Below, in pieces: positions 1 to 63,988 of a stretch of DNA of 63,988 bases. Position numbers and translations under genes: made by a program. The stretch spans positions 1 to 63,988 of the forward strand of contig NZ_JADEVE010000221.1 in NCBI RefSeq assembly GCF_016125955.1, in the 5' to 3' direction. This stretch comes from Acetomicrobium sp. S15 = DSM 107314. GTDB taxonomy: Bacteria > Synergistota > Synergistia > Synergistales > Thermosynergistaceae. Under the pieces are notes generated by a model. That model had not been told where the DNA came from. It made no database searches and worked only from the letters and a program-made list of their open reading frames with translations. Each line of letters starts with the position of its first letter. Within the stretch, counting starts at the first letter, position 1.

Positions 1-133
1 GTATCTGGATAGCCTCAAAACCCCCTTAAAGAAAATTTCATCCAAAAGGGATTGTCGGAGTGGTTGCCCTTTTCGTCAATTGTGGGGAAACAATGAGATT
101 TCGAAGAGATTATTTTTGAGGAAAACCGGGGGG

Positions 134-162
134 TTGACAAAGGCGTTACAGGTGTGTAAGAT
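134..162 (+). promoter_or_regulatory. Promoter of the aro operon
   Basis: TTGACA at 134-139 and TAAGAT at 157-162 are separated by exactly 17 bases, close to the sigma-70 consensus. No other + strand promoter of this quality lies before the shikimate genes. Transcription would begin near 170 and include the leader gene and terminator at 203-437. Confidence 0.8.
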
Positions 163-202
163 ACATCAAAATTGAGATTTTATGGCGGAAGGGGAGCAAA
201 AG

Positions 203-343
203 GTGATCGATCTGCCGCGTAACAGCGGTTCCGCGCATGCATACTTTAACTATTACTTTAGCTACGGCCAGTGGCGATATTATTACGCCAGTGGCCTTCC
301 AATGCGTGGAAATCGATCACCGGCATGCCGAGGCGGTCCATAG
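203..343 (+). CDS. Aromatic-rich leader peptide of the aro operon (46 aa)
   Basis: A short gene starts with GTG at 203, six bases after the strong Shine-Dalgarno AAGGGGAG (189-196), and ends with TAG at 341-343. Codons 14-28 read Y F N Y Y F S Y G Q W R Y Y Y: seven Tyr, two Phe and one Trp in fifteen codons. It lies between the promoter and an intrinsic terminator, in front of aroF and tyrA. This is the layout of leader peptides such as PheL or TrpL, where ribosome stalling at scarce aminoacyl-tRNA prevents termination. An in-frame ATG at 182 has no convincing ribosome site. The attenuation role is inferred; the reading frame, SD and codon run are seen directly. Confidence 0.75.
   Translation: MIDLPRNSGSAHAYFNYYFSYGQWRYYYASGLPMRGNRSPACRGGP
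266..296 (+). promoter_or_regulatory. Leader hairpin downstream of the aromatic codons
   Basis: GGCCAGTGGCG (266-276) pairs with CGCCAGTGGCC (286-296) with one G-G mismatch, leaving a 9-base loop. Its left arm overlaps leader codons 22-25 and its right arm starts at the last Tyr codon, so a ribosome stalled in the aromatic run would melt or block it. A second pairing, ACTTTAGCT (255-263) with AGCTAAAGT (349-357), would be mutually affected. Likely the pause/antitermination part of an attenuator. Confidence 0.6.
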
Positions 344-393
344 AGTAAAGCTAAAGTAGCCTAAGCATACGAGTAACAAGATAAAGTAAAGAG

Positions 394-437
394 ATAGCCG
401 GAGTTCGGTTTCCACATCCGAACCCGGCTATTTTGTT
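394..437 (+). terminator. Intrinsic terminator/attenuator before aroF
   Basis: ATAGCCGG plus GTTCGG (394-408, one bulged A) pairs with CCGAACCCGGCTAT (418-431) around a 9-base loop, and the stem runs into TTTTGTT. It ends only 23 bases before the aroF start, so unless prevented it would stop transcripts before the operon. Together with the aromatic leader peptide it forms a conventional attenuator. Confidence 0.8.
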
Positions 438-459
438 ATATAAAGGGAGGGCATGAGCG

Positions 460-1515
460 ATGAAAAGAGTGGTAGTGAAGATGAGAAAGAGCGCGACGAA
501 ATTGGAAGTGGCTCAAGCGTTGCGGTTGATGGAGTGCAGAAACTTAGAAGCCCGCTTCGTCAATCATCCGGATGGGTGCATGGTAGTTGCGGAGGGGGAG
601 GTAAGGGACCTCTCTTGGCTGGAAGATTTGGCGGGGGTGGAGGAGGTTGTCGAGACCAAATCGGCCTTTCCCTTGGCGAGCCTCGATGTGAGGACGACGC
701 CCACGACAGTTTCTCTCGCACCAGGCGTGTGGATTGGCGGCGGCGAGGTGGCCGTGATCGCCGGGCCCTGTGCCGTGGAGGATAGGGATCAGATTTTGAC
801 GACGGCTGAATCGGTAAAAGCATCAGGCGCCAAGGCTTTAAGGGGCGGGGCATACAAACCCAGGACAAACCCTTATTCGTTCCAGGGCCTCGGAAGCGAA
901 GGCATATCGCTCTTGGAGGAGGCGCGATCTCTCACTGGGCTTCCGATCGTTACGGAAGTTATGGCCCCTGAGGACGTGGAGTGGCTCCTGCCTCACGTGG
1001 ATGTCTTTCAGGTGGGTTCGAGGAATATGCAAAACTTTTCTCTCCTGAAGACGTTGGGCAGGGTGGACAAGCCGGTCTTGCTCAAGCGCGGCATGATGGC
1101 CACCATAGACGAGTGGCTCCAGGCAGCTGAGTACGTATTGGCCGGTGGAAATTCTAACGTCATCTTATGCGAGCGCGGCATACGCTGCTTTGAAAAGCGC
1201 ACCCGTAACGTTTTAGATCTCAGCGCGGTTCCTCTTATAAAATCACTGAGCCACCTCCCCATCGTAGTGGATCCGAGTCATGGCACCGGATGCAGAAACC
1301 TCGTCCCGAGCATGAGCCTGGCTGCGATCGCTGCGGGCGCCGATGGCCTGATCGTAGAGGTTCACCCCAACCCAGAGAAGGCCTTGAGCGACGGCGATCA
1401 GTCTTTGACGCTCTCTGAGTTCGCATTGCTCATGGAAGCCGTGAGACAGCTCGCTTCTGTCCTGCCCGGACGGGCAAAGGAGGAGGTTTTATGCAGCTCC
1501 GCTTCGGTAGCGTAG
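460..1515 (+). CDS. aroF: 3-deoxy-7-phosphoheptulonate (DAHP) synthase, type I with N-terminal regulatory domain
   Basis: Condenses PEP and erythrose 4-phosphate to DAHP, the first step of the shikimate pathway. The 351-aa protein has about 75 N-terminal residues resembling the ferredoxin-like domain of Thermotoga-type DAHP synthases, which mediates tyrosine feedback inhibition. The barrel follows with GPCAVED, GGAYKPRTNPYSFQGLG and DPSHGTG. The start at 460 lies nine bases after GGGAGG; an earlier ATG at 453 is out of frame and only two bases from the SD. It is the first structural gene after the attenuator and overlaps tyrA by 25 bases, so entry into the pathway is probably controlled both by transcription and allosterically (inference from the family). 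Confidence 0.95.
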   Translation: MKRVVVKMRKSATKLEVAQALRLMECRNLEARFVNHPDGCMVVAEGEVRDLSWLEDLAGVEEVVETKSAFPLASLDVRTTPTTVSLAPGVWIGGGEVAVIAGPCAVEDRDQILTTAESVKASGAKALRGGAYKPRTNPYSFQGLGSEGISLLEEARSLTGLPIVTEVMAPEDVEWLLPHVDVFQVGSRNMQNFSLLKTLGRVDKPVLLKRGMMATIDEWLQAAEYVLAGGNSNVILCERGIRCFEKRTRNVLDLSAVPLIKSLSHLPIVVDPSHGTGCRNLVPSMSLAAIAAGADGLIVEVHPNPEKALSDGDQSLTLSEFALLMEAVRQLASVLPGRAKEEVLCSSASVA

Positions 1516-2366
1516 GCGTAGCAGGGGTGGGGCTCATAGGCGGGTCGATATCGCTTCGCCTGCTCCGGGACGGCCTGGCGGACGAGGCGAGGGGTCTGGA
1601 TGTAGACGCCTCGGCCCTCGATTTTGCCCGCTCGCACGGCATCATATCTAATGTTTCTTCTTCTGAGAGTGAATTTATGCGCGGTCTGGAGGTTTTGATC
1701 ATAGCTACGCCGATCGGACAAATGGAGGAACTGAGTCTGAAGCTCATTCCTCACGCAGGAGGCGATCTTAAAGTCGTAATCGACGTGGGGAGCACGAAGG
1801 CAGTCGTGGGAAAGCGGTTAAGCGAGATCTGGGGTGAAATATACGTAGGACTGCATCCCATGGCCGGCAAAGAGCTCGTGGGCCCCCAAAATGCGTCGCC
1901 CGACCTATTCGAGGGCGCCTGCTGTGCCATCGTGCCACAGCCTCCTACTTCTGAAAAGGCTTTATCTATTGCATTTGAGCTCGCCAGGGCTATAGGTGCT
2001 TCTCCCATCCGGATGAGCCCAGAGGAACACGACGCCATAGTAGCGTGCACGAGTCATCTGCCCATGTTTTTGGCCATTGCCCTGTCTGCTGCAGTTGGTG
2101 CCGAAAAGCACCGCCTTCCGCTCCTGCCGAAGCTAGTAGCCGGCGGCTTCCGCGACACAACGCGCGTTGCATCGGGTTCACCCTGGCTTGTTTCCGACGT
2201 CTGGGCCACCAATGCATCTAACATACTTCCGCTCTTGGACAGGGTCATCCAATTGCTCTGCAAAGTTAAGACGTCTTCGCCCGAGGAGATCGAAGCCCTC
2301 GCCCGAGACGCCAAGGCCGCGAGGGAGGAAATCCTCTTGAATGCACCATCGAGGTGGACGATATGA
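1491..2366 (+). CDS. tyrA: Prephenate dehydrogenase
   Basis: Oxidatively decarboxylates prephenate to 4-hydroxyphenylpyruvate, the committed step to tyrosine, in the cytoplasm. The 291-aa protein begins with the dinucleotide-binding motif VGVAGVGLIGGS and carries GLHPMAGKE and ACTSHLPMF, typical of TyrA. There is no chorismate mutase or ACT domain, so it is the short monofunctional form. The ATG at 1491 follows AGGAGG and lies inside the end of aroF. It is the only branch-specific gene in the operon, which fits the Tyr-rich leader peptide. Confidence 0.93.
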   Translation: MQLRFGSVGVAGVGLIGGSISLRLLRDGLADEARGLDVDASALDFARSHGIISNVSSSESEFMRGLEVLIIATPIGQMEELSLKLIPHAGGDLKVVIDVGSTKAVVGKRLSEIWGEIYVGLHPMAGKELVGPQNASPDLFEGACCAIVPQPPTSEKALSIAFELARAIGASPIRMSPEEHDAIVACTSHLPMFLAIALSAAVGAEKHRLPLLPKLVAGGFRDTTRVASGSPWLVSDVWATNASNILPLLDRVIQLLCKVKTSSPEEIEALARDAKAAREEILLNAPSRWTI

Positions 2367-3652
2367 GGCGCATATCGCCTGCGACGGGGGTGAGGGGGAG
2401 GGTCGCCCCTCCTGGCGATAAATCCATATCTCACAGGGCCGCCATATTTGGCGCGCTCTCGTACTCCGGGATCGAAGTGGAAAATTTCTCCCCCGGCGCT
2501 GATTGCGCCAGCACGCTGCGCTGCCTCAAACTGCTCGGTTGCGACGTGGAACGAAAGGGTGGGCACGTGCGTGTGAGTTGCGAGGTTTTACGCGAGCCAG
2601 AAGAGGTGCTCGATGCCGGAAACTCCGGCACCACGGCTCGGTTGTTATGCGGCTTTATAGCGGGAGCACAAGATATATTTGCTGTAATCACGGGCGATTC
2701 CAGCCTCAGGAGGCGTCCCATGGATAGGGTCGCAAGGCCCCTTTTGGCCATGGGAGCCAGCATAACGGGTCGCGAGCACGGGAATAAGCTTCCCCTTGCG
2801 CTTCGTGGGCGACGGCTGTCGGGTGGGGAGCACATCCTTCCCGTGGCGAGCGCTCAGGTCAAGTCGGCGCTGCTTATAGCTGGTCTGTCGGCTCAGGGCA
2901 GCACTACTGTAATAGAACCGTCCCCTACGAGGAATCACACAGAGCTTCTCCTCAATTTCCTCGGTGTACCCATAGAGAGCGAGGGCAACAGGGTTACAGT
3001 TTACCCCTGTTGCGATCTGCCGGGCGGCAAGTGGCGCATCCCAGGAGATTTTTCGTCCGCTGCCTTTTGGATCGTGGCCGCCGCCATATTGCCGGAGTCC
3101 GAACTTCTCATCGAGGGCGTGGGGGTCAACCCGACACGCACGGGGTTGCTTTCCGTCTTGAAGCGCATGGGCTTAAATATAGAGATGAGAGAAAAAGGCA
3201 CTTCAGGCGGAGAGCCCGTAGCTGACATATTGGTAAAGCCCTCGTCCCTCGAGGGGACAAAAGTTACGCCTGACGAGGTTCCTCTCATGATAGACGAACT
3301 GCCGATCCTTGCCGTGGCTGCCGCTCGAGCTAATGGCTTGACGGAGGTGAGGGGGGCCGTAGAACTGCGCGTAAAGGAAAGCGATCGCATTCGCTCAATG
3401 GCCATAGGTTTGAGGAAACTCGGCGTCGATATAGAGGAACTGTCCGATGGATGGAAGATCCGCGGGCCGGCCAATATTGTCGGCGGCAGGGTCAGGTCTT
3501 ACGGCGACCACCGCGTTGCCATGGCTTTGGCCGTGGCCGCTCTATTCTCCGCTGAACCTGTAGAAATAGCAGGCGATGCCTGCGTAGATATTTCATATCC
3601 CGGCTTTTTTGATGTGCTTGAAGGGCTATCTTTAAGGAGAGAGAATTCATGA
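2363..3652 (+). CDS. aroA: 3-phosphoshikimate 1-carboxyvinyltransferase (EPSP synthase)
   Basis: Transfers the enolpyruvyl group of PEP to shikimate 3-phosphate. Family motifs are PPGDKSISHR near the N terminus, DAGNSGTTARLL, and the C-terminal VKESDRIRSM. The length, 429 aa, is normal. I chose ATG 2363 because it makes an ATGA overlap with the tyrA stop and lies six bases from GAGGTGG; a GTG at 2354 is the alternative and adds three residues. It is coupled to aroE by another ATGA overlap. Confidence 0.95.
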   Translation: MRRISPATGVRGRVAPPGDKSISHRAAIFGALSYSGIEVENFSPGADCASTLRCLKLLGCDVERKGGHVRVSCEVLREPEEVLDAGNSGTTARLLCGFIAGAQDIFAVITGDSSLRRRPMDRVARPLLAMGASITGREHGNKLPLALRGRRLSGGEHILPVASAQVKSALLIAGLSAQGSTTVIEPSPTRNHTELLLNFLGVPIESEGNRVTVYPCCDLPGGKWRIPGDFSSAAFWIVAAAILPESELLIEGVGVNPTRTGLLSVLKRMGLNIEMREKGTSGGEPVADILVKPSSLEGTKVTPDEVPLMIDELPILAVAAARANGLTEVRGAVELRVKESDRIRSMAIGLRKLGVDIEELSDGWKIRGPANIVGGRVRSYGDHRVAMALAVAALFSAEPVEIAGDACVDISYPGFFDVLEGLSLRRENS

Positions 3653-4503
3653 TAGATGCGAACACCTCCCTCATCGCCCTGTTGGGAAATCCCATCAGCC
3701 ACAGCTTATCGCCGCGCATGCACATGGCCGCAATTTCCCACCTGGGGCTCAACATCTGCTATCTCGCTTTCTGCGTACCCGAGTCCCGCTTCGAGTCGGC
3801 CTTCTGCGGATTGGAGGCGCTCGGAGCAATGGGCGCCAACATTACCATACCGTTCAAGGAGCGCGCCTTTGCTTTGGTCGATCACTCAGACATCTCTGCT
3901 GAAGCGACTGGCGCCGTGAACACGATAGTATTTGCCGAGAACGGCTCCGTGGGCTACAACACTGACGTAATTGGAATAAAAGAAGCTTTGAAGTCGTTGG
4001 GGCACACGTCGGGGAGCGCCCTGCTTTTGGGCGCTGGCGGCGCCTCGCGGGCGGCACTCCATGTCCTGGCGGAGAGCGGTTTTTCTCCGATATGGATTGT
4101 CAATAGAAGCGAAGATCGCGTCCAGAAGCTCATAAAGGGCCTCAAGAAACGCCTTCCGGATGCTGAAATCGAGGTTTTGCCCTTCGGCAATTTTCCTCCG
4201 TCTCCATCGGTCGTCATAAACGCGACATCGCTCGGCCTGCAGGGCAACCCTTACCCGGAGGGTTTCGTCGATTCTCTCTTGGGCGCGGCGGATTGTGCGA
4301 AAGTGCTGGACCTCGTATATTCGCCCCATGGTGCCACGCCCCTCGTGGATGCCGCCAGAAGGCGCGGCATGGCCGCGATCGACGGGATAGAGGTGCTCCT
4401 TCATCAGGGAGCAGCCGCCTTTGAGCTGTTTACCAAGGAAAAGGCGCCCCTCGACGTGATGCGGCGCGCCATCGAATCGCGAAGCGGAGGCGAAGAGGCA
4501 TGA
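3649..4503 (+). CDS. aroE: Shikimate dehydrogenase
   Basis: Reduces 3-dehydroshikimate to shikimate with NADPH. The 284-aa protein shows the substrate-binding NPISHSLSPRMH, the catalytic lysine region NITIPFKE, the nucleotide-binding GAGGASRAAL, and NATSLG. Start and stop both overlap neighbours by ATGA, indicating tight translational coupling with aroA and aroC. Confidence 0.95.
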   Translation: MIDANTSLIALLGNPISHSLSPRMHMAAISHLGLNICYLAFCVPESRFESAFCGLEALGAMGANITIPFKERAFALVDHSDISAEATGAVNTIVFAENGSVGYNTDVIGIKEALKSLGHTSGSALLLGAGGASRAALHVLAESGFSPIWIVNRSEDRVQKLIKGLKKRLPDAEIEVLPFGNFPPSPSVVINATSLGLQGNPYPEGFVDSLLGAADCAKVLDLVYSPHGATPLVDAARRRGMAAIDGIEVLLHQGAAAFELFTKEKAPLDVMRRAIESRSGGEEA

Positions 4504-5672
4504 CGGCGTTGCGCTTCCTCACGAGCGGCGAGTCTCACGGCCTCGGTTACTTAATCGTTGTCGAGGGACTGCCGGCCGGCCTCGAGGTGAGGCTCGACAG
4601 GGTAAAGGAAGAGTTGGCCAGGCGGCGGAGGGGGTTTGGGCGCGGCGAGCGCATGCGGATCGAGCGCGACCTCTTAGAGATATGGGGAGGGGTGAGGGAT
4701 GGCGTCACGACAGGCGCTCCCGTGGGATTAGCGCTCAAAAACTCCGAATGGGAGCTGTGGAAGTCGGCCCTCGACCCGCAGAAGATCGAGAAGGAGGAGG
4801 CAGAATCGAAAAAGATAACGCGTCCGCGCCCCGGCCATGCGGATCTCTCTGGGGCGATCAAATACAGCCACAGGGACATGAGAAACGTCCTTGAGAGGGC
4901 GAGCGCGAGGGTCACGGCCGCCTGGACGGTAGCTGGCACCCTTGGGCGCTTGCTGCTTGAACTCTTGGGAGTTGAAGTCAGGGGCGCTGTCACCTCCATA
5001 GGCGGTGTATGCGTGGCTCCGCCACAGAGCGAGTCGGAGTGGGCTTTTGCCAGAAATTCCTCTATGGGGTCTCCTCGCCCTGAGGACGAAGAGCTGCTCG
5101 AGAGGGTTGTGAGGTCGGCGATGGAGAGAGGAGACAGCGTCGGCGGGACGTTCGTGATATCGGCCGTGGGCTTGCCGCCGGGCATCGGCTCATATGTCGA
5201 GTGGGACCGACGGTTGGACGGCCGCCTAGCCGCAGCCCTCATGGCTATCCCCGCCATAAAGGGCGTGGAGGCGGGCGACGGCTTTTCTTTAGCGGATCGC
5301 TTGGGAAGCGAGGTGCACGACGAGATCCTTCTCCGCGACGGGGGACTCGCCCGGGCCACGAACAGAGCGGGAGGCCTCGAGGGCGGCATGACGAACGGCG
5401 AGGAGGTCGTCGTCAGAGCGGCCATGAAACCTATACCCACGATTAAAAACCCCTTAAGGACTGTCGACATTGAGACCGGGATGGTTATGACGGCCCATGC
5501 GGAAAGAAGCGACACCTGTGCCGTGCCGGCGGCCTGCGTAGTAGGGGAGGCGATGGCTGCCTGGACCTTGGCGGTGGCGGTCCTCGAGCAGTTCGGCGGC
5601 GATACTGTCGATGAGCTAAAAAGCAGATTTACGCTTTATCGCGAAAGGGCGAAGGGGTTCCTCGATGGTTAG
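4500..5672 (+). CDS. aroC: Chorismate synthase
   Basis: Converts EPSP to chorismate using reduced FMN, the last common step. The 390-aa protein starts with RFLTSGESHG and contains RPGHADLSGAIKY and RASARVTAAWTVAG, the signature regions of the family. ATG 4500 overlaps the aroE stop, and the end overlaps aroKB by eight bases. Length is normal. Confidence 0.95.
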   Translation: MTALRFLTSGESHGLGYLIVVEGLPAGLEVRLDRVKEELARRRRGFGRGERMRIERDLLEIWGGVRDGVTTGAPVGLALKNSEWELWKSALDPQKIEKEEAESKKITRPRPGHADLSGAIKYSHRDMRNVLERASARVTAAWTVAGTLGRLLLELLGVEVRGAVTSIGGVCVAPPQSESEWAFARNSSMGSPRPEDEELLERVVRSAMERGDSVGGTFVISAVGLPPGIGSYVEWDRRLDGRLAAALMAIPAIKGVEAGDGFSLADRLGSEVHDEILLRDGGLARATNRAGGLEGGMTNGEEVVVRAAMKPIPTIKNPLRTVDIETGMVMTAHAERSDTCAVPAACVVGEAMAAWTLAVAVLEQFGGDTVDELKSRFTLYRERAKGFLDG

Positions 5673-7266
5673 GCAAAAGATATTCCTCGGAGGGTTCATG
5701 GCAGCGGGGAAGACGGCAGTAGGCCGGGAGTTGGCGAGGCGGCTTCGCCTTCCCTTCGTCGATACGGATAGCCTGGTAGAGGCGCAGGCGCACATGGAAA
5801 TCCATGAGATCTTTTCCAGGCACGGTGAGGGCGCCTTTAGGTCGCTCGAGGCCAAGGTCGTCGAGGAGGTCTGCTCTTTGGAGGGCGTGATCGTGGGGCT
5901 CGGAGGTGGCGTGCTGGCAAACGACGAGCTAAAGCGCAAGGTATTATCCAGTGGCGTCTTGGTCGTCTTGGATGTGACGCCTGATACCGTCCGCCGCCGC
6001 GTCGAAAATGAGAAGGGCAGACGCCCGCTCCTCGAGAGGGAAGACATAGAATCCCTCATGAGCCGAAGGCAATCGGCATATGCAGAAGCACATCTCCACG
6101 TCAAAACCGACGATCGCTCCGTTGAAGATGTGGCCGAAGAGATCATCGGGGCCTTGAACCTCAGCGAGCCTGAAGACGAGTCTGATTTCCACGTCCTTTG
6201 GGGGAGGACCGAAGGGAGAAGCTATCCTGTCGTCGTAGGCAGAGGGGTCATATCGCGCTACAGAGAGATAGTGCCGGACTTGGATCCGGTGCCACCCTTC
6301 TTAGTGAGCGACTATATGACGGGGGCTCTCTACGCCGATCTCTTGGGTGAGAGAAAGGGGCTCTTTCTCCTGCCCAGGGGCGAGGAGGCTAAGACCCTGA
6401 GGGAGCTCGAAAGGCTTTACGCCGCACTTGCAGAGTGTGGCGTCGACCGCTCTTGCTGGATCATGGCGCTCGGGGGAGGTACGGTGGGAGATCTCGCCGG
6501 CTTCGCCGCGGCTACGTGGATGCGAGGCATAGACGTGGTGCAGTGTCCTACCACGCTCTTGGCGCAGGTCGATAGCTCCATAGGCGGCAAGACCGCTATA
6601 GATCTTCCCCAAGGCAAGAACCTCGTGGGGGCGTTCCATCAACCGAGGGCCGTCGTTGCAGATGTGGACTTTCTCCAGACCCTCCCCGAGAGGGAATATC
6701 GGCAGGGGTTGGGAGAGGTCGTGAAATATGGCCTCGGCGAGGATTTTCCCTTCTTTCGCTGGCTTTTGGACAACGTCTTTAGGCTGATTCAAAGGGATCC
6801 CCTTTGTCTTGAAGAGGTCGTGAGGCGGTGCATTGCGATGAAGTTGGCCGTCGTGGAGGCCGACGAGAGGGAGCAGGGCGACCTTCGCAGTAGACTCAAT
6901 TTAGGGCATACCGTTGCCCATGCCTTGGAGGCCTCGTCCGGCTATGGCGGGTGGAAGCACGGTGACGCCGTAGCTGTGGGCCTGGTCGTGGCTACTCGCC
7001 TGGCGTGCATGGTGGGCGAATGCGGCGAAGATCTCTTGGGCGACCTCGTCAACCTCTTGCGCTCTTTGGGATTGCCCACGGCGCCGGATCGGCCATGGGA
7101 GGAGATCGTCCCTTACTTGATGCGCGATAAGAAGTTCCGCCGCGGCAGACCTCGCTTGGTCATACCGAGGGAGGGAAAGGTTTGTTCCGTGCGCGACGAT
7201 ATATCGCTTGAGCTGTTGGAGCGCGCCTATAACGATGTGCGCGCCAGGGAGGCGGCGGTCTTATGA
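5665..7266 (+). CDS. aroKB: Shikimate kinase / 3-dehydroquinate synthase fusion
   Basis: One 533-aa polypeptide carries two pathway enzymes. Residues about 1-170 are shikimate kinase, with the P-loop GFMAAGKT (residues 10-17) and GLGGGVL. Residues about 180-533 are 3-dehydroquinate synthase, with the NAD-binding GGGTVGDLAGF, DSSIGGKTAID, and zinc-ligand regions GLGEVVKYG, LNLGHTVAHALE and HGDAVAVG. These are steps 5 and 2 of the pathway, so the fusion does not join consecutive reactions. AroKB fusions are known in some other bacteria. Both halves look intact. Confidence 0.93.
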   Translation: MVRQKIFLGGFMAAGKTAVGRELARRLRLPFVDTDSLVEAQAHMEIHEIFSRHGEGAFRSLEAKVVEEVCSLEGVIVGLGGGVLANDELKRKVLSSGVLVVLDVTPDTVRRRVENEKGRRPLLEREDIESLMSRRQSAYAEAHLHVKTDDRSVEDVAEEIIGALNLSEPEDESDFHVLWGRTEGRSYPVVVGRGVISRYREIVPDLDPVPPFLVSDYMTGALYADLLGERKGLFLLPRGEEAKTLRELERLYAALAECGVDRSCWIMALGGGTVGDLAGFAAATWMRGIDVVQCPTTLLAQVDSSIGGKTAIDLPQGKNLVGAFHQPRAVVADVDFLQTLPEREYRQGLGEVVKYGLGEDFPFFRWLLDNVFRLIQRDPLCLEEVVRRCIAMKLAVVEADEREQGDLRSRLNLGHTVAHALEASSGYGGWKHGDAVAVGLVVATRLACMVGECGEDLLGDLVNLLRSLGLPTAPDRPWEEIVPYLMRDKKFRRGRPRLVIPREGKVCSVRDDISLELLERAYNDVRAREAAVL

Positions 7267-8039
7267 GGCCCCTGCCCAAGGAGCCCGTATATTTGCGGGA
7301 CAGGGTGATAGGGGCAGCTCGCCCGGCGATCTGCATACCGCTCGTCGCAACGGATAGAGAAGATGCGCTGGAAGAAGCGAAAAACATGGTCTCCCTCTCG
7401 CCCGATGTGGTGGAGGCGAGGGCGGACTTTTGGAGCGAATCCTCGAGCTTAGATGCCGCCTGTGCCCTTCTTTCTGATGTCAGGCAGATCTTGGGCGACA
7501 TCCCGCTATTGTTGACGTGCAGGAAAAAAGAAGAGGGGGGATACAGGCATATCGATCAAGATAAAAGGATTTCGCTCTACGAGAGGGCCGTTGCGATGGG
7601 CATTGCTGACGCTGTCGACGTGGAGCTATCCTGCGGCCAAGAGGTCATCGGCAGAGTGAAGGAGGTTGCCCGCTCGTATGGCGTGGCCCTCGTGGTCTCC
7701 TTCCACGACTTCGATGCCGTTCCTCGCAATATGGAAATCGTGGAAGTGTTGGAAAGGGAGTTCGAGGCTGGGGCGGACATCGCAAAGGTGGCCGTCATGA
7801 TAAATTCGCACGAAGAGGGGCTTGAGCTGCTCGCCTCTACGCTCGAGGCGCGGCGCAGATACACGAAGCCTATAGCGGCAGTTGCCATGGGCGAGATGGG
7901 CGCTTTCTTGCGCCCTTTGGGATGTTTTTTCGGCTCAGACCTGACCTTTGCCTCCTCCGGCAGGGCATCCGCCCCGGGGCAGCCGCCATTTGAGGTGATT
8001 AAGCGTTACATGGACATGTTGTTTGGCTTTGTGGAATAG
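7263..8039 (+). CDS. aroD: 3-dehydroquinate dehydratase, type I
   Basis: Dehydrates 3-dehydroquinate to 3-dehydroshikimate through a Schiff base. The 258-aa protein matches the type I family: VEARADF near residue 45, the catalytic His in VSFHDF, the Schiff-base Lys in AKVAVM, and AMGEMG. It completes the seven-step set in the operon. The start overlaps aroKB by ATGA. Its last 34 bases overlap the convergent livM gene on the other strand. Confidence 0.92.
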   Translation: MRPLPKEPVYLRDRVIGAARPAICIPLVATDREDALEEAKNMVSLSPDVVEARADFWSESSSLDAACALLSDVRQILGDIPLLLTCRKKEEGGYRHIDQDKRISLYERAVAMGIADAVDVELSCGQEVIGRVKEVARSYGVALVVSFHDFDAVPRNMEIVEVLEREFEAGADIAKVAVMINSHEEGLELLASTLEARRRYTKPIAAVAMGEMGAFLRPLGCFFGSDLTFASSGRASAPGQPPFEVIKRYMDMLFGFVE

Positions 8040-9037
8040 CTCGCCTTCTCCCGTATGAGGCCGTAAGGTCTGAAATTGAGGATTAAAAGCAACACTAAAC
8101 CCATCAGCAGATATTGAAGCCAAACCGGGTCGAAGGGTAGGAAGGAAAGGGCATATTTGTAGGAGACAATCAGTTTTTGCAGCGTTATAAAGGCAAAGGT
8201 GCCGAGGAGCACCCCTAAGTTGCTCCCACTCCCGCCGAAGACCACCATTACCCAAGGGAGAAAGGTCCAATCGAACCGGCCCAGGGCGCTCGGGGCTACG
8301 CCCGATGTATAGAAGGCATACATTGCCCCGGCTAAACTGCATATGATGCCACCGGCTACGAGGACGTTCAGCCTGATCTTCGTCACGTCCTTGCCGAGCG
8401 ATGCCCCGGCATCCGGATTATCCCTCACCGCCCGGAGCACCCTTCCCATGGGCGACCTTTCTATGGCGCTCAAGTAGACCCATACAACTAAGGCCATGGC
8501 GCAGTTGGCGAGTGACGCTACGGCGAACCGGTGGTCCAAAGACCACGCCCATACATCGGGAACCTGTACCCCCAAGGGGCCACCTACCAATGGCTCGTAA
8601 TTCCCGCCTATGATTGCCAATACCTCTCCTAAGGCCAATAGCGATATAGCTAGGTAGTCTCCTCCGAGCCTCACGGCCGGGTAGCCGGACAAAAGCCCTA
8701 AGAGGGCACCGATCGCCGCGGCAACGAGGAGGGTTGCAATTAAGATGCCCATGGCCATCGATGGGTTCTGTTGCAAAGACTGGTTTATTTGGGAGTTTAT
8801 TATCACGTTATTCCATATCATGTCTTTGGCGAGGCTCGAATCCACACGAAAGAGTCGCATTCCCATCCTTACGGGGAGCCATCCCGCAACATACGCCCCT
8901 CCCGTGAACGAGAGCACCAATCCGAAATTTGCTATGCCCGTGTAGCCGAGCTGCAGGCGCAGGCTCAGATTTAACGTCAGGTATATGCCGAAGATGGCAA
9001 GCAAGTCCACCAGGAACAATAGCCACTGTTCGCTCAT
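8006..9037 (-). CDS. livM: Branched-chain-type amino-acid ABC transporter permease (LivM-like)
   Basis: Membrane-spanning subunit of a HAAT-family amino-acid importer. The 343-aa sequence has many hydrophobic segments and the LivM-type stretches YPAVRLGGDYLAIS, AVRDNPDAGASLG and PWVMVVFGGSGSNLG. It is the last gene of the - strand operon starting near 18.2 kb, six bases after livH. Its stop lies 34 bases inside the end of aroD, so the two operons collide tail to tail with no room for a separate terminator. Confidence 0.9.
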   Translation of the reverse strand: MSEQWLLFLVDLLAIFGIYLTLNLSLRLQLGYTGIANFGLVLSFTGGAYVAGWLPVRMGMRLFRVDSSLAKDMIWNNVIINSQINQSLQQNPSMAMGILIATLLVAAAIGALLGLLSGYPAVRLGGDYLAISLLALGEVLAIIGGNYEPLVGGPLGVQVPDVWAWSLDHRFAVASLANCAMALVVWVYLSAIERSPMGRVLRAVRDNPDAGASLGKDVTKIRLNVLVAGGIICSLAGAMYAFYTSGVAPSALGRFDWTFLPWVMVVFGGSGSNLGVLLGTFAFITLQKLIVSYKYALSFLPFDPVWLQYLLMGLVLLLILNFRPYGLIREKASYSTKPNNMSM

Positions 9038-9043
9038 TTGCCT

Positions 9044-9940
9044 TTATCCCCTTTTCATGCTGAATCCGCTCAAGCCCTGGGGCAAAAATTGAAGGGTCAG
9101 CACCAATACGATCATTGGGATCAGATCCTTATAAGGTATAACTTGCGGCCCGATCCATGAGGATAACAGGTCTATTCCATAGATTTGGGTGAACCCCAGG
9201 ACTACGCCAGCCAGCAGCGGGCCGTACATCTTACCTGTACCGCCGAATATGCTTACGGCAAACATCGTAGCTATCATGGTCGTGCCTATGCTGGGGTTGC
9301 ACTGGAAGCGCAGCGGCAGGAGGCATCCGGCGAGGCCCGTGGCTCCCCCCGCCAGACACCAAGAGAGGAGCGACAGGCCCCTGGCATTTGCCCCCATCAC
9401 CGTCGCCAAGACGGGTTGGTCCACCATCGCCCTCAGCGCTAGTCCGGTCCTGGTGTATTGCAGAAAGATGTAATAACTACCGGTGACGAAGGCCAACGCA
9501 GCCCAGGAAACCCAGAGGACCCCTGGTTGCCCCCACAGGTAGAAATCCAAACGCGTGAGCAAAAAGCTCTTGGCTGATATATGGAAGACGTTTTGTAGGT
9601 AGTCGCCATAGATGTTGATTGCGGCCGTGAGGACGAGGCTTATGGCTATCGTGACCACCAATAGCAGTATTGTGGAGGCGCCCTTTGCCCTTATCGGCTC
9701 GACGCCGACAAAGAAGACGAGGCCGCTTAAAGCCGCGCAGACGAGGAACGCTATAGGGAGAGTCAGATATGGATTCCACGCCAAGGTGGCCGTGAGCGTG
9801 AGGGTCACGTAAGATCCCACGGTTACCACTTCACCATGAGCCACATTCCACACGCCCGTGGTCCTTCGTATGAGGGTGAGCCCAAATCCCATGAGGCCGA
9901 GCAACGCAGAGTAGGTCAAAGCGTCAACCAGTAAAGCCAA
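9044..9940 (-). CDS. livH: Branched-chain-type amino-acid ABC transporter permease (LivH-like)
   Basis: Second membrane subunit of the importer, 298 aa and highly hydrophobic. LivH-family features include GLMGFGLTLIRRTTGVWNVAHGE near the N terminus (residues about 15-38) and the later TMIATMFAVSIFGGTGKMYGP. It pairs with livM to form the channel. The substrate cannot be read from the sequence, but the operon context points to an amino or imino acid oxidised by the upstream flavoenzymes. Confidence 0.9.
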   Translation of the reverse strand: MALLVDALTYSALLGLMGFGLTLIRRTTGVWNVAHGEVVTVGSYVTLTLTATLAWNPYLTLPIAFLVCAALSGLVFFVGVEPIRAKGASTILLLVVTIAISLVLTAAINIYGDYLQNVFHISAKSFLLTRLDFYLWGQPGVLWVSWAALAFVTGSYYIFLQYTRTGLALRAMVDQPVLATVMGANARGLSLLSWCLAGGATGLAGCLLPLRFQCNPSIGTTMIATMFAVSIFGGTGKMYGPLLAGVVLGFTQIYGIDLLSSWIGPQVIPYKDLIPMIVLVLTLQFLPQGLSGFSMKRG

Positions 9941-9959
9941 TATTTACCCCCCTTCCCCT

Positions 9960-10676
9960 TCACGACAACCCCAGGTAGGTCTTCATGATGTCGGAGCGGG
10001 ACATGAGATCCTCCGGCTTCCCGGAGAGCATCACCCTTCCGCTGACCAATAAAGAACAGCGATCCACCACATTCAATATTTTCTTCAAGTTTTGCTCGAC
10101 TATAAGCATGCTCAGATGCCCTTCATCCTTCAATTTCCCGATCAGCTCGGCGATCTCTCCGGCGGCGACCGGTGAGAGGCCGGTGGTGGGCTCGTCCATG
10201 AGCAGGAGCTTCGGTTTGCTCATGAGGGCCGAGGCCAGTGCGACCATTTGCCTCTCGCCTCCGCTCAGTGTGCCTGCTGTTCTGCGAAAGAATGCCTTTA
10301 CCGGCTTCACCAGGGACAACACCTCTTCAATTTGTCCCTTGACTTCCCTCGCGGGCAGGGCAAGTCCTCCCATCTTCAGGTTTTCTACTACCGACATACT
10401 GGGGAAAACGTTGCCCTCTTGTCTCAAGTACGCGATCCCATTCCTTGCCACCCTGTAAGGTCTCTCATGGCCGATCTCCTTGCCGTTGAAGGTGATGCTG
10501 CCCGAAGATATGTCGGCCAGGCGAAAGATGGCGTTTAAGAGCGTGGTCTTGCCGCTGCCGTTCGGCCCAGCTATAGCTACAGCCTCACCTTCACCACATT
10601 CGAGGCTCACGTCATAGAGGACGTGGATGGCGCCATACCCGGCGTTCAACCCGTCGAGGCGCAAGAGATGGTTCAT
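9960..10676 (-). CDS. livF: Amino-acid ABC transporter ATP-binding protein (LivF-like)
   Basis: Cytoplasmic ATPase of the Liv-type importer, 238 aa, the usual LivF size. Walker A is GPNGSGKTT, the signature is TLSGGERQMVA, and Walker B is LLLMDEP, followed by the switch histidine region reading VEQN as in LivF proteins. Its start overlaps the end of livG by ATGA. Confidence 0.92.
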   Translation of the reverse strand: MNHLLRLDGLNAGYGAIHVLYDVSLECGEGEAVAIAGPNGSGKTTLLNAIFRLADISSGSITFNGKEIGHERPYRVARNGIAYLRQEGNVFPSMSVVENLKMGGLALPAREVKGQIEEVLSLVKPVKAFFRRTAGTLSGGERQMVALASALMSKPKLLLMDEPTTGLSPVAAGEIAELIGKLKDEGHLSMLIVEQNLKKILNVVDRCSLLVSGRVMLSGKPEDLMSRSDIMKTYLGLS

Positions 10677-11434
10677 TCTCCGAGATACACCTCCTTCACC
10701 CGACTGTCGCCCAAGACCCGATCTACGCTACCTTCCGATATGAGCGCGCCCTGGTGCATCACATAAACGTAGTCGGCGTATCTGAGGGCTATGTCGAGCC
10801 TGTGCTCAATCACTAAGAAGGTGAGGCCGCGCTCATCCCGCAGGTGAACGAGGAGGGAGAAGACCTCGTCGGCCATCACTGGATCCACTCCGCAGATGGG
10901 TTCATCCAGGATTACGAGCTTGGCGTTGGCCATGAGGGCCCTCCCTAATTCTGTGAGTTTTATGTGGCCTGTGGAGAGCGAGGTCACTATCACATCCCAA
11001 TAGGGGAGAAGCCCCAAAGCCTTGGCCACGCCGAAGGCGCGACACATGCCTTCCTCTTCCCTGGTTTTCCACCGTCCTTTGAATGCACACCAGATGAGCG
11101 ACTCTCCGGGGCCTGTATCGCAGGCCACAAGCAGGTTGCCGAGGACGCTCAAGCTGCTGAAGGGGGCAGGGAGTTGAAACGACCGCACCATCCCCTCCCT
11201 GCATATGCGGTGCATGGGCCAGCCGGTGATGTCTCTGTTCTCAAAGTAGATCTGGCCGCCGTCCGGCCGCAGAAAGCCGGTGATGACGTTCACCAGGGTG
11301 GTCTTGCCGCTGCCGTTCGGCCCTATGAGCAGGGTGATCTTTTCTCTCGCTATAGAAAGGCTCACCCCGTTTACGGCTTTGAGCCCGCCGAAGCTCTTGC
11401 TCACGTCGCGGATGCGCAATATCCCTTCGGGCAT
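10673..11434 (-). CDS. livG: Amino-acid ABC transporter ATP-binding protein (LivG-like)
   Basis: Second ATPase of the importer, 253 aa. It has Walker A GPNGSGKTT, the LivG-type ENRDITGWP region, Walker B LVILDEP and the switch region VIEHRLD. The signature reads LSTGHIKLTELGRAL instead of the common LSYGQQRRLEIARAL, which is unusual but keeps the glycine. It follows livK after a 16-bp hairpin and has its own ribosome site GGAGG. Confidence 0.9.
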   Translation of the reverse strand: MPEGILRIRDVSKSFGGLKAVNGVSLSIAREKITLLIGPNGSGKTTLVNVITGFLRPDGGQIYFENRDITGWPMHRICREGMVRSFQLPAPFSSLSVLGNLLVACDTGPGESLIWCAFKGRWKTREEEGMCRAFGVAKALGLLPYWDVIVTSLSTGHIKLTELGRALMANAKLVILDEPICGVDPVMADEVFSLLVHLRDERGLTFLVIEHRLDIALRYADYVYVMHQGALISEGSVDRVLGDSRVKEVYLGE

Positions 11435-11464
11435 CTACATTCCTCCGTGTGCATATTTAAGGAG

Positions 11465-11501
11465 GTATAACCCTGCGCTGCAATCCAGCGCAGGGTTATA
11501 C
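11465..11501 (-). promoter_or_regulatory. Perfect 16-bp hairpin between livK and livG
   Basis: A 16-base arm (11465-11480) is perfectly complementary to 11486-11501 around a 5-base loop. On the - strand it falls a few bases after the livK stop and before livG. It has no following U-run, so it is better read as an mRNA stabiliser or partial terminator that keeps binding-protein mRNA in excess over the membrane subunits than as a full terminator. Confidence 0.7.
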
Positions 11502-11507
11502 GGCTGC

Positions 11508-12734
11508 CTATTTTGAGGATGCTTCAGAGAGGCTCCCTGTGGCTGCGTCATACTCGAAGAGCTTGACCCAAGAGGGCTTGCCTTCGATATCTTTTACTGC
11601 GAAGAAGTCGACGTTGAGCGCCTTCCTGTCGCCGAGCTCGTCGAGCTCGGTCCAGCCGCTGACGCCGTAGTAGTTGTAGGCCACGTGGGGGAGTGCGGCC
11701 TTCACTGCCTCACCGTCGCCGGATTGAGCGCACAGTGCGGAGAGGGCGGCAAGCCAAGCGCAGTCGTACGCCACTAGGCTGTAGATGTCGAGCGTCTCGC
11801 CTATCCGCTCCTGTGCGTACTTCAGGAGATCCTCTTTCTTCGCGGATGCGGGGGCCGAATACATGGGGGAAATTATTGAGACCTTCGACGCCACCTCTCC
11901 AGCGTCGCGCAGTATAACGCTGCTGTGGGCCACGGCGTCGCCGCCCGTCCATGTGAGCGAAAGGAGCGGGCTCTTTCTCGCTTGTGCTTGGCTCAAAACC
12001 TGGGCCAGGTCTTCCCACGTGAGCGTCACGACCGCGACTTTCTGGGTTCCGACTTCCTTCACCGCGGGCTCTACAGCCCTTTCGAGCGCCGAAAGCTCGC
12101 CGGAGAACTCCCTCGTCCCTCCTGCAAACTCCACGCGTTCCAAAATCTTCCCACCGCGCGCCTGGAACTCCTCGACGAAGCGGTTCGCTATTGATATATC
12201 ACAGGGATCCTTCCTCACCAGAAGGGCCACATGCGTAAAGCCCAGATGCTCGATTAGTTCTGCGAGGGCCACCCCCTCCATGTCGTCGTGCGGTATGGGC
12301 CTGAAGACGTAATCGTTAGGAACGCCGAGCTCGGCCACGGTGGAGAAGGAGGAGACCACGGCAATCTTGTTAGCATTGGCGTAGCCCATGATCAAACGCG
12401 TGTCGGCGCTGTCTAAGAGCCCCACTACGACCTTCACCCCTTGTGCGGCCATGGCTTTGAGCTTCTCTAACGTCACGTTGGCCTTGGTCTCCGTGTCCTC
12501 GTAGAGAAATTTGAAGGTGATCGGCAAATTCGCCTCAGAGATAAACTTCGCTATGTCCGCCTCAGCCTTCTCCAGGGCCACCCTGCCCCTCGTTCCGTAA
12601 CTGGCGAAGTCTCCTGTGAGTGGCACGAACGCCCCTATCGAAACGATCTGTTTTTCGGCCGACCACGCTGGAGCGCACAGCGACGCGATCAAGAATACCG
12701 ACAGCAGGATACACCAACGGAACTTGCTACTCAT
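11508..12734 (-). CDS. livK: Amino-acid ABC transporter substrate-binding protein (LivK-like)
   Basis: Extracytoplasmic receptor of the importer, 408 aa. Residues 1-26 are a signal peptide (basic start, hydrophobic core, PAWSA before EKQ) without a clear lipobox, so a soluble periplasmic form is likely. The mature part begins IVSIGAFVPLTGDFASYGTRG, the start of type I periplasmic-binding (Peripla_BP_6) proteins. It sits in the catabolic operon between the cyclodeaminase-family gene and the ATPases. Confidence 0.9.
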   Translation of the reverse strand: MSSKFRWCILLSVFLIASLCAPAWSAEKQIVSIGAFVPLTGDFASYGTRGRVALEKAEADIAKFISEANLPITFKFLYEDTETKANVTLEKLKAMAAQGVKVVVGLLDSADTRLIMGYANANKIAVVSSFSTVAELGVPNDYVFRPIPHDDMEGVALAELIEHLGFTHVALLVRKDPCDISIANRFVEEFQARGGKILERVEFAGGTREFSGELSALERAVEPAVKEVGTQKVAVVTLTWEDLAQVLSQAQARKSPLLSLTWTGGDAVAHSSVILRDAGEVASKVSIISPMYSAPASAKKEDLLKYAQERIGETLDIYSLVAYDCAWLAALSALCAQSGDGEAVKAALPHVAYNYYGVSGWTELDELGDRKALNVDFFAVKDIEGKPSWVKLFEYDAATGSLSEASSK

Positions 12735-12760
12735 CCCTCATCACCCCTTTATGTACCTTT

Positions 12761-13750
12761 TTACAGGGAGACCTCTAAGCCCACCTTCGCTTCGAGAGCC
12801 CTCTTGTAGATCTCCCTGGCAGTGACTACGTCCTGGACTCCTATCCCCACCGTCTTGAAGACTGTTATTTCTTCATCATTGCTGCGCCCCCTTGTGTGTG
12901 CGGCCACCAGCTCTCCTATCTCTCCTGAGATGATAGAGGCGTCAAAAAACCCTTCTTTAATGGGTATGATGAAGTCGCCCGCCTCCGATAACACCGCTTC
13001 CCGCGAATCCACGAACACCCTGTCGGCCCTCTTGAGGAGGTCTGGGGGGAGCTCTTGCATTTGAGGCGTATATGAACCTATGCCGTTGACATGAGCGCCG
13101 TCCTTGACTTTGGCTCCGGGGAAGACTGGCGCCTTGGAAGTGGTGACCGTGGTTATCACATCGGCGCCATCTACGGCCTCTTCGGGCGCCCTTGCAAGCG
13201 CAATTCTCACGCCCCTTTTGCCCCATTTCTCTCCCGCGCTTCGGACAAGGCTTTGAGCTCTGGTAACGTCAACATCGAAGACCCTTATCTCCTTCAGCCC
13301 TCTGACGGTCAACATGGCCTCAAGTTGGTAGAGGGCCTGTCCTCCAGCTCCGATTATGGCGCCCACCGCTGCATCTTTGCGAGATAGGAGGTCTGTGGCT
13401 GCTCCTGCAGCTGCCCCGGTGCGAAGCTGCGTGAGGTACGTACCGTCCATGATCGCGCATACTTCTCCGGTCTGTGGCTCCAAGAGCACCATTGTAGCTG
13501 GGACCGCCGGGCGCCCGACCTTCACGTTGTTGGGAAATACGGATACGATTTTAACTCCCAGGGACTCCGTCTCCTCGACGTAGGCGGGCATAAAGAGCGC
13601 TCCTCCAGCGTATTTCGGCACGCCGATGTTGGTCCTCAAGGGCACAGCCGCCTTCCCTTCGGAGAAGAGCTTGAAGGCGAGTTTTACGGCCTCTATGGCC
13701 TCCTTCATGGAATAGACCCTTTGCATCTCTTCTTTCTTGAGCAGAAGCAC
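12761..13750 (-). CDS. Ornithine cyclodeaminase / mu-crystallin family protein
   Basis: NAD(P)-dependent enzyme of 329 aa. Residues about 45-110 carry the family core, including VSVFPNN and MDGTYLTQLRTGAAAG, followed by a Rossmann motif in GAIIGAGGQALYQLEAM. The family includes ornithine cyclodeaminase, alanine dehydrogenase and pyrroline-2-carboxylate (ketimine) reductases such as LhpI. Next to two DAO-type oxidases and an amino-acid importer, a ketimine reductase or a cyclodeaminase supplying proline both make sense; the sequence alone does not decide. The start is GTG 13750, after AAGGAGG. Confidence 0.82.
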   Translation of the reverse strand: MLLLKKEEMQRVYSMKEAIEAVKLAFKLFSEGKAAVPLRTNIGVPKYAGGALFMPAYVEETESLGVKIVSVFPNNVKVGRPAVPATMVLLEPQTGEVCAIMDGTYLTQLRTGAAAGAATDLLSRKDAAVGAIIGAGGQALYQLEAMLTVRGLKEIRVFDVDVTRAQSLVRSAGEKWGKRGVRIALARAPEEAVDGADVITTVTTSKAPVFPGAKVKDGAHVNGIGSYTPQMQELPPDLLKRADRVFVDSREAVLSEAGDFIIPIKEGFFDASIISGEIGELVAAHTRGRSNDEEITVFKTVGIGVQDVVTAREIYKRALEAKVGLEVSL

Positions 13751-13772
13751 TCGGCATACCTCCTTGCTCTTA

Positions 13773-14909
13773 TTAAATACAGGCCGGCTCGAAAAAGAGA
13801 TCGCCCTCCTCGAAGCGGCTGTAGCGAAAGGGAGATACGTCTATGAACGGTTCTTCGCCACAGACGATTTCAGCCATGATTCGCCCTATGGATGGGGCAA
13901 ATTGCAGGCCATGGCCGCTCCATCCGCAGTCCAAGAAGAAGCCCTCCACAGGGGTAGCTCCCACTACGGCTTGCGAGTCAGGCGTTACGTCATAAGTGCC
14001 CGCCCACTGCCGCACAACCCTGACACCCGCCAGGGAAGGCATCTTCGAGAGCACTCTCTTAGTCGCTTCGTGCAGGAATTCCCAAGAGCTTTCGTCGCTG
14101 ATCTCCTTTATGTCTAAAGGGTTTCCCCACCCTAATATGAACGTCCCATTTGGGCACTGTTTCCAATAACTGCCGTCGTCCATGCACAGCACGAAGGGGT
14201 GCCTTATGCGCTCAACAGGCTCGGTTACCAAGAGTTGATGCCTTTCAGGCGTTATCGGAACGTAGAGCCCCACCCATGAGGCTATATGTGCGCTCCACGG
14301 CCCCGCTGCGCAGATTACGGCTTCAGCGTGGCAATCGCCAATGGCGGTTTGCACCCCCCTCACTCTGTCCTTCCAGCGCAGGAGTCCTGCAACCGGTGTC
14401 TCGGCATAGATTTCGGCGCCGAGACGCTTTGCGGCGTGGGCGTAGGCGAAGGTAAGCGTGTGAGGATTTATGTGCCCGTCCTTAGGGCACCAGCTCGCCC
14501 CCAACATGCCACGTACGTCGAGAGCGGGGGCCACCTCCTTTATTTCTTCGGGCGATAGGATGGACGACGGGATGCCCAAAGAATTTTGCAGCGACACATT
14601 TTTTTCGAGCTGTTGGAGCTGCGCCTCGCTATACGTGATCCAAAGATACCCCGATTGTTCAAATTCGAGTGGAAAGGGAGGGTCTAATTCCTCTTTCAGG
14701 GAGGCCAGATGCTCGAGGTTGTATATGGCCAAACGGCAGTTCACCTCCGTGCCGAACTGGTGCCTGGCTCCGGCCGCACTCCTGCCGCTCGCCCCGGAGG
14801 ATAGATAACTCCTCTCGAAGAGGGCGCAGCGCACGCCCTTTTTGGCCAAGTGATAGGCTATGGAACAGCCGTGAACACCTCCGCCTATTATCGCCACATC
14901 GACAACCAT
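13773..14909 (-). CDS. FAD-dependent oxidoreductase, DAO/SoxB family (first of two)
   Basis: A 378-aa flavoprotein of the D-amino-acid oxidase superfamily, related to sarcosine oxidase beta, proline dehydrogenase beta and the LhpB type. The FAD motif VAIIGGGVHGCSIAYHLAKK is at the N terminus and the C terminus has DCGWSGHGLQFAPSIG, a FAD-contacting DAO motif. I prefer ATG 14909, preceded by AAGGAAGG, over ATG 14933, which has no ribosome site. It is probably a catalytic subunit oxidising an amine or imino acid and passing electrons to the Fe-S flavoprotein encoded at 16173-18248. Confidence 0.85.
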   Translation of the reverse strand: MVVDVAIIGGGVHGCSIAYHLAKKGVRCALFERSYLSSGASGRSAAGARHQFGTEVNCRLAIYNLEHLASLKEELDPPFPLEFEQSGYLWITYSEAQLQQLEKNVSLQNSLGIPSSILSPEEIKEVAPALDVRGMLGASWCPKDGHINPHTLTFAYAHAAKRLGAEIYAETPVAGLLRWKDRVRGVQTAIGDCHAEAVICAAGPWSAHIASWVGLYVPITPERHQLLVTEPVERIRHPFVLCMDDGSYWKQCPNGTFILGWGNPLDIKEISDESSWEFLHEATKRVLSKMPSLAGVRVVRQWAGTYDVTPDSQAVVGATPVEGFFLDCGWSGHGLQFAPSIGRIMAEIVCGEEPFIDVSPFRYSRFEEGDLFFEPACI

Positions 14910-15015
14910 GCCTAAAGTTCCTTCCTTAAACATTTATTTTGGGATTATTTTAGTAAGACAGATGGCAATGTCAAGCTCACCGAGCGCCTGCGATTTGCTC
15001 CTTTGTGTAGAATGC

Positions 15016-16176
15016 CTACCGGAGCGCCTCCTGGCGTGCAAAGGCGCGGTATGGGGAGAGGATCTCCAATGTTTCCCGGTCCTCGGGCGTGAGTCTGTGA
15101 GTCAACATGCGCGATAGGAGTTCTCCGAGGCCTGGCCCGAGCATTACCCCCTGCCCGCACATCCCTATCGCCATGAGATATCCTTCCACTTCCTCGCTCC
15201 AACCCACGAGCGGGGAGCCGTCCGGCGTCATAGGGTAAAGGCCGCGCCACTGCCTTCGCACACGCAGGTTTGAAAGCCTCGGCATGATCCTGATCATTCG
15301 CCTGGCCGCCTGCGGCAGAAAAGCGCTCGTCTCTCGTCTGTCCTCTCCCCAGATGAGGGGATCGGGGGTGAAGTTGAAGGTAAATTGACCGCTGGCGAGC
15401 TGGTGAAAGTAGAGATTGGCTGACCCTGGAACCGGCCGGATGTCAACCACCATCGGGTCAAGGAAGTGAGCCACCGGCTCGCTCACCCCGGCCTCGTGGC
15501 AGTCGGGTCGCACTGGATGTTCAAAGCCGAGCATCGCGCCGACCTCGCGCGCCCACGGGCCTGCGGCGTTGACCACCACGTCGGTGCCGTAATCGCCCTT
15601 ATTCGTGCGCACCGACCGCACCCTGTCGCCGAGCTTTATAAGTTCCACCACGCGCTCGTTCAGGTGGAATTCGGCTCCATGGCGGCGCGCCTCGTCGTAA
15701 AAGGCGCGGTTTAAAAGCAAGGGTGAACAGTGCCCGTCGTCGGGGGAATAGGTTCCGCCGATCAACCCTTGCGGGTTTAAGTCGGGCACGATCTCCAGAA
15801 GCCCTTCTGCGTCATGCCAATCGATGTTGAGTCCATAGCGATGCTGGATTTCGAGGAGGTCTTTCAAGGTCCTCTCCTCGCGATGGGTGTAAGCGACGAA
15901 GAGATAGCCGCCCGGTCGCCACTCCACGTCGTGGCCGTGTGTCTCCCGCCACGTGGAGATGATCTCGATCGAGCGCAGGCAGAGCCTTATCTTTGCCGGG
16001 TCGGAGTGGGTGGCGCGCACGCCGCCGATGGCCGCCTTGTTCGACCCCTGTCCCACACTCGAAAACTTGTCCAAGACGAGCACGCTGAGGCCGGCTTTGG
16101 CCATGGCAAATGCCGCAGGCATCCCTACGCTCCCTGCCCCGATGACGACTACGTCGTAGTGGCTCTTGCGCTTCAT
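15016..16176 (-). CDS. FAD-dependent oxidoreductase, DAO/SoxB family (second of two)
   Basis: A 386-aa relative of the 13773-14909 product, with FAD motif VVIGAGSVGMPAAFAMAKAG and the C-terminal AIGMCGQGVMLGPGLGELL. It overlaps the stop of the large Fe-S flavoprotein gene by ATGA, so the pair is translationally coupled. That makes it the best candidate for the catalytic beta subunit of a multi-subunit dehydrogenase. The two DAO proteins are clearly divergent, so they could serve two substrates or form one heteromer (inference). Confidence 0.86.
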   Translation of the reverse strand: MKRKSHYDVVVIGAGSVGMPAAFAMAKAGLSVLVLDKFSSVGQGSNKAAIGGVRATHSDPAKIRLCLRSIEIISTWRETHGHDVEWRPGGYLFVAYTHREERTLKDLLEIQHRYGLNIDWHDAEGLLEIVPDLNPQGLIGGTYSPDDGHCSPLLLNRAFYDEARRHGAEFHLNERVVELIKLGDRVRSVRTNKGDYGTDVVVNAAGPWAREVGAMLGFEHPVRPDCHEAGVSEPVAHFLDPMVVDIRPVPGSANLYFHQLASGQFTFNFTPDPLIWGEDRRETSAFLPQAARRMIRIMPRLSNLRVRRQWRGLYPMTPDGSPLVGWSEEVEGYLMAIGMCGQGVMLGPGLGELLSRMLTHRLTPEDRETLEILSPYRAFARQEALR

Positions 16177-18248
16177 TTCTCGTCACTCGCCCCTGCAAAC
16201 GAGCTCAGAGGCACCTCCAAAAAGAGCGGCCGCCTGACGTAGTCGGTGACGCTTTCAAGCGGGACGCCTTCCTCGAGAAAGAGGCGCTTTATGATGGGGC
16301 CGCAAACCTTTCCGCCGCATGATCCCATCCCGGCTCGCGTCGCTGCCTTGATCTCGTTCATGTCCCGACACCCCTCTCGGATGAGCTTCCTGATCTCCTC
16401 GACCGTCACCCGTTCGCACCGGCAGGCGATCTCGTCGTCCGCAAGCCTGGATTTGACTTCAGGAAGCGGCACAGATGCCTCTGGCGCCTGTACTCGCACT
16501 CCGGCTATCTCTTCGGCGAAAGCCCTCGGGCTTTTGAGCTCAAGGAGCAGAGTTCGGTCGTTCTTTGGGATCGCCTTTACCTCCGTCACCTCGACCTCCC
16601 CGAGCGGGTTGCCTTCTTCGTCCACCGCTGTGACGATATCTCCGACGTTGAGGCTTTTCTTTGAGAGTTCGTAGGGCAGGGTGACGGTGGGCCACTCCAG
16701 GTCCTTGCGGTAGTCCACGAGTGCGATCGCCAGCCCAGGGCATACCACGACGCACCGCTCGCAGCCGATGCAGCTTTTGTCGCCTTCGACGAGCTCCGGA
16801 ACCTTTCGGATGTCCTCCAGGTCGATGTGGATGAGCCCTCGCGGGCATGCCGAGACGCAAGGATTGCAGGGGATCTCTTGGCGGCAGTGGATCACCGGAA
16901 AGACCCCACCTTCGTGGTGTGGGGTGCGTTTCGGCAGGCATAATCCGGGCTTGGAGGCTAAAACTTCCGCCATGTCCTCTAACTCCTTCGAGACTTCGAC
17001 ATCCTCAAACCCCAGAGCGGAAGCTATCTTTAAGCCGGCTATCTCGCCGGATATGATGGCAGCAGAGGCCTCGGCGATCTCTTTGGCATCGCCGGCGGCG
17101 AAGGCCGTCATCCCGAACTCCAAGGCCTTCCGGTAGAATTCGTCCACCGGGTCCAGGCCCACCGCAACTAACAGCGTGTCGCAGGCGAAGGCCTTCTCCG
17201 TTCCCGGGATGGGGTTAAATTTTTCGTCCACCTGGGCGATGGTCACAGATTCCACTTGATCCTCGCCGTCTGCGGAGATGACGGTGTGAGAGGTGTAGAT
17301 GGGAACGCCAAGGCGTGCGAGCTTGTCGCGGTGCACCTTGTAGCCGCCGCATTCGGGTAAGGCCTCGGCTAAGCCCGCCACCTGAATCCCGGCCTGGATG
17401 GCATGGTAGCCGGCGATGAGGCCGACGTTTCCTCCTCCCACGATGAAGAGCCGTTCGGCCGCCTTCACGAGGTCGCGGTTCACCAAGGTCTGGAACGCGC
17501 CGGCGCCGTAGACGCCCGGCAGAGTATTCCCGCGAAACACGAGGGACCTCTCTCTCGCTCCGGTTGAAACCAAAAGCACCTCGGGCTCGATTAAGACGTA
17601 ATCTCTCCCGTTGCGCAGAATGCCCACTTTGTGATCGCTGAATACGGCCAAGGCGGCTGAGTTGAGCCACACCTCGACTGACGGGAAGGCGCGCACCTCC
17701 TCCTCCAATTTGGCGGCTATGTCTATACCTCGCGTGCCGGCGTAAACTGCGTCGCTTGAGCCGAAGAATCGATGCGTCTGGAGGACGAGCTTTCCTCCGA
17801 GGGAGAGCTTGTCTTCTACGATGAGGGTTTTTATGCTGCGCCTGCCGAGCTCGATCGCAGCCGAAAGGCCGGCTGGTCCTCCGCCTATGATGAGAGCTTG
17901 GACTTCGACCTTCTCGGTCTCGCGCATGAGGGGCACGGAATCCACTTTAGGGAGTTCGGGCAAGCCGCATACGGGCTCAACCCGCATCCCCGGCCGCACT
18001 GCGGTCATGCAGGCCTTGAGCGGTTTTCCATCAGCTATCACGAGACACTGGGCGCACTGGCCGTTGGCGCAGAAGATCCCTTGGGGCGAGCCGTCCTTCT
18101 GATAGTTGCCGAAAATGCGGATGCCGTTTGCAAAGAGCGCCGCTGCGATGGTCTCCCCCTCGTAGGCTTGGAGTTTTTCGCCCAAGAACGCAAACTCAAA
18201 CGACCTTTTTCGCTCTACCTTAAGGATCGGGTGTTCTTCGATCCGCAT
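16173..18248 (-). CDS. Multi-domain Fe-S/FAD amino-acid dehydrogenase subunit (HcnA-HcnB-like fusion)
   Basis: A 691-aa electron-transfer flavoprotein built from modules usually on separate chains. Residues about 1-95: 2Fe-2S domain with IFCANGQCAQC plus a later Cys. Residues about 110-430: two-dinucleotide disulphide-reductase fold, with GGGPAGLSAA for FAD and IVGGGNVGLIAG for NAD(P). Then an 8Fe-type ferredoxin segment, CNPCVSACP and CIGCERCVVVCP. Last, a BFD-like 2Fe-2S domain with CRCERVTVEEI and GSCGGKVCGP. Related chains occur in hydrogen cyanide synthase, D-hydroxyproline dehydrogenase and archaeal proline dehydrogenase PDH1. The start is ATG 18248, five bases after AAGAGGTGG; a GTG three codons upstream lies inside the SD. 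It is the first gene of the operon. Confidence 0.85.
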   Translation of the reverse strand: MRIEEHPILKVERKRSFEFAFLGEKLQAYEGETIAAALFANGIRIFGNYQKDGSPQGIFCANGQCAQCLVIADGKPLKACMTAVRPGMRVEPVCGLPELPKVDSVPLMRETEKVEVQALIIGGGPAGLSAAIELGRRSIKTLIVEDKLSLGGKLVLQTHRFFGSSDAVYAGTRGIDIAAKLEEEVRAFPSVEVWLNSAALAVFSDHKVGILRNGRDYVLIEPEVLLVSTGARERSLVFRGNTLPGVYGAGAFQTLVNRDLVKAAERLFIVGGGNVGLIAGYHAIQAGIQVAGLAEALPECGGYKVHRDKLARLGVPIYTSHTVISADGEDQVESVTIAQVDEKFNPIPGTEKAFACDTLLVAVGLDPVDEFYRKALEFGMTAFAAGDAKEIAEASAAIISGEIAGLKIASALGFEDVEVSKELEDMAEVLASKPGLCLPKRTPHHEGGVFPVIHCRQEIPCNPCVSACPRGLIHIDLEDIRKVPELVEGDKSCIGCERCVVVCPGLAIALVDYRKDLEWPTVTLPYELSKKSLNVGDIVTAVDEEGNPLGEVEVTEVKAIPKNDRTLLLELKSPRAFAEEIAGVRVQAPEASVPLPEVKSRLADDEIACRCERVTVEEIRKLIREGCRDMNEIKAATRAGMGSCGGKVCGPIIKRLFLEEGVPLESVTDYVRRPLFLEVPLSSFAGASDEK

Positions 18249-18600
18249 GTATACCACCTCTTGAGCCTAAGGCGCATTCTCCCATCTCAACCGCTACTTG
18301 GCCAGAATTTTTCGGCATTTACACAAACGAAGAATAACATACATGCCTCCTGCATCTCTTTTGGAAGACTTGATCCTACACAGAATTCTATATATGAGCT
18401 TGCTCGTAAAAATGCTACGATAATGTTACGGTAATGGAAATGACATGAGTTTGTAGGAGTGGCAAATCCCAATGCCGTCTTCTGTGACATTTGGCAAAAT
18501 CACATCTTTAAACGTTAGAATTACCGTCCGTACTCCAGCAAAACCAATCCATTGCGATTGATCGATTACTGGCCATGCCCATTGGTAATTTTACAATGAA
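18249..18600. other. Intergenic stretch, about 350 bases, no gene seen
   Basis: AT-richer than the catabolic operon it precedes. It must hold the promoter of the - strand operon starting at 18248, but I see only weak candidates. Short open frames here lack ribosome sites. It also receives the 3' end of the amidohydrolase gene, without a clear terminator. Confidence 0.5.
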
Positions 18601-19830
18601 TCAGATGGTATTCTTGATGAAGTTACCCCCTTGCATAATGACACAAATTCTATCTCTATCTTGGAATAATTTAATTTCTTTTAACGGATCCCCATCGACG
18701 ACAATGATGTCTGCTATCTTATTTGGTTCAATAGTTCCAATTTTATCCTCCATACGAAGTATCTGCGAGTTTGTTCTCGTAGCAGATACTATTGCACCCA
18801 TAGGTCCGAGCACTCGTGACTTTAGTTCCAATTCCATTCCCTTATACGGTTGACCGGGTCCAATGACGTCAGATCCCGATCCAATTATAACTCTCTCAAG
18901 GTGGGCATTTGATACCGCTTCAAGGGCAGTATCGTAGACCATCTTCATCTTTCGCAAGAAATATCCTGGAACGCCGAATTCTTCTCCTCTCCTGACGATA
19001 ACTTCATATGTCGTTAAGGTTGGGACATACCAACATCCCACCTCGCGCAGTAATTTAGCTGTATCACGATCCATGAAATTGCCATGTTCTATACTTCGAA
19101 TGCCCGCCTTTGCAGCGTTTTGTATACTGCGATTAGAGTAACAATGTGCCATAGCATATTTACCAGCTGATTCAGCTTCATAGGCGGCCGCTTCCAATTC
19201 CTCTAAGCTATATTGACAAGCATCGGGCTCATCCGCAGGGCTTGCGCATCCACCAGCAGCCATTACCTTAACATGGTCAACGCCCCGACGAAGCTGCTCT
19301 CTTGCAGCCCTTCTTACCTCGCTCACGCCATCGCATATGACGGAACAGCCTAATATCTCTTCGTAGGGATATCTTCTATCGGTGGGCAAGCGAGGATCGC
19401 CATGCCCTCCGGTCATCGAAAGAGACAAGCCGCTTACCTTTAAACGAGGTCCTTTGATTAATCCTTGTTTTTGTGCCTCTCTAAATCCAGCATCTATTCC
19501 TCCAGCATCTCGGCAAGTGGTAAAACCCTGGCATAAAGCGTCTTCCATAATTTTCAGCGCCTTGATAACTAACATGCTGGAGTGGTTTCGCCTGGGCTGC
19601 TCATTATTGTCCAGGTCGAAAAGACCGACATGAATATGGGCATCTATCAGGCCGGGGAGGAGTGTCTTGCCGTTACAATTGATAGCTTCAGCATTAGATG
19701 GGATATGTTGTGGAATGCCTTCAACAACTTCGCGAATGATATTGCCTTCGACAATGACAGTAGCTGGGTATACCGGATCGCCTCCGTTTCCATCGATGAG
19801 GGTTGCATCACGAAAAACCACGAGTGCCAC
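18601..19830 (-). CDS. Amidohydrolase, imidazolonepropionase/prolidase-like subfamily
   Basis: A 409-aa metal-dependent hydrolase. It has the N-terminal composite-domain motif LLPGLIDAHIHVG with the first two metal histidines, a possible carboxylated lysine in HVKVMAAGG, further metal ligands in AMAHCYSN and SIEHGNFMD, and a late Asp in GSGSDV. This set matches the group containing Xaa-Pro and Xaa-Arg dipeptidases and imidazolonepropionase-like enzymes. GTG 19830 is chosen because AGGAGG lies eight bases upstream. It is followed by the symporter-linked region, so a small peptide or cyclic amide imported by the symporter is a reasonable guess, not shown. Confidence 0.83.
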   Translation of the reverse strand: MALVVFRDATLIDGNGGDPVYPATVIVEGNIIREVVEGIPQHIPSNAEAINCNGKTLLPGLIDAHIHVGLFDLDNNEQPRRNHSSMLVIKALKIMEDALCQGFTTCRDAGGIDAGFREAQKQGLIKGPRLKVSGLSLSMTGGHGDPRLPTDRRYPYEEILGCSVICDGVSEVRRAAREQLRRGVDHVKVMAAGGCASPADEPDACQYSLEELEAAAYEAESAGKYAMAHCYSNRSIQNAAKAGIRSIEHGNFMDRDTAKLLREVGCWYVPTLTTYEVIVRRGEEFGVPGYFLRKMKMVYDTALEAVSNAHLERVIIGSGSDVIGPGQPYKGMELELKSRVLGPMGAIVSATRTNSQILRMEDKIGTIEPNKIADIIVVDGDPLKEIKLFQDRDRICVIMQGGNFIKNTI

Positions 19831-19881
19831 TTGAAACACCTCCTATTTGTATCAAATAGACCTTAAAAATTGTGAGCAACA

Positions 19882-21270
19882 CTACTGCCTTGCCAACTTA
19901 TTTCTGTAAGATATGGTACCAACGATTATCAAAGTAATAATTGCCGTGGGTATAGAAATTACGCCACTTTCTAAGCCGAATGGTTTCCCTAATATCTCCC
20001 ACACGACGGTAACAGTTCCTCCAACGATCATTGTAGTTATGCCAGCAGCTGGCGTCGCTTTTTTCCAGATAAGTGCAGCTAACAAGACCGTTGTAATAGC
20101 TGCTCCATACATGGTATACGAGTACATCTGAACTGCGAGGACTGTAGGGAAAAATTGCACAAGAACATAACCTAATAAAGCTACACCTATCACGCCAAAT
20201 CTGGACAAGCGCAATAAATGCTTGTCTGAGGCCTTTGGATTAATGAAACGATAGTATATATCGTAAACAAGGTTAGTGGCAGTCATAAGAACATAAGAGG
20301 TGCCGGTGGTTACCACAAAAGCCGTTATCGCCGCAACAGCTACTCCCCCAATGACAGTCGGCATAATTTTAGCCGATAGGGTTATTAATGCCTGGCCAGC
20401 GGGGATATTGGGGAATAAAGCCCGTGCGGCTGAAGCACCAAAGGCTACCGCTGGGTATGTCACCACTATCCCGAAAAGCCATCCCATCGCGCCATAGCGT
20501 GCATGCCTTTCGTCTTTGGCGGCGAAAAATCGCGTGTACATATTCTGATCGCCCATTACTAAAAAAAGTGTAGGTAAAATATAACCAATTAGCTTTATCG
20601 GCGATGGCCCGCCAAAGCTTAAATGCTCTTTAGGTAGTAAAGATGACAAATGAGCCCATCCGCCTGAAATATGTATAGCTATGGGAACGCCTACAAGCAG
20701 GCCTGTCAACATAAGAATGGCGCCTAAAAAATCGGTGTACGCGACAGAAAAGAGCCCTCCAGTGAAACCTATGAACGTTATAACGATAAGCGCTATTATC
20801 GTTCCTGCCGGAACAGATACCCCAAGCGTTGCATTTAATACGAAAGCCACCCCTGTGAATTGATATGAGAGAATGCCTAAATATGCAATCATCATAATGA
20901 TGCTGGCAATTAAACGAGCGGCACTACCATAAGTAGCTTCTATTATGTCAGCTGCACTCTCTTTCCCTAATCTCCTTATCTTTGTTGCAAGGAAGTATAA
21001 AACTATAACCCCTAAGGGTGATGAAAACACCGATTGTATGATAGCAAACCAGGGCCCGTATAGATATGCCAGGGAATTTGGTCCACCCACAACCGTTCCG
21101 GAGCCCATCCAGGTTGCCATGAGTGTCCCTGCCAGTACTATGCCTGACAAACTGCGGCCAGCGATGATAAAATCTTCACGAGTCTTTACCCTTTTTACAA
21201 AGTAGTAGCCAACGATCGTTATTAAAACAAAATAACCTATAACACACCAGAAAGCGAAACTTATATTCAT
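19882..21270 (-). CDS. Sodium:solute symporter (SSS family)
   Basis: A 462-aa integral membrane protein with about 13 hydrophobic segments. The N-terminal part has the SSS-type VKTREDFIIAGRSLSG and a following helix with GTLMATWMGSGTVVGG. Later parts include FTGGLFSVAYTDFLGAILM. ATG 21270 is chosen because GAGGGG lies eight bases upstream. It precedes the amidohydrolase on the same strand (51 bases apart) and is probably co-transcribed with it. Codon use is AT-richer than in the rest of the window, which may indicate acquisition from elsewhere. The substrate is unknown. Confidence 0.88.
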   Translation of the reverse strand: MNISFAFWCVIGYFVLITIVGYYFVKRVKTREDFIIAGRSLSGIVLAGTLMATWMGSGTVVGGPNSLAYLYGPWFAIIQSVFSSPLGVIVLYFLATKIRRLGKESAADIIEATYGSAARLIASIIMMIAYLGILSYQFTGVAFVLNATLGVSVPAGTIIALIVITFIGFTGGLFSVAYTDFLGAILMLTGLLVGVPIAIHISGGWAHLSSLLPKEHLSFGGPSPIKLIGYILPTLFLVMGDQNMYTRFFAAKDERHARYGAMGWLFGIVVTYPAVAFGASAARALFPNIPAGQALITLSAKIMPTVIGGVAVAAITAFVVTTGTSYVLMTATNLVYDIYYRFINPKASDKHLLRLSRFGVIGVALLGYVLVQFFPTVLAVQMYSYTMYGAAITTVLLAALIWKKATPAAGITTMIVGGTVTVVWEILGKPFGLESGVISIPTAIITLIIVGTISYRNKLARQ

Positions 21271-21791
21271 TTTTCTCACCCCTCTTTACTTTTAGGTTGT
21301 CTCAAAAGCTCACTTTGCTAAAAGAATAATCAACGACCCTCACTAATCTCCCGCGTCTTTTAATCATTGTTTCCCTGAAGGTTGTCACCCCCTTTAGTAA
21401 TTTTTCCTATGTTTCTGGGACTGGCTATACAAGAATTATTGCTAAAATTAGTTGTTCTGCGTTACTTCGATTAAAATTAAAGTAAGGTAAAGTTGTCAAC
21501 ATACTCCTGTTAGCTAATGTTCTTTAAATACCATTATTAAGGCTATTAGTTTTTTGGAAGTCATGTAACGATTGAGCCTGATTATATTTCAACCCTTTAC
21601 CTAAACTACAGAAAATTAAAGCACGTATGGCTCAGAGTGTCAAGTCTGAATTATCAGGAAATTCGGCCTTTTGCTGCCGTTTTAGCGGGAAATTGGCTAT
21701 ATATTCCATTTTCTTGAAATCGCTTTAGTTTTCTCTATTTTTCTGCGAATCCATGTTGAAACTGAAAGCAATTTAAAGAGGTTAAATTCCC
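21271..21791. other. AT-rich intergenic stretch upstream of the symporter
   Basis: About 520 bases with no convincing gene on either strand. It contains a candidate - strand promoter at 21470-21499. GGTTGTCTCAAAAG (21295-21308) looks like the end of some insertion sequences, but there is no partner end or transposase. It separates the symporter unit from the decayed ImmA-like gene. Confidence 0.5.
21470..21499 (-). promoter_or_regulatory. Candidate promoter of the symporter-amidohydrolase unit
   Basis: On the - strand TTGACA (21499-21494) is followed after 18 bases by TTTAAT, or after 17 by TTTTAA. The -35 is perfect and the -10 weak. It points toward the symporter start about 200 bases away. 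Confidence 0.5.
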
Positions 21792-22267
21792 TTACACACG
21801 AGGCCCAGTTCTTTTAGGCGTATCTCCATGGCCTGCATGGACACCATTTAGCGGCGGGCCAAACCTTGGCGTATATTTGTGCGCCTCGTGGGCAAGTGTT
21901 ACCTTCGGCATCAGAAGCTCAGCAGCAAAGATATTTACTTCGCGCTCCTTCTTCGCGTCGGGTCTAAAAGCAATGCTGTGTCTGGTGCTGCAAGAATCTT
22001 CGAAGAACGAAACCGAGCTGTCGTGCCTCAGCACGAAGTGCCCGATCTCGTGCGCCAGCGAAAACCTCTGCCTGTAGGCGGAGCGCTTCGCGTTGACGGC
22101 GATGACCGGCTTCCCCGGCCTGGTGTGAACGAGCATCGCGTCTATCGTTTCGGCCTTGCCCTCGATGACGTCTATGTCGAGGCGTCTTACCGCTGCGGCC
22201 AACAGCGACGGTATGTCAGGGCGCCAAGCTCCGCATAGAGCCTGCGCGCCGCTATCTTGGGGTCCAT
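21792..22267 (-). pseudogene. ImmA/IrrE-type metallopeptidase, frameshifted and truncated
   Basis: The zinc-peptidase core is clear: RFSLAHEIGHFVLRH with the HExxH-like HEIGH, then VNIFAAELLMP. The natural N terminus starts at ATG 22267 (MDPKIAARRLYAELGA) in a different frame. A single-base deletion near 22211-22225 shifts it, after which IPSLLAAAVRRLDIDVIEGK continues in the second frame. The C terminus also stops about 25 residues after the LLMP motif, well short of the usual length. Such peptidases normally act on a partner repressor or antitoxin; this copy looks dead. Confidence 0.72.
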
Positions 22268-22297
22268 GCTCCGCACCGCCTCTTGAAGCGCTTCCCT

Positions 22298-22480
22298 TTA
22301 AGCCTTCGCTCTCTCGTTCACGGCCCGCAGGGCATACGACAGCGTATCCACCATGAACTTCCTGTTGACCTTGGAGAGCCTCTCCCAGTTCGATATGACG
22401 CCCCGCAGGTTCGCCACTATCTCGACGTAGCGTTTGGCCAGGATGCTCAAAAGCTTTTCCAGCTCTGCCGTGAGCTTGTC
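22298..22480 (-). pseudogene. Truncated C-terminal fragment of an unidentified helical protein
   Basis: An open frame of 60 codons begins DKLTAELEKLLSILAKRY and ends VNERAKA-stop 31 bases before the ImmA-like start. It has no start codon in frame before a stop. The text resembles a helical regulator or antitoxin tail, and its position before an ImmA gene is where the partner gene usually lies. I do not recognise the family. Confidence 0.4.
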
Positions 22481-22702
22481 AGTTTCTCTATGGGGACGTT
22501 TAACTCGAGTTTAACAGTTCTGGCCAAGAAATGATGCCACGCAGGGCAAAAACCGCATGGTTGTGGGATTTTTAGTTTCGAAAGCTCAATTTGTGTAATG
22601 CTACATCCGCATGTCATATGCACGTTGACGATTTTCGGGTTGGGCGTTAATATCGTGTCGTCTTCGGCTTGGCAAGGGCAATCTGCATGCCGCATTTGAG
22701 GT

Positions 22703-22778
22703 GCCGGTGTAGCTCAATAGGCAGAGCAGCTGACTTGTAATCAGCAGGTTGGCGGTTCGAGTCCGCCCGCCGGCTCCA
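22703..22778 (+). tRNA. tRNA-Thr (anticodon TGT)
   Basis: A full cloverleaf fits. Acceptor GCCGGTG pairs with CGCCGGC, the D-arm begins TAGCTCAATAGG, and the anticodon stem CTGAC/ATCAG encloses loop TTGTA with anticodon TGT. The T-arm is GGCGG-TTCGAGT-CCGCC and CCA is encoded. Length 76. It lies 220 bases from decayed mobile-type genes, which is common at tRNA integration sites. Confidence 0.95.
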
Positions 22779-22849
22779 GCGTAAATGTAGTACGTAAAGC
22801 GTGATTAGTAACGCGCGGGAGATGAGGCTCAAGAGACGGCCTTTTTCTT

Positions 22850-23305
22850 TCAAACGTTTTTCTTCCCAGTGAGCGAGTCGGCACGGATCTTCCAGACCAG
22901 CACACGGTCTAAGGCTGCCTCGGGAAACTCGAAGGGGCCTTTCGTGTAATGCTCCATAAAGATCTCAAGCGCCGCGGCTTTTTCGGCGGCATCTTCCACG
23001 AGTTCTACCCTTCCTGAGCCCATGACGCTGCGATAGTGCGTTGTCCAGCTGCATGGCACCGGCCCTTCTACAACCTCCCACTCCGATACGACACAAAACG
23101 ATACGCGGGGGTTTTGGCGGGCAAATTCGACCTTTTTGCCCTCCTTCGCTGAGTGCAGGTAGAGAGTGCCATCTCGCCAGGCGTAATTCATGGGCACTAC
23201 ATAGGGCTCGTTTTCTTTGCAAAGGGCGATGTGGCACACCTTGCCCCTCTTTAAGATTTCCTCTATTTCGGCCGGGTCTTTTATCTCGCGGTCGCTCCTC
23301 CTCAA
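22850..23305 (-). CDS. Pyridoxamine 5'-phosphate oxidase-like flavoprotein, NimA group
   Basis: A 151-aa FMN-binding split-barrel protein. RRSDREIKDPAEIEEIL at the start, VCHIALCKENEPYVVPMNYAW and the later GSGRVELVED are characteristic of the NimA/5-nitroimidazole-reductase-like group. I set the start at TTG 23305 because AAGGAGGGAG lies six bases upstream and typical members begin MRRxDREI; an ATG at 23341 is possible but overlaps that SD. The physiological role is uncertain. A good -10 (TATAAT at 23355-23350) lies upstream. Confidence 0.8.
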   Translation of the reverse strand: MRRSDREIKDPAEIEEILKRGKVCHIALCKENEPYVVPMNYAWRDGTLYLHSAKEGKKVEFARQNPRVSFCVVSEWEVVEGPVPCSWTTHYRSVMGSGRVELVEDAAEKAAALEIFMEHYTKGPFEFPEAALDRVLVWKIRADSLTGKKNV

Positions 23306-23539
23306 GGTGCTCCCTCCTTGTGTAGTTCTATAGGCAGACATTTTATCTTATTATACGAGATTTGTTCTTTGGACGTGTCGAGTTCTATCGAGATCTAAGG
23401 CTAAATCAGCCTTGCGGAGTCGAGCAAGATTGGCCGTAAGTCTGTTATGATAAGCGCAATTGGGGTAGCAAAAAGATGGCTGGTTTGCTATGCTGTTTCA
23501 AGTGATAATTGACACGAAGATTTTAGGGAGGCGGAAGTA

Positions 23540-24472
23540 ATGGCAAGTGAAAGGCTTAAGGCTCTCATCATCGATGATATTAATCCTGTGGCGGCGGAGA
23601 TCCTGGGAAAGTACATGGACGTGACGGTGGACAAAAGGCCATTGAAGACCGAGGAGCTCGCCTCTGTTATTGAGCCGTATCATCTTCTTATGATGCGGGT
23701 CTCGGCGAAGATCGGCCCTTCGGTGATCGACAGAGCGCCGAACCTGAAAATAGTCGCCTCGGCCACGGCAGGCCTTGACCATGTCGATCTGAGCTATTGC
23801 CGTGAGAAAGGTGTAAAAGTGATAAACGCCGCGGGCGGCAATGCCGAGTCTGTGGCTGAGCTCGCTTTCGGTTTCATGATATCCCTTTTCAGGGAGATTC
23901 CGAGGGCCAGCAAGGATGTCAAATCCGGAGTATGGAATCGGGCGGCCTATAACGGCAGAGAGTTGTTGGGAAAGACCCTCGGCCTCGTGGCTGTCGGGAA
24001 CGTCGGAAGGAGAGTAGCAGAGCTTTCCAGGGCCTTCGGCATGAGCGTGCTCGCTTTTGATCCGTATGTATCACAGGAGGCGGCCCGCGAGATGGGCGTA
24101 AAGCTCGTAAGTCTGGAAGAGCTTTTGCGGGAAAGCGACGTGATTTCGATTCACGCACCCCTGACGCCGGAAACGCACCACATGATCTCTATCCCTCAGA
24201 TAGCCATGATGAAAGATGGCGCATATTTGGTGAACGCGGGCAGAGGTGGCATCGTCGATGAGGCGGCGGCTTATGAAGCCCTGAAGAGCGGTAAACTTGC
24301 GGGGATGGCGGCTGACGTTATGGAGGTTGAACCGTGCCTCCGTTCTCCCCTTTATGAGCTCGACAACTTCATCGTAACGCCTCACTTTGGTGGCCAGACG
24401 CCCGAGGCCCTGAAGAGGATGGCCTCTATCGCTGCAGAGAGGGCGCTCGAGGCATTGGGGCTTAAGGCGTAA
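23540..24472 (+). CDS. D-2-hydroxyacid dehydrogenase, SerA-like
   Basis: NAD-dependent 2-hydroxyacid dehydrogenase of 310 aa. The nucleotide-binding site GLVAVGNVGRRVAE is in mid-protein, with catalytic Arg in VNAGRGGIVDEAAAYEALKSG, Glu in DVMEVEP and His in TPHFGGQTPE. It is similar to D-3-phosphoglycerate dehydrogenase but lacks the C-terminal ACT domain, so it could be SerA or a relative acting on another 2-oxoacid. It stands alone, with SD AGGGAGG and a strong terminator just downstream. Confidence 0.88.
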   Translation: MASERLKALIIDDINPVAAEILGKYMDVTVDKRPLKTEELASVIEPYHLLMMRVSAKIGPSVIDRAPNLKIVASATAGLDHVDLSYCREKGVKVINAAGGNAESVAELAFGFMISLFREIPRASKDVKSGVWNRAAYNGRELLGKTLGLVAVGNVGRRVAELSRAFGMSVLAFDPYVSQEAAREMGVKLVSLEELLRESDVISIHAPLTPETHHMISIPQIAMMKDGAYLVNAGRGGIVDEAAAYEALKSGKLAGMAADVMEVEPCLRSPLYELDNFIVTPHFGGQTPEALKRMASIAAERALEALGLKA

Positions 24473-24492
24473 GCATCGTTCACGGAACTGCT

Positions 24493-24553
24493 ACAGCCCG
24501 GGGTGCGGTTGGTGTTTTCTTAACCCGACTTTCGCGCCCCGGGTTGTATTTTT
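24493..24553 (+). terminator. Intrinsic terminator after the D-2-hydroxyacid dehydrogenase
   Basis: ACAGCCCGGGG (24493-24503) pairs with CCCCGGGTTGT (24537-24547), extended inside by GCG/CGC, and is followed by ATTTTTA. Confidence 0.8.
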
Positions 24554-24744
24554 AGCCGGCTTCCCCATATTTGCGGCTGACAAGTGCGGTGATGGGTAGT
24601 TGGTGACGAGGCTGAGATGGATGGTTTGATCGGCTTTGAGAGCGTTGGTTATGCAGCCTTGATGAGCAGAATGGGAGCGTTTTTCATGAGCAGCGGAAGC
24701 GGAGGCAATAATAACGAACTGTTTCTAAGAGGTGGTGAGATCTC

Positions 24745-25188
24745 TTAGCGCTTTTTGTCTTCGGTCATGACGACTTCGTCGCCAGGCCTTACGACGCCTC
24801 CTTTGAGGACTTGGAGGAAGTAGCCTACTTTGGGCAACAGGCACCACCCTTTGTAGTCATAAGAATGGGGCTCGTCAGGTTTTTTGCCCTTTTCGGCCAC
24901 GAGCAATATCACTTCGGATCCCACTTTTAGCTTTGCGCCAACGGGAATTTCACTCGGGAGGCCCTCTATGACCAAATTTTCTGCCAGCGAACCCGGCGGG
25001 AAGGAAAAGCCCGCCTCTGCCTCGGCAGCCCTTATATCCTCGGCACGCAACAGGCTCACATGGCGGTCTGAGAACCCCCTGTGGGAATCGCCTTCTATAC
25101 CTTCACCGGCGACGAAGCGTGCCTCGGAAGCGCCCCTTTTTGCTTCTTGCCTTGCCGAACTAATACAGATGGCTAAGACTCGAGCCAA
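24745..25188 (-). CDS. MOSC domain protein
   Basis: A 147-aa single-domain member of the MOSC (molybdenum cofactor sulfurase C-terminal) family. GIEGDSHRGFSDRHVSLL and GSLAENLVIEGL are typical, and a Cys in YKGWCLLPKVGYF fits the conserved cysteine of the fold. Small MOSC proteins are thought to carry sulfur to metallo-enzyme cofactors. No molybdenum gene is adjacent. It may be co-transcribed with the SIMPL gene 42 bases upstream. Confidence 0.85.
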   Translation of the reverse strand: MARVLAICISSARQEAKRGASEARFVAGEGIEGDSHRGFSDRHVSLLRAEDIRAAEAEAGFSFPPGSLAENLVIEGLPSEIPVGAKLKVGSEVILLVAEKGKKPDEPHSYDYKGWCLLPKVGYFLQVLKGGVVRPGDEVVMTEDKKR

Positions 25189-25230
25189 CAGGGCACACCC
25201 CCGACTCGTAGCGAAGATTCTGCGCCAAAG

Positions 25231-25947
25231 TCATGGGTTCGTCAGGAAAAATTCCACCGTAGTCACTACGCGGACAGTTTTGTAGTCGGGCGAGCCCCTA
25301 TCTCTGTCGTCTATTGTGAAGTAGCCTTGATTTGCCCTCCGTATCGCCCCAACATGGCTGCCGGAATCCCTGGCGAACTGCTCCGCCGCTTCTCTGGCGC
25401 TTTTAGTCGCTTCGGCGATCATTTCAGGTTTAATATCGTTCAGCTTAGTGAAAGAAAATTCGGTGGCACTGTCTTCGGCGAGGACAATACCTGCGGACAC
25501 AAGCTCTCCTGCGCGCTCGAGGGCCTTTTTGACGAGGGGAACTTTGGCCGAACGTAGGGTTAGCTTTGTCACAGCCGTATAACGAAACTCCCTGTCCCTG
25601 GAGGGATCCATGTAAGGCAGCGACTTTACGTCCGTGATTTGGGGTGGCATGCTCGAAATCTCCGCTTCCTCGAAACCCATCCCCAATAAGAAGTTGTGCA
25701 CTTTTGCCTTATTAGCGTCCACAAGCTGCTGAAGCCCCTCTAAATCATTCGCTGCATCACGAAAGGATATGTTCCATATAGCCAAGTCCGCCTCCACAAT
25801 CTTTTCCGAGAGCCCTTTCACCGTGACGAACCGCTCCGCAGATCTGGCCTTGAGCAATGCGCCTCCCACCAAATACCCCGCCACTATGAGGCCTATTGCC
25901 AGACAAACCCCCAATGCGAAGGCGGATGAAACTCGCTCATCCCGCAC
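25231..25947 (-). CDS. SIMPL domain (DUF541) membrane-anchored protein
   Basis: A 238-aa protein with one N-terminal membrane segment (residues about 8-30) and an external SIMPL domain beginning RFVTVKGLSEKIVEADLAIW. It ends with RVVTTVEFFLT. The SIMPL family is widespread in envelopes and related to oxidative-stress and outer-membrane-associated proteins, with no settled function. It probably shares a transcript with the MOSC gene. Confidence 0.85.
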   Translation of the reverse strand: MRDERVSSAFALGVCLAIGLIVAGYLVGGALLKARSAERFVTVKGLSEKIVEADLAIWNISFRDAANDLEGLQQLVDANKAKVHNFLLGMGFEEAEISSMPPQITDVKSLPYMDPSRDREFRYTAVTKLTLRSAKVPLVKKALERAGELVSAGIVLAEDSATEFSFTKLNDIKPEMIAEATKSAREAAEQFARDSGSHVGAIRRANQGYFTIDDRDRGSPDYKTVRVVTTVEFFLTNP

Positions 25948-26275
25948 AGCACATCCTCCTCCTTCACCCCGAACATCGTCCTGTTCCTTTATAGTGCAGT
26001 TAGACGCTTAGCTCATTTTATCACTTATCTTGAAGGACTATCGCAATATATGGCTTTTCATGTAGTCTTTGCCAGCCTGCACTCTTTTTGGTTGTGGTGC
26101 GAAAAGAAATTTTCGAGCGATCAAGGTTGCACGAAAGGCGAGTTTATGCTATTTACATAAAAGTACAAAACCTCCGAGCCTGTTTTGCCTAAGGGCGATC
26201 TGTCTATGGCGTCAGGCCGATAGGGCGTCTTTGGAAACGGAGATGTCCTCCCGTGTTTGAAAAGGAGGGAACAAT
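25948..26275. other. Intergenic region between divergent SIMPL and response-regulator genes
   Basis: About 330 bases without a gene. A weak + promoter fits TTGCAC (26127-26132), 17 bases, TATTTA (26150-26155), serving the response regulator. No strong repeat or structured RNA is apparent. Confidence 0.4.
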
Positions 26276-26968
26276 ATGCCTTCTCTTGCGGTTCTCATCG
26301 CGGACGAAGATCCGATGTTGAGAGCCCTTTATGCGGATTACCTTAAAGGCATCCCGGGTTATGCGTTAGCCGCGGAGGCCGATTTTGGAAGAGCGCTTGA
26401 CAGCGTCCTGAGGGCGCAGGCCATAGACCTCGTATTGTTGGACATCTTCCTGAAAGGGTTCGGCCAGGTTGAGGGACTTCGCCGGACGAGGGCCCTTTAT
26501 CCCAGAGTCGACCTGATCGTCCTTTCCGAGGGAAGGGATCCGGATGTAGTGCGCGGCGCCCTGTGTCAAGGGGCTTTTGATTACCTTATAAAACCCTTTA
26601 CGTTTCAGAGGTTCAAGGCTGCCCTCGAAGCTTACCGAATTTACAATTTGGGTCTGACGCAGCGCAAGGCAGCGTGGCAGCAGGAGGAGCTGGACTGTCT
26701 GGTGAGGTCATCAATGAGAGCCCGCACGGTTTGTCCCGTACTCGTCCCGCCCAAGGGAGTACAGGTTAAACTGTTAAACGATGTCATGTCGCTGTTGCGC
26801 ACCCTCGACAAACCGGTTTCAGCAATAGATTTGGGAAACAAACTTAAGATATCCCGTCCCACGGCCCGCAGGTATCTGGAGCACCTCGTCGATTCAGGGG
26901 TGGCGGAGGTGGAATATGCTTTTCGTAGGGTAGGTCGCCCCGTCAAACTTTATCGATTAAAGATATGA
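26276..26968 (+). CDS. Response regulator, CitB/DcuR type, without adjacent kinase
   Basis: A 230-aa two-component regulator. The receiver domain (1-125) has acidic DED at 10-12, phospho-acceptor Asp56 in LVLLDIFLKG, Ser in VLSEGRD and Lys in YLIKPF. The C terminus (about 170-230) is a winged-helix domain with KISRPTARRYLEHLVDSG, as in CitB/DctR/MalR regulators of organic-acid uptake. Its SD AAAGGAGGG is strong. No histidine kinase lies nearby; the next gene is an aldehyde dehydrogenase. Confidence 0.88.
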   Translation: MPSLAVLIADEDPMLRALYADYLKGIPGYALAAEADFGRALDSVLRAQAIDLVLLDIFLKGFGQVEGLRRTRALYPRVDLIVLSEGRDPDVVRGALCQGAFDYLIKPFTFQRFKAALEAYRIYNLGLTQRKAAWQQEELDCLVRSSMRARTVCPVLVPPKGVQVKLLNDVMSLLRTLDKPVSAIDLGNKLKISRPTARRYLEHLVDSGVAEVEYAFRRVGRPVKLYRLKI

Positions 26969-27016
26969 ACAATAAGAGCTAAAGCGAGCACAAACATCCA
27001 AAAACTTTCGATCATG

Positions 27017-27089
27017 TTCCCCCTGGCGTATTCTTGTAAGCAAGATACTGAATGTATCTCCAGGTTAAAACAATAAGAAGCAGGGGGAA
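27017..27089 (+). promoter_or_regulatory. Candidate switching leader that can hide the ribosome site of the aldehyde dehydrogenase
   Basis: TTCCCCCTG (27017-27025) is perfectly complementary to CAGGGGGAA (27081-27089), which is the Shine-Dalgarno region of the next gene. The same left arm can instead use CCTGG (27022-27026) to pair with CCAGG (27060-27064), directly after a 6-bp hairpin AGATAC/GTATCT (27043-27059). The two pairings exclude each other, so access to the ribosome site may be switchable. No known riboswitch is recognised. Confidence 0.45.
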
Positions 27090-27098
27090 TGGCGAATT

Positions 27099-28532
27099 AT
27101 GCAAATGATTATAGGAGGCAAGAAAGTTAATTCGAGCGATGGCAGGACGAACAAGGTTTTTAATCCGGCCACGCAGGAATTGCTCGGTACCGTTCCTGTC
27201 GCTACTAAAGAAGACATCGAGCATTGTTTGGACATCGCTCAAGAGGGTAAAAAATTGTGGGCCGATACGCCCTTGGTCGAGCGTTCTAAAATTCTCGTCA
27301 AATATACAGGTTTGCTCGAAAGCCATAAAAAAGAATTGGCGACGTTGCAAAGCAAAGATATGGGAAAGCCGTTCTCGCAGTGCGTCGGTGAAGTCAATAC
27401 GGCCATTATGTTGTTCGAAGGGTTTGTGGAAAGGGCGAAGCACCTATACGGAGAGACTGTGCCTGACTGTCAGCCTGGCGCAGAAAAAGACATACTTTTT
27501 ACCAGAAGGGAACCCTTAGGCGTCATTGCCTGTATCCTTCCCTTTAACTTCCCTACAACTCTCTTTGCCCATAAGGTTGCACCGGCCTTGGCCTCGGGCA
27601 ATGCGGTTGTCATAAAGCCCTCGTCGGATAACCCTCTCGTAGTTATACGCTTGACGGAGCTATTGTTAGAAGCCGGCGTTCCGGGTAGCGTGGCCCAGGT
27701 GATAACAGGCAGCGGGTCGATGGTGGGGAAGATTTTATGCAGCAGCACGAAAGTTAACGCTATTACGCTGACCGGCAGCACAGAAGCCGGCATCGTTGTG
27801 ATGAGAGATTCTGCAGATGCCCTACATAGAGTAACACTTGAGCTCGGCGGGAATGACCCGATGGTTATTTTCGCCGATGGAGACCTGGAGTTAGCCGTTA
27901 ACGAAGCTTACAGCGGGAGGATAGCAAATGCCGGCCAAATCTGTTGTTCTCCCAAGAGGTTTATCGTTCAAGAACCAATAGCTAAGGACTTTGCAGACAA
28001 GCTTAAAGCCAAGTTTGAAAAAATTGTCAAGGGCGACATCTTGGACCCCAGCACAGAATTAGGTTGTCTAATCAACGAAAACGCCGCTAAAAGAGTCGAG
28101 GAGCAGGTCAAATTAACGATACAGCAAGGCGCCAAGTGCATTTGCGGGGGCAAGAGAAACGGGGCGTTCTTTGAGCCGACCATCCTGGTCGATGTCACCC
28201 CAGACATGGACGTAGCGAAAGATATGGAGATCTTCGGGCCGGTCTTTCCGATAATCACCTTTAAAACGGAAGAAGAGGCTTTGGCTATCTCTAATAATAC
28301 CAAATACGGCCTCTGCGCGGGAGTAGTTACCTCGGATGTCAATAAGGGCATCAGGTTCATGTCGAAAGTAGAGGCGGGCACGGTCGTAATTAACGGAAAC
28401 AGCCGCTATAGACATATCGACCATCGCTTTGGCGGTTATAAAATGAGCGGCATCGGCCGCGAAGGCATACCGTGCACGATAGAAGAGATGACGCAGGTAA
28501 AAACCTATGTCTTGAAGGGTATTTTAAAATGA
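27099..28532 (+). CDS. NAD(P)-dependent aldehyde dehydrogenase
   Basis: A 477-aa member of the ALDH superfamily. The general-base Glu is in LELGGNDP, the catalytic Cys in GQICCSPKR, and the cofactor region shows ACILPFNFPTTLFAHKVAPAL. The C-terminal GGYKMSGIGREG is typical of succinate-semialdehyde, lactaldehyde and betaine-aldehyde types; the substrate cannot be fixed from motifs. It lies between an orphan response regulator and P5C dehydrogenase on the same strand. It has a possible RNA switch over its ribosome site. Confidence 0.87.
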   Translation: MQMIIGGKKVNSSDGRTNKVFNPATQELLGTVPVATKEDIEHCLDIAQEGKKLWADTPLVERSKILVKYTGLLESHKKELATLQSKDMGKPFSQCVGEVNTAIMLFEGFVERAKHLYGETVPDCQPGAEKDILFTRREPLGVIACILPFNFPTTLFAHKVAPALASGNAVVIKPSSDNPLVVIRLTELLLEAGVPGSVAQVITGSGSMVGKILCSSTKVNAITLTGSTEAGIVVMRDSADALHRVTLELGGNDPMVIFADGDLELAVNEAYSGRIANAGQICCSPKRFIVQEPIAKDFADKLKAKFEKIVKGDILDPSTELGCLINENAAKRVEEQVKLTIQQGAKCICGGKRNGAFFEPTILVDVTPDMDVAKDMEIFGPVFPIITFKTEEEALAISNNTKYGLCAGVVTSDVNKGIRFMSKVEAGTVVINGNSRYRHIDHRFGGYKMSGIGREGIPCTIEEMTQVKTYVLKGILK

Positions 28533-28660
28533 TTTTTGATATGCTATAAATAGGGTGGGGTTATTTCGGACTTTGAAAACGCCCCGCTACTATAAGATAA
28601 TGCCGGTTTTGGATAGCAACGGCTCCGTTTGCAGATCAAACGCTTGAGCGTGCCGTCCTT

Positions 28661-28681
28661 GACCTCGGCAAGAAGGAGGTC
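28661..28681 (+). promoter_or_regulatory. Hairpin enclosing the ribosome site of the P5C dehydrogenase gene
   Basis: GACCTC (28661-28666) pairs with GAGGTC (28676-28681); the second arm contains most of the Shine-Dalgarno GGAGG at 28675-28679, ten bases from the ATG at 28689. A competing pairing of CTTG (28658-28661) with CAAG is possible. Confidence 0.4.
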
Positions 28682-28688
28682 GCGCGTA

Positions 28689-30320
28689 ATGAACAATGCT
28701 GTGTTCCGTTTTGCGGTTCCTCGTAACGAGGAGACCCTTTCTTATGCTCCGGGATCTGTTGAGCGCATCGAGATCAAGGCAGAGTTGGATCGCCAGAGCA
28801 GTCAGAAGGTCGAGATACCTGCCATAATAGGCGGCAGGGAAGTCCGCACCGGACGCTTAGGGAAGGTAGTTATGCCGCATGATCACGGCCATGTGTTGGC
28901 CAACTATCATAAATCGGGCCAACAGGAAGTCGCGATGGCCATAGAGTCTGCCCTCAAGGCCAAAGCTGAGTGGTCCAAGTTCTCTTGGGTCGACAGGGCT
29001 TCCGTCATGCTCAAGGCGGCCGAGCTCATCAGCAAGAAGTATCGTCATATCGTCAATGCCGCAACTATGTTGGGCCAGAGCAAAAATGCATATCAAGCCG
29101 AGATAGACGCGGCTTGCGAAAGCGCGGATTTCCTGCGCTTCGGTGCATACGCCGCTTCTTATATCTATGAGTGGCAGCCGTCTTCCGGTGGCGATTGTGT
29201 TAACAGGGTGGAGTATCGCCCTCTGGAGGGGTTTGTATTTGTGGTTTCGCCCTTCAACTTTACGGCCACTGCCCTAAACTTGGTCGCCTCGGTCGTGCTC
29301 ATGGGAAATGCAGTGGTTTGGAAGCCTGCCACGACATCCTTATTATCCAATTACTATCTCATGAAGGTTTTTAGGGAGGCAGGCGTTCCCGACGGGGTTA
29401 TAAACTTCCTGCCCGGCAAAGGGTCGGAGATAAGCGAGGTGGTGCTCAAGCATCCGAATTTCGCCGGTTTGCACTTCACCGGCTCGACGGATACGTTCAC
29501 CGGACTTTGGGGCAAGATAGGACAGAACCTCGCATCTTATCGCAATTATCCCAGGATCGTGGGCGAAACCGGGGGCAAAGACTTCGTTTTGGCCCATCCT
29601 TCGGCCGACGTCGAGGAGCTGGTGACTGCTCTGGTCCGCGGAGCCTTCGAATATCAGGGGCAGAAATGCTCTGCAGCATCGCGCGCTTACGTCCCGCAGT
29701 CGCTCTGGGGTAGAGTGAGAGAGCTGTTGGTGGAATGGACAGAGGGGTTGTCAATGGGCGATGTCCGTGACTTCGGGAACTTCGTCAACGCCGTTATCGA
29801 CGAGAGCTCTTTCGACAAGATCATGGGCTATATAGAGAGGGCAAAGAGTTCCGCCGATGCGGAGATCCTCGCCGGCGGCTTCGGCGACAAGAGCAAGGGC
29901 TATTTTGTGCGTCCCACCGTAATTGAAGTGAAGGATCCGCATTTTGTGACCATGGAAGAGGAGATCTTCGGTCCTGTTTTGAGCGTCTATGTTTACGAAG
30001 ATAGCGCGTACGAAGATGTCCTCAGACTGTGCGACGAGACCTCGCCCTATGCCCTCACCGGCGCTGTGTTCGCCAAAGATCGAGATGCCATAGCGAAAGC
30101 GTATGATACCCTGCGTTATGCGGCGGGCAACTTCTACATCAACGACAAGCCTACCGGGGCTGTGGTGGGGCAACAGCCCTTTGGGGGTGCCAGGGCCTCG
30201 GGCACCAACGACAAGGCCGGAACCCACTTTAATCTCATGCGTTGGGTGAGTCCGAGGACTATAAAAGAAAACCTACTGCCGCCTTCTCATTGGAGTTACC
30301 CCTTTCTCCAATCAGATTAG
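28689..30320 (+). CDS. pruA: 1-pyrroline-5-carboxylate dehydrogenase
   Basis: Oxidises glutamate semialdehyde (P5C) to glutamate with NAD, the second half of proline breakdown and part of ornithine/arginine use. The 543-aa protein follows the long eukaryotic-type P5CDH pattern, with VSPFNFTATALNL, GETGGKDFV, catalytic Cys in EYQGQKCSAASRAYVP, and QQPFGGARASGTNDKAG near the end. ATG 28689 is used since AAGGAGG precedes it; the frame is open further upstream without a start of similar quality. Proline dehydrogenase activity could come from the flavoprotein operon at 13.8-18.2 kb (inference). Confidence 0.93.
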   Translation: MNNAVFRFAVPRNEETLSYAPGSVERIEIKAELDRQSSQKVEIPAIIGGREVRTGRLGKVVMPHDHGHVLANYHKSGQQEVAMAIESALKAKAEWSKFSWVDRASVMLKAAELISKKYRHIVNAATMLGQSKNAYQAEIDAACESADFLRFGAYAASYIYEWQPSSGGDCVNRVEYRPLEGFVFVVSPFNFTATALNLVASVVLMGNAVVWKPATTSLLSNYYLMKVFREAGVPDGVINFLPGKGSEISEVVLKHPNFAGLHFTGSTDTFTGLWGKIGQNLASYRNYPRIVGETGGKDFVLAHPSADVEELVTALVRGAFEYQGQKCSAASRAYVPQSLWGRVRELLVEWTEGLSMGDVRDFGNFVNAVIDESSFDKIMGYIERAKSSADAEILAGGFGDKSKGYFVRPTVIEVKDPHFVTMEEEIFGPVLSVYVYEDSAYEDVLRLCDETSPYALTGAVFAKDRDAIAKAYDTLRYAAGNFYINDKPTGAVVGQQPFGGARASGTNDKAGTHFNLMRWVSPRTIKENLLPPSHWSYPFLQSD

Positions 30321-30410
30321 CAGTAAATGGCAATTATCGAAATCGCTTTTAAATAACTTACATAAAACTGTTTTGTAAGTGATTGATTAAAGTAGAGTTT
30401 TAGGTGTTTT

Positions 30411-30461
30411 GGGTGGGAAGAGAGAAGATCAATTTTTAGTTCTTTTTCCCACCCTTATTTT
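30411..30461 (+). terminator. Intrinsic terminator after pruA
   Basis: GGGTGGGAA (30411-30419) pairs with TTCCCACCC (30446-30454), followed by TTATTTT. The M20 peptidase gene converges from the other side only 13 bases later; its strand would read a shorter A/T run, so bidirectional use is possible. Confidence 0.75.
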
Positions 30462-30473
30462 GTATTGTGAACA

Positions 30474-31643
30474 TTACGTGAGGAGCGCCGCAGCCACAGC
30501 TGCAAAGACGCGGGCGGATGTCGCCATCTTGGAGATCTCCACGTATTCGTCGGGTTGATGCGCCAACTTTGGATCGCCGGGGCCGAATATGATAGTGGGC
30601 ACGCCCATGGATGGGACGAAGACGGCTGCTTCCGTGGCGAACGGAGCCTTGCCGACCTTCACGCCAGGGGCTACGCTTTGGGCTACCTCCAAGAAGCGCT
30701 TTACCACCGGTTCTTCGGGTGAGGTGTCGGCTGGCGGCAGGTCGTTGTTTATCTTTACAGAGGCCTTAAAACCGGGGAGTTTTGCCTCCAGCTTCTTGAC
30801 GATTCCCTCAAGTTGAGACAAAAGCGCCTTGTGGTCTTGTCCCGGAACGGTGCGCATGTCGACTGTGGCCACGCACTTGTCGGGGACTACGTTGGTCTTA
30901 ACGCCGCCGTTTATGGTGTTTATGCTCATGGAGAATCGTCCCGCCACGGGGTGCGGCTCATATGGAATCTCACTTTTTTCCAACTCAAGGAGGAGAGCCA
31001 TCATGTCTTTGATGGCGTTATGTCCGAGCTCTGGCGTAGAACCGTGGGCGGTTTTTCCGTAGGTGGTGAACTCTGGCCAGAAGACCCCTCGCTCCGTCAA
31101 CACCACTTCGTTATCTGTGGGTTCGGCTATGATTATGGCTTGGGCTTTCGCCAAATCCTTCCTGCTCGTCAGGCTTTTTGCCCCCATCATGTCCAATTCT
31201 TCCCCAGACGTGGCCAAAAAGATGAGATCTCCTTTCAGTGGCAAGCCTGAAGTGGCGACGGCCTTGGCCGCGGTCAACATAGCCGCGATGCCGCTCTTCA
31301 TATCGGAGCTCCCCCTACCCCAGACTTTTCCCTCCGATATTTCGCCGCCGAAAGGGGGATGTTTCCAATCTTGAGCTCCCGCGGGGACCACATCCAGATG
31401 GCCGTTGAAAGCAAGCGGAGGAAGCTCATCGCTTCCCTTAAGGTGCGCCACGAGCGTGGCCCTGCTTTCGCCGTGCGGCACGAACTCCGCTTCGAAGCCC
31501 AAGCCTTCAAGATAACGGGCCACCCATTCAGCGGCGGCGCGCTCGTTTCCTGGCGGGTTTGTTGTATCGAAACGGATCAGCTCTGCGCACAGCCTCGCTA
31601 GCTCATCCTCTGAAATTTTAGAAAACAATCCTCCGTATTCCAT
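30474..31643 (-). CDS. M20 family peptidase/deacylase (ArgE/DapE group)
   Basis: A 389-aa zinc hydrolase. Metal ligands lie in FNGHLDVVPAG, GRGSSDMKSGIAAM, FLATSGEELDMMG and IIAEPT. The N terminus has RFDTTNPPGNE. The group includes acetylornithine deacetylase, succinyl-diaminopimelate desuccinylase and dipeptidases; I cannot choose. ATG 31643 follows GAGGAGGG; the frame is open 24 codons further upstream without a better start. It is downstream of two membrane-protein genes, which may import its substrate. Confidence 0.87.
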   Translation of the reverse strand: MEYGGLFSKISEDELARLCAELIRFDTTNPPGNERAAAEWVARYLEGLGFEAEFVPHGESRATLVAHLKGSDELPPLAFNGHLDVVPAGAQDWKHPPFGGEISEGKVWGRGSSDMKSGIAAMLTAAKAVATSGLPLKGDLIFLATSGEELDMMGAKSLTSRKDLAKAQAIIIAEPTDNEVVLTERGVFWPEFTTYGKTAHGSTPELGHNAIKDMMALLLELEKSEIPYEPHPVAGRFSMSINTINGGVKTNVVPDKCVATVDMRTVPGQDHKALLSQLEGIVKKLEAKLPGFKASVKINNDLPPADTSPEEPVVKRFLEVAQSVAPGVKVGKAPFATEAAVFVPSMGVPTIIFGPGDPKLAHQPDEYVEISKMATSARVFAAVAAALLT

Positions 31644-31722
31644 GTAAAATCCCTCCTCGTCTTCAAGGCTTAAAATTAGGGTAGAGCGAGCGGCAAGAGC
31701 CGCTCGCTTAAACAAAGCAAAA

Positions 31723-32412
31723 CTACGCCTCGATCTTGAGGAAGCGGAGCATGGCCCAACCTACGACCATCGTCCCCAAAACGCATATGACCAAAGCCCA
31801 TGCGGAGTGCACTTTGTAGAGTATGGGCACCAAGGCCAAAACGAAGGCAAAGGGAGCGTATTTCCAGCCTCGCAGTATGAACTGTCCCCACACAGAGCCG
31901 AATACGGCTGGCAACAGGAAGCGATTGAAGGCGTCCAGGAGCCAGGCGGGGAAGAACTGCTGAATCTGGTTTATGAGGAGCGCTCCGAAAAATATGGCCG
32001 GCACGCTGACGAAGACAGAAACCGTCACGCCGACAGCTGCAACTAACTCTCCCTCCATGGTTCCTTCTTTTACTCCTGCCACCTCCTGCGCAACTGCGGC
32101 GCATGGGACGCGCAGGTTCGAGCCATTTCCTATTGTACCGCATAGATACCAGCCGGCGTTGCCCACGATGGGGTAGTATGCTATCGGCTCGCTGATATAG
32201 AAGGGAATGGCGTAGGTCATAGCTAAGCCAAAGCCCGTCAATATCGTCTGCCAATCTGGGAAGACGCCTGTGATGAAGTAGAGCCATATGCTGGGCAGAA
32301 AGAGTGCCAAAAAGATGAGAGTAGATGTAATTGTGCCAACTCTGTGAATTGGCTTGAGATAATCCCTTTCGAACGCTACTGGATCGACATGCCACTCTCT
32401 AATGGTTGCCAT
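31723..32412 (-). CDS. Integral membrane protein, second of a pair
   Basis: A 229-aa protein with about five or six hydrophobic segments and a short hydrophilic N terminus. I do not recognise a named family with certainty. It lies 12 bases downstream of a second membrane-protein gene and 79 bases upstream of the M20 peptidase, all on one strand, which suggests the two form one transporter. ATG 32412, eight bases from AGGAGG, is preferred over ATG 32418. Confidence 0.7.
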   Translation of the reverse strand: MATIREWHVDPVAFERDYLKPIHRVGTITSTLIFLALFLPSIWLYFITGVFPDWQTILTGFGLAMTYAIPFYISEPIAYYPIVGNAGWYLCGTIGNGSNLRVPCAAVAQEVAGVKEGTMEGELVAAVGVTVSVFVSVPAIFFGALLINQIQQFFPAWLLDAFNRFLLPAVFGSVWGQFILRGWKYAPFAFVLALVPILYKVHSAWALVICVLGTMVVGWAMLRFLKIEA

Positions 32413-32424
32413 GGCCATCTCCTC

Positions 32425-33126
32425 CTAACCGGCGTAAAGCTTGCCCGCGATCATGCCCACGAACATGGCTATGCCCAGGGCCCACTCCTTGAAGTGCGGC
32501 CGCTTCATCCAATCGGCGAGTTTAAAGAGGAACATGGACGAAAGCAACGATACGACCACTGCTACGAGGAAGCCGTTGCCCTTAATGGCGTTGCTCACCG
32601 AATAATAGCTGAAGACGGCCACCATGCCGCAGGCTGCGATGACCGCCAAGAGCTTCGGGTCACCGCCGGTGAGCTTTTCCCTGACCTTGCCGAGATAGCG
32701 CGTAAATATCGCCTCTACGGACCATCCCCAACCGGCTATGTTCATTATGAATATGGCTGCAGCGAAACCCTTTATGGTAAAGCTGGGATCGCCGAACTTC
32801 TCTCCCGCAGCTATGGCTGCGTTTGAAGCCTGCACCAATTCCGTAAATACCGAGCCCACGCCCACGCCCTCGCGCTGAAACGCGAGGCCGGGGCTTATTG
32901 CCACCGCCAGGGCTATCATGATAAAGATATTTGACAATACCGGCCCTATAGCGGTGATTACTGCACCGCGCACCATAGAACGCGTCTCTTCTTTGGGGAC
33001 CCCGCTATCGTGCATGAACGAGACGGCTCTTTTATAAAAGTAATATGCCATATATAAACCGAGCCCCGAGGTGATGCCCCCGCATATCCATATCCATAAG
33101 CCGTTAGCAACTTCTTTCCAATCCAC
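32425..33126 (-). CDS. Integral membrane protein, DUF5058-like, first of a pair
   Basis: A 233-aa hydrophobic protein. GAVITAIGPVLSNIFIMIAL and GVGSVFTELVQASNAA resemble what I recall of DUF5058 membrane proteins; that match is from memory and should be treated as tentative. GTG 33126 is used, eight bases after GGGAGG; GTG 33135 would lie in the SD. It is the first gene of a three-gene unit with a second membrane protein and an M20 peptidase, so peptide or acyl-amino-acid import is plausible. Confidence 0.62.
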   Translation of the reverse strand: MDWKEVANGLWIWICGGITSGLGLYMAYYFYKRAVSFMHDSGVPKEETRSMVRGAVITAIGPVLSNIFIMIALAVAISPGLAFQREGVGVGSVFTELVQASNAAIAAGEKFGDPSFTIKGFAAAIFIMNIAGWGWSVEAIFTRYLGKVREKLTGGDPKLLAVIAACGMVAVFSYYSVSNAIKGNGFLVAVVVSLLSSMFLFKLADWMKRPHFKEWALGIAMFVGMIAGKLYAG

Positions 33127-33328
33127 GGTTTCCACCTCCCACTCTCTTCTCTCTTTCGATCAAACTGCCTCTTGGACTGTGTGTTAAGCTACTTCATCGC
33201 ATCCCTCCTTTGATCGCCCCATGGCCAAAGACGCGCTCTCGCCTGCGCGCAATTGTATTTATTTTACATTGAGGCTATATATATGAAAACAATACAAATC
33301 ACCTTCCGATAAGAGTCTGCCTATGCTG

Positions 33329-34129
33329 TTAAAGCGCGAACCATTGAGAGCGTTTCAAGCCTATATATTTCTCAGAGAGTATGTTTAGGGGCTTGGTCAA
33401 AAGCTGGAAGTTGTCGGCCACCCTTTCTAAGAATCCCTCTTTGTCGAAGCGCTCGGCCGCCGGATGTTGGGCTGCTTTTTTGTAGTAGTGTATGCCCAGC
33501 CTTGAATATTCTTCCAAACCCAGGCCTTCCCTGGCTTGCCGCCCCGTTTTTTCTTTCCTCACGTGATCGGGCAGGATGCCGACCACAAAAAGGCAGAGAT
33601 CGCCTATGCGATGATAAAGGGGATAGCATTCTCCTTTGGGCAGAAGCTCGGTGATGAAAAGCAGGCTCTCCAAGTCGAGCGCGTTGAAGGGTATGGCCTT
33701 TATCTTGCCTCCCATCCGGAAGACCAGGAATCCTCTTTCAACCCTTGTAAAGGCTGCGAGCAGTTCGGCGAGATAGTTTATGATCTTCGAGTCGTTCAGT
33801 AGATTGTTCAGGCGGCTCACATCGAAAACGGCCACTCGTTCTCTTCCTACGAGCTCGAGGGTGTGAGTGCGCCCTTTCAGCTCTCGCCTCACATGCCGTA
33901 AGAGTATGCTGAACAAAAGATAAGGCGAGATGAGGAGGATCTCATCTTGTTGTTCCTCTAATTTAGACAGAAGCTTGGGATCGTCCAGCATGAGTTCAAT
34001 GAGATCCTCTTTGTCGCAAATGATCCTTTTGACTTCCTCGTGATCGTTTCTTTTGTCCGCCACGGCTTTCACCAAGAAATCCAAATCGCGCTCTAAGAGA
34101 CGATGAGCGATTTCTCCGCCAAATGCCAT
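33329..34129 (-). CDS. Conserved-looking hypothetical protein
   Basis: A 266-aa cytoplasmic-looking protein that I do not recognise. The first third is charged and helical (LVKAVADKRNDHEEVKR), the middle has ISPYLLFSILLRHVRRELKG and GRERVAVFDVSRL, and the C terminus has YSRLGIHYYKKAAQHPAAE. No signal peptide or membrane segment. ATG 34129, eight bases after AAGAGG, leaves five bases to the thiE stop, so the two are probably co-transcribed. That does not prove a thiamine role. Confidence 0.75.
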   Translation of the reverse strand: MAFGGEIAHRLLERDLDFLVKAVADKRNDHEEVKRIICDKEDLIELMLDDPKLLSKLEEQQDEILLISPYLLFSILLRHVRRELKGRTHTLELVGRERVAVFDVSRLNNLLNDSKIINYLAELLAAFTRVERGFLVFRMGGKIKAIPFNALDLESLLFITELLPKGECYPLYHRIGDLCLFVVGILPDHVRKEKTGRQAREGLGLEEYSRLGIHYYKKAAQHPAAERFDKEGFLERVADNFQLLTKPLNILSEKYIGLKRSQWFAL

Positions 34130-34134
34130 TTGCC

Positions 34135-34791
34135 TCACCTCTTATGTATTTCCCTCTCAGAAAGGGCAGAATCCACCGTGCGCCTCAACGATCTCGCCGC
34201 GGCTTCGATATCCTCTTGCGAAACTACGGCTGAGATCACGGATATGCCGCAAGCCCCTTCGGCGATGACCTCTCTTGCGTTTTTGGCGTCTATGCCGCCT
34301 ATAGCAACGACGGGGAGCTTCGTCGATTTCACAACCCGCCTGAACCCTTCGATGCCTATCGTGTGGGCATCCCCTTTGCTTCCCGTAGGGTAAACCGCAC
34401 CCGCGCCGAGGTAATCGGCACCATCCCTTTCGGCCTTGAGCGCCTCTTCTGGTGTGTGGGCCGAAGCGCCAATGATGAAGCCCGGGGGGACGATCCGTCT
34501 GGCTGCCGATACCGGCAGATCCTCCTGGCCCAAATGAACGCCGTCGCAATCGGCGGCCAGTGCCACGTCCAGCCTGTCGTTTACGATGAAGAGCGCGCCG
34601 TATTCGCTGCACAGAGCCTTCATCCTGACGGCGAGTTCGTAGAGATCTCTTCCGGGTAGCTCCTTATCGCGGAGCTGTATCGCCGTCGCGCCGCCGGCGA
34701 GCGCCGAGCGCGCCTGCGTCAATAGATCGCGCCCCTTTCCCATCTTTCTGTCAGGGATAACGTATAAAGCCAGCGAGCGCCTCAGCTCCAT
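34135..34791 (-). CDS. thiE: Thiamine-phosphate synthase
   Basis: Joins HMP-pyrophosphate and thiazole phosphate to thiamine phosphate. The 218-aa barrel shows GATAIQLRDKE, LFIVNDRLDVALAADCDGVHLGQEDLP, GASAHTPEEA, and VVAIGGIDAKN, all characteristic. ATG 34791 lies seven bases from AGGAGG; the open frame upstream of it has no good start. No other thiamine gene and no TPP riboswitch is seen near it. It is divergent from the beta-propeller gene, with a palindrome between them. Confidence 0.93.
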   Translation of the reverse strand: MELRRSLALYVIPDRKMGKGRDLLTQARSALAGGATAIQLRDKELPGRDLYELAVRMKALCSEYGALFIVNDRLDVALAADCDGVHLGQEDLPVSAARRIVPPGFIIGASAHTPEEALKAERDGADYLGAGAVYPTGSKGDAHTIGIEGFRRVVKSTKLPVVAIGGIDAKNAREVIAEGACGISVISAVVSQEDIEAAARSLRRTVDSALSEREIHKR

Positions 34792-34817
34792 AGTCTTGCC
34801 TCCTATTTTTTTAAGCA

Positions 34818-34835
34818 TTTTAACGGGTGTTAAAA
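34818..34835. promoter_or_regulatory. Palindromic operator candidate between thiE and the beta-propeller gene
   Basis: TTTTAAC and GTTAAAA form a perfect inverted repeat with a 4-base centre (GGGT). It lies 27 bases before thiE and 80 before the divergent gene; on the - strand a TAAAAT -10 falls inside it. A dimeric repressor site is a plausible reading; no regulator is known. Confidence 0.4.
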
Positions 34836-34914
34836 TATGCACAAATACCGTATATATTATAATGATAACGTGGCAAGATTAAACACATAGATATTTCATA
34901 GGGGGTGAACGATC

Positions 34915-36003
34915 ATGAGGAGAGCCTTTGCGGCATCGTTGTGCGCCCTGCTTATAGTTTTGGGCGCCTCTTACGCGGAAGGAGCCGTGTGGTACTCCAG
35001 GGGTGATCAGTACAACAGCGGTAACTTCAACGTCAAGTTGCTTCCTCGTGGAACGCTGGCATGGAAGCTCGAGACGGGGAGCAAGATCGTGGGTGCACCG
35101 CTCGTGGTGGGCAGCACGGCATATGTGGGGAATATGGATGGCCGCATCTTCGCCGTAGACGTCAACACGGGAGGCGTGCGCTGGACATATCAGGCAGACG
35201 GTTCCATCATGGCCGCTCCGTCGGCGTTGGACAATATAATCTTCTTCGGCACCTTTGAAGGCACGCTATATGCCTTAGACAGAGGGAATGGCACGCCTCT
35301 TTGGACGTTTAAGACGGACGGTCCAATCCTCGCCTCACCTCTCGCTTTGGGGGAAAAGGTTTACGTCGGAGCCTACGACGGCAGCATCTATGCCTTGAAC
35401 GTGCGCAGCGGTGCCCTGTTGTGGAACGTTCAGAGCCCGAGGGGCTTTGAATGCGCTCCGGCTATGGCCGAGGGGGTGCTCCTGGTAGGCGGTGTAGATG
35501 GCCGATTTCACGCTTTAGACCCCAAGAACGGGGTTGAGCTCTGGGGAGGCAATGCGGAGGGTTCCATCAGAGGTTCGCCTGCCTACGGTGACGGGCGAGT
35601 TCATTATGCCACCGACAACGGATACGCTCACGCGATCCGCTTGAAGGGCGTCGTGCCGCTATGGCATACCAGAGTGAACGCACCTATAGGATCTTCCCCG
35701 GCCTATGCGCAAGGGGAGATGTATCTTGGAGGGTTGGACGGTAAGTTGTATGTTTTGAACGCCGCCACCGGTCAAATATTGTGGGCTTTCTCCACAGGAG
35801 GGCCTGTTTCGTCGTCGCCGGCGCATGCCAACGGAGTGGTGTTCTTTGGCAGCTCCGATCATCGCTTTTATGCCGTGGATACAAAATCGAAAGCGGCGCT
35901 GTGGAGCTTCGAAGCCGACGATGAAATCGTCTCGGACCCAGCCGTTGCGGAAGGGCGTGTGCTCTTCGGCACGCTGAAGGGTACGCTCTACGCATTGCGT
36001 TAA
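34915..36003 (+). CDS. Secreted PQQ-like beta-propeller repeat protein
   Basis: A 362-aa protein with a signal peptide (residues 1-23, ending SYAEGA). At least seven repeats of about 40 residues follow, each of the form VGNMDGRIFAVDVNTGGVRW or YVGAYDGSIYALNVRSG, as in PQQ-binding-like/BamB propellers. Most likely extracytoplasmic, with a structural or scaffold role; the residues for PQQ catalysis are not evident. A terminator directly follows. Confidence 0.85.
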   Translation: MRRAFAASLCALLIVLGASYAEGAVWYSRGDQYNSGNFNVKLLPRGTLAWKLETGSKIVGAPLVVGSTAYVGNMDGRIFAVDVNTGGVRWTYQADGSIMAAPSALDNIIFFGTFEGTLYALDRGNGTPLWTFKTDGPILASPLALGEKVYVGAYDGSIYALNVRSGALLWNVQSPRGFECAPAMAEGVLLVGGVDGRFHALDPKNGVELWGGNAEGSIRGSPAYGDGRVHYATDNGYAHAIRLKGVVPLWHTRVNAPIGSSPAYAQGEMYLGGLDGKLYVLNAATGQILWAFSTGGPVSSSPAHANGVVFFGSSDHRFYAVDTKSKAALWSFEADDEIVSDPAVAEGRVLFGTLKGTLYALR

Positions 36004-36027
36004 AGTCATCGCTATCGCCTGAGGGTC

Positions 36028-36057
36028 GGGCGGCCTGACGCACGGGCCGCCCTTTAT
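36028..36057 (+). terminator. Intrinsic terminator after the beta-propeller gene
   Basis: GGGCGGCC (36028-36035) pairs with GGCCGCCC (36045-36052) around a short loop, followed by TTTATT. Confidence 0.78.
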
Positions 36058-36175
36058 TGGTTCGGCTCTTTCGTGACTAATTTGTAACGCAATTGTCGTT
36101 TTTCTGTTACGGATTAGATTTAGTATATGATGCAAATGCCGCTCGGTGTCGCGCACGCCAGAAGGAGGTTATGGC

Positions 36176-37021
36176 ATGGGGTCTTTCTTCCGTTCCGTCT
36201 TTATCTCCGATGCTCATTTGGGGAGTAGGTGGTGTCGGGCGCAGAATTTGGCCTCATTTTTGGCCTACACCGAGTGCGAGAACCTGTATTTGGTCGGAGA
36301 TATTCTCGAAGGTGCCAAGGTCACGCGGACATCTTCGTGGCCTCGCGCGCAGATAGAGGTGTTCAATCAGATACGCTTAAAATCCGCCGAGGGGCGGGTC
36401 GTTTACCTTCCCGGGAACCATGACCACTGCATGAAAGATTTTATAGGGCAGCAGTTCGGCAATATAGAGGTGGCACCTTACGCCGTTCACGAGACCGCTG
36501 GCGGCGTGCGCATGCTCGTTTTGCACGGCGACCAGTTCGATAAAGTGGTGGAGTTGAGCCCGTGGGTCACCGTCTTGGGGGACTTGGCCTACGAGGGGGC
36601 ACTATGGCTGAACTTGTGGCTGAACGGGCTTCGTTCCTGGTTGGGCATGGGCTATTGGCCGCTTTCGCAATTTTTGAAACATAAAGTCAAAGATTTTATA
36701 CAGATACTTTCGGCGTTTGAGAGCGTCCTTCAGCATGAAGCGTGGAAGCGCCACTGCGACGGGGTTATATGTGGTCATATCCATAAGCCGGCCATTCGAA
36801 AGATAGGGGAAATCCTTTACGTAAATTGCGGCGACTGGGTTGAAAGCTGCTCGGCCGTGGTTGAGCACGAAGATGGCAGGTTGGAGGTATTGTATTGGCA
36901 TGACATGGAGAAACCATCGCTTTACATACCTTACGCTCGCTACAAGGTGATCTATCCTCCCTTTTCCGAACCCATACCGGCAGGCCTTGTGGCGATGCTC
37001 TCCCAGCAGGATACCGCGTAA
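36176..37021 (+). CDS. Metallophosphoesterase, UDP-2,3-diacylglucosamine diphosphatase-like
   Basis: A 281-aa calcineurin-type phosphoesterase. Metal-binding motifs are FISDAHLG, LVGDILEG, PGNHDH, LHGDQFD and CGHIHKP, followed by NCGDWVESCSA, as in the LpxH-related YbbF/UshA-like group. If LpxH-like it would act in lipid A synthesis, consistent with an outer-membraned organism, but some members act on other substrates. ATG 36176 follows AAGGAGG. It is a single gene. Confidence 0.83.
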   Translation: MGSFFRSVFISDAHLGSRWCRAQNLASFLAYTECENLYLVGDILEGAKVTRTSSWPRAQIEVFNQIRLKSAEGRVVYLPGNHDHCMKDFIGQQFGNIEVAPYAVHETAGGVRMLVLHGDQFDKVVELSPWVTVLGDLAYEGALWLNLWLNGLRSWLGMGYWPLSQFLKHKVKDFIQILSAFESVLQHEAWKRHCDGVICGHIHKPAIRKIGEILYVNCGDWVESCSAVVEHEDGRLEVLYWHDMEKPSLYIPYARYKVIYPPFSEPIPAGLVAMLSQQDTA

Positions 37022-37123
37022 AAGCGCGCTACCGCATCGTTGCTTTACCTCGAGTCTTGTCTCACAGCAGATATTAACAAGCCTTTCCGCTTTAGGCTGA
37101 TTATCCATCGTGTCGGCTCTATT

Positions 37124-37330
37124 TCAAACAGTGTGGAAACATTCCGGTGGCAAGAATCCCAACAATATCTTCCTCGCATAGACCGTTACGTCCCGTAGGC
37201 CAAAGGAGAGGCGCTTGAGCATCTTTATTTTGGTATTGCAGCCCTCTTTCGAAGGCATTGGTGGTCCTGTTGTCGAAGTAGTTCAGGATCGGCTGTCGCC
37301 ACCGTTTTAGGGTATTGCATCGTGTTATTG
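37124..37330 (-). pseudogene. ISL3-family transposase, C-terminal remnant with frameshift
   Basis: On the - strand WRQPILNYFDNRTTNAFERG is the well-known ISL3 transposase segment just before the end of the catalytic domain. After a one-base insertion it continues in the next frame as NTKIKMLKRLSFGLRDVTVY and ARKILLGFLPP, stopping at 37124. Only about the last 70 residues survive and no terminal repeats are visible, so this is a dead fragment. It fills the gap between the phosphoesterase and the SprA-like gene. Confidence 0.82.
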
Positions 37331-37357
37331 ACAATCTCTGCCTAAAATATCTATTAT
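37328..37357 (+). promoter_or_regulatory. Promoter of the SprA-like gene
   Basis: TTGACA (37328-37333) and TATTAT (37352-37357) with an 18-base spacer. It lies at the upstream edge of the ISL3 remnant and points at the gene starting at 37388. Confidence 0.65.
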
Positions 37358-37387
37358 ATTGCTTGAGCACGGTAGGCCTCGGGGGAG

Positions 37388-37927
37388 ATGGAGAGCGTGA
37401 AGATAGAGCTTTTCCATGGATCATCAGAAGGACGGATGGTTCCCGCGCAAAAGGTTAAGCTCTTAGCGCCGCAAGAGGCGAAGCCTTCTGCGGACTTAGA
37501 GCGCAACCCGCGAGGCGAGAAAGTTTCGGCAAATCCGAAGGAAGAAAAGAACGAGGCCGAATTCCTCCCGGAAAGGGTCAAAAAGCGGCTCGGGTTGGAG
37601 CCGTGTAAGACCTGTCAGAACCGCCGCTATCAGGATGCCTCAAACGACCCGGGCGTATCGTTTAAGAGCCCAACCGTCGTTTCCCCCCAGGCAGCTCCGG
37701 CTTTGGTGCGTGCTCACGAAGGCGAGCATGTGCGCCGCGAGCAAGCGCGTGCCGAGGGAGAAGACCGCCGCGTCGTATACCAATATGTGCAGCTCCAAAC
37801 GAGCATATGTCCGGAGTGCGGCAGAGTGTATGTCTCCGGGGGCAAAGCCGTTACGGCCACAGCTCCCCGGGCCGAAACACCCTACAGCGCTGCGCGGCAG
37901 GATGCCTCAATAGAGTTTTTGGCTTGA
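37388..37927 (+). CDS. SprA-related (CJM1_0395-type) putative metalloprotease
   Basis: A 179-aa protein with a low-complexity, charged N-terminal half and a conserved C-terminal half. CKTCQNRRYQDASNDPGVSF is followed by VRAHEGEHVRREQ, a HExxH-like zinc site (HEGEH), and CPECGRVYVSGG, a zinc-ribbon pair of cysteines. This combination marks the SprA-related family of putative metalloproteases. Substrate and location are not evident. It is transcribed alone. Confidence 0.78.
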   Translation: MESVKIELFHGSSEGRMVPAQKVKLLAPQEAKPSADLERNPRGEKVSANPKEEKNEAEFLPERVKKRLGLEPCKTCQNRRYQDASNDPGVSFKSPTVVSPQAAPALVRAHEGEHVRREQARAEGEDRRVVYQYVQLQTSICPECGRVYVSGGKAVTATAPRAETPYSAARQDASIEFLA

Positions 37928-38123
37928 GCGCCTTTATCCCTTCCATGACATAGTCCGAATTTCATAGAAATTGAACCGCCATTCTGACTTTGCCATAAGG
38001 CGAGCAAAATGTGCGAGCCGTGGGTGGAGCTGCGTCGCTTGTCTCTTCGGGAACGAAAACCACGAGGGCGAACTTGCCATGTTATAATGAACGAAAACGG
38101 CACAGTATGAGGAGGGGTTGACC

Positions 38124-38531
38124 ATGAGGCGTATTTTTAAGGCGATGGTGCTGGTCGTGGCGTTGGCATTACTGGCGCTCGTCGCTTCGGCTGGCGTGGC
38201 GCAGGAGGAGTCGGCTGACACGCGCATATCCATAGCGCCGCTTTTCGTAGACGGTAAGATTGTAGAAGACAATGTGGTTTATGTGAATGCTGTTTACATT
38301 GAAGGAGCAGTGACATCAAAAACTGGCATTGTTTCGCTTCGATGGAGGAACGACCGCGGTGGGAACGGAGACGTGCGGCTTTACGTGGGCAAGCTCGGCG
38401 AAGCCAATTTAAACGGCAAGTGGTATGTGCCGCGCGTACCCTTGGCTTTGGGCATAAATACAATTACCATCGAAGCGGTGAACCTGAACGGCGAAATCTT
38501 CTCTAAACAGGTGGTAATAGATCGGCGGTAG
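38124..38531 (+). CDS. Secreted hypothetical protein
   Basis: A 135-aa protein with a signal peptide (about residues 1-27, basic start, hydrophobic core, GVAQ). The remainder is predicted as beta-rich, with RISIAPLFVDGKIVEDNVVY and INTITIEAVNLNGE, suggestive of an immunoglobulin-like fold. ATG 38124 follows GGAGGGG. I do not recognise the family; single gene. Confidence 0.7.
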   Translation: MRRIFKAMVLVVALALLALVASAGVAQEESADTRISIAPLFVDGKIVEDNVVYVNAVYIEGAVTSKTGIVSLRWRNDRGGNGDVRLYVGKLGEANLNGKWYVPRVPLALGINTITIEAVNLNGEIFSKQVVIDRR

Positions 38532-38696
38532 AACCTCAAACGTAGCATTGCGTAAGAGTGAAGCGGACCCGACTTTCATGCGATAGGAACGAGCAACTTT
38601 TGTTCCTAAGTAGCAGTAGTTTTTATCGTAGCTTCGAGCGTTTGAGTTCTTCGTAAATGACAGAAAAGCAACGTTATCAATTTGTTTAAGGATAAA

Positions 38697-39365
38697 ATGG
38701 TGAAGGGATTTTTAGACTGGGAAGAGCACGCAAAAGAAATGACGGAGGCTCAAATCGCGTCGAGGGGCATAAGGGATAAGGCCCTGTTAGAGGCGATGAC
38801 GAGGGTGCCTCGTCATCTTTTTGTACCGGAGGAACTGCGGCATCAGGCCTTCGACGATATGCCTCTGCCGATAGGGGCGGGCCAGACGATATCTCAGCCT
38901 TATATGGTGGCCAAGATGACGCTCCTTTTGGCTCCGAAGACGGGAGACAAGATATTGGAGATCGGCACAGGTTCGGGCTACCAGGCGGCGGTGTTGGCGG
39001 AGTTGGGTGCGCGCGTCTGGAGCGTCGAGAGAATTCCGGCCCTGGCGGAACGCGCCAGAGAGGTTTTGTGCGATCTCGGATACGGCGATCGTGTGACGGT
39101 CATCTGCGGCGACGGAAGGCTCGGATATCCCGAAGCTGCACCTTACGATGGCCTCATCGTCACTGCGGCGGCTTCTGTGGTGGAGCCGGCCTGGAAGGAG
39201 CAGTTGGTAGAGGGCGGCAGGTTGGTGGTTCCCTTGGCCCAGGGAATTTGGGGAGAGCGGCTTCTGCTCTGTGTGAAAAAGGCTCACGGCTTTGAGGAGT
39301 CGTATCACGACTATTGCCGCTTCGTGCCATTGCTGCCAGGCGTCGCTGACGGGAAGGACGATTGA
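38697..39365 (+). CDS. pcm: Protein-L-isoaspartate O-methyltransferase
   Basis: Methylates isoaspartyl residues in damaged proteins using SAM. The 222-aa protein has VPRHLFVPEELRHQAFDD, the substrate-binding GAGQTISQPYMVAKM, and SAM motif I EIGTGSGYQAAVLAEL. ATG 38697 is taken, with AAGGA just upstream; the open frame begins 15 bases earlier at a TTG. It precedes ileS by 84 bases. Confidence 0.92.
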   Translation: MVKGFLDWEEHAKEMTEAQIASRGIRDKALLEAMTRVPRHLFVPEELRHQAFDDMPLPIGAGQTISQPYMVAKMTLLLAPKTGDKILEIGTGSGYQAAVLAELGARVWSVERIPALAERAREVLCDLGYGDRVTVICGDGRLGYPEAAPYDGLIVTAAASVVEPAWKEQLVEGGRLVVPLAQGIWGERLLLCVKKAHGFEESYHDYCRFVPLLPGVADGKDD

Positions 39366-39449
39366 AGCCATGTTGTATAATGGCATACATAAGCCTTTGG
39401 GCTTTGCGTGGGGACAACCCGTTTTAGTTGCGATCGAGGAGGATGTATC

Positions 39450-42239
39450 ATGCCAAACGATTACAAAGAGACCTTAAACCTGCCCAAGAGCACATTCCCG
39501 ATGCGGGCAGCGTTGGCGAAAAAAGAGCCCGAACTGTTGAAGTTTTGGAGCGACGTCGGCCTTTATCAAAAGCTCATGGATAGGGCAAAAGACTCCACGC
39601 CATTTATCCTCCACGACGGGCCGCCCTACGCTAACGGCAACATCCACATAGGGACCGCTTTCAACAAGATACTCAAAGACTTCATTCCCAAATACAAGTG
39701 GATGCGCGGTTATCGGGCGCATTACGTCCCGGGGTGGGATACTCATGGGTTGCCGATCGAACTCAGGGTCTTGAAAGATGCCAACTTGACAAAGGACTCG
39801 ATCGAAGCGGTCGAGCTGAGAAGGCGCTGTAAGGCCTATGCCCTGCACTATATCGACGTCCAGAGGGAGGAATTCAAAAGGCTGGGCGTATTGGGCGATT
39901 GGGAGCACCCTTATATAACGCTCTTGCCTAAGTATGAGGCGGCGGAGCTGAATGTGTTGGCCGACATGATAGAGAAGGGATTGGTATACAGGGGCTTGAA
40001 ATCCGTCTTCTGGTGCACCGACTGCCAGACCGCCCTGGCCGCCGCCGAGATCGAATATGAAGACATCGCATCTCCCTCCATATACGTGGCCTATCCGATC
40101 CTCGCGGAGCTTCCGCTCCCCTCGGATGTGAAACCCTTTGTGATAATTTGGACCACGACACCGTGGACACTTCCGGCGAGTCTGGCCGTCGCCATACATC
40201 CTTCATACGATTACGCCTTTTACAGAGTCGGCGACAGGGCATATCTGGTGGCCAAAGAATTGGCCCCACTGGTGGAGAAAGAGACAGGGTTACGCTTTGA
40301 AGAGGTGCTGCTCGAGCGCAAAGGCAAGGAGCTCGAAGGTTTAACGGCGGGGCATCCATTCTACGAAGATCGGGTTGTGCCGTTGGTCCTGGCGGATTAC
40401 GTGTTGCTCGATCAGGGGACGGGATGTGTCCACACAGCTCCGGGCCACGGCGTCGAGGACTTTGAGACCGGCGTGCGGTATGACCTTCCCATATTGAATC
40501 CCGTCGACGAGAAGGGGTTTTTCCTGCCCGACACGCCGTTGGTGGGGGGGCTTTCTCTGGAAGAGGCAGAGGAGAAGATCCTTCGAGCGTTGAAAGAGAG
40601 AGGGAGGCTTTTGGGGAGATCCAAGATCGTCCATTCTTACCCCCATTGCTGGCGGTGCAAGAGGCCAGTAATATACAGGGCTACCGAGCAATACTTCGTG
40701 GCAGTCTCGGCCTTCAGGGATCGGGCGCTGAAATCCATCGACGAGGTCAAATGGATCCCCGAATGGGGTCGGGAGAGGATTTGGAACATGGTCAAAGAGC
40801 GATCAGACTGGTGCATAAGCAGACAGCGCATTTGGGGCGTTCCGATCCCAGCCTTTCACTGCGAAGATTGCGGCGAGTTGATCTTATCGGCTCCATATGT
40901 CCGCAAGGTTAGCGAGAAAGTGGCTCTTCGCGGGACAGACGTGTGGTGGGAGGAATCGCCCGAGGAATTGTTGGGAAGCCTGTGTAAGTGTCCGAAGTGC
41001 GGCAGCAGTCGCCTGAGGAAGGAAACGGATATCTTAGATGTCTGGTTCGACTCAGGCTCGAGCCATGCGGCTGTGCTTGAAGCGAGGCCCGACTTGCGCT
41101 GGCCGGCCGATATGTACCTCGAGGGCAGCGATCAGCACAGAGGATATTTTCAGACATCCCTTCTCACGTCCGTGGCTACAAAAGGGCGCGCTCCCTATGA
41201 CTCGGTCCTCACCCACGGCTTCATAGTTGACGGAGAAGGGCGGAAGATGTCCAAGTCGCTGGGCAACGTGGTCAACCCGCAGGACATTATCGGCCAGCAC
41301 GGTGCCGATGTCCTGCGGCTGTGGGTCGCGTCTACCGATTATCGCAATGATGTGAGGATCTCCGATACCATACTGAACAACTTGATCGAATCGTATAGGC
41401 GCATCCGCAACACGATCCGCTTTATGTTGGGCAATCTCTTCGACTTCGATCCGAAAGAAGACAGCGTCTCGGCTCGCGATATGGAGGAGATCGACAGGTG
41501 GATCCTCTCCCGCCTGCAGCGGGTGATCGATCGGGTTACGAGGGGTTTTGAGGATTACGAGTTTCACGTGCCGACCTTCACAATACATCAGTTCTGCGTC
41601 AACGACCTTTCGGCCTTCTACTTGGACGTGAGCAAGGATCGCCTCTACGTGAATGCGCCTTGCGACCACTCCAGGAGGAGTTGCCAAACCGCCCTCTGGG
41701 TTATCCTTCGCTCCCTGCTCGAAATGCTTTCGCCGATCTTGAGCTTCACGGCAGAAGAGGCGTGGCAGTGCCTCCGCAGCATCGACGGTTCGCTTCCGGA
41801 GAGCGTCTTTTTGAGTTCGTGGCCCGAAATTGACCGCGAACTCGAAGATCCGTCGCTTGAGGAGAAGTGGCAACGCATTCTGACCGTGCGAGGAGCTGTC
41901 AGCAAGGTCCTTGAAGAGGCGCGCTCGAAGGGGCTTATAGGTCAGTCCTTAGAGGCATCGGTGGGTATCGAAAGAGCCGAAGAATTTGAAGATATGGCCA
42001 GCCTGGACGGCGCCCTGTGGGAGATGGTCTGCATCGTATCGCGCTTCGAATGGGTGGAGGGCGCTGTCGCGGGAGACGTGATCGGTAGAGACGAGGACAC
42101 CGGCTTGGTGATCGGCGTGAGCAGGGCGCCTGGCGGCAAGTGCCCTCGTTGTTGGAAATATTCCACTTATCTGTCGCCTGACGGGCTCTGCCCTCGATGC
42201 GAAGCGGTGCTCGAGTCGCTTTCGAGTTCGAGGACGTAA
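39450..42239 (+). CDS. ileS: Isoleucyl-tRNA synthetase
   Basis: Charges tRNA-Ile, with proof-reading of valine. The 929-aa protein is full length: class I signature GPPYANGNIHIGTA (HIGH variant), the editing domain after about residue 190, GSDQHRGYFQTSLL, KMSKSLGN, and a C-terminal zinc finger CPRCWKYSTYLSPDGLCPRC. ATG 39450 follows GAGGAGG. The 85-base upstream gap has a TATAAT box at 39376-39381 but is far too short for a T-box leader. Confidence 0.96.
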   Translation: MPNDYKETLNLPKSTFPMRAALAKKEPELLKFWSDVGLYQKLMDRAKDSTPFILHDGPPYANGNIHIGTAFNKILKDFIPKYKWMRGYRAHYVPGWDTHGLPIELRVLKDANLTKDSIEAVELRRRCKAYALHYIDVQREEFKRLGVLGDWEHPYITLLPKYEAAELNVLADMIEKGLVYRGLKSVFWCTDCQTALAAAEIEYEDIASPSIYVAYPILAELPLPSDVKPFVIIWTTTPWTLPASLAVAIHPSYDYAFYRVGDRAYLVAKELAPLVEKETGLRFEEVLLERKGKELEGLTAGHPFYEDRVVPLVLADYVLLDQGTGCVHTAPGHGVEDFETGVRYDLPILNPVDEKGFFLPDTPLVGGLSLEEAEEKILRALKERGRLLGRSKIVHSYPHCWRCKRPVIYRATEQYFVAVSAFRDRALKSIDEVKWIPEWGRERIWNMVKERSDWCISRQRIWGVPIPAFHCEDCGELILSAPYVRKVSEKVALRGTDVWWEESPEELLGSLCKCPKCGSSRLRKETDILDVWFDSGSSHAAVLEARPDLRWPADMYLEGSDQHRGYFQTSLLTSVATKGRAPYDSVLTHGFIVDGEGRKMSKSLGNVVNPQDIIGQHGADVLRLWVASTDYRNDVRISDTILNNLIESYRRIRNTIRFMLGNLFDFDPKEDSVSARDMEEIDRWILSRLQRVIDRVTRGFEDYEFHVPTFTIHQFCVNDLSAFYLDVSKDRLYVNAPCDHSRRSCQTALWVILRSLLEMLSPILSFTAEEAWQCLRSIDGSLPESVFLSSWPEIDRELEDPSLEEKWQRILTVRGAVSKVLEEARSKGLIGQSLEASVGIERAEEFEDMASLDGALWEMVCIVSRFEWVEGAVAGDVIGRDEDTGLVIGVSRAPGGKCPRCWKYSTYLSPDGLCPRCEAVLESLSSSRT

Positions 42240-42257
42240 GGCAGCGAGGAAGCCGTG

Positions 42258-42635
42258 ATGGAGGAGTTTTTGTTAAATCTCAAAGCCAAGCTTGAGCGGG
42301 AGGCCAGCGATATAGCTTCGCTGCTGGACTCTATGGCCGAAGAGGGCGGGGCGAGTTCGGCGGTTGAGATGGCTCGCGCTACTCATAACCACCCAGCCGA
42401 CTCCGCCTTAGGCCTCATGGAGAAGGAGCTCGCCGTCGGGAATGTGGCCCTCTTGAAGGAGTTGCTCGAAGACATCCGCCATGCCCTGCGCAAGCTGGAT
42501 GCGTGTCCCGAGAAGTTCGGCATGTGTGAACGCTGCGGCAAGCCCATCGATATAGAAAGGCTGGAAGCCAGGCCGTGGGCGAGGTATTGCGTCTCTTGCA
42601 AGCAGAAGATAGAGGCGAAAACGAAGGGCAAGTGA
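42258..42635 (+). CDS. DksA/TraR-type C4 zinc-finger protein
   Basis: A 125-aa small protein, helical in its first two thirds, ending in a four-cysteine finger CERCGKPI...CVSCKQK. The family (DksA/YteA) binds RNA polymerase or related targets. It lies 18 bases after ileS. Its TGA overlaps the GTG of the pseudouridine synthase, so the two are coupled. ATG 42258, seven bases after GAGGA, is preferred over GTG 42255. Confidence 0.83.
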   Translation: MEEFLLNLKAKLEREASDIASLLDSMAEEGGASSAVEMARATHNHPADSALGLMEKELAVGNVALLKELLEDIRHALRKLDACPEKFGMCERCGKPIDIERLEARPWARYCVSCKQKIEAKTKGK

Positions 42636-43609
42636 CCTCTGCGTTTCATGAGCCTTTTTCGGAAGACCAGAACGAAGATTTTGACGAGGATGAATTCAAG
42701 GGGACGAGCGTCTCCCTTGGAGCCGCAGAAGACAACCCAAGGCTCGATCTCTTCCTCGCAAAGGAGTTGGGTGTATCTCGCTCTTACGCCAAGAGCCTCG
42801 TTATCGAGGGCAGAGTTCGCACCCTGAGAGAGGAAGCCCGCCTGAAGCCGTCGAGCAAGGTTCGGGCGGGTGCGAGTTTTGTGATATCCCTCCCGCCGCC
42901 TCGCGAGCTCGAGCTGGAGCCGGAACCCGTGGCGTTCGGCGTGGTATACGAAGACGATGACATCGCCGTGATCGACAAGCCGGCCGGGTTGGTGGTCGCT
43001 CCCGCTCCGGGCCATTGGAGGGGAACGCTGCTCCATGGCCTCCTGTATCGTTTTCCGTCTATGAGGGTTATAAACGGCACAGAGAGACCGGGCATGGTCC
43101 ATCGCCTCGATGCCGGCACATCCGGCTTGATGGTGGTGGCCAAAAACCTTCATGCTCAGGGCTTCCTGATGGAGTTGTTTCGTCAGAGGAAGGTCAAAAA
43201 GGAATACATCGCCTTGGTCAAGGGATCTCTTCCCCGCAAAGAGGGGTCCGTAGACGCGCCGATAGGGAGGGACCCGAAGAACAGGTTGCGCATGGCGGTT
43301 GTCCCTCACGGCAAGCCTGCCGTTACGCGTTACGAAGTATTATGGCTTCGTCAGGGATGTTCGCTCACGATTTGCCGTCCGGTCACCGGAAGGACGCACC
43401 AGATCCGCGTCCACATGTCGTATTTGGGCTGTCCTATCGTAGGGGATATCCTCTATTCGCCTAAAAGCGACGAGCGCCTCGACCGCCCTTTCCTCCATGC
43501 GTGGCGACTTGCCTTCCCTCACCCGACGAGGGGTGAAGTTATAAACTTTCGTTCCTTCCTGCCTCCCGACCTGCGCCAATTTCTTCGAGGGAGGTTTTCC
43601 ACGCCGTAG
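42632..43609 (+). CDS. rluA: RluA-family ribosomal RNA pseudouridine synthase
   Basis: Isomerises uridines in rRNA. The 325-aa protein has an acidic N-terminal extension (DFDEDEF), an S4 RNA-binding domain (RLDLFLAKELGVSRSYAKSL), and the catalytic domain with MVHRLDAGTSGLMVVAK, whose Asp is the nucleophile. ATP-independent. GTG 42632 is chosen because it overlaps the previous stop (GTGA) and GAAGGG lies just upstream. Its last 71 bases overlap the rqcH gene on the other strand. Specificity (RluC, RluD or other) is not decided. Confidence 0.9.
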   Translation: MTSAFHEPFSEDQNEDFDEDEFKGTSVSLGAAEDNPRLDLFLAKELGVSRSYAKSLVIEGRVRTLREEARLKPSSKVRAGASFVISLPPPRELELEPEPVAFGVVYEDDDIAVIDKPAGLVVAPAPGHWRGTLLHGLLYRFPSMRVINGTERPGMVHRLDAGTSGLMVVAKNLHAQGFLMELFRQRKVKKEYIALVKGSLPRKEGSVDAPIGRDPKNRLRMAVVPHGKPAVTRYEVLWLRQGCSLTICRPVTGRTHQIRVHMSYLGCPIVGDILYSPKSDERLDRPFLHAWRLAFPHPTRGEVINFRSFLPPDLRQFLRGRFSTP

Positions 43610-45212
43610 GCGATACTACGAGGCTCTTGGCGTCCGTGTAGGTGACGTGAGCCATGCTGCCCGGAATAGCTCTCACATGTTTTTTGAGCGTGTAATCAAC
43701 GGTGACCTTCTCTGCGAGCCTGGCCTTGCTGTAGTAGGCGGCCAACGATGCCGCAAAGAGAAGGGCTTTTTCGCTCATCCCCCCGCCTGTGATAACGACG
43801 TGGGACCCCGGGATATCTTTGGCGTGCAGCCACATGTCGTTCGGGCGAGCGGCCTTGAAGGTGACGAACCTGTTGCCTTTGGCGTTTAAACCCACCAATA
43901 TACGCCCTCCCTCCGGGAGCCTGAAGGTCAGATGCGGCGGGGTGCTCTCGACCCTACGCCCGCGTTCCTTTTTGGCGGCGATTTCGTCCAGGAGTGGCTT
44001 GACTTCGTCGGGGAATTCGAGGATCCCCAACATCTCGATCTCCTCTTCAACTTCGGCGATTTCTTTTACGAGTTTGTCCCGTTTCGCTTCGAGCGGCTTT
44101 ATGTCCCTTTTGTATTTCTTAAAAAGAGAAAAATAACGCTTCGCGTTCTCTATAGCAGATTTGTCGGGGTCGAGCGGAATCTCTACAGGCCCTTCCTCCT
44201 TCCAGCCCTGAAGGGTTACCTTCTCCGTGCCTGGCGATACGCTGTCGGCATAAGCCAAAAGGATCTCTCCCCAGTAAGACCATCGCGAAGCCATATGTGT
44301 GCTTTGGATGACCCTTTCTACACCCTGCAATTTGTTGCGCAGCAGCTTGACCTTTGAGAGCATGGCTTTGCGGACGCACAGTTTTGCTTCCCCTACATAG
44401 CTTGCAAGTGTCGGCAAAAAGGTGGTTTCACGGCACGCCGATAGGGGGGATCCCGCAATAGCCCTCGCTTCGGGCAAGAGTTTCGGAAAGACCGCAAGGT
44501 AGTTGTTTATCTTCTGCACGACGAAGGCGTGGTTCCATCCTTCGTCTAACAGCGAAGATATGAGGGCGCGCCACTCCTCGGGCGAGTAAAGCTCCCAGTG
44601 CGTTTCTATGTGCCGCAAAAGGCCGGGACCGAGCCCTTTAAGCCTGCTTAAGTTTTCTCGCGTTAAGGCGACTTCCTCGAGCGTCACGCCGTCGAAGGGA
44701 GGCGGAACTTTGTACGGAAGCCCAGGAAGGAGGGATCTGTAGCGGTTTTCATCTCTGTGGACGTGTCGCGCGCACTCCACTATGCGGTCAGATTCGTCTA
44801 AAATGAGCAAGTTCGAAAACTTCCCCGTGGCTTCCAGCACCAAAGCCCTCGTCGAGGCAGCGCCGGCTCCCAGGCTCCTGCGAAAGGAGAACTTCAAAAC
44901 GCGGTCGTCGCCGATCTGCTCTATGTCTTCCAGCGCGTATCCCGCTATGTGACACTTTAGCGCTTCTTTGATGGGCGGGACCTTTTTCGCCCACCCCTTT
45001 ATTTCCTTCAGGTCAGAGGGGGAAATGCGGGAAAGCCCGTAAAATCTGGCATCCCAGGAGAAGAAAAGCCATTCCCTCCCAAAGCCCAGCGCGGCCCACT
45101 GATCTCCTGCCTCTGCGGATATCGCCTTGCTTCTTTTGTACGATGCGGAAAGTTCCCTCTCCCAGGCTTTTACCATCTCCGGCCCTATTGTCGCTCCGAC
45201 GACTGTTGTCAT
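43539..45212 (-). CDS. rqcH: NFACT/RqcH-family ribosome quality-control protein
   Basis: Homologue of Rqc2/NEMF and FbpA. Bacterial RqcH binds stalled 50S subunits and adds alanine tails to nascent chains. The 557-aa protein has a divergent NFACT-N domain (residues about 1-200), a central coiled coil near KAIRDKLVKEIAEVEEE-like text, and a C-terminal NFACT-R domain with ARPNDMWLHAKDIPGSHVV. ATG 45212 follows GGAGGAAG. It ends 71 bases inside the rluA gene. The classic N-terminal start motif of the family is poorly conserved here. Confidence 0.85.
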   Translation of the reverse strand: MTTVVGATIGPEMVKAWERELSASYKRSKAISAEAGDQWAALGFGREWLFFSWDARFYGLSRISPSDLKEIKGWAKKVPPIKEALKCHIAGYALEDIEQIGDDRVLKFSFRRSLGAGAASTRALVLEATGKFSNLLILDESDRIVECARHVHRDENRYRSLLPGLPYKVPPPFDGVTLEEVALTRENLSRLKGLGPGLLRHIETHWELYSPEEWRALISSLLDEGWNHAFVVQKINNYLAVFPKLLPEARAIAGSPLSACRETTFLPTLASYVGEAKLCVRKAMLSKVKLLRNKLQGVERVIQSTHMASRWSYWGEILLAYADSVSPGTEKVTLQGWKEEGPVEIPLDPDKSAIENAKRYFSLFKKYKRDIKPLEAKRDKLVKEIAEVEEEIEMLGILEFPDEVKPLLDEIAAKKERGRRVESTPPHLTFRLPEGGRILVGLNAKGNRFVTFKAARPNDMWLHAKDIPGSHVVITGGGMSEKALLFAASLAAYYSKARLAEKVTVDYTLKKHVRAIPGSMAHVTYTDAKSLVVSPTAWKTSLEEIGAGREAGRNESL

Positions 45213-45536
45213 CGATTCTTCCTCCACCCATTAATATGCGTCTTGCAGTGAACGATTATAGCGCTCTTAAACCCTTAATGGCCGGGTAAAGATGCCATGA
45301 CGAAGGGCCTTTTAGAAGCCCTGCGCCTGCGCGCAGAGGCTAAAGACATCCGTGCCGAAAGGGCGTATACTAACCTAAAGAGATAACCTTGTTTTTCATG
45401 TCCTTTTATACTCGACGGGGATAGCCTTGAAAAATTTTAGCGGAGCAGTTCAATTTTAAATTTTAAGATAAATCGTCCGATATCGCAAAACGTGAGCCTC
45501 GCTTTATGGTAACGCCGTCTTGGCGTTCGTTTCAGC
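45213..45536. other. Intergenic stretch between rqcH and lat
   Basis: About 320 bases without a gene, with small hairpins (AACGCC/GGCGTT near 45510-45526; CTGCGC/GCGCAG near 45320) that lack U-runs. Nothing points to an RNA gene. Confidence 0.45.
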
Positions 45537-45565
45537 TTGACCCCTTTTCTATATGGCCTTAGAAT
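45537..45565 (+). promoter_or_regulatory. Promoter of the lysine 6-aminotransferase gene
   Basis: TTGACC (45537-45542) and TAGAAT (45560-45565) with a 17-base spacer, ending 58 bases before the start codon. Confidence 0.65.
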
Positions 45566-45622
45566 CGAAAATAAACTGGGGCGTCTTAAAAATTTAGAGA
45601 GCTTAGTTGGGAGGTTTGAACG

Positions 45623-46984
45623 ATGACGCAGGTCAAGTGGGGAGTAAAACCGGAGGATGTGTTCTCGATACTTGAGAAGTGGATCCTGCGAGATGGCTTC
45701 GACATAGTGATCGACATGGAGCGTTCCAAGGGCAGCCGCATCGTGGACGCCGTTACCGGTGATGAGTGGCTCGATTTTTATACATTCTTTGCCTCGGCTC
45801 CCTTCGGCATGAACCATCCGAAGTTGGCCAACGACGAATTCAAGGAGAAGATCTTCCGCGCCGCCATAAACAAGGTGGCCAACTCCGATATATATACGGT
45901 TGAGATGGCAGAATTCGTGAAGGTCTTTACCGAAGTGGCACTTCCGCCCGGTTTCGCGCATCTCTTTTTCATCGACTACGGCACGCTGGCGATCGAAAAC
46001 GCCTTCAAGGTGGCTATGGACTGGAAGGTGCGTAAGCTCCTTTCGCGCGGCAAAATTTCTAAAGGCGACGCCGTATCCGGCAAAAAAGGTACAAAGGTCA
46101 TTCACTTTAGAGAGGCCTTTCACGGCAGGAGCGGTTATACGCTCTCCGTGACGAACACGGCAGATCCGAGAAAACACTTCTACTTCGCCAAATACGGCTG
46201 GCCCAGGGTCATAAATCCCAAGATCGCATGGCCATTAGAGGAACATCTTTCCGTCGTGGAATGGCTTGAGTCAGTGGCTGTAAGCCAGATCGAGCAGGCC
46301 TTCTGGGACAATCCGGACGACATATGCGCCATCGTCATCGAGACCATCCAGGGCGAGGGCGGGGACAACCACTTCAGGACGGAATTCTTTAAGAAGTTGC
46401 GCAATCTGGCGGATGAGAATGAAGCCATGTTGATATTTGATGAGGTCCAGTGCGGCATGGGGATAACGGGGAAAATGTGGGCCTTCGAGCACCATGGTGT
46501 GGCGCCCGATATATTTGCCTTCGGCAAGAAATCGCAAGTCTGCGGCATCGCCGTAAGCCCGCGCGTTGACGAGGTGGACGAGAATTGCTTCCGCGTATCG
46601 AGCCGCATAAACTCGACCTGGGGAGGCAACATATGCGACATGGTTCGCGCCACGAGATATCTTGAGATATACAGGGACGACCATGTGCTCGATTACGTCT
46701 CTTCGCAGGCCGGGCCGCGACTGATGCAGGGGTTGGAGGAATTGCAGAAAGACTTTCCCGGCCTCGTCTCCAACGTCAGGGGCAAGGGGTTGATGTGCGC
46801 CTTCGACCTTCCCTCATCTCAAGTTCGTGACGCATTTTTGCAGCGCGCTCGCGAAAATAAGGTCCTCATTCTGCCCTGCGGCAGCCGCTCGATACGTTTT
46901 AGGCCTGCCCTCAACGTCTCGTTTGAGGATATGGACAGCGGCCTTGAGGCGATTCGTCGTTGCCTCGCAAAGCTCTCCGGTTGA
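45623..46984 (+). CDS. lat: L-lysine 6-aminotransferase
   Basis: Class III aminotransferase of 453 aa, using PLP to move the epsilon-amino group of lysine to 2-oxoglutarate. Alpha-aminoadipate semialdehyde is the product. The PLP lysine is in FAFGKKSQVCG. NHFRTEFFKKLR, DEVQCGMGITGKMW and NSTWGGNICDMVR match L-lysine 6-transaminases more closely than other omega-aminotransferases. The gene is alone behind its own promoter. The enzyme is mostly known from actinomycete beta-lactam clusters and Flavobacterium; here a lysine-degrading role is more likely. Confidence 0.88.
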   Translation: MTQVKWGVKPEDVFSILEKWILRDGFDIVIDMERSKGSRIVDAVTGDEWLDFYTFFASAPFGMNHPKLANDEFKEKIFRAAINKVANSDIYTVEMAEFVKVFTEVALPPGFAHLFFIDYGTLAIENAFKVAMDWKVRKLLSRGKISKGDAVSGKKGTKVIHFREAFHGRSGYTLSVTNTADPRKHFYFAKYGWPRVINPKIAWPLEEHLSVVEWLESVAVSQIEQAFWDNPDDICAIVIETIQGEGGDNHFRTEFFKKLRNLADENEAMLIFDEVQCGMGITGKMWAFEHHGVAPDIFAFGKKSQVCGIAVSPRVDEVDENCFRVSSRINSTWGGNICDMVRATRYLEIYRDDHVLDYVSSQAGPRLMQGLEELQKDFPGLVSNVRGKGLMCAFDLPSSQVRDAFLQRARENKVLILPCGSRSIRFRPALNVSFEDMDSGLEAIRRCLAKLSG

Positions 46985-47068
46985 ACCGGATGTGTTCGCT
47001 AAAGGGCTGGTTGCGTCTTTGGCTTTGCGATCCACTACTTAGCCCGTAAAACATAGGAGGATGGCGGT

Positions 47069-48133
47069 GTGGTGAATTTTTGGTCTGAGATAAACTGGCA
47101 GCTGATCCTCTCGCTGGTCGTGATAGGTGGCTTGGTGGCCTACCTCGGCGACATAGTCGGGACGCGCATAGGAAAGCGCAGGATCTCCCTCTTCGGCTTG
47201 AGGCCTCGCCACACCTCCTCGATTATAACTGTCGTCACTGGTATTTTGATAGTAGCCGGGACATTCGTCGTGTTGGCCGCAACTTCCGAGACGGTTCATA
47301 CCGCCCTATTCAGCATGAAATTCATACAACGCCAGATTTCAAGCCTCACAGAGCAGCTTCAGGAGAGCCGTCAGGAGCTTGAGGAGTTGGAAACGGAGCG
47401 GGACAGCTTGAGATCTCAAGTGGACGACCTCACCGCGAGGCGGCGCAGCCTCGAGGAAGAGGTGGCCAATCTGAAAAAAGAGGCAGAGGAGCTGCGCCGC
47501 GGTTTAGAGCAGATGCGCGAGGAGCGCATTTTGGCCTTCGCCGGCGAGCTCTTGGGACAGGTGTCGGTTGGGCCGAACGCGAGCGCAGAAGAGGTCCAGG
47601 AGGCCTTGAATGCGCTGGTGAGGCAGGTGGCCGTCATGGCTTCGCTGCGTATAGGCACAAGGCCAGAAGACGTCACCGTGGCGATTCCGGAAGATCAATG
47701 GAAAAAAACGACTGAGCAGCTCGTGGGAGCTCCCGAAAAGTATGTCATTCGCATGATCGCCGAGTCGAACCTCGTGCGAGGCGACGCCGTCCACGGCATT
47801 TTGGAGTTGCACGAGAGCCGCCTCATATACCGCAGCGGGCAAGAACTCATAAGCCACACCTTCACCGAGCCGCTATCGAGGGAGAAGGCAGAGGAAGAGC
47901 TTTTGTCGCTGCTACAACAGGTCAACAGTCGCTCTGTGGCCGACGGCATTTTGCGCGACCCATTGCGCGGCACCGTAGGTAACATCTCGGCGAGCGACTT
48001 CTTCGACGCCGTCGACGAATTGGTCGACAAAGAGCCTCCCTTCTCGGTGACGATAGAGGCGAGCGATGACATCTATACAGAGGGGCCTGTGAGGGTTAAA
48101 ATAAAAGTTGAGGGGATTCCCTCTCATACTTAA
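47069..48133 (+). CDS. DUF3084-like membrane and coiled-coil protein
   Basis: A 354-aa protein. Residues about 10-30 and 50-75 are membrane segments (LSLVVIGGLVAYLGDIVG and a second), with FGLRPRHTSSIITVVTG between them. A long coiled coil (about 85-150) and a soluble C-terminal domain follow. This order matches DUF3084 proteins, whose role is unknown. GTG 47069 follows AGGAGG. Three small genes follow on the same strand. Confidence 0.82.
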   Translation: MVNFWSEINWQLILSLVVIGGLVAYLGDIVGTRIGKRRISLFGLRPRHTSSIITVVTGILIVAGTFVVLAATSETVHTALFSMKFIQRQISSLTEQLQESRQELEELETERDSLRSQVDDLTARRRSLEEEVANLKKEAEELRRGLEQMREERILAFAGELLGQVSVGPNASAEEVQEALNALVRQVAVMASLRIGTRPEDVTVAIPEDQWKKTTEQLVGAPEKYVIRMIAESNLVRGDAVHGILELHESRLIYRSGQELISHTFTEPLSREKAEEELLSLLQQVNSRSVADGILRDPLRGTVGNISASDFFDAVDELVDKEPPFSVTIEASDDIYTEGPVRVKIKVEGIPSHT

Positions 48134-48144
48134 GAGGAGCGCGA

Positions 48145-48387
48145 TTGAAGATGCTGATCGTTGCGTGTCAAGTCTGCGGTGAGGTGAAGGTCCTTGCCGG
48201 GGCGCCCGATTCCGACGGTATGGCTCGTATACACTGGGTGTGTGGGCAGTGCGGCAGCGGCCAAGTGGTTCAGGTTCCGGTCAAGCAGGACGCGCGTGGC
48301 GATTTGCGCCGGATCATAGGCGGGCTTTGCGTTACGAAGTGCGGCGAATATGTGACCGCAGAGGGATCGTCGGAGGAAGAGGGGTAA
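48145..48387 (+). CDS. Small zinc-ribbon hypothetical protein
   Basis: An 80-aa protein with two CxxC pairs, CQVCGE and CGQCGS, that would hold one zinc; a further CVTKC follows near the C terminus. Start may be TTG 48145 (five bases after GAGGAG) or ATG 48151. It lies 12 bases from the DUF3084 stop, so both are likely co-transcribed. Confidence 0.68.
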   Translation: MKMLIVACQVCGEVKVLAGAPDSDGMARIHWVCGQCGSGQVVQVPVKQDARGDLRRIIGGLCVTKCGEYVTAEGSSEEEG

Positions 48388-48399
48388 CCCGACAGGGCG

Positions 48400-48825
48400 A
48401 TGCCCAAGACTGAGGGGTACCTTTTCTACGACAGTGCACGCGCCATCACTCCTGAGGAGCTGCAGGAACTCTATCGCTTTGCCTACTGGGGTAAAAGCCG
48501 CACAATAGACCAGATAGCGCGCATGCTGTCTAACAGCAGTATGTGTTTTTCCGTGCGCCACGAGGGGAAGGTCGTCGCCTTTTGCAGGGTGCTCACCGAC
48601 TTCGTTTTTCGCGCCTCTTTATGGGACTTTCTCGTCCATCCCGATCACCAGGGCAAGGGCGTCGGGTCTGCGCTTGTCGATTACGCTTTAAATCACCCGG
48701 CCATCAAGGATATTCCGCTCATCATCACATATACGCGCGATCTGGCCTCTTTTCTCGAACGCCACGGTTTTGAAGGCGATGAAGGCGCTTTGATCTTACT
48801 GCGGCGCCCTTTGGAATATTCGTGA
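48400..48825 (+). CDS. GNAT-family N-acetyltransferase
   Basis: A 141-aa acetyltransferase. The acetyl-CoA motif is HPDHQGKGVGSALVDYAL in the middle, preceded by SLWDFLV. Substrate unknown; such small GNATs often act on amines or peptides. It follows the zinc-ribbon gene by 12 bases and precedes the metK promoter. Confidence 0.82.
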   Translation: MPKTEGYLFYDSARAITPEELQELYRFAYWGKSRTIDQIARMLSNSSMCFSVRHEGKVVAFCRVLTDFVFRASLWDFLVHPDHQGKGVGSALVDYALNHPAIKDIPLIITYTRDLASFLERHGFEGDEGALILLRRPLEYS

Positions 48826-48831
48826 GGGGGC

Positions 48832-48860
48832 TTGACAGTTTACCTCTAAGAGGGTATAAG
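48832..48860 (+). promoter_or_regulatory. Promoter of metK
   Basis: TTGACA (48832-48837), 17 bases, TATAAG (48855-48860). It implies a leader RNA of about 115 bases before the ATG at 48982. Confidence 0.75.
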
Positions 48861-48864
48861 GAAC

Positions 48865-48975
48865 GTCGTCAAAAAATAACCCCCGCATAGGCGGGCCCTG
48901 GATGCTGATGACATATCGGCGCTGGGGCTTTTGTTGTGAGCCCAGGAGGCCGTCTAAGGGGGAGTCTGGGAGGTG
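48865..48975 (+). promoter_or_regulatory. Structured metK leader, possible riboswitch
   Basis: Helices: GTCGTC (48865-48870) with GATGAC (48907-48912), enclosing hairpin CCCGC/GCGGG (48882-48895). A second stem is CGGC-CTGGGGC (48917-48928) with GCCCAG-GCCG (48940-48952). CCCAG (48941-48945) can pair alternatively with CTGGG (48966-48970), which overlaps the ribosome site GGGAGG (48968-48973). That is the geometry of translational control. I do not recognise a SAM-I consensus. Because the gene makes SAM, feedback by SAM is an attractive but unproven idea. Confidence 0.5.
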
Positions 48976-48981
48976 TTTCTC

Positions 48982-50184
48982 ATGCCCGTGGGGCGCTTCC
49001 TGGTAACTTCGGAATCTGCCACCGAAGGTCACCCTGATAAGTTGGCCGATCAGATTTCAGATGGCATATTGGATGCCATACTGACCGAAGATCCGATGGG
49101 GCGTGTGGCTTGCGAGACGTTGGTCACGACCGGCTTGGTTATGATAGCCGGAGAGATAACTACCAGTTGTTACGTGGATATACCTCGACTTGCGCGCTCA
49201 ATAGTAAAAGATGTGGGCTATACCAGGGCCAAGTACGGCTTCGACGGTGACACCTGTGCCGTCGTCACTGCCATAGACGAGCAGTCTCCGGATATCGCCC
49301 AAGGGGTCAACCGCGCCTTAGAGGTGCGGGAGTCCGAGATGGACGATGACGAGATAGACCGTATAGGTGCCGGCGATCAGGGCATGATGATAGGATATGC
49401 CACCAACGAGACCGAAGAGCTCATGCCTATACCGATAACGCTCGCTCATAAGCTGGCCAGGCGGTTGGCCTTCGTTCGCAAGGCCAAAACTCTTCCTTAT
49501 CTTCGCCCGGACGGCAAGACACAGGTGACCGTGGAATACGAAGCGGACAAACCTAAGCGCGTTAGTGCCATAGTGGTATCGGCCCAACACCATCCGGCGG
49601 TAGAGCAAAAACAGCTCTGCGATGAGATAAAAGAGCATGTCATCGATGTCGTTGTCCCTCCCGAGATGGTGGACGAGCGCACCAAGATATTCATTAACCC
49701 CACCGGGCGTTTTGTGGTCGGCGGGCCTCTTGCCGACACCGGCCTCACGGGGCGGAAGATCATGGTGGATACTTACGGGAGCGTGGTGCCTCACGGGGGC
49801 GGCTGTTTTTCGGGGAAAGATCCTACGAAGGTGGACCGCACCGGAGCATATATGGCCAGATACGCGGCCAAAAATGTGGTCGCCTCGGGGTTGGCCGATA
49901 AGTGCTTGATCCAGGTCGCCTACGCCATAGGCGTAGCCAGGCCTTTGGCCATCTATGTCGATACGTTCGGGACCGGCAATGTTTCCGATGAGGAGATAAC
50001 GCACCTGGTGAAGGAGCATTTCGACTTTCGCCCTGCCGCCATGATCCGCGATCTGGATTTGAGGAAGCCCCAGTACAGACCCTTGGCGGCTTACGGCCAC
50101 ATGGGGCGGATCGACCTCGACCCGATCCCTGCGTGGGAGCGCACGGATCGCGCTCAAGACTTGCGCCGAGCTGCGGGTGCTTAG
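48982..50184 (+). CDS. metK: S-adenosylmethionine synthetase
   Basis: Makes SAM from methionine and ATP. The 400-aa protein shows [30 protein letters not shown] and [18 protein letters not shown] 48982 is selected because GGGAGG lies eight bases upstream. It has its own promoter and a structured leader. Confidence 0.96.
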
Positions 50185-50228
50185 GCACGTTGCACAGGCG
50201 TTATCTTTTCGGTATTTCGAGGACTTTC

Positions 50229-50864
50229 TTGGATGTGGCGAGCCACATGGTCTTTCCCGTCCATTGTCCGGTTTGCGGTAAGGCAGGCGTGGTGGCGTGT
50301 CAGGCCTGCCTTGATGCTCTCATCTCGCCTAAACCTCCCAAATGTCTCCTTTGCGGTAAGTCCTTCCCGTGCCCTTCACATCCTGCGTCGCCGGCTCTTC
50401 TTTTCGGTGCGTTGCACGACGGCAAGGCGCGTGATCTCGTTTTGCGCCTCAAGTACGACGGATATAAGGCTTTGGGAAGGGAAATGGGGCGCGCCTTGGC
50501 GAGGAATTTGCGAAGGCCCGAGGGAGAGCTGCTCGCTCCCGTGCCATTGCACAGGCGGAGCGAACGACCGTATAACCAAGCCCGCGCACTGGCTTGTGGG
50601 GTTTCCGATGTATGGGGAATCCCGACCGAAGAAGGGCTTAAGTGGATCGCGGATGTGGAGCCCCAGACGAGACTCGGCGCTTCCTCCCGCAGGACCTTGC
50701 CCAAGGGCGCGCTCGAGTGGAGGGGTTTGCCCTTGAATGGGAAGGCCGTTATAATTGTCGATGACGTATGCACGACGGGCTCTACGCTTTCGTGCGCGGC
50801 ATGCGCCGTCGAGAGGGCCGGCGGCTTTCCAGCGGCTGCGATTGCTTGGAGCGTCTCGCTTTGA
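50229..50864 (+). CDS. comF: ComF-family amidophosphoribosyltransferase-like protein
   Basis: A 211-aa protein with an N-terminal zinc ribbon (CPVCGK...CQACLD, CLLCGK) and a phosphoribosyltransferase domain with AVIIVDDVCTTGSTL. It resembles ComFC, needed for DNA uptake in competent bacteria, though its exact reaction is unresolved. TTG 50229, five bases after GAGGA, is used; ATG 50247 is the alternative. No other competence gene is in the window. Confidence 0.82.
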   Translation: MDVASHMVFPVHCPVCGKAGVVACQACLDALISPKPPKCLLCGKSFPCPSHPASPALLFGALHDGKARDLVLRLKYDGYKALGREMGRALARNLRRPEGELLAPVPLHRRSERPYNQARALACGVSDVWGIPTEEGLKWIADVEPQTRLGASSRRTLPKGALEWRGLPLNGKAVIIVDDVCTTGSTLSCAACAVERAGGFPAAAIAWSVSL

Positions 50865-50895
50865 GAGACGACTCTTGCGTAAAGGGGGTAGGGAG

Positions 50896-51216
50896 TTGGC
50901 GTGCAAAGAATTGAATCAACAGGGTTTGCAAATGCTCACGAGAGAGATCGTCGAGACGGCTCATCCGCTTAAAATAGTGCTTTTCGGGAAAGCGGACGAA
51001 AGTGGGTGGACGAACGACCTCGACTTGCTCGTTGTAGTGCCCGAGGAGGTCTCCCTCAGGCAGACTGCCTTTATGCTGCGAGAACGCATGCGCTGCATGG
51101 CCGTTCCCTTTAAGCTCATAATAACTACCCCCAACGACTTAGAGAAACCAAAACGCCCCCTCGGTCTGATCTACCGCCACATAATTGAAAGCGGAAGGGT
51201 GATTTACGCTGCTTAA
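50896..51216 (+). CDS. Small nucleotidyltransferase-domain protein
   Basis: A 106-aa MNT-type fold: KIVLFGKADESGWTNDLDLLVV has the G-x(n)-DLD catalytic spacing, with Lys in place of the usual Ser after the Gly. Such single-domain proteins are often antitoxin partners of HEPN proteins, but no HEPN gene is adjacent. The start is uncertain; TTG 50896, seven bases after AAGGGGG, is the best. Confidence 0.65.
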   Translation: MACKELNQQGLQMLTREIVETAHPLKIVLFGKADESGWTNDLDLLVVVPEEVSLRQTAFMLRERMRCMAVPFKLIITTPNDLEKPKRPLGLIYRHIIESGRVIYAA

Positions 51217-51235
51217 AAAAGAGGGGAAGTGCCTC

Positions 51236-51263
51236 TAAAGCCCTCGTCGGCTGTGGCCGAAAC
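51236..51263 (+). promoter_or_regulatory. Sigma-28-like flagellar promoter upstream of flgM
   Basis: TAAAGCCC (51236-51243), then 12 bases, then GCCGAAAC (51256-51263). The flagellar consensus is TAAAGTTT, 11 bases, GCCGATAA. The spacer is one base long and two of the last three bases differ. Position in front of flgM-flgN-flgK-flgL supports it. Confidence 0.45.
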
Positions 51264-51305
51264 TTATATGTCTTGAGGGTGAAGAAAGAATGGCGGGTGA
51301 GCGCT

Positions 51306-51596
51306 ATGATAGACAAAATTAGAGGTATCTTCGGGACTCAGCCGGTGGATAAGGTAAGGCAGCAGAAAACAGAGGTCAAAGAGCGAAAGGATAAGGCCGA
51401 CGGCGTCGAGGTCAGCCCTTTCGCCAAAGAGTTGGCTGCTGCGTCCGCTGAGATGAAAAAGATCCCCGATGTGCGGCAAGAGAAGGTAGAACAGATCAAA
51501 AAAGAAATAGAAGGCGGAACCTACTCTCCCGACTTGCGCGAAGTAGCGCGGAGGCTTTTTCTGGCCGGCATATTGAGAGAAGACAAGGAAAGTTAA
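51306..51596 (+). CDS. flgM: Negative regulator of flagellin synthesis (anti-sigma-28 factor)
   Basis: A 96-aa FlgM. The C-terminal half, KVEQIKKEIEGGTYSPDLREV and ARRLFLAGILRE, is the sigma-28-binding part. The N-terminal part is charged and probably disordered. ATG 51306 gives the typical FlgM length; the preceding 11 codons seem to be untranslated. It heads the flgM-flgN-flgK-flgL block. Confidence 0.85.
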   Translation: MIDKIRGIFGTQPVDKVRQQKTEVKERKDKADGVEVSPFAKELAAASAEMKKIPDVRQEKVEQIKKEIEGGTYSPDLREVARRLFLAGILREDKES

Positions 51597-51600
51597 GATT

Positions 51601-52050
51601 ATGTCGGCAGAAGGTTTGATTAAGTCTACACTCTCCCTCATCGAGGAGATTGAGGCTACGGTTGAATGTTTGGTCTCGCAGAGAGAGGCGCTCACCAGCG
51701 GGCGCCTCTCTGACATACAGGGCCTCCTCCAAAACGTAAGGCACGTCGCGGTTAAAGCGCAGGAGGCGGAGAGGGATCGCCACCTGAAAGCTGTGGCATT
51801 GGCTAAGCAGTTGAGGTGCGATCCTTCGGCTCAGGCAATAGCGTTGCGTTTGCCCGAAGACGAAGCGGCTTCACTTGCGAGTGCGGCTAAGCGGTTGGAT
51901 ATAGTCGTGAGGAAGTTGCGTTCGGAGTTGGAGATCTACGGACGCCTCTTGGAGGAAAGCTCCACCTTGGGCGAATTGCTCATTTCGCGCTGGCGCGAAA
52001 TCGGTAACGGTTTCGGGGGCCTCAGAGGCGGTTTTGAGGTAAGGGGTTAG
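51601..52050 (+). CDS. flgN: FlgN-family flagellar export chaperone
   Basis: A 149-aa, almost wholly helical protein beginning LIKSTLSLIEEIEATVECLVSQRE. FlgN binds FlgK and FlgL and delivers them to the flagellar type III export gate. The call rests on helical content, size and position directly between flgM and flgK, since FlgN sequences diverge widely. Confidence 0.75.
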   Translation: MSAEGLIKSTLSLIEEIEATVECLVSQREALTSGRLSDIQGLLQNVRHVAVKAQEAERDRHLKAVALAKQLRCDPSAQAIALRLPEDEAASLASAAKRLDIVVRKLRSELEIYGRLLEESSTLGELLISRWREIGNGFGGLRGGFEVRG

Positions 52051-52063
52051 GGGGGGAAGGCGG

Positions 52064-54547
52064 ATGATCAACTCTTTCTTCGGCCTGGAGATGGGGCGCC
52101 GGGCCATGGATTATTTCAGGCGCGGCATGGAGACGGCGGGGCACAACATAGCCAACGCAGACGTGGAAGGGTATTCCCGCCAGCGGGTCGAGGCCTCCAC
52201 GACAGAGCCGTACACGGTTCCCGGTATGAGCCGCCCGGAGATCCCTCTGCAGATCGGGACAGGTGTCAAGGTCGATGCGATAGTCAGGTTGCGCGACGCC
52301 TTTTTGGATGCCCAATATAGAGAGGAAGCGTCTTTGCAAGGCTACTGGGAGGCCCTCGAGCAGGCCATAAACAACATCGAACTCTTCGTGAACGAGCCCG
52401 CCGGCGAAGGTTTATCGAGCGCCTTAAACGCTTTCTGGTCGGCCTTGGAAGAGCTGCAGAAGCGCCCCGAAAACAGCGCCGCTCGCGAGGGAGTGATCCA
52501 GAGCGCCCAAAGCTTAACCGTTTTTCTCTCACAACTCGCTCGAAACTATGACCAGTATAGAGTTTCTTTGAACAACGATTTGAAGCTCTCCGTAGAAGAA
52601 GCGAACTCGTTGATAGACCAGATCGCCGCCCTGAACGGAACCATCGCCGAAATCCAGGCGGTGGGCGGCAACCCCAATGACCTGTTGGACAGGCGCGACC
52701 TGTTGGTGGATAAATTGAGCCTTTTGCTCGATGTGTCGGTGGCATCGACAACCGATCAGGCCGACGGGGACTTCAAGATAGACCTCCACGGCAAGACTTT
52801 GGTGCAGGGAACGCAAAGCAGGCACCTCGTGCTCGTCTCTATGGCGGGCAACGAGGGATACTACGACGTGCAGGTCGAAGACAACCTCTTCGATCAGGTG
52901 TCAGATCCCTCCGTCCTCCTGGCTATTGTCGAACAGCGCGCTGCGGAGGCGGTTCATTCCGTCCGGGTAAATCGCCTGGCCACGGAGACGGCGTGGAAGG
53001 TCGGCTCTACGGGTGGGCTTTCAAACGTCACAAGTCCCGACCAGGCCTTGAATTTGCGAGGCTCCTTTGGCCTTCAGGTCAGTTCGGGCGGCGTAATTAA
53101 AAACTCCATCAGCTTTGCCGACTCCGGCGGTAGAGTCTTGGGAACCCCCGGGCCGGGAGAGCCCACGGAGTATTCGTTCCGCCTCGCTGCGGGTGGTTTT
53201 GAAAGCGTTGTTACAGTGAAATGGAATAGCACCGATAATAGATGGGATATTTCAGACAACCTGGGCAATACGAATAGTGCCGGAAGCGACCTTTACCTTG
53301 CGGATTTAGAGGGCTTTGTCAACAACCATTATTCGTCCGACCTCAATGCCTCTGTGGATTCCTCTCGCCTCGTGCTCGAATCTGTCGATCACAACCTCAT
53401 ATCCATGACCGATATCAAGGGAGACCTTGCATCGAAAATGGGCCTTGCCGATGCGGGCAAAACCGTGACGATAGACGTAGTGGAGGAAGACACCCTTCAA
53501 ACGATAGCTAACAAGATAAACAGCGCCTATGCTGCCGCCTCCGGAAGCCCGAGCGCTCCGGAGGAATGGCTTAATGCCTCCGTGAAGGAGTCCATATACG
53601 GCTCTTACTATCTCGAGCTCGAAAGCCACGTCGTGGGCGAGGCCTACCGCATAAATGTCTTGGGCGACGAGGGAGGAAGCTTCTATGCGGCCCAAAACCT
53701 CGGCCTCACCGACGGAAGCGGGAGGACCAACGTCATAGAAGCCGCCGAAGACGCCCTCTTCCTCTTTGACGGAAGGGAATACCTGTCGTCGAGCAACGCC
53801 TTCAAAGACGCCAGGCGGATCACGCCCGACGACGGCTACGCCGCGTCCACGTTAGAAGAAGTGTCTCCGGGGGTGCGCTTGACGCTTCAGTCGACCGGGG
53901 ACACGAGCATAACCGTCCTCCACCACGTCAAGGGAGGCAAGATCCTCGGGTTGCTCGAGGCCCGCGATGACATCATTTTGAGCCACCTCGACAGCTTTGA
54001 CGAGCTGGCTTACCGCCTGGCGCTCGAGTTCAACGCAATCCATCGAGCCGGCCACGGCATAGGTGACAACGCCGAGCTCACCGGCATATCCTTCTTCAAA
54101 CCCCTCCCCTCACTCGCGGGAGCGGCCGAGGGCCTTTCCGTAAACAGCGCACTAGTCGAGGATTCGAGCCTCATAGCCGCTGCCAGCGGCGACGGCACGG
54201 GGCACAGCGTCGGAAGCGGAGACGGGTCAAACGCCCTTCGGATGGCGCAGCTGAAGCAGAGCAAGGTCTTGAAGGGCAGGAGCGCGAGCTTCAACGAGTT
54301 CTATGAATCCTTCATTGCTACCCTCGGCGCTCAAGGGCAGCGGGCTCGCACCATGGCCGATAATCAACGGGCGCTTATGAACCAGATCAACGCGCAAAGG
54401 CAGTCGGTCATGGGCGTGAACATCGACGAAGAGATGATGGACATCATCAAGTTTCAGCAGGCTTTTAACGCGATGGCTCGTTATATTACGACCATCGACG
54501 AGATGCTCGACGTCATCGTGAACCGAATGGGCATAGTGGGCCGTTAG
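52064..54547 (+). CDS. flgK: Flagellar hook-associated protein 1
   Basis: An 827-aa hook-filament junction protein. The N-terminal GLEMGRRAMDYFRRGMETAG plus NIANADVEGYSRQRVE and the C-terminal SVMGVNIDEEMMDIIKFQQA plus TIDEMLDVIVNRMG form the conserved D0 coiled ends. The middle (about residues 300-700) is variable and large; E. coli FlgK has about 547 aa. It probably assembles at the cell surface after export with FlgN. Confidence 0.94.
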   Translation: MINSFFGLEMGRRAMDYFRRGMETAGHNIANADVEGYSRQRVEASTTEPYTVPGMSRPEIPLQIGTGVKVDAIVRLRDAFLDAQYREEASLQGYWEALEQAINNIELFVNEPAGEGLSSALNAFWSALEELQKRPENSAAREGVIQSAQSLTVFLSQLARNYDQYRVSLNNDLKLSVEEANSLIDQIAALNGTIAEIQAVGGNPNDLLDRRDLLVDKLSLLLDVSVASTTDQADGDFKIDLHGKTLVQGTQSRHLVLVSMAGNEGYYDVQVEDNLFDQVSDPSVLLAIVEQRAAEAVHSVRVNRLATETAWKVGSTGGLSNVTSPDQALNLRGSFGLQVSSGGVIKNSISFADSGGRVLGTPGPGEPTEYSFRLAAGGFESVVTVKWNSTDNRWDISDNLGNTNSAGSDLYLADLEGFVNNHYSSDLNASVDSSRLVLESVDHNLISMTDIKGDLASKMGLADAGKTVTIDVVEEDTLQTIANKINSAYAAASGSPSAPEEWLNASVKESIYGSYYLELESHVVGEAYRINVLGDEGGSFYAAQNLGLTDGSGRTNVIEAAEDALFLFDGREYLSSSNAFKDARRITPDDGYAASTLEEVSPGVRLTLQSTGDTSITVLHHVKGGKILGLLEARDDIILSHLDSFDELAYRLALEFNAIHRAGHGIGDNAELTGISFFKPLPSLAGAAEGLSVNSALVEDSSLIAAASGDGTGHSVGSGDGSNALRMAQLKQSKVLKGRSASFNEFYESFIATLGAQGQRARTMADNQRALMNQINAQRQSVMGVNIDEEMMDIIKFQQAFNAMARYITTIDEMLDVIVNRMGIVGR

Positions 54548-54571
54548 CGCTTTTTGCAGGAGGGGATCGAA

Positions 54572-57544
54572 ATGAACCGCGTAACCAACTCCATGATGCA
54601 GCAGGTCTTTCTTTCGGATATGCACAAAAACCTGACTCGCATGTTGGACCTTCAGAGGCAGATGTCCACGGGCAAGCTATACCAGCGTCCCTCTGACAAC
54701 CCGATCGGCGTGGTGCGCGAGCTTTCGATAGACACCTCCCTCGTGGAAAACCGGCAGTACATAAAGAACTTGGACGATGCCATCTCCTGGCTCTCGTACA
54801 CCGACAGCGCTTTGGACCAGATCACGAACGTGGCTCAGCGCCTCAGAGAGCTCGCCATATACGCCGGAAACGGTGCCCTTTCAGATGTCGATCTGGACGC
54901 GATCGCACAAGAGGTCGAGCTGTTGCAGGAAGAGCTTCGCCAGACCGCAAACTATGAGGTGGAGGGAAGGTTCATCTTCGCCGGCCTCGCCACCGGGGAG
55001 AGCCCTTTCGTCCGAGACGAGCAGGGTCACGTAGTTTACCGTGGCAACCTGCGCAACATAGCGTTCGAGGTCGGGCGGTTCGAGACGGGGCAAGTCTCTG
55101 TCCATGGGCGCGAGGTGTTTCCAGAAAACGAGAAGCAATACATCATAAAGAGCGTTGACCTCCCTCTCGACTTTCGATGGGAAGGGCGGAGCGAAATACT
55201 CCAATTTCAAGTGGGCGACCGAGTCGCAAAGGTTCGCATACCCGAGGTGTGGTCGGACGACGACAGGAGCGACACTACACAAAACCCCGATTTCAACGAG
55301 TTTCGCGACCCTGGCGAAATAGGCGGCTATTCTTTGGATGAGATCGCCGAAATTATAAACAACTCGCTCGATATGGGCGACGTGGGGCGGATCGTCTCCG
55401 TCTATGTGGAAAAAGACGCCGGCCGAGGTGTACAGCGCCTCGTCTTTAAAAGCCACACGGGAGAGCCCATCCAGGTTACGGGTTGGCCCGAGACGGACCC
55501 AGAAGCCGCGGAAGAAGGCGTTAAAAGCCTTCCTGTTGGCACTGGATGGTCGGCTTCTTCAAGTGGCGAAATCACGATAGAATGGAAAGACGGCACTTCG
55601 CAGTCCGTGACGATTGAAGCCGGCGATGACCTTGACCACGTGCGCCAAAAGTTTTTGGCGCTTCCAGATGTGGGTGCCATTGTAGATGGCGACAACCTCA
55701 TCGTGTATAGCCGCACGCCTGGCAGGTCCTTTGCGCTCCGCACGAGCGGCTCCGGTACGGATCTCTTTGCCGACGGAACGACCTCGCAAGCCTTAAATCG
55801 CCCGAAAGACCACAGCCACATCGACCTTGCGTCACTTTTGGGCATGGAGACCACGCTTAAAAGCACAGAATTTAATTTCCTTGGTTATGACACCGTAACC
55901 AACCCGCTCCACTGGAAGATCAAAAGCGGTTCCAACTCGGCCGAGTTATTTATCAACTACGACCCAAATCTCACGGCGGAGGAACTCGCCGCTCGTCTCA
56001 GGAACGTAGCGGGCGATTGGCTCGAGGTCATCGTCCAGACCGACGAAAACGAGCCTTCTTCGGGCTCGTCCCCGCACTCAGGTGACAACGAGGAAGCTGC
56101 TACGACGCGCCTGATTTTGAGGACCAAAACGGGTGAGCCTTTGACGATTTATGACGGCGAGTCGGCAGGGTTACAATATGCTGCTAAACTTGGTTTGTCC
56201 ACGGCCTTGACATCAGACGTTGCTTCACTAAATTTCCCTGCCGGCGTGGACCCGAACATGCCCATGCTCATGTCCGTCTTCGTGGGCGATAAGGAATTCT
56301 CGGTAAAGATATATCAGGACCAGATTTTAAGCGGCCTCGACGTGGCGAAAGAGATCGTCCGCCAGGTGGGTGAAGACCTTTTGGGCGTCGACGACTTCGG
56401 CGACGCGACCGGAGCCGGGGGTTTTGCGCTCTATGCCAAGACCGGTGAGCCGTTAAGGATCGTAGATCGCCCCTATGGAGACCCGACCTTGGCTAACTAT
56501 TCAGCAGGCCTTGCCCTGCAGCTTGGGATACATGCCGGGATCATCGGCGATCCCGTGGCCCAAAATGTTCCTTTGAGCGACGGAAGCTTCAAGATCGTAA
56601 CGCTTGGCCATACGGTTGAAATCCCGGTCTCTTCGACCGATTCTCCCTTAGACGTGGCGCGCCGCATCAGGGAGTTGGCCGGAGGGTGGCTCGACGTCAC
56701 ATATTACGACGGCGATATCTCAAGCAACAGTAATAATATCCGTTTAGCCATAGCCGCCAAGGACGGAAGCCCTTTGAGCATTTACGACATATCTGGCGGC
56801 AACGCCGAAGCCCTCGAAATCGACAATTCCGTCAGGGTCCAACTGGAACCTTCTCTTCCTACATCTGGAACGCTTGCCATCACCGTGGACGGCTACACTC
56901 ACAAGATAGACCTCGCGCAGGCCGACCTCGACTCTTCCGGCGTCGTAACGCCACAAGAATTGGTGAGCGTCATCAACGCCCGCTTTCAGGGGCAGGACGT
57001 CAGGGCCGAGCTCGTTAGCGAGGGCGGAAATGATTATCTCGTCCTCTTTTCTCCTCGGGGTCTTACGATAAATGTAACAGATGACCCAAGTAACAGTGTA
57101 TTTATTGATGACCCGGTTTCAGGTAATTCAGTTTCGTCTGCAAACCGCGGCGGCTCCGGCCCGTCAAACCAAGTTTTGGCGCGCCGCACGGCGGCAAACC
57201 AAAACGAGACCGATTTCTTCGGCCTGTTGGAGGACTTATCCGACGCGATACGCTCCGGAGACATAACCGGCATATCCGACTCCCTGTTGCCCAAGATCGA
57301 CGCGTTTACGGATAACCTCTTCAAGGTTCGCGGGCGCGTAGGGGCCCTACAACTGCGGTATGAGACGAGCCGGAAACGTTTGCAACAGAACGACGTATCC
57401 CTCCAGGAGCTGCAAAGCAAGATTTCCGATACGGACCTGGCTGAGGCCGTGACGCGCTTTCAGATGGCCCAAGCCGTGTATCAGGCAAGCCTTGCCACCA
57501 TCGCCCGCATAATCCAGCCGACGCTCGTCGACTTCCTGAGATGA
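54572..57544 (+). CDS. flgL: Flagellar hook-associated protein 3 with a large repetitive insertion
   Basis: A 990-aa junction protein, about three times the length of E. coli FlgL (317 aa). The ends are canonical: RVTNSMMQQVFLSDMHKNL near the start and DTDLAEAVTRFQMAQAVYQA near the end. Between them six related blocks recur, each with a beta strand then TGEP-like turn: residues about 294, 380, 518, 622, 729 and 827 (SHTGEPIQV, SRTPGRSFAL, TKTGEPLTIYD, AKTGEPLRIVD, AKDGSPLSIYD, SPRGLTINV). ATG 54572, after AGGAGGGG, is used. Confidence 0.9.
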   Translation: MNRVTNSMMQQVFLSDMHKNLTRMLDLQRQMSTGKLYQRPSDNPIGVVRELSIDTSLVENRQYIKNLDDAISWLSYTDSALDQITNVAQRLRELAIYAGNGALSDVDLDAIAQEVELLQEELRQTANYEVEGRFIFAGLATGESPFVRDEQGHVVYRGNLRNIAFEVGRFETGQVSVHGREVFPENEKQYIIKSVDLPLDFRWEGRSEILQFQVGDRVAKVRIPEVWSDDDRSDTTQNPDFNEFRDPGEIGGYSLDEIAEIINNSLDMGDVGRIVSVYVEKDAGRGVQRLVFKSHTGEPIQVTGWPETDPEAAEEGVKSLPVGTGWSASSSGEITIEWKDGTSQSVTIEAGDDLDHVRQKFLALPDVGAIVDGDNLIVYSRTPGRSFALRTSGSGTDLFADGTTSQALNRPKDHSHIDLASLLGMETTLKSTEFNFLGYDTVTNPLHWKIKSGSNSAELFINYDPNLTAEELAARLRNVAGDWLEVIVQTDENEPSSGSSPHSGDNEEAATTRLILRTKTGEPLTIYDGESAGLQYAAKLGLSTALTSDVASLNFPAGVDPNMPMLMSVFVGDKEFSVKIYQDQILSGLDVAKEIVRQVGEDLLGVDDFGDATGAGGFALYAKTGEPLRIVDRPYGDPTLANYSAGLALQLGIHAGIIGDPVAQNVPLSDGSFKIVTLGHTVEIPVSSTDSPLDVARRIRELAGGWLDVTYYDGDISSNSNNIRLAIAAKDGSPLSIYDISGGNAEALEIDNSVRVQLEPSLPTSGTLAITVDGYTHKIDLAQADLDSSGVVTPQELVSVINARFQGQDVRAELVSEGGNDYLVLFSPRGLTINVTDDPSNSVFIDDPVSGNSVSSANRGGSGPSNQVLARRTAANQNETDFFGLLEDLSDAIRSGDITGISDSLLPKIDAFTDNLFKVRGRVGALQLRYETSRKRLQQNDVSLQELQSKISDTDLAEAVTRFQMAQAVYQASLATIARIIQPTLVDFLR

Positions 57545-57569
57545 GCAGCCCTCTTGGCCTGCAGGACGG

Positions 57570-57621
57570 TCGCCCGCATTGTGCGCCTCGGCATTGGCGC
57601 GCAGTGCGGGCGATTAACTTG
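57570..57621 (+). terminator. Intrinsic terminator after flgL
   Basis: 17-base arms 57570-57586 and 57597-57613 pair with only two mismatches or wobbles, and the right arm is followed by TTAACTT. It lies just beyond the flgL stop and before the ATG at 57691. The U-run is short. Confidence 0.55.
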
Positions 57622-57690
57622 CAGCTTGCGCCCGCCGTTGCTATAATGAAAACGACGAGGTTTTCGGCAGTGCATATGGGGGGAAGAAAG

Positions 57691-58458
57691 ATGAAGGCTT
57701 TTAAAAGAGGGCGCTTGGGACATTTAAAACTCATCGGAATGACGGTCGCGATTTTAGCCTTTGCATCTTGTGCAGTGGCCGCTCCTTATGATCAGATACT
57801 TCAGCGGTGGACCAAGACCAACCAATATAAGAACGACATCGGGGCGGAGATGTGGATAAGCGCTTCTTACTATGCCGCGGAGTATATCGAGGCTCTCGTC
57901 CAAGCCGAGGCAGACAAAAACCTTTGGACGGAGGACGAGCTCGAGCGCTACAAGTATGAATTGCTCAAAGCGCTGCAGCTCGAAGAGTATTTGCCCTTCA
58001 GGATAGAGTTCGACAACCGCGCTTCGCCCATCAGCATGGCGCCCTTCGATGAACAAGTTACCCTGTGGATCGGCAACAAGAAATATAAGCCCATGGACTA
58101 CGATAAGCGGTTCAACTTCAGGCTCTCCGGCAAGCGCGACGGCATGGTTTATTTCCCGCGCTACGACGAGAAAGGGAAGTCCTTGCTCGACGGCGTAAAG
58201 ACCGTAAAGCTTGAAATAAATGGCAACATCAGTCCGGTCACGATAGGCAGGAGCATCGAGTTCATGTGGGACGTGAGCCGGGATGACCCGGAGAGGCTCT
58301 TCAGGGGAAGGGCCGCTGCGCAGCTTGAGCTGGATCGCCTCATCCGCAGGCTGGAGCAGCTGAACAAACAGCGCGCTGAGTTAGAAAAGCAGCTGCAGGA
58401 GTTGACCGAGGAAATAAACCGCGTTCAGACCCGCGTAGATGAGTTGCAGAGGCAGTAG
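57691..58458 (+). CDS. Secreted coiled-coil protein of unknown function
   Basis: A 255-aa protein with a signal peptide (residues about 1-34; AVAA before PYDQ, and LAFASC earlier, which is not a convincing lipobox). The middle is mixed alpha/beta (VTLWIGNKKYKPMDYDKRF), and the last 45 residues (LEQLNKQRAELEKQLQELTE) form a coiled coil. ATG 57691 follows GGGGGGAAG. I do not recognise it. A strong terminator directly follows, and the FecCD-type gene begins inside its end. Confidence 0.75.
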   Translation: MKAFKRGRLGHLKLIGMTVAILAFASCAVAAPYDQILQRWTKTNQYKNDIGAEMWISASYYAAEYIEALVQAEADKNLWTEDELERYKYELLKALQLEEYLPFRIEFDNRASPISMAPFDEQVTLWIGNKKYKPMDYDKRFNFRLSGKRDGMVYFPRYDEKGKSLLDGVKTVKLEINGNISPVTIGRSIEFMWDVSRDDPERLFRGRAAAQLELDRLIRRLEQLNKQRAELEKQLQELTEEINRVQTRVDELQRQ

Positions 58459-59473
58459 TGATTGCCGAAACGTTAACAAAAAAGGGGGCGGACGTTCCGC
58501 CCCCTTTTTTGCGCTCCTCTTTGCCGCGGTATTGGCGGTCTCACTCGTCGTGGCAATTTCTGTGGGCGACGTGCCGCTGGGCGCTGGTGAAATATCTCGA
58601 GCTTTGGTCCTGGGAGTGCTCGGCAAGGGCAGCGGGCTCGCGCACGCCATCGTATGGCAGGTGCGGCTGCCTCGTTCTTTGGCTGCGGTCGCGGCGGGCG
58701 CGACCCTCGCCGAAAGCGGCGTCGTATTCCAGGGGCTCCTCTTGAATCCGCTGGCTGAGCCTTATACGCTCGGAGTGGCCTCCGGCGCGGCCTTCGGGGC
58801 CAGCCTTTCTATAGTGTTGGGGTTATCCTTCGTGACGCCGCTCGCTTTCGCGGGAAGCCTCTTATGTCTGGCCCTCGTGTGGTTTATCGGGCGCAGAGGC
58901 GACTCCGTCGAACCAGCGAGGCTCATTTTGGCGGGCGTAGTGGTGGGAAGCATCCTCGGCGCGGCCGTCACCCTCCTAAAGGCCTTGGCGGGGCAGCAGG
59001 TCGCGACTGTCGTTTTATGGCTCTTGGGGAGCTTTTCTAACGCCACGTGGAGCGAGGTGCCGTGGCTCTTTGCCTCGTCGTCCATTGTTTTGCTTTTGGG
59101 GCTGTTTTACAGCCGTGCCCTTGACCTCGTGGCTTTGGGCGGAGGGAGGGCGGCGGCGCAGGGCGTGGACGTGCGGCGCATGAGAGCCCTCCTGCTTTTG
59201 GTCTCCTCGTGCGCCACAGCCGTCGTCGTTTCTTTTTGCGGCGTCATAGGCTTCGTGGGCCTTTTGGTTCCCCATATGGCGAGGCTTATCTTCGGCCCTG
59301 CCCACGGGCGGTTGCTCTGCGTCTCCTGGCTGATCGGAGGGATCATCATGCTGTACGCCGACATCGCCTCTCGTCTGTTGGGCGAACTGCCGGTGGGCGT
59401 CATCACGGCCGTAGCCGGTGGCCCGCTCTTTTGTGCGCTCCTGTGGAGGAAACGCGATCTTGCTCGAGGTTAA
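58439..59473 (+). CDS. FecCD-family ABC permease (iron-siderophore, heme or cobalamin type)
   Basis: A 344-aa, about ten-segment membrane protein. LPRSLAAVAAGATLAESGVV, FQGLLLNPLAEPYTLGVASG and GFVGLLVPHMARLIFG are hallmark regions. The only in-frame start before the first membrane helix is ATG 58439, 20 bases inside the preceding gene and before a perfect terminator (58478-58510) that would encode residues about 14-24. So expression probably requires read-through, or a non-standard start is used. No binding-protein gene is adjacent. Confidence 0.83.
   Translation: MSCRGSSDCRNVNKKGGGRSAPFFALLFAAVLAVSLVVAISVGDVPLGAGEISRALVLGVLGKGSGLAHAIVWQVRLPRSLAAVAAGATLAESGVVFQGLLLNPLAEPYTLGVASGAAFGASLSIVLGLSFVTPLAFAGSLLCLALVWFIGRRGDSVEPARLILAGVVVGSILGAAVTLLKALAGQQVATVVLWLLGSFSNATWSEVPWLFASSSIVLLLGLFYSRALDLVALGGGRAAAQGVDVRRMRALLLLVSSCATAVVVSFCGVIGFVGLLVPHMARLIFGPAHGRLLCVSWLIGGIIMLYADIASRLLGELPVGVITAVAGGPLFCALLWRKRDLARG
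58478..58510 (+). terminator. Strong intrinsic terminator inside the start of the FecCD-type gene
   Basis: A perfect inverted repeat with 15-base arms, 58478-58492 and 58496-58510, around CGT, ending in TTTTTT. It lies 20 bases after the stop of the preceding secreted-protein gene and looks functional on both strands. Confidence 0.9.
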
Positions 59474-60281
59474 GGACATTTGCGTGTCTTATGGAAAGAA
59501 AAAAGCCGTGAGGGGCGTGACCTTCGGCGCTGCGGCCGGCAGGCTGATCGCCTTGTTGGGACCGAACGGCAGCGGCAAGAGCACGATATTGAAGGCTTTA
59601 GCCGGGATGCTTCCGACCGAAGGCGGAAGCGTGCGCGTTTGCGGCAAGCCCGTAGAGGGCTATTCGAGGAAGGCTTTGGCTAAAGCCGTGGCGTTGCTGC
59701 CGCAGAACAGCGGTTTTTATGCCCCTTTTACCGTGCTCGAGGCCGTTGCCATGGGGCGCTTCCCGCATTCGTCTTCCCTCTTCGGACCCCCGAATGAAGA
59801 CGATATGGCGCTTTCGCGCGATTTACTCGTCAAACTCGAGCTGAAAGGTTTTGAGGATCGGCTTGTGACGACCCTCTCCGGCGGTGAGGCTCAGCGCGTT
59901 GCGATAGCGCAAACCCTCGCCCAGGATACGCCGATTTTTTTGCTGGACGAGCCGACGAGCGCCCTTGACCCCAGACATGCCATACTCGTCATGGAACTGC
60001 TGCGCTCTTTGGGTTCGGGAGGTCGCTTAGTTATAGCAGTCCTCCACGACGTAAATTTGTCGTTGCGCTTTGCAGACGAATTGTTGTTTTTGAAAGATGG
60101 CGCGCTCATGGCTTCTTGCGCCCCTGGGGAGGTTGGCCCGGAGCTGCTCGAGGCGGTCTACGACATCCCCTGGGCGGTGGAGGAATCTCCAAAGATAGGG
60201 CGCGTAGCTTTTCCCGTCAGTGAGCCAGGGAGAAGAGAAAGTTCAGCGCTCCCCCTGCTGCGAGCGCGGCGATTATCATGA
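59460..60281 (+). CDS. ABC transporter ATP-binding protein, FecE/BtuD type
   Basis: A 273-aa ATPase with Walker A GPNGSGKST, signature LSGGEAQRVAIAQ, Walker B IFLLDEP and switch region LHDVNLSLRF, partner of the FecCD permease. TTG 59460, nine bases after GGAGGA, is used; the frame begins 14 codons earlier without a ribosome site. It overlaps the permease end by 14 bases and the convergent feoB end by 65 bases. Confidence 0.88.
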   Translation: MLEVKDICVSYGKKKAVRGVTFGAAAGRLIALLGPNGSGKSTILKALAGMLPTEGGSVRVCGKPVEGYSRKALAKAVALLPQNSGFYAPFTVLEAVAMGRFPHSSSLFGPPNEDDMALSRDLLVKLELKGFEDRLVTTLSGGEAQRVAIAQTLAQDTPIFLLDEPTSALDPRHAILVMELLRSLGSGGRLVIAVLHDVNLSLRFADELLFLKDGALMASCAPGEVGPELLEAVYDIPWAVEESPKIGRVAFPVSEPGRRESSALPLLRARRLS

Positions 60282-62016
60282 TCGCCAAGGCCTCGAGGAG
60301 GCGCTTGACCCCCAATTCCTTGAGCAGCACCACAAAGGTGGCAATACACGGGAAGGTCATGGAAAGCGTCACCGAGGCCACCACGAGCTGATGCGGTTCG
60401 AGCCCTAAGGGGAGCAGAAACCCTACCGCTACGTCTTTGCGCAAAAAGCCGAGCAATATCGGGCCTGCGGTCTCCGGCGGCAAACCTAAAACGCCGTCGA
60501 ATATCGGCGCCGCTGCGCCGGTTAAGACGTTTATGATACCGCTCTCGTAGAGAAGGCCCGCGATCAGGATGCCCACGAAAACCAACGGGATGGCATCCGT
60601 AAAGAACTCCTTCGCCCGGAAGAAGAGCTTGGTCGCAAACCCCCTGAGCCTCGGCAGGCGATACGGAGGGATCTCCACTACGAGCTCCGGGCTGTAGCCG
60701 GGAAGCGCCGCGTGCAGTATCCGCCCCAAGATGAGCCACGCCGCGAAGAGCGTTCCGTATACGGTCAAGACGTATTTCAGGCCATATGCCCCAAGGGTGC
60801 CCAATATCATCGCCTGAAGGCCGGCGCAAGGGACGGCCACGGAAATGAGCGTGGAGGCTATGAACCGCTCCCTTTCGGATTCGAGGACGCGGGTGGCCAT
60901 GATGCCGGGCACGTTGCATCCGAGCCCGAGCAGGTTTGGCACGATGGCATAGCCGTGGAGCCCGAGCCTGTGGAGGAGCGCATCGAAGACGACGGCGAGC
61001 CTGGGCAGATAGCCTATATCTTCCAATATGCCCAAGGCGGTATAAAACGCCAAGACATATGGAAAAACCATGACTATGGGCACGTATACCCCCGTGGAGA
61101 GCACGCCGAAGCTCTGCTCGAGGTCAATTTCTCCCCCTATCAGCGAGCCGATGAGCAGACTGTGCAAAAGGCCCTCCCCGCCGAGGGCGATAGAAAACTT
61201 CTCGAGCAGTGGGAGCCAGAAGGCGTCGAAGATCGGGTCGAGCACGTAGTTTATGAGGCCCTCTCCTATATATCGAATCGACAGAAAGCTGATCGCTAAA
61301 ACGAATGCCCCCAATATGCCGCCCCAGAGAGGGTGAACGCTGATGTCTTCGATCCTGTCTTTGAACGTGTGGTGGCGGTGGCTTATGCGCTGGACCCTCG
61401 CAACGATCTCGCCTATTCTCTGCCATCGCTCCTCGTTGGAAGAATGGTGAGGAATTACGACCCTGGCTTCGCCGATGGCCCGCAGCAACTCTTTGATCCC
61501 CACGCCTGATACCGCCACTGTGCTCACTACGGGCACCCCTACTTCCCTCTCCAAGGCCTTTTCGTCGATCTCTATGCCTTTGTGACGCGCCTCGTCCGAC
61601 ATATTGAGCACGAGCACGGTGGGAAGGCCTCTTTCGAGGACTTGAAGGGCCAGAAAGAGGCTGCGCTCGAGGGCTGTGGCGTCGAGGACGACTATCACGG
61701 CGTCTGCCCCCTCGTCCAGTATGCGGCACGCTACCTCCTCTGCCTCGTTTGTGGGTTCAAGCGTATATGCCCCTGGGACGTCTATGAGGCGGTATGCGGC
61801 TTCGCCGAGTTGCAGCCTGCCCTCCGTGAAGCCGACAGTGGTCCCGGGATAGTTCGACGACAAGGCGTGCACGCCGGTGAGGCGAGAAAAAAGGGCGCTC
61901 TTGCCCACGTTCGGATTTCCCATCAGCAGGATGCGTCCTTTGTATCCGGCCTTCCCTTCCGTTGCGGAAGCGAGTGGGCATAACTCCTTGTTCTGGCAGC
62001 AGCTGCACCCCTTCAT
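60217..62016 (-). CDS. feoB: Ferrous iron transporter FeoB
   Basis: GTP-driven Fe(II) permease, 599 aa (E. coli FeoB has 773). The N-terminal G domain has GNPNVGKS (G1), DVPGAY (G3) and NMSD (G4), followed by a helical spacer and gate-type membrane regions (two copies of GAFVLAISFL/PCAGLQ-like text). The N terminus carries CSCCQNKELC, a cysteine-rich tail not common in FeoB. It overlaps feoA by ATGA. Its end lies 65 bases inside the convergent ABC ATPase gene. Confidence 0.92.
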   Translation of the reverse strand: MKGCSCCQNKELCPLASATEGKAGYKGRILLMGNPNVGKSALFSRLTGVHALSSNYPGTTVGFTEGRLQLGEAAYRLIDVPGAYTLEPTNEAEEVACRILDEGADAVIVVLDATALERSLFLALQVLERGLPTVLVLNMSDEARHKGIEIDEKALEREVGVPVVSTVAVSGVGIKELLRAIGEARVVIPHHSSNEERWQRIGEIVARVQRISHRHHTFKDRIEDISVHPLWGGILGAFVLAISFLSIRYIGEGLINYVLDPIFDAFWLPLLEKFSIALGGEGLLHSLLIGSLIGGEIDLEQSFGVLSTGVYVPIVMVFPYVLAFYTALGILEDIGYLPRLAVVFDALLHRLGLHGYAIVPNLLGLGCNVPGIMATRVLESERERFIASTLISVAVPCAGLQAMILGTLGAYGLKYVLTVYGTLFAAWLILGRILHAALPGYSPELVVEIPPYRLPRLRGFATKLFFRAKEFFTDAIPLVFVGILIAGLLYESGIINVLTGAAAPIFDGVLGLPPETAGPILLGFLRKDVAVGFLLPLGLEPHQLVVASVTLSMTFPCIATFVVLLKELGVKRLLEALAIMIIAALAAGGALNFLFSLAH

Positions 62017-62264
62017 TCGTTTTCCTCCCTGGAAGCTGGCCGCACTTTTATTTTAGCGGAGATGCCATGGCCTATCGCGATCTGCCTTCCGTCCAGCGAT
62101 ACGGTTATGGGGCCATGGAACGGCATCCCGTAGACTTTTCGGATCCGCTTGCCTGGTCGCAACCCCATAGCCTCGAGTCTCCTGCCGCTCTCCCCGTGCG
62201 GTAGCGACGATATATACGCCTCGGCTTCGTCCGGCAGTTCGTTCAACGACACCTCCACGTTCAT
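62013..62264 (-). CDS. feoA: Ferrous iron transport protein FeoA
   Basis: An 83-aa SH3-like partner of FeoB. GRRLEAMGLRPGKRI and IAIGHGISAKIKV are the FeoA core. ATG 62264 is chosen over GTG 62270, since AGAAGG precedes it. Directly coupled to feoB by a four-base overlap and driven by the promoter at 62351-62379. Confidence 0.9.
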   Translation of the reverse strand: MNVEVSLNELPDEAEAYISSLPHGESGRRLEAMGLRPGKRIRKVYGMPFHGPITVSLDGRQIAIGHGISAKIKVRPASREENE

Positions 62265-62350
62265 CTCCACCTTCTGTTTGTTAGTTGTTTTTGTTGGTAA
62301 GCGTCGCTTAAGGATGAATCAAAAGTTAGGCATACCAAACTTCCAAATCG

Positions 62351-62379
62351 AGCATACAATACCCTTGCTTTATTGTCAA
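62351..62379 (-). promoter_or_regulatory. Promoter of feoAB
   Basis: On the - strand TTGACA (62379-62374), 17 bases, TATGCT (62356-62351). It ends 87 bases before feoA. I see no clear Fur box. Confidence 0.7.
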
Positions 62380-62423
62380 CCCTCGCCGAATTTATTTGGG
62401 GTGCTTATGCGGCACGAGCGTGC

Positions 62424-62464
62424 AAAAAAACGAAAAAGGCGGGGTACATTCTCCTACCCCGCCT
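62424..62464 (-). terminator. Intrinsic terminator of the por-linked small gene
   Basis: AGGCGGGGTA and TACCCCGCCT form a 10-bp stem (62437-62464), followed on the - strand by TTTTTCGTTTTTTT. It ends the transcript of the 62472-62663 gene and separates it from feoAB. Confidence 0.88.
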
Positions 62465-62471
62465 CCTCTCT

Positions 62472-62663
62472 TTAGAGCTTAATGGGATCGCAAAGATTTT
62501 CAGCCTCGGCGGCGGCCCTGCCACACCTCTTGCACAGGAACTTGGCGTCCTTCACGAGGCTTTTGAAGCCCTCTACGTCCGCGTCGAGCACTCCCATGTT
62601 GTGCAGGTAGCAAAGGTGGTTCTCATGGCCCGGGTGCGGTCCATGTGCTTTGACAGAAGCCAT
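62472..62663 (-). CDS. Small Cys/His-rich hypothetical protein
   Basis: A 63-aa protein with His-rich start (HGPHPGHENHLCYLHN) and CKRCG plus a further Cys, so zinc or Fe-S binding is likely. ATG 62663, after GGGAGGG, is used. It follows porB by 54 bases and precedes a strong terminator, so it is probably the last gene of the por operon. I do not recognise the family. Confidence 0.68.
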   Translation of the reverse strand: MASVKAHGPHPGHENHLCYLHNMGVLDADVEGFKSLVKDAKFLCKRCGRAAAEAENLCDPIKL

Positions 62664-62717
62664 CTCCATCCCTCCCCTTCGCTTTTTTAAAATTATATTG
62701 CATATGGAGCCCTTTGG

Positions 62718-63695
62718 CTATTTCCTTATAGGCTTGTCCTTGGTGGCTTCCTCCAGCGCCAGCAATCTCTCCCAGCGAGCGTCGACGTAGGCTTGCAATT
62801 CGCCCACGATTTTATCGGCATCGGGCCTCGAAAGGAGCGGTCTGAACCTCCCCTGACTCTTTAGGAACTCCTCCACGGGCTTGAAGCTCTTGGGTTTTCT
62901 CGTGACCCTGTAAACGCCCTTTTCCACCTCATAGAGCGGCCAGTAGTTGCTCTCTACGGCGAGCCTCGCTATCTTGACCGTATCGCTCTCCGGCACCCTC
63001 CAAAAGCGCACGCAGGGGGACATCGCCGCCAAGAAGGCGGGGCCTTGGAAGTTCAGCCCTTTCTCTACCTTGTTGAAGAAGTCGACCGGATCCGAAAGTG
63101 ACACCGTGGCGGCGTAGACGTTTTCGTGGGCCGCTATGATCTCGACGATATTTTTCTTGAGCTGAGGTTTGCCCGGGATTACCTTGCCGACCGGGGCAGT
63201 GGTAGTCTGTGCGCCTGGCGGGGTGGAGCCTGAGCGCTGGTTTCCCGTGTTCATATACCCCTCGTTGTCGTAGAGGACGTAGAGGAAGTTGTGCCCTCGT
63301 TCCACGGCGCCCGAAAGCGATTGTAAGCCGATATCGTAGGTGCCGCCGTCACCGCCGAAGGCTATGAAGGCGTAACGTTTATCTTGGGGGATTTTGCCCC
63401 ATTTTTTCAGCGCCCTCGAGGCCGTCTCTACGCCGCTCACCGTGGCGGAGATGTTTTCGAAGGCGTTGTGGATGTAGGGAATGCTCCAGGCCGTATAGGG
63501 ATAGATGGTGGTAGAGACCTCAAGGCACCCTGTGGCAACCCCTACCAGGGGGTCGTATCCCAGGTGCTTTGCCACCATCAGCACGAACTTGGCCGTTATC
63601 GGCGCTCCGCAGCCGGGGCAAAGCCTGTGTCCTTGGGTGATCCCTGGGTTTTTCTTGTCGAATTCCAGCGCTAACTCTTTCATTGTGATGGGCAT
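62718..63695 (-). CDS. porB: Pyruvate:ferredoxin oxidoreductase, beta subunit
   Basis: The thiamine-diphosphate-binding subunit, which decarboxylates pyruvate (or a related 2-oxoacid). The 325-aa protein has HRLCPGCGAPI (an Fe-S cysteine pair), FIAFGGDGGTYDIGLQSLSG as TPP motif, and YDNEGYMNTGNQRSGSTPPG. Third-type Cys (PCVRFW) lies near residue 220. It follows porA by 13 bases. Specificity for pyruvate over other 2-oxoacids is by similarity only. Confidence 0.9.
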   Translation of the reverse strand: MPITMKELALEFDKKNPGITQGHRLCPGCGAPITAKFVLMVAKHLGYDPLVGVATGCLEVSTTIYPYTAWSIPYIHNAFENISATVSGVETASRALKKWGKIPQDKRYAFIAFGGDGGTYDIGLQSLSGAVERGHNFLYVLYDNEGYMNTGNQRSGSTPPGAQTTTAPVGKVIPGKPQLKKNIVEIIAAHENVYAATVSLSDPVDFFNKVEKGLNFQGPAFLAAMSPCVRFWRVPESDTVKIARLAVESNYWPLYEVEKGVYRVTRKPKSFKPVEEFLKSQGRFRPLLSRPDADKIVGELQAYVDARWERLLALEEATKDKPIRK

Positions 63696-63708
63696 AGGTA
63701 TTCCTCCT

Positions 63709-63988
63709 TTACTCCCTCAGTCCCAGATACATCTGTTCGTCCGCATTCAACTTGCCTTTCAAGGCGTCATCTGCGGCTTGCCTGATGTCTTCGGGCCTTA
63801 TGTCCCTGCCGCCCAAGCCGTAGATGTAACTGCCCATCGCGGGCCGGTGGACTGCGTTATAGAGGGATGACTTTACGGCTTCGTAGAGCGGAGCCTCCGC
63901 GCCGAAGGATGCGGCGCGGTCCAGCACGACTACGGCCTTCTTGCCGTCCAACGCTTTTCTGATCTCCTCTTTGGGGAAAGGCCTGAAC
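63709..63988 (-). CDS. porA: Pyruvate:ferredoxin oxidoreductase, alpha subunit (C-terminal part)
   Basis: The frame is open to the window edge, giving the last 92 residues: FRPFPKEEIRKALDGKK and AVVVLDRAASFGAEAPL are the typical end of PorA, followed by SYIYGLGGRDI. The missing part lies to the right of the window. It is the gene before porB in the same operon. Confidence 0.85.
   Translation of the reverse strand, partial: FRPFPKEEIRKALDGKKAVVVLDRAASFGAEAPLYEAVKSSLYNAVHRPAMGSYIYGLGGRDIRPEDIRQAADDALKGKLNADEQMYLGLRE

Follow-up and report, generated by a model that had tools for sequence, protein, structure and literature searches.

A predicted ribosome-mediated attenuator with Tyr, Phe and Trp control codons upstream of the shikimate trunk operon in Synergistota

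Leaders carrying aromatic codons upstream of DAHP synthase genes have been described in other bacteria. In the aroR-aroF system of Corynebacterium glutamicum, a Phe-Tyr-Phe leader precedes the DAHP synthase gene and responds to Phe limitation (Neshat 2014, as relayed in passages of PMC11802643 and PMC4046766). The Acholeplasma element uORFC-13-1, which lies before aroF, consists of a terminator, a further paired element, and a predicted uORF containing one or more Phe codons (PMC8632094). In addition, the sections of Stav et al. 2019 drawn on here present two shikimate-linked uORF candidates with Phe and Tyr (Fig. 6b) and name the Thermovirga lienii chromosome, NC_016148.1, among the five genomes studied (PMC6429828).

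Here we describe an element from Acetomicrobium sp. S15 that is very probably, judging from its sequence and that of its relatives, a ribosome-mediated transcription attenuator for the whole shikimate trunk operon plus tyrA, with a response to starvation that we infer. A first-pass annotation of the same DNA had contrasted control of the trunk with known examples that mostly control a branch (pheA, trpE). Control of the trunk as a whole still separates the element from those examples, but a leader before a DAHP synthase gene was already known from aroR (PMC11802643) and uORFC-13-1 (PMC8632094).

The aroF leader and its operon in Acetomicrobium sp. S15

The window, by which we mean the whole stretch of DNA analyzed, is one 63,988-nt contig (NZ_JADEVE010000221.1) of a 2.44-Mb genome assembly; the promoter, leader elements, and genes described below are all on its forward strand. 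The first operon of the window (460 to 8039) has the order aroF-tyrA-aroA-aroE-aroC-aroKB-aroD, with overlapping genes. NCBIfam matches identify aroF (DAHP synthase of the TIGR01361 family, 460 to 1515), aroA (EPSP synthase, 2354 to 3652), aroE (shikimate dehydrogenase, 3649 to 4503), aroC (chorismate synthase, 4500 to 5672), the aroB portion of an aroK-aroB fusion (shikimate kinase/3-dehydroquinate synthase, 5665 to 7266), and aroD (type I 3-dehydroquinate dehydratase, 7263 to 8039). Support is weaker for the aroK portion, which has a weaker family match, and for tyrA (prephenate dehydrogenase, 1491 to 2366), the family matches of which fall below the NCBIfam cut-offs. The operon therefore holds the complete shikimate pathway plus tyrA, as the first-pass annotation had proposed. 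The closest named relatives of its aroF are from Synergistota (Acetomicrobium hydrogeniformans, Thermovirgaceae, and strain L-13). Far downstream in the window, at 26160 to 26283, is a molybdenum/tungsten cofactor riboswitch (RF01055, 66 bits).

The annotated promoter (134 to 162) is present, with a −35 box TTGACA (134 to 139), a 17-nt spacer, and a −10 box TAAGAT (157 to 162). A repeat of ∼120 to 140 bp (window 1 to 139) has its 3′ end at the −35 box. Five further copies of this repeat, 79 to 94% identical, are found in the genome; several copies lie directly 5′ of promoter-like sequences, one of them ahead of a tRNA-Ala, and some are close to contig ends.

Downstream of the promoter, a Shine-Dalgarno sequence, GGGGAG, and a GTG start codon (192 to 205) open a leader ORF of 46 codons that runs from GTG203 to TAG343 (203 to 343), is predicted to encode MIDLPRNSGSAHAYFNYYFSYGQWRYYYASGLPMRGNRSPACRGGP, and has its frame kept in relatives. 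The predicted start is GTG203 and not ATG182, because the former has a Shine-Dalgarno sequence and a distance to the downstream hairpin, termed P, like that of most homologous leaders: 21 of 25 start 57 to 75 nt 5′ of P with a purine-rich Shine-Dalgarno sequence, and the window leader starts 63 nt from it. Codons 14 to 28 (242 to 286), YFNYYFSYGQWRYYY, include 10 aromatic codons among 15 (7 Tyr, 2 Phe, and 1 Trp), which agrees exactly with the leader gene, aromatic content, and 7:2:1 ratio first reported. If codons were drawn at the local aromatic frequency, a run of 15 would hold 10 or more aromatic codons with a binomial probability of 1.2e-8; the maximum in other long frames of the window is 8 of 15.

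Folding and comparison place hairpin P, annotated earlier as a strong hairpin, at 266 to 296, inside the ORF, with three Tyr codons (278 to 286) in its loop. Its predicted energy is −19.3 kcal/mol (z −5.6), and none of 200 shuffles was as good. P is a candidate RNA polymerase pause hairpin and a candidate organizer of the pairing that surrounds it. Folding also predicts an intrinsic terminator stem-loop at 395 to 430 (regions 3 and 4, region 3 being the 5′ arm and loop at 397 to 415), followed by an interrupted T tract, TTTTGTTAT, at 431 to 439. The stem has a predicted energy of −21.2 kcal/mol (z −5.8; 0/200 shuffles as good), and the terminator lies within a few bases of the 394 to 437 given at first pass. 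An automated terminator scan, which is limited to loops of at most 8 nt, did not report the stem-loop at 395 to 430, the predicted loop of which is 9 nt.

Between P and the terminator lies region 2 (306 to 324), an antiterminator strand located inside the ORF (codons R-G-N-R-S-P-A) and supported by duplex tests and compensatory changes. Region 2 has two alternative partners, the terminator 5′ arm and loop at 397 to 415 or region 1. The latter comprises region 1a (202 to 211), the start-codon region, which pairs with 312 to 321 in the duplex test, and region 1b (229 to 239), which pairs with 301 to 311 in the predicted fold; the resulting 1:2 pairing (202 to 211 and 229 to 239 with 301 to 321) encloses P. 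As predicted from sequence, the 1:2, 2:3, and 3:4 pairings follow the logic of a classical attenuator. A predicted translated leader ORF with a ribosome-binding site stands between the promoter and the first gene; control codons for the operon end product are clustered, and are kept in 25 distinct relatives; an intrinsic terminator (395 to 439) precedes the first structural gene, as it does in 25/25 leaders; and an antiterminator (306 to 324 with 397 to 415), with its 5′ strand 3′ of the control codons, excludes that terminator. The initial attenuator reading is thus upheld by the comparison, except that it missed the start-region (1:2) pairing and the antiterminator, the latter being the 2:3 pairing and not the hairpin at 266 to 296.

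Homologous leaders and their distribution

Homologous leaders were collected from 183 genomes of the order and from GTDB contigs, which yielded 25 distinct leaders, the one in the window included. The promoter, Shine-Dalgarno sequence, P, region 2, terminator, and reading frame through the aromatic codons are kept in 25/25, and for each listed relative a TTGACA box was located 124 to 199 nt ahead of P. Alignment of the regions upstream of aroF in relatives had been set beforehand as the check on a translated leader, and in the 25 distinct leaders frame, Shine-Dalgarno sequence, and aromatic run were all kept; the case named as refuting it, retention of the hairpins with loss of the frame, was not seen in any of the 25 homologous leaders, all of which keep the frame through the aromatic codons. 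Moreover, the P loop differs in length among leaders in whole codons only (2, 3, or 4), and P and region 2 are three codons apart in all leaders except two, in which 1 nt is missing after the control codons, such that the frame is shifted and the region 2 RNA is retained. The leader homolog of T. lienii is an annotated CDS, Tlie_1900, deposited as a hypothetical protein.

Tyr, Phe, and Trp codons are all present before region 2 in 25/25 aroF leaders, and therefore shortage of any one of the aromatic amino acids could open the trunk. The trunk operon is, on this sequence evidence, better read as sensing Tyr, Phe, and Trp than Tyr and Phe alone; the Tyr and Phe codons of the original proposal stand, with Trp to be added. 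At the aligned position 5 codons before P, all 22 relatives compared have a Tyr or Phe codon (TAT, TTC, or TTT). A TTTA(G/C)C box directly 5′ of P (window 257 to 262) varies hardly at all, and its Phe codon TTT is found in 22/22 compared relatives. Pairing of this box with the spacer between stop codon and terminator was weak (325/20,000) and was dropped; no partner for the box was found.

The alternative pairings were compared between cognate and non-cognate strands of the 25 leaders. For the 2:3 duplex, cognate strands had a mean of −25.0 kcal/mol versus −20.9 kcal/mol for non-cognate strands, with 0/20,000 permutations as good, while a control with region 2 reversed gave 1003/20,000. Cognate and non-cognate values for the 1:2 duplex were −39.1 and −32.9 kcal/mol, and those for the 1:2 duplex limited to the start region were −24.5 and −20.2 kcal/mol (0/20,000 permutations in each case). 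Compensatory changes gave the same picture. In P, 106 of 117 cells are paired, with 13 distinct arm pairs and 12 two-sided changes versus 3.9 in shuffles (0/5000); in the 2:3 pairing, 210 of 230 cells are paired, with 27 two-sided changes versus 10.2 (0/5000), where the columns for compensatory changes were set by hand and the permutation and shuffle tests alike ignore the relatedness of the leaders. Examples are GTGGAAA:TTTCCAC to GTAGAAA:TTTCTAC and GGCCAGTGG:CCAGTGGCC to GACCGTTGG:CCGACGGTC. These comparisons indicate that the 1:2 and 2:3 pairings coevolved among the 25 Synergistota leaders.

A covariance model built on the 81-nt core of the element found it in 38 of 188 Synergistota genomes, from 17 genera. 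The element is present in 35 of the 36 genomes with a high-identity aroF (E below 1e-105), and in the single exception the contig starts 190 bases before the aroF match. Genomes with only another DAHP-synthase lineage gave no match to the model, save two in which aroF is missing from the assembly. By this survey, the element tracks one aroF lineage. In many genomes with other DAHP-synthase lineages the leaders are short and plain, with Tyr/Phe codons and no hairpin P, for example MMNVSFFAAEYYYFYFFGASRKVILCC. The one same-genus genome among those examined lacks this aroF and its leader, and is possibly that of an aromatic auxotroph. In family f6, the shikimate genes of which are split, second copies of the element precede aroA-aroC-aroK, and in some genomes a copy precedes aroE; in the aroA and aroE copies, P with its loop Tyr codons is retained, as is the region 2 pairing. 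In T. lienii, the operon from aroF to aroB and its attenuator lie on plasmid pTLIE01 (CP003097.1), the sole copy found in that genome; the element was not found on the chromosome, NC_016148.1.

Outside the phylum, the covariance model returned nothing convincing over 73 aroF loci (best E 0.014). Unrelated, aromatic-rich short ORFs with Shine-Dalgarno sequences occur before aroF in Deferribacterota, Nitrospinota, Acidobacteria, Anaerolineae, and a Woesearchaeota MAG. Viral copies were considered and discarded: 14 exact DNA pattern matches in IMG/VR are attributable to chance, and the best model E was 0.064. In the Acetomicrobium sp. S15 genome itself, a classical short Trp leader, MTVKAVRLNWWWRTQ, is located upstream of trpE, so the organism probably makes use of ribosome-mediated attenuation; no leader was noticed upstream of pheA in the same genome.

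A proposed switch and its alternatives

The pairings point to the following model. With ample charged aromatic tRNAs, the leader ribosome would run through the ORF, region 2 would be paired back to the start region around P (1:2), and the 3:4 terminator would stop transcription before aroF. When charged tRNA-Tyr, tRNA-Phe, or tRNA-Trp is short, the ribosome would stall on codons 14 to 28, inside or just 5′ of P, where it would cover region 1b and/or open P, and a following ribosome could sit on the start codon (region 1a). Region 2, thus freed, would pair with the terminator 5′ arm and loop as these emerge (2:3) and RNA polymerase would read through. We infer several parts of this model: that it responds to starvation, in which order the structures fold, that polymerase pauses after P, and what the following ribosome does. 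P ends 11 nt before U307, with G308 next. The E. coli his pause hairpin has the same 11-nt spacing, and by this analogy P may also pause the polymerase.

Footprint folding, a crude equilibrium calculation, gave probabilities of 0.69 for the 1:2 pairing and 0.18 for the 2:3 pairing in the free window RNA, and of 0.00 and 0.87, respectively, with a ribosome stalled on the first Tyr codon. The fold switches with the ribosome in this position because the footprint covers 229 to 239; region 1b lies under a ribosome with its A site on that codon (242 to 244), and masking it flips the predicted fold. With the ribosome at the stop codon (341 to 343), region 2 is not clearly covered and the equilibrium probability of 2:3 is 0.77; termination by default therefore has to come from folding kinetics or from 1:2 forming again once the ribosome is released. 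For the f6 relatives and some others, 2:3 is the favored equilibrium structure also in ribosome-free RNA. In most relatives the leader start site itself serves as region 1 and a clear switch needs a second ribosome at the start codon, which, across the relatives, raises the mean probability of 2:3 from 0.44 with one stalled ribosome to 0.72. The calculation suggests that queuing of ribosomes contributes to the switch. A stronger version, in which gating is mainly by trailing ribosomes on the start codon and not by direct masking, would be a subcase of the attenuator. It draws on that increase, on the overlap of region 1 with the leader Shine-Dalgarno sequence or start codon in about 21 of 25 leaders, and on the beginning of most aromatic runs at codons 13 to 19, which leaves space for one more ribosome. 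Nevertheless, one stalled ribosome already covers region 1b in the window, region 1 lies elsewhere in Acetomicrobium and in one other leader (L109), and the calculation is as crude as stated; we consider this version possible but somewhat doubtful.

The conserved peptide could instead act by TnaC-like nascent-chain arrest, with the motif GQWR(Y/F)Y(Y)ASG stalling the ribosome on a free aromatic amino acid. The G, Q, W, R, A, S, and G residues around the Tyr/Phe positions are indeed highly conserved, and Acetomicrobium retains the Ser despite an AGT-to-TCT change. However, the conserved codons are the arms of P and their third positions are nearly fixed, Tyr is swapped for Phe at the aromatic positions, and the aroF leaders of f6 read GLWLYYYATG. 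Further, the core is DQGYYYYPLV or DRWYYYADG in the aroA and aroE copies versus GQWRYYYASG in aroF leaders, with P still pairing. Thus, the RNA fold and Tyr loop are kept despite a changed peptide core, and therefore the RNA and its aromatic codons appear to be selected and not the peptide. An arrest-peptide regulator was rejected on these copies, in which the peptide is not conserved independently of RNA structure, and we regard it as very improbable; the best explanation for peptide conservation among the aroF leaders is that it comes as a side effect of hairpin P. Alternatively, the leader RNA might bind a protein or metabolite (as a riboswitch, T-box, or TRAP-like RNA) with the ORF incidental. 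The three conserved RNA elements with covariation would fit such a role, and some other amino-acid operons have T-box or protein-controlled terminators. Against it, the frame is kept in all relatives, P-loop lengths differ by whole codons, and the recurring aromatic runs are free in codon choice. In addition, no Rfam riboswitch or T-box family matches the attenuator in the window even at E up to 10, and the relatives have no such match above gathering score at E up to 0.1. A T-box riboswitch in particular was dismissed, with no match at gathering score or at E up to 10 and none in relatives, and a binding RNA of any of these kinds seems to us a slim prospect, slightly slimmer even than an arrest peptide.

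Comparison with known attenuators

No Rfam, Pfam, or NCBIfam family matches the leader element, and we class it as a new family within the ribosome-mediated attenuators, set apart from aroR and uORFC-13-1 by their descriptions; the Stav et al. candidates may overlap with it. The element would place the whole aromatic trunk under the control of three charged tRNAs, and it accompanies the pathway genes where the operon has been split, in a phylum, Synergistota, for which little regulatory work was found in the literature searched. The alignments provide a three-state model with exact bases, and conserved "peptide" residues that are explained by RNA structure counsel caution in claims of arrest peptides. 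The missing Rfam family and the deposition of the leader ORF as a hypothetical protein are flagged here. We advance only tentatively the full combination, in which three tRNA charging states would be read through one leader that gates the entire trunk, the strand locking the antiterminator would be the ribosome-binding site of the leader itself, queuing would act on the switch, and the module would have been copied to each fragment at the operon split.

Compared by description, C. glutamicum aroR is likewise a leader before a DAHP synthase gene, but it belongs to another phylum, and the passages cited report three aromatic codons, with Tyr without effect, and describe no P hairpin (PMC11802643, PMC4046766). 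uORFC-13-1, also compared by description, is a prediction confined to Acholeplasma and environmental sequences (PMC8632094). The Stav et al. study, in the sections drawn on and again by description, covered the T. lienii chromosome, whereas the present element is on plasmid pTLIE01. Like E. coli trpL and pheL, and like the organism's own trpE leader, the present element has an ORF with control codons and mutually exclusive terminator and antiterminator structures, and would need no protein factor. Unlike trpL and pheL, its ORF has 46 codons versus about 15, an unusual length that was remarked upon at first pass and that arises because P and region 2 lie inside the ORF. It also differs from them in carrying control codons for three amino acids, in placing its antiterminator strand within the ORF, with about 17 nt left to the stop codon, in its extra in-ORF hairpin P, in a region 1 that overlaps its own start site, and in its predicted control of a whole trunk pathway.
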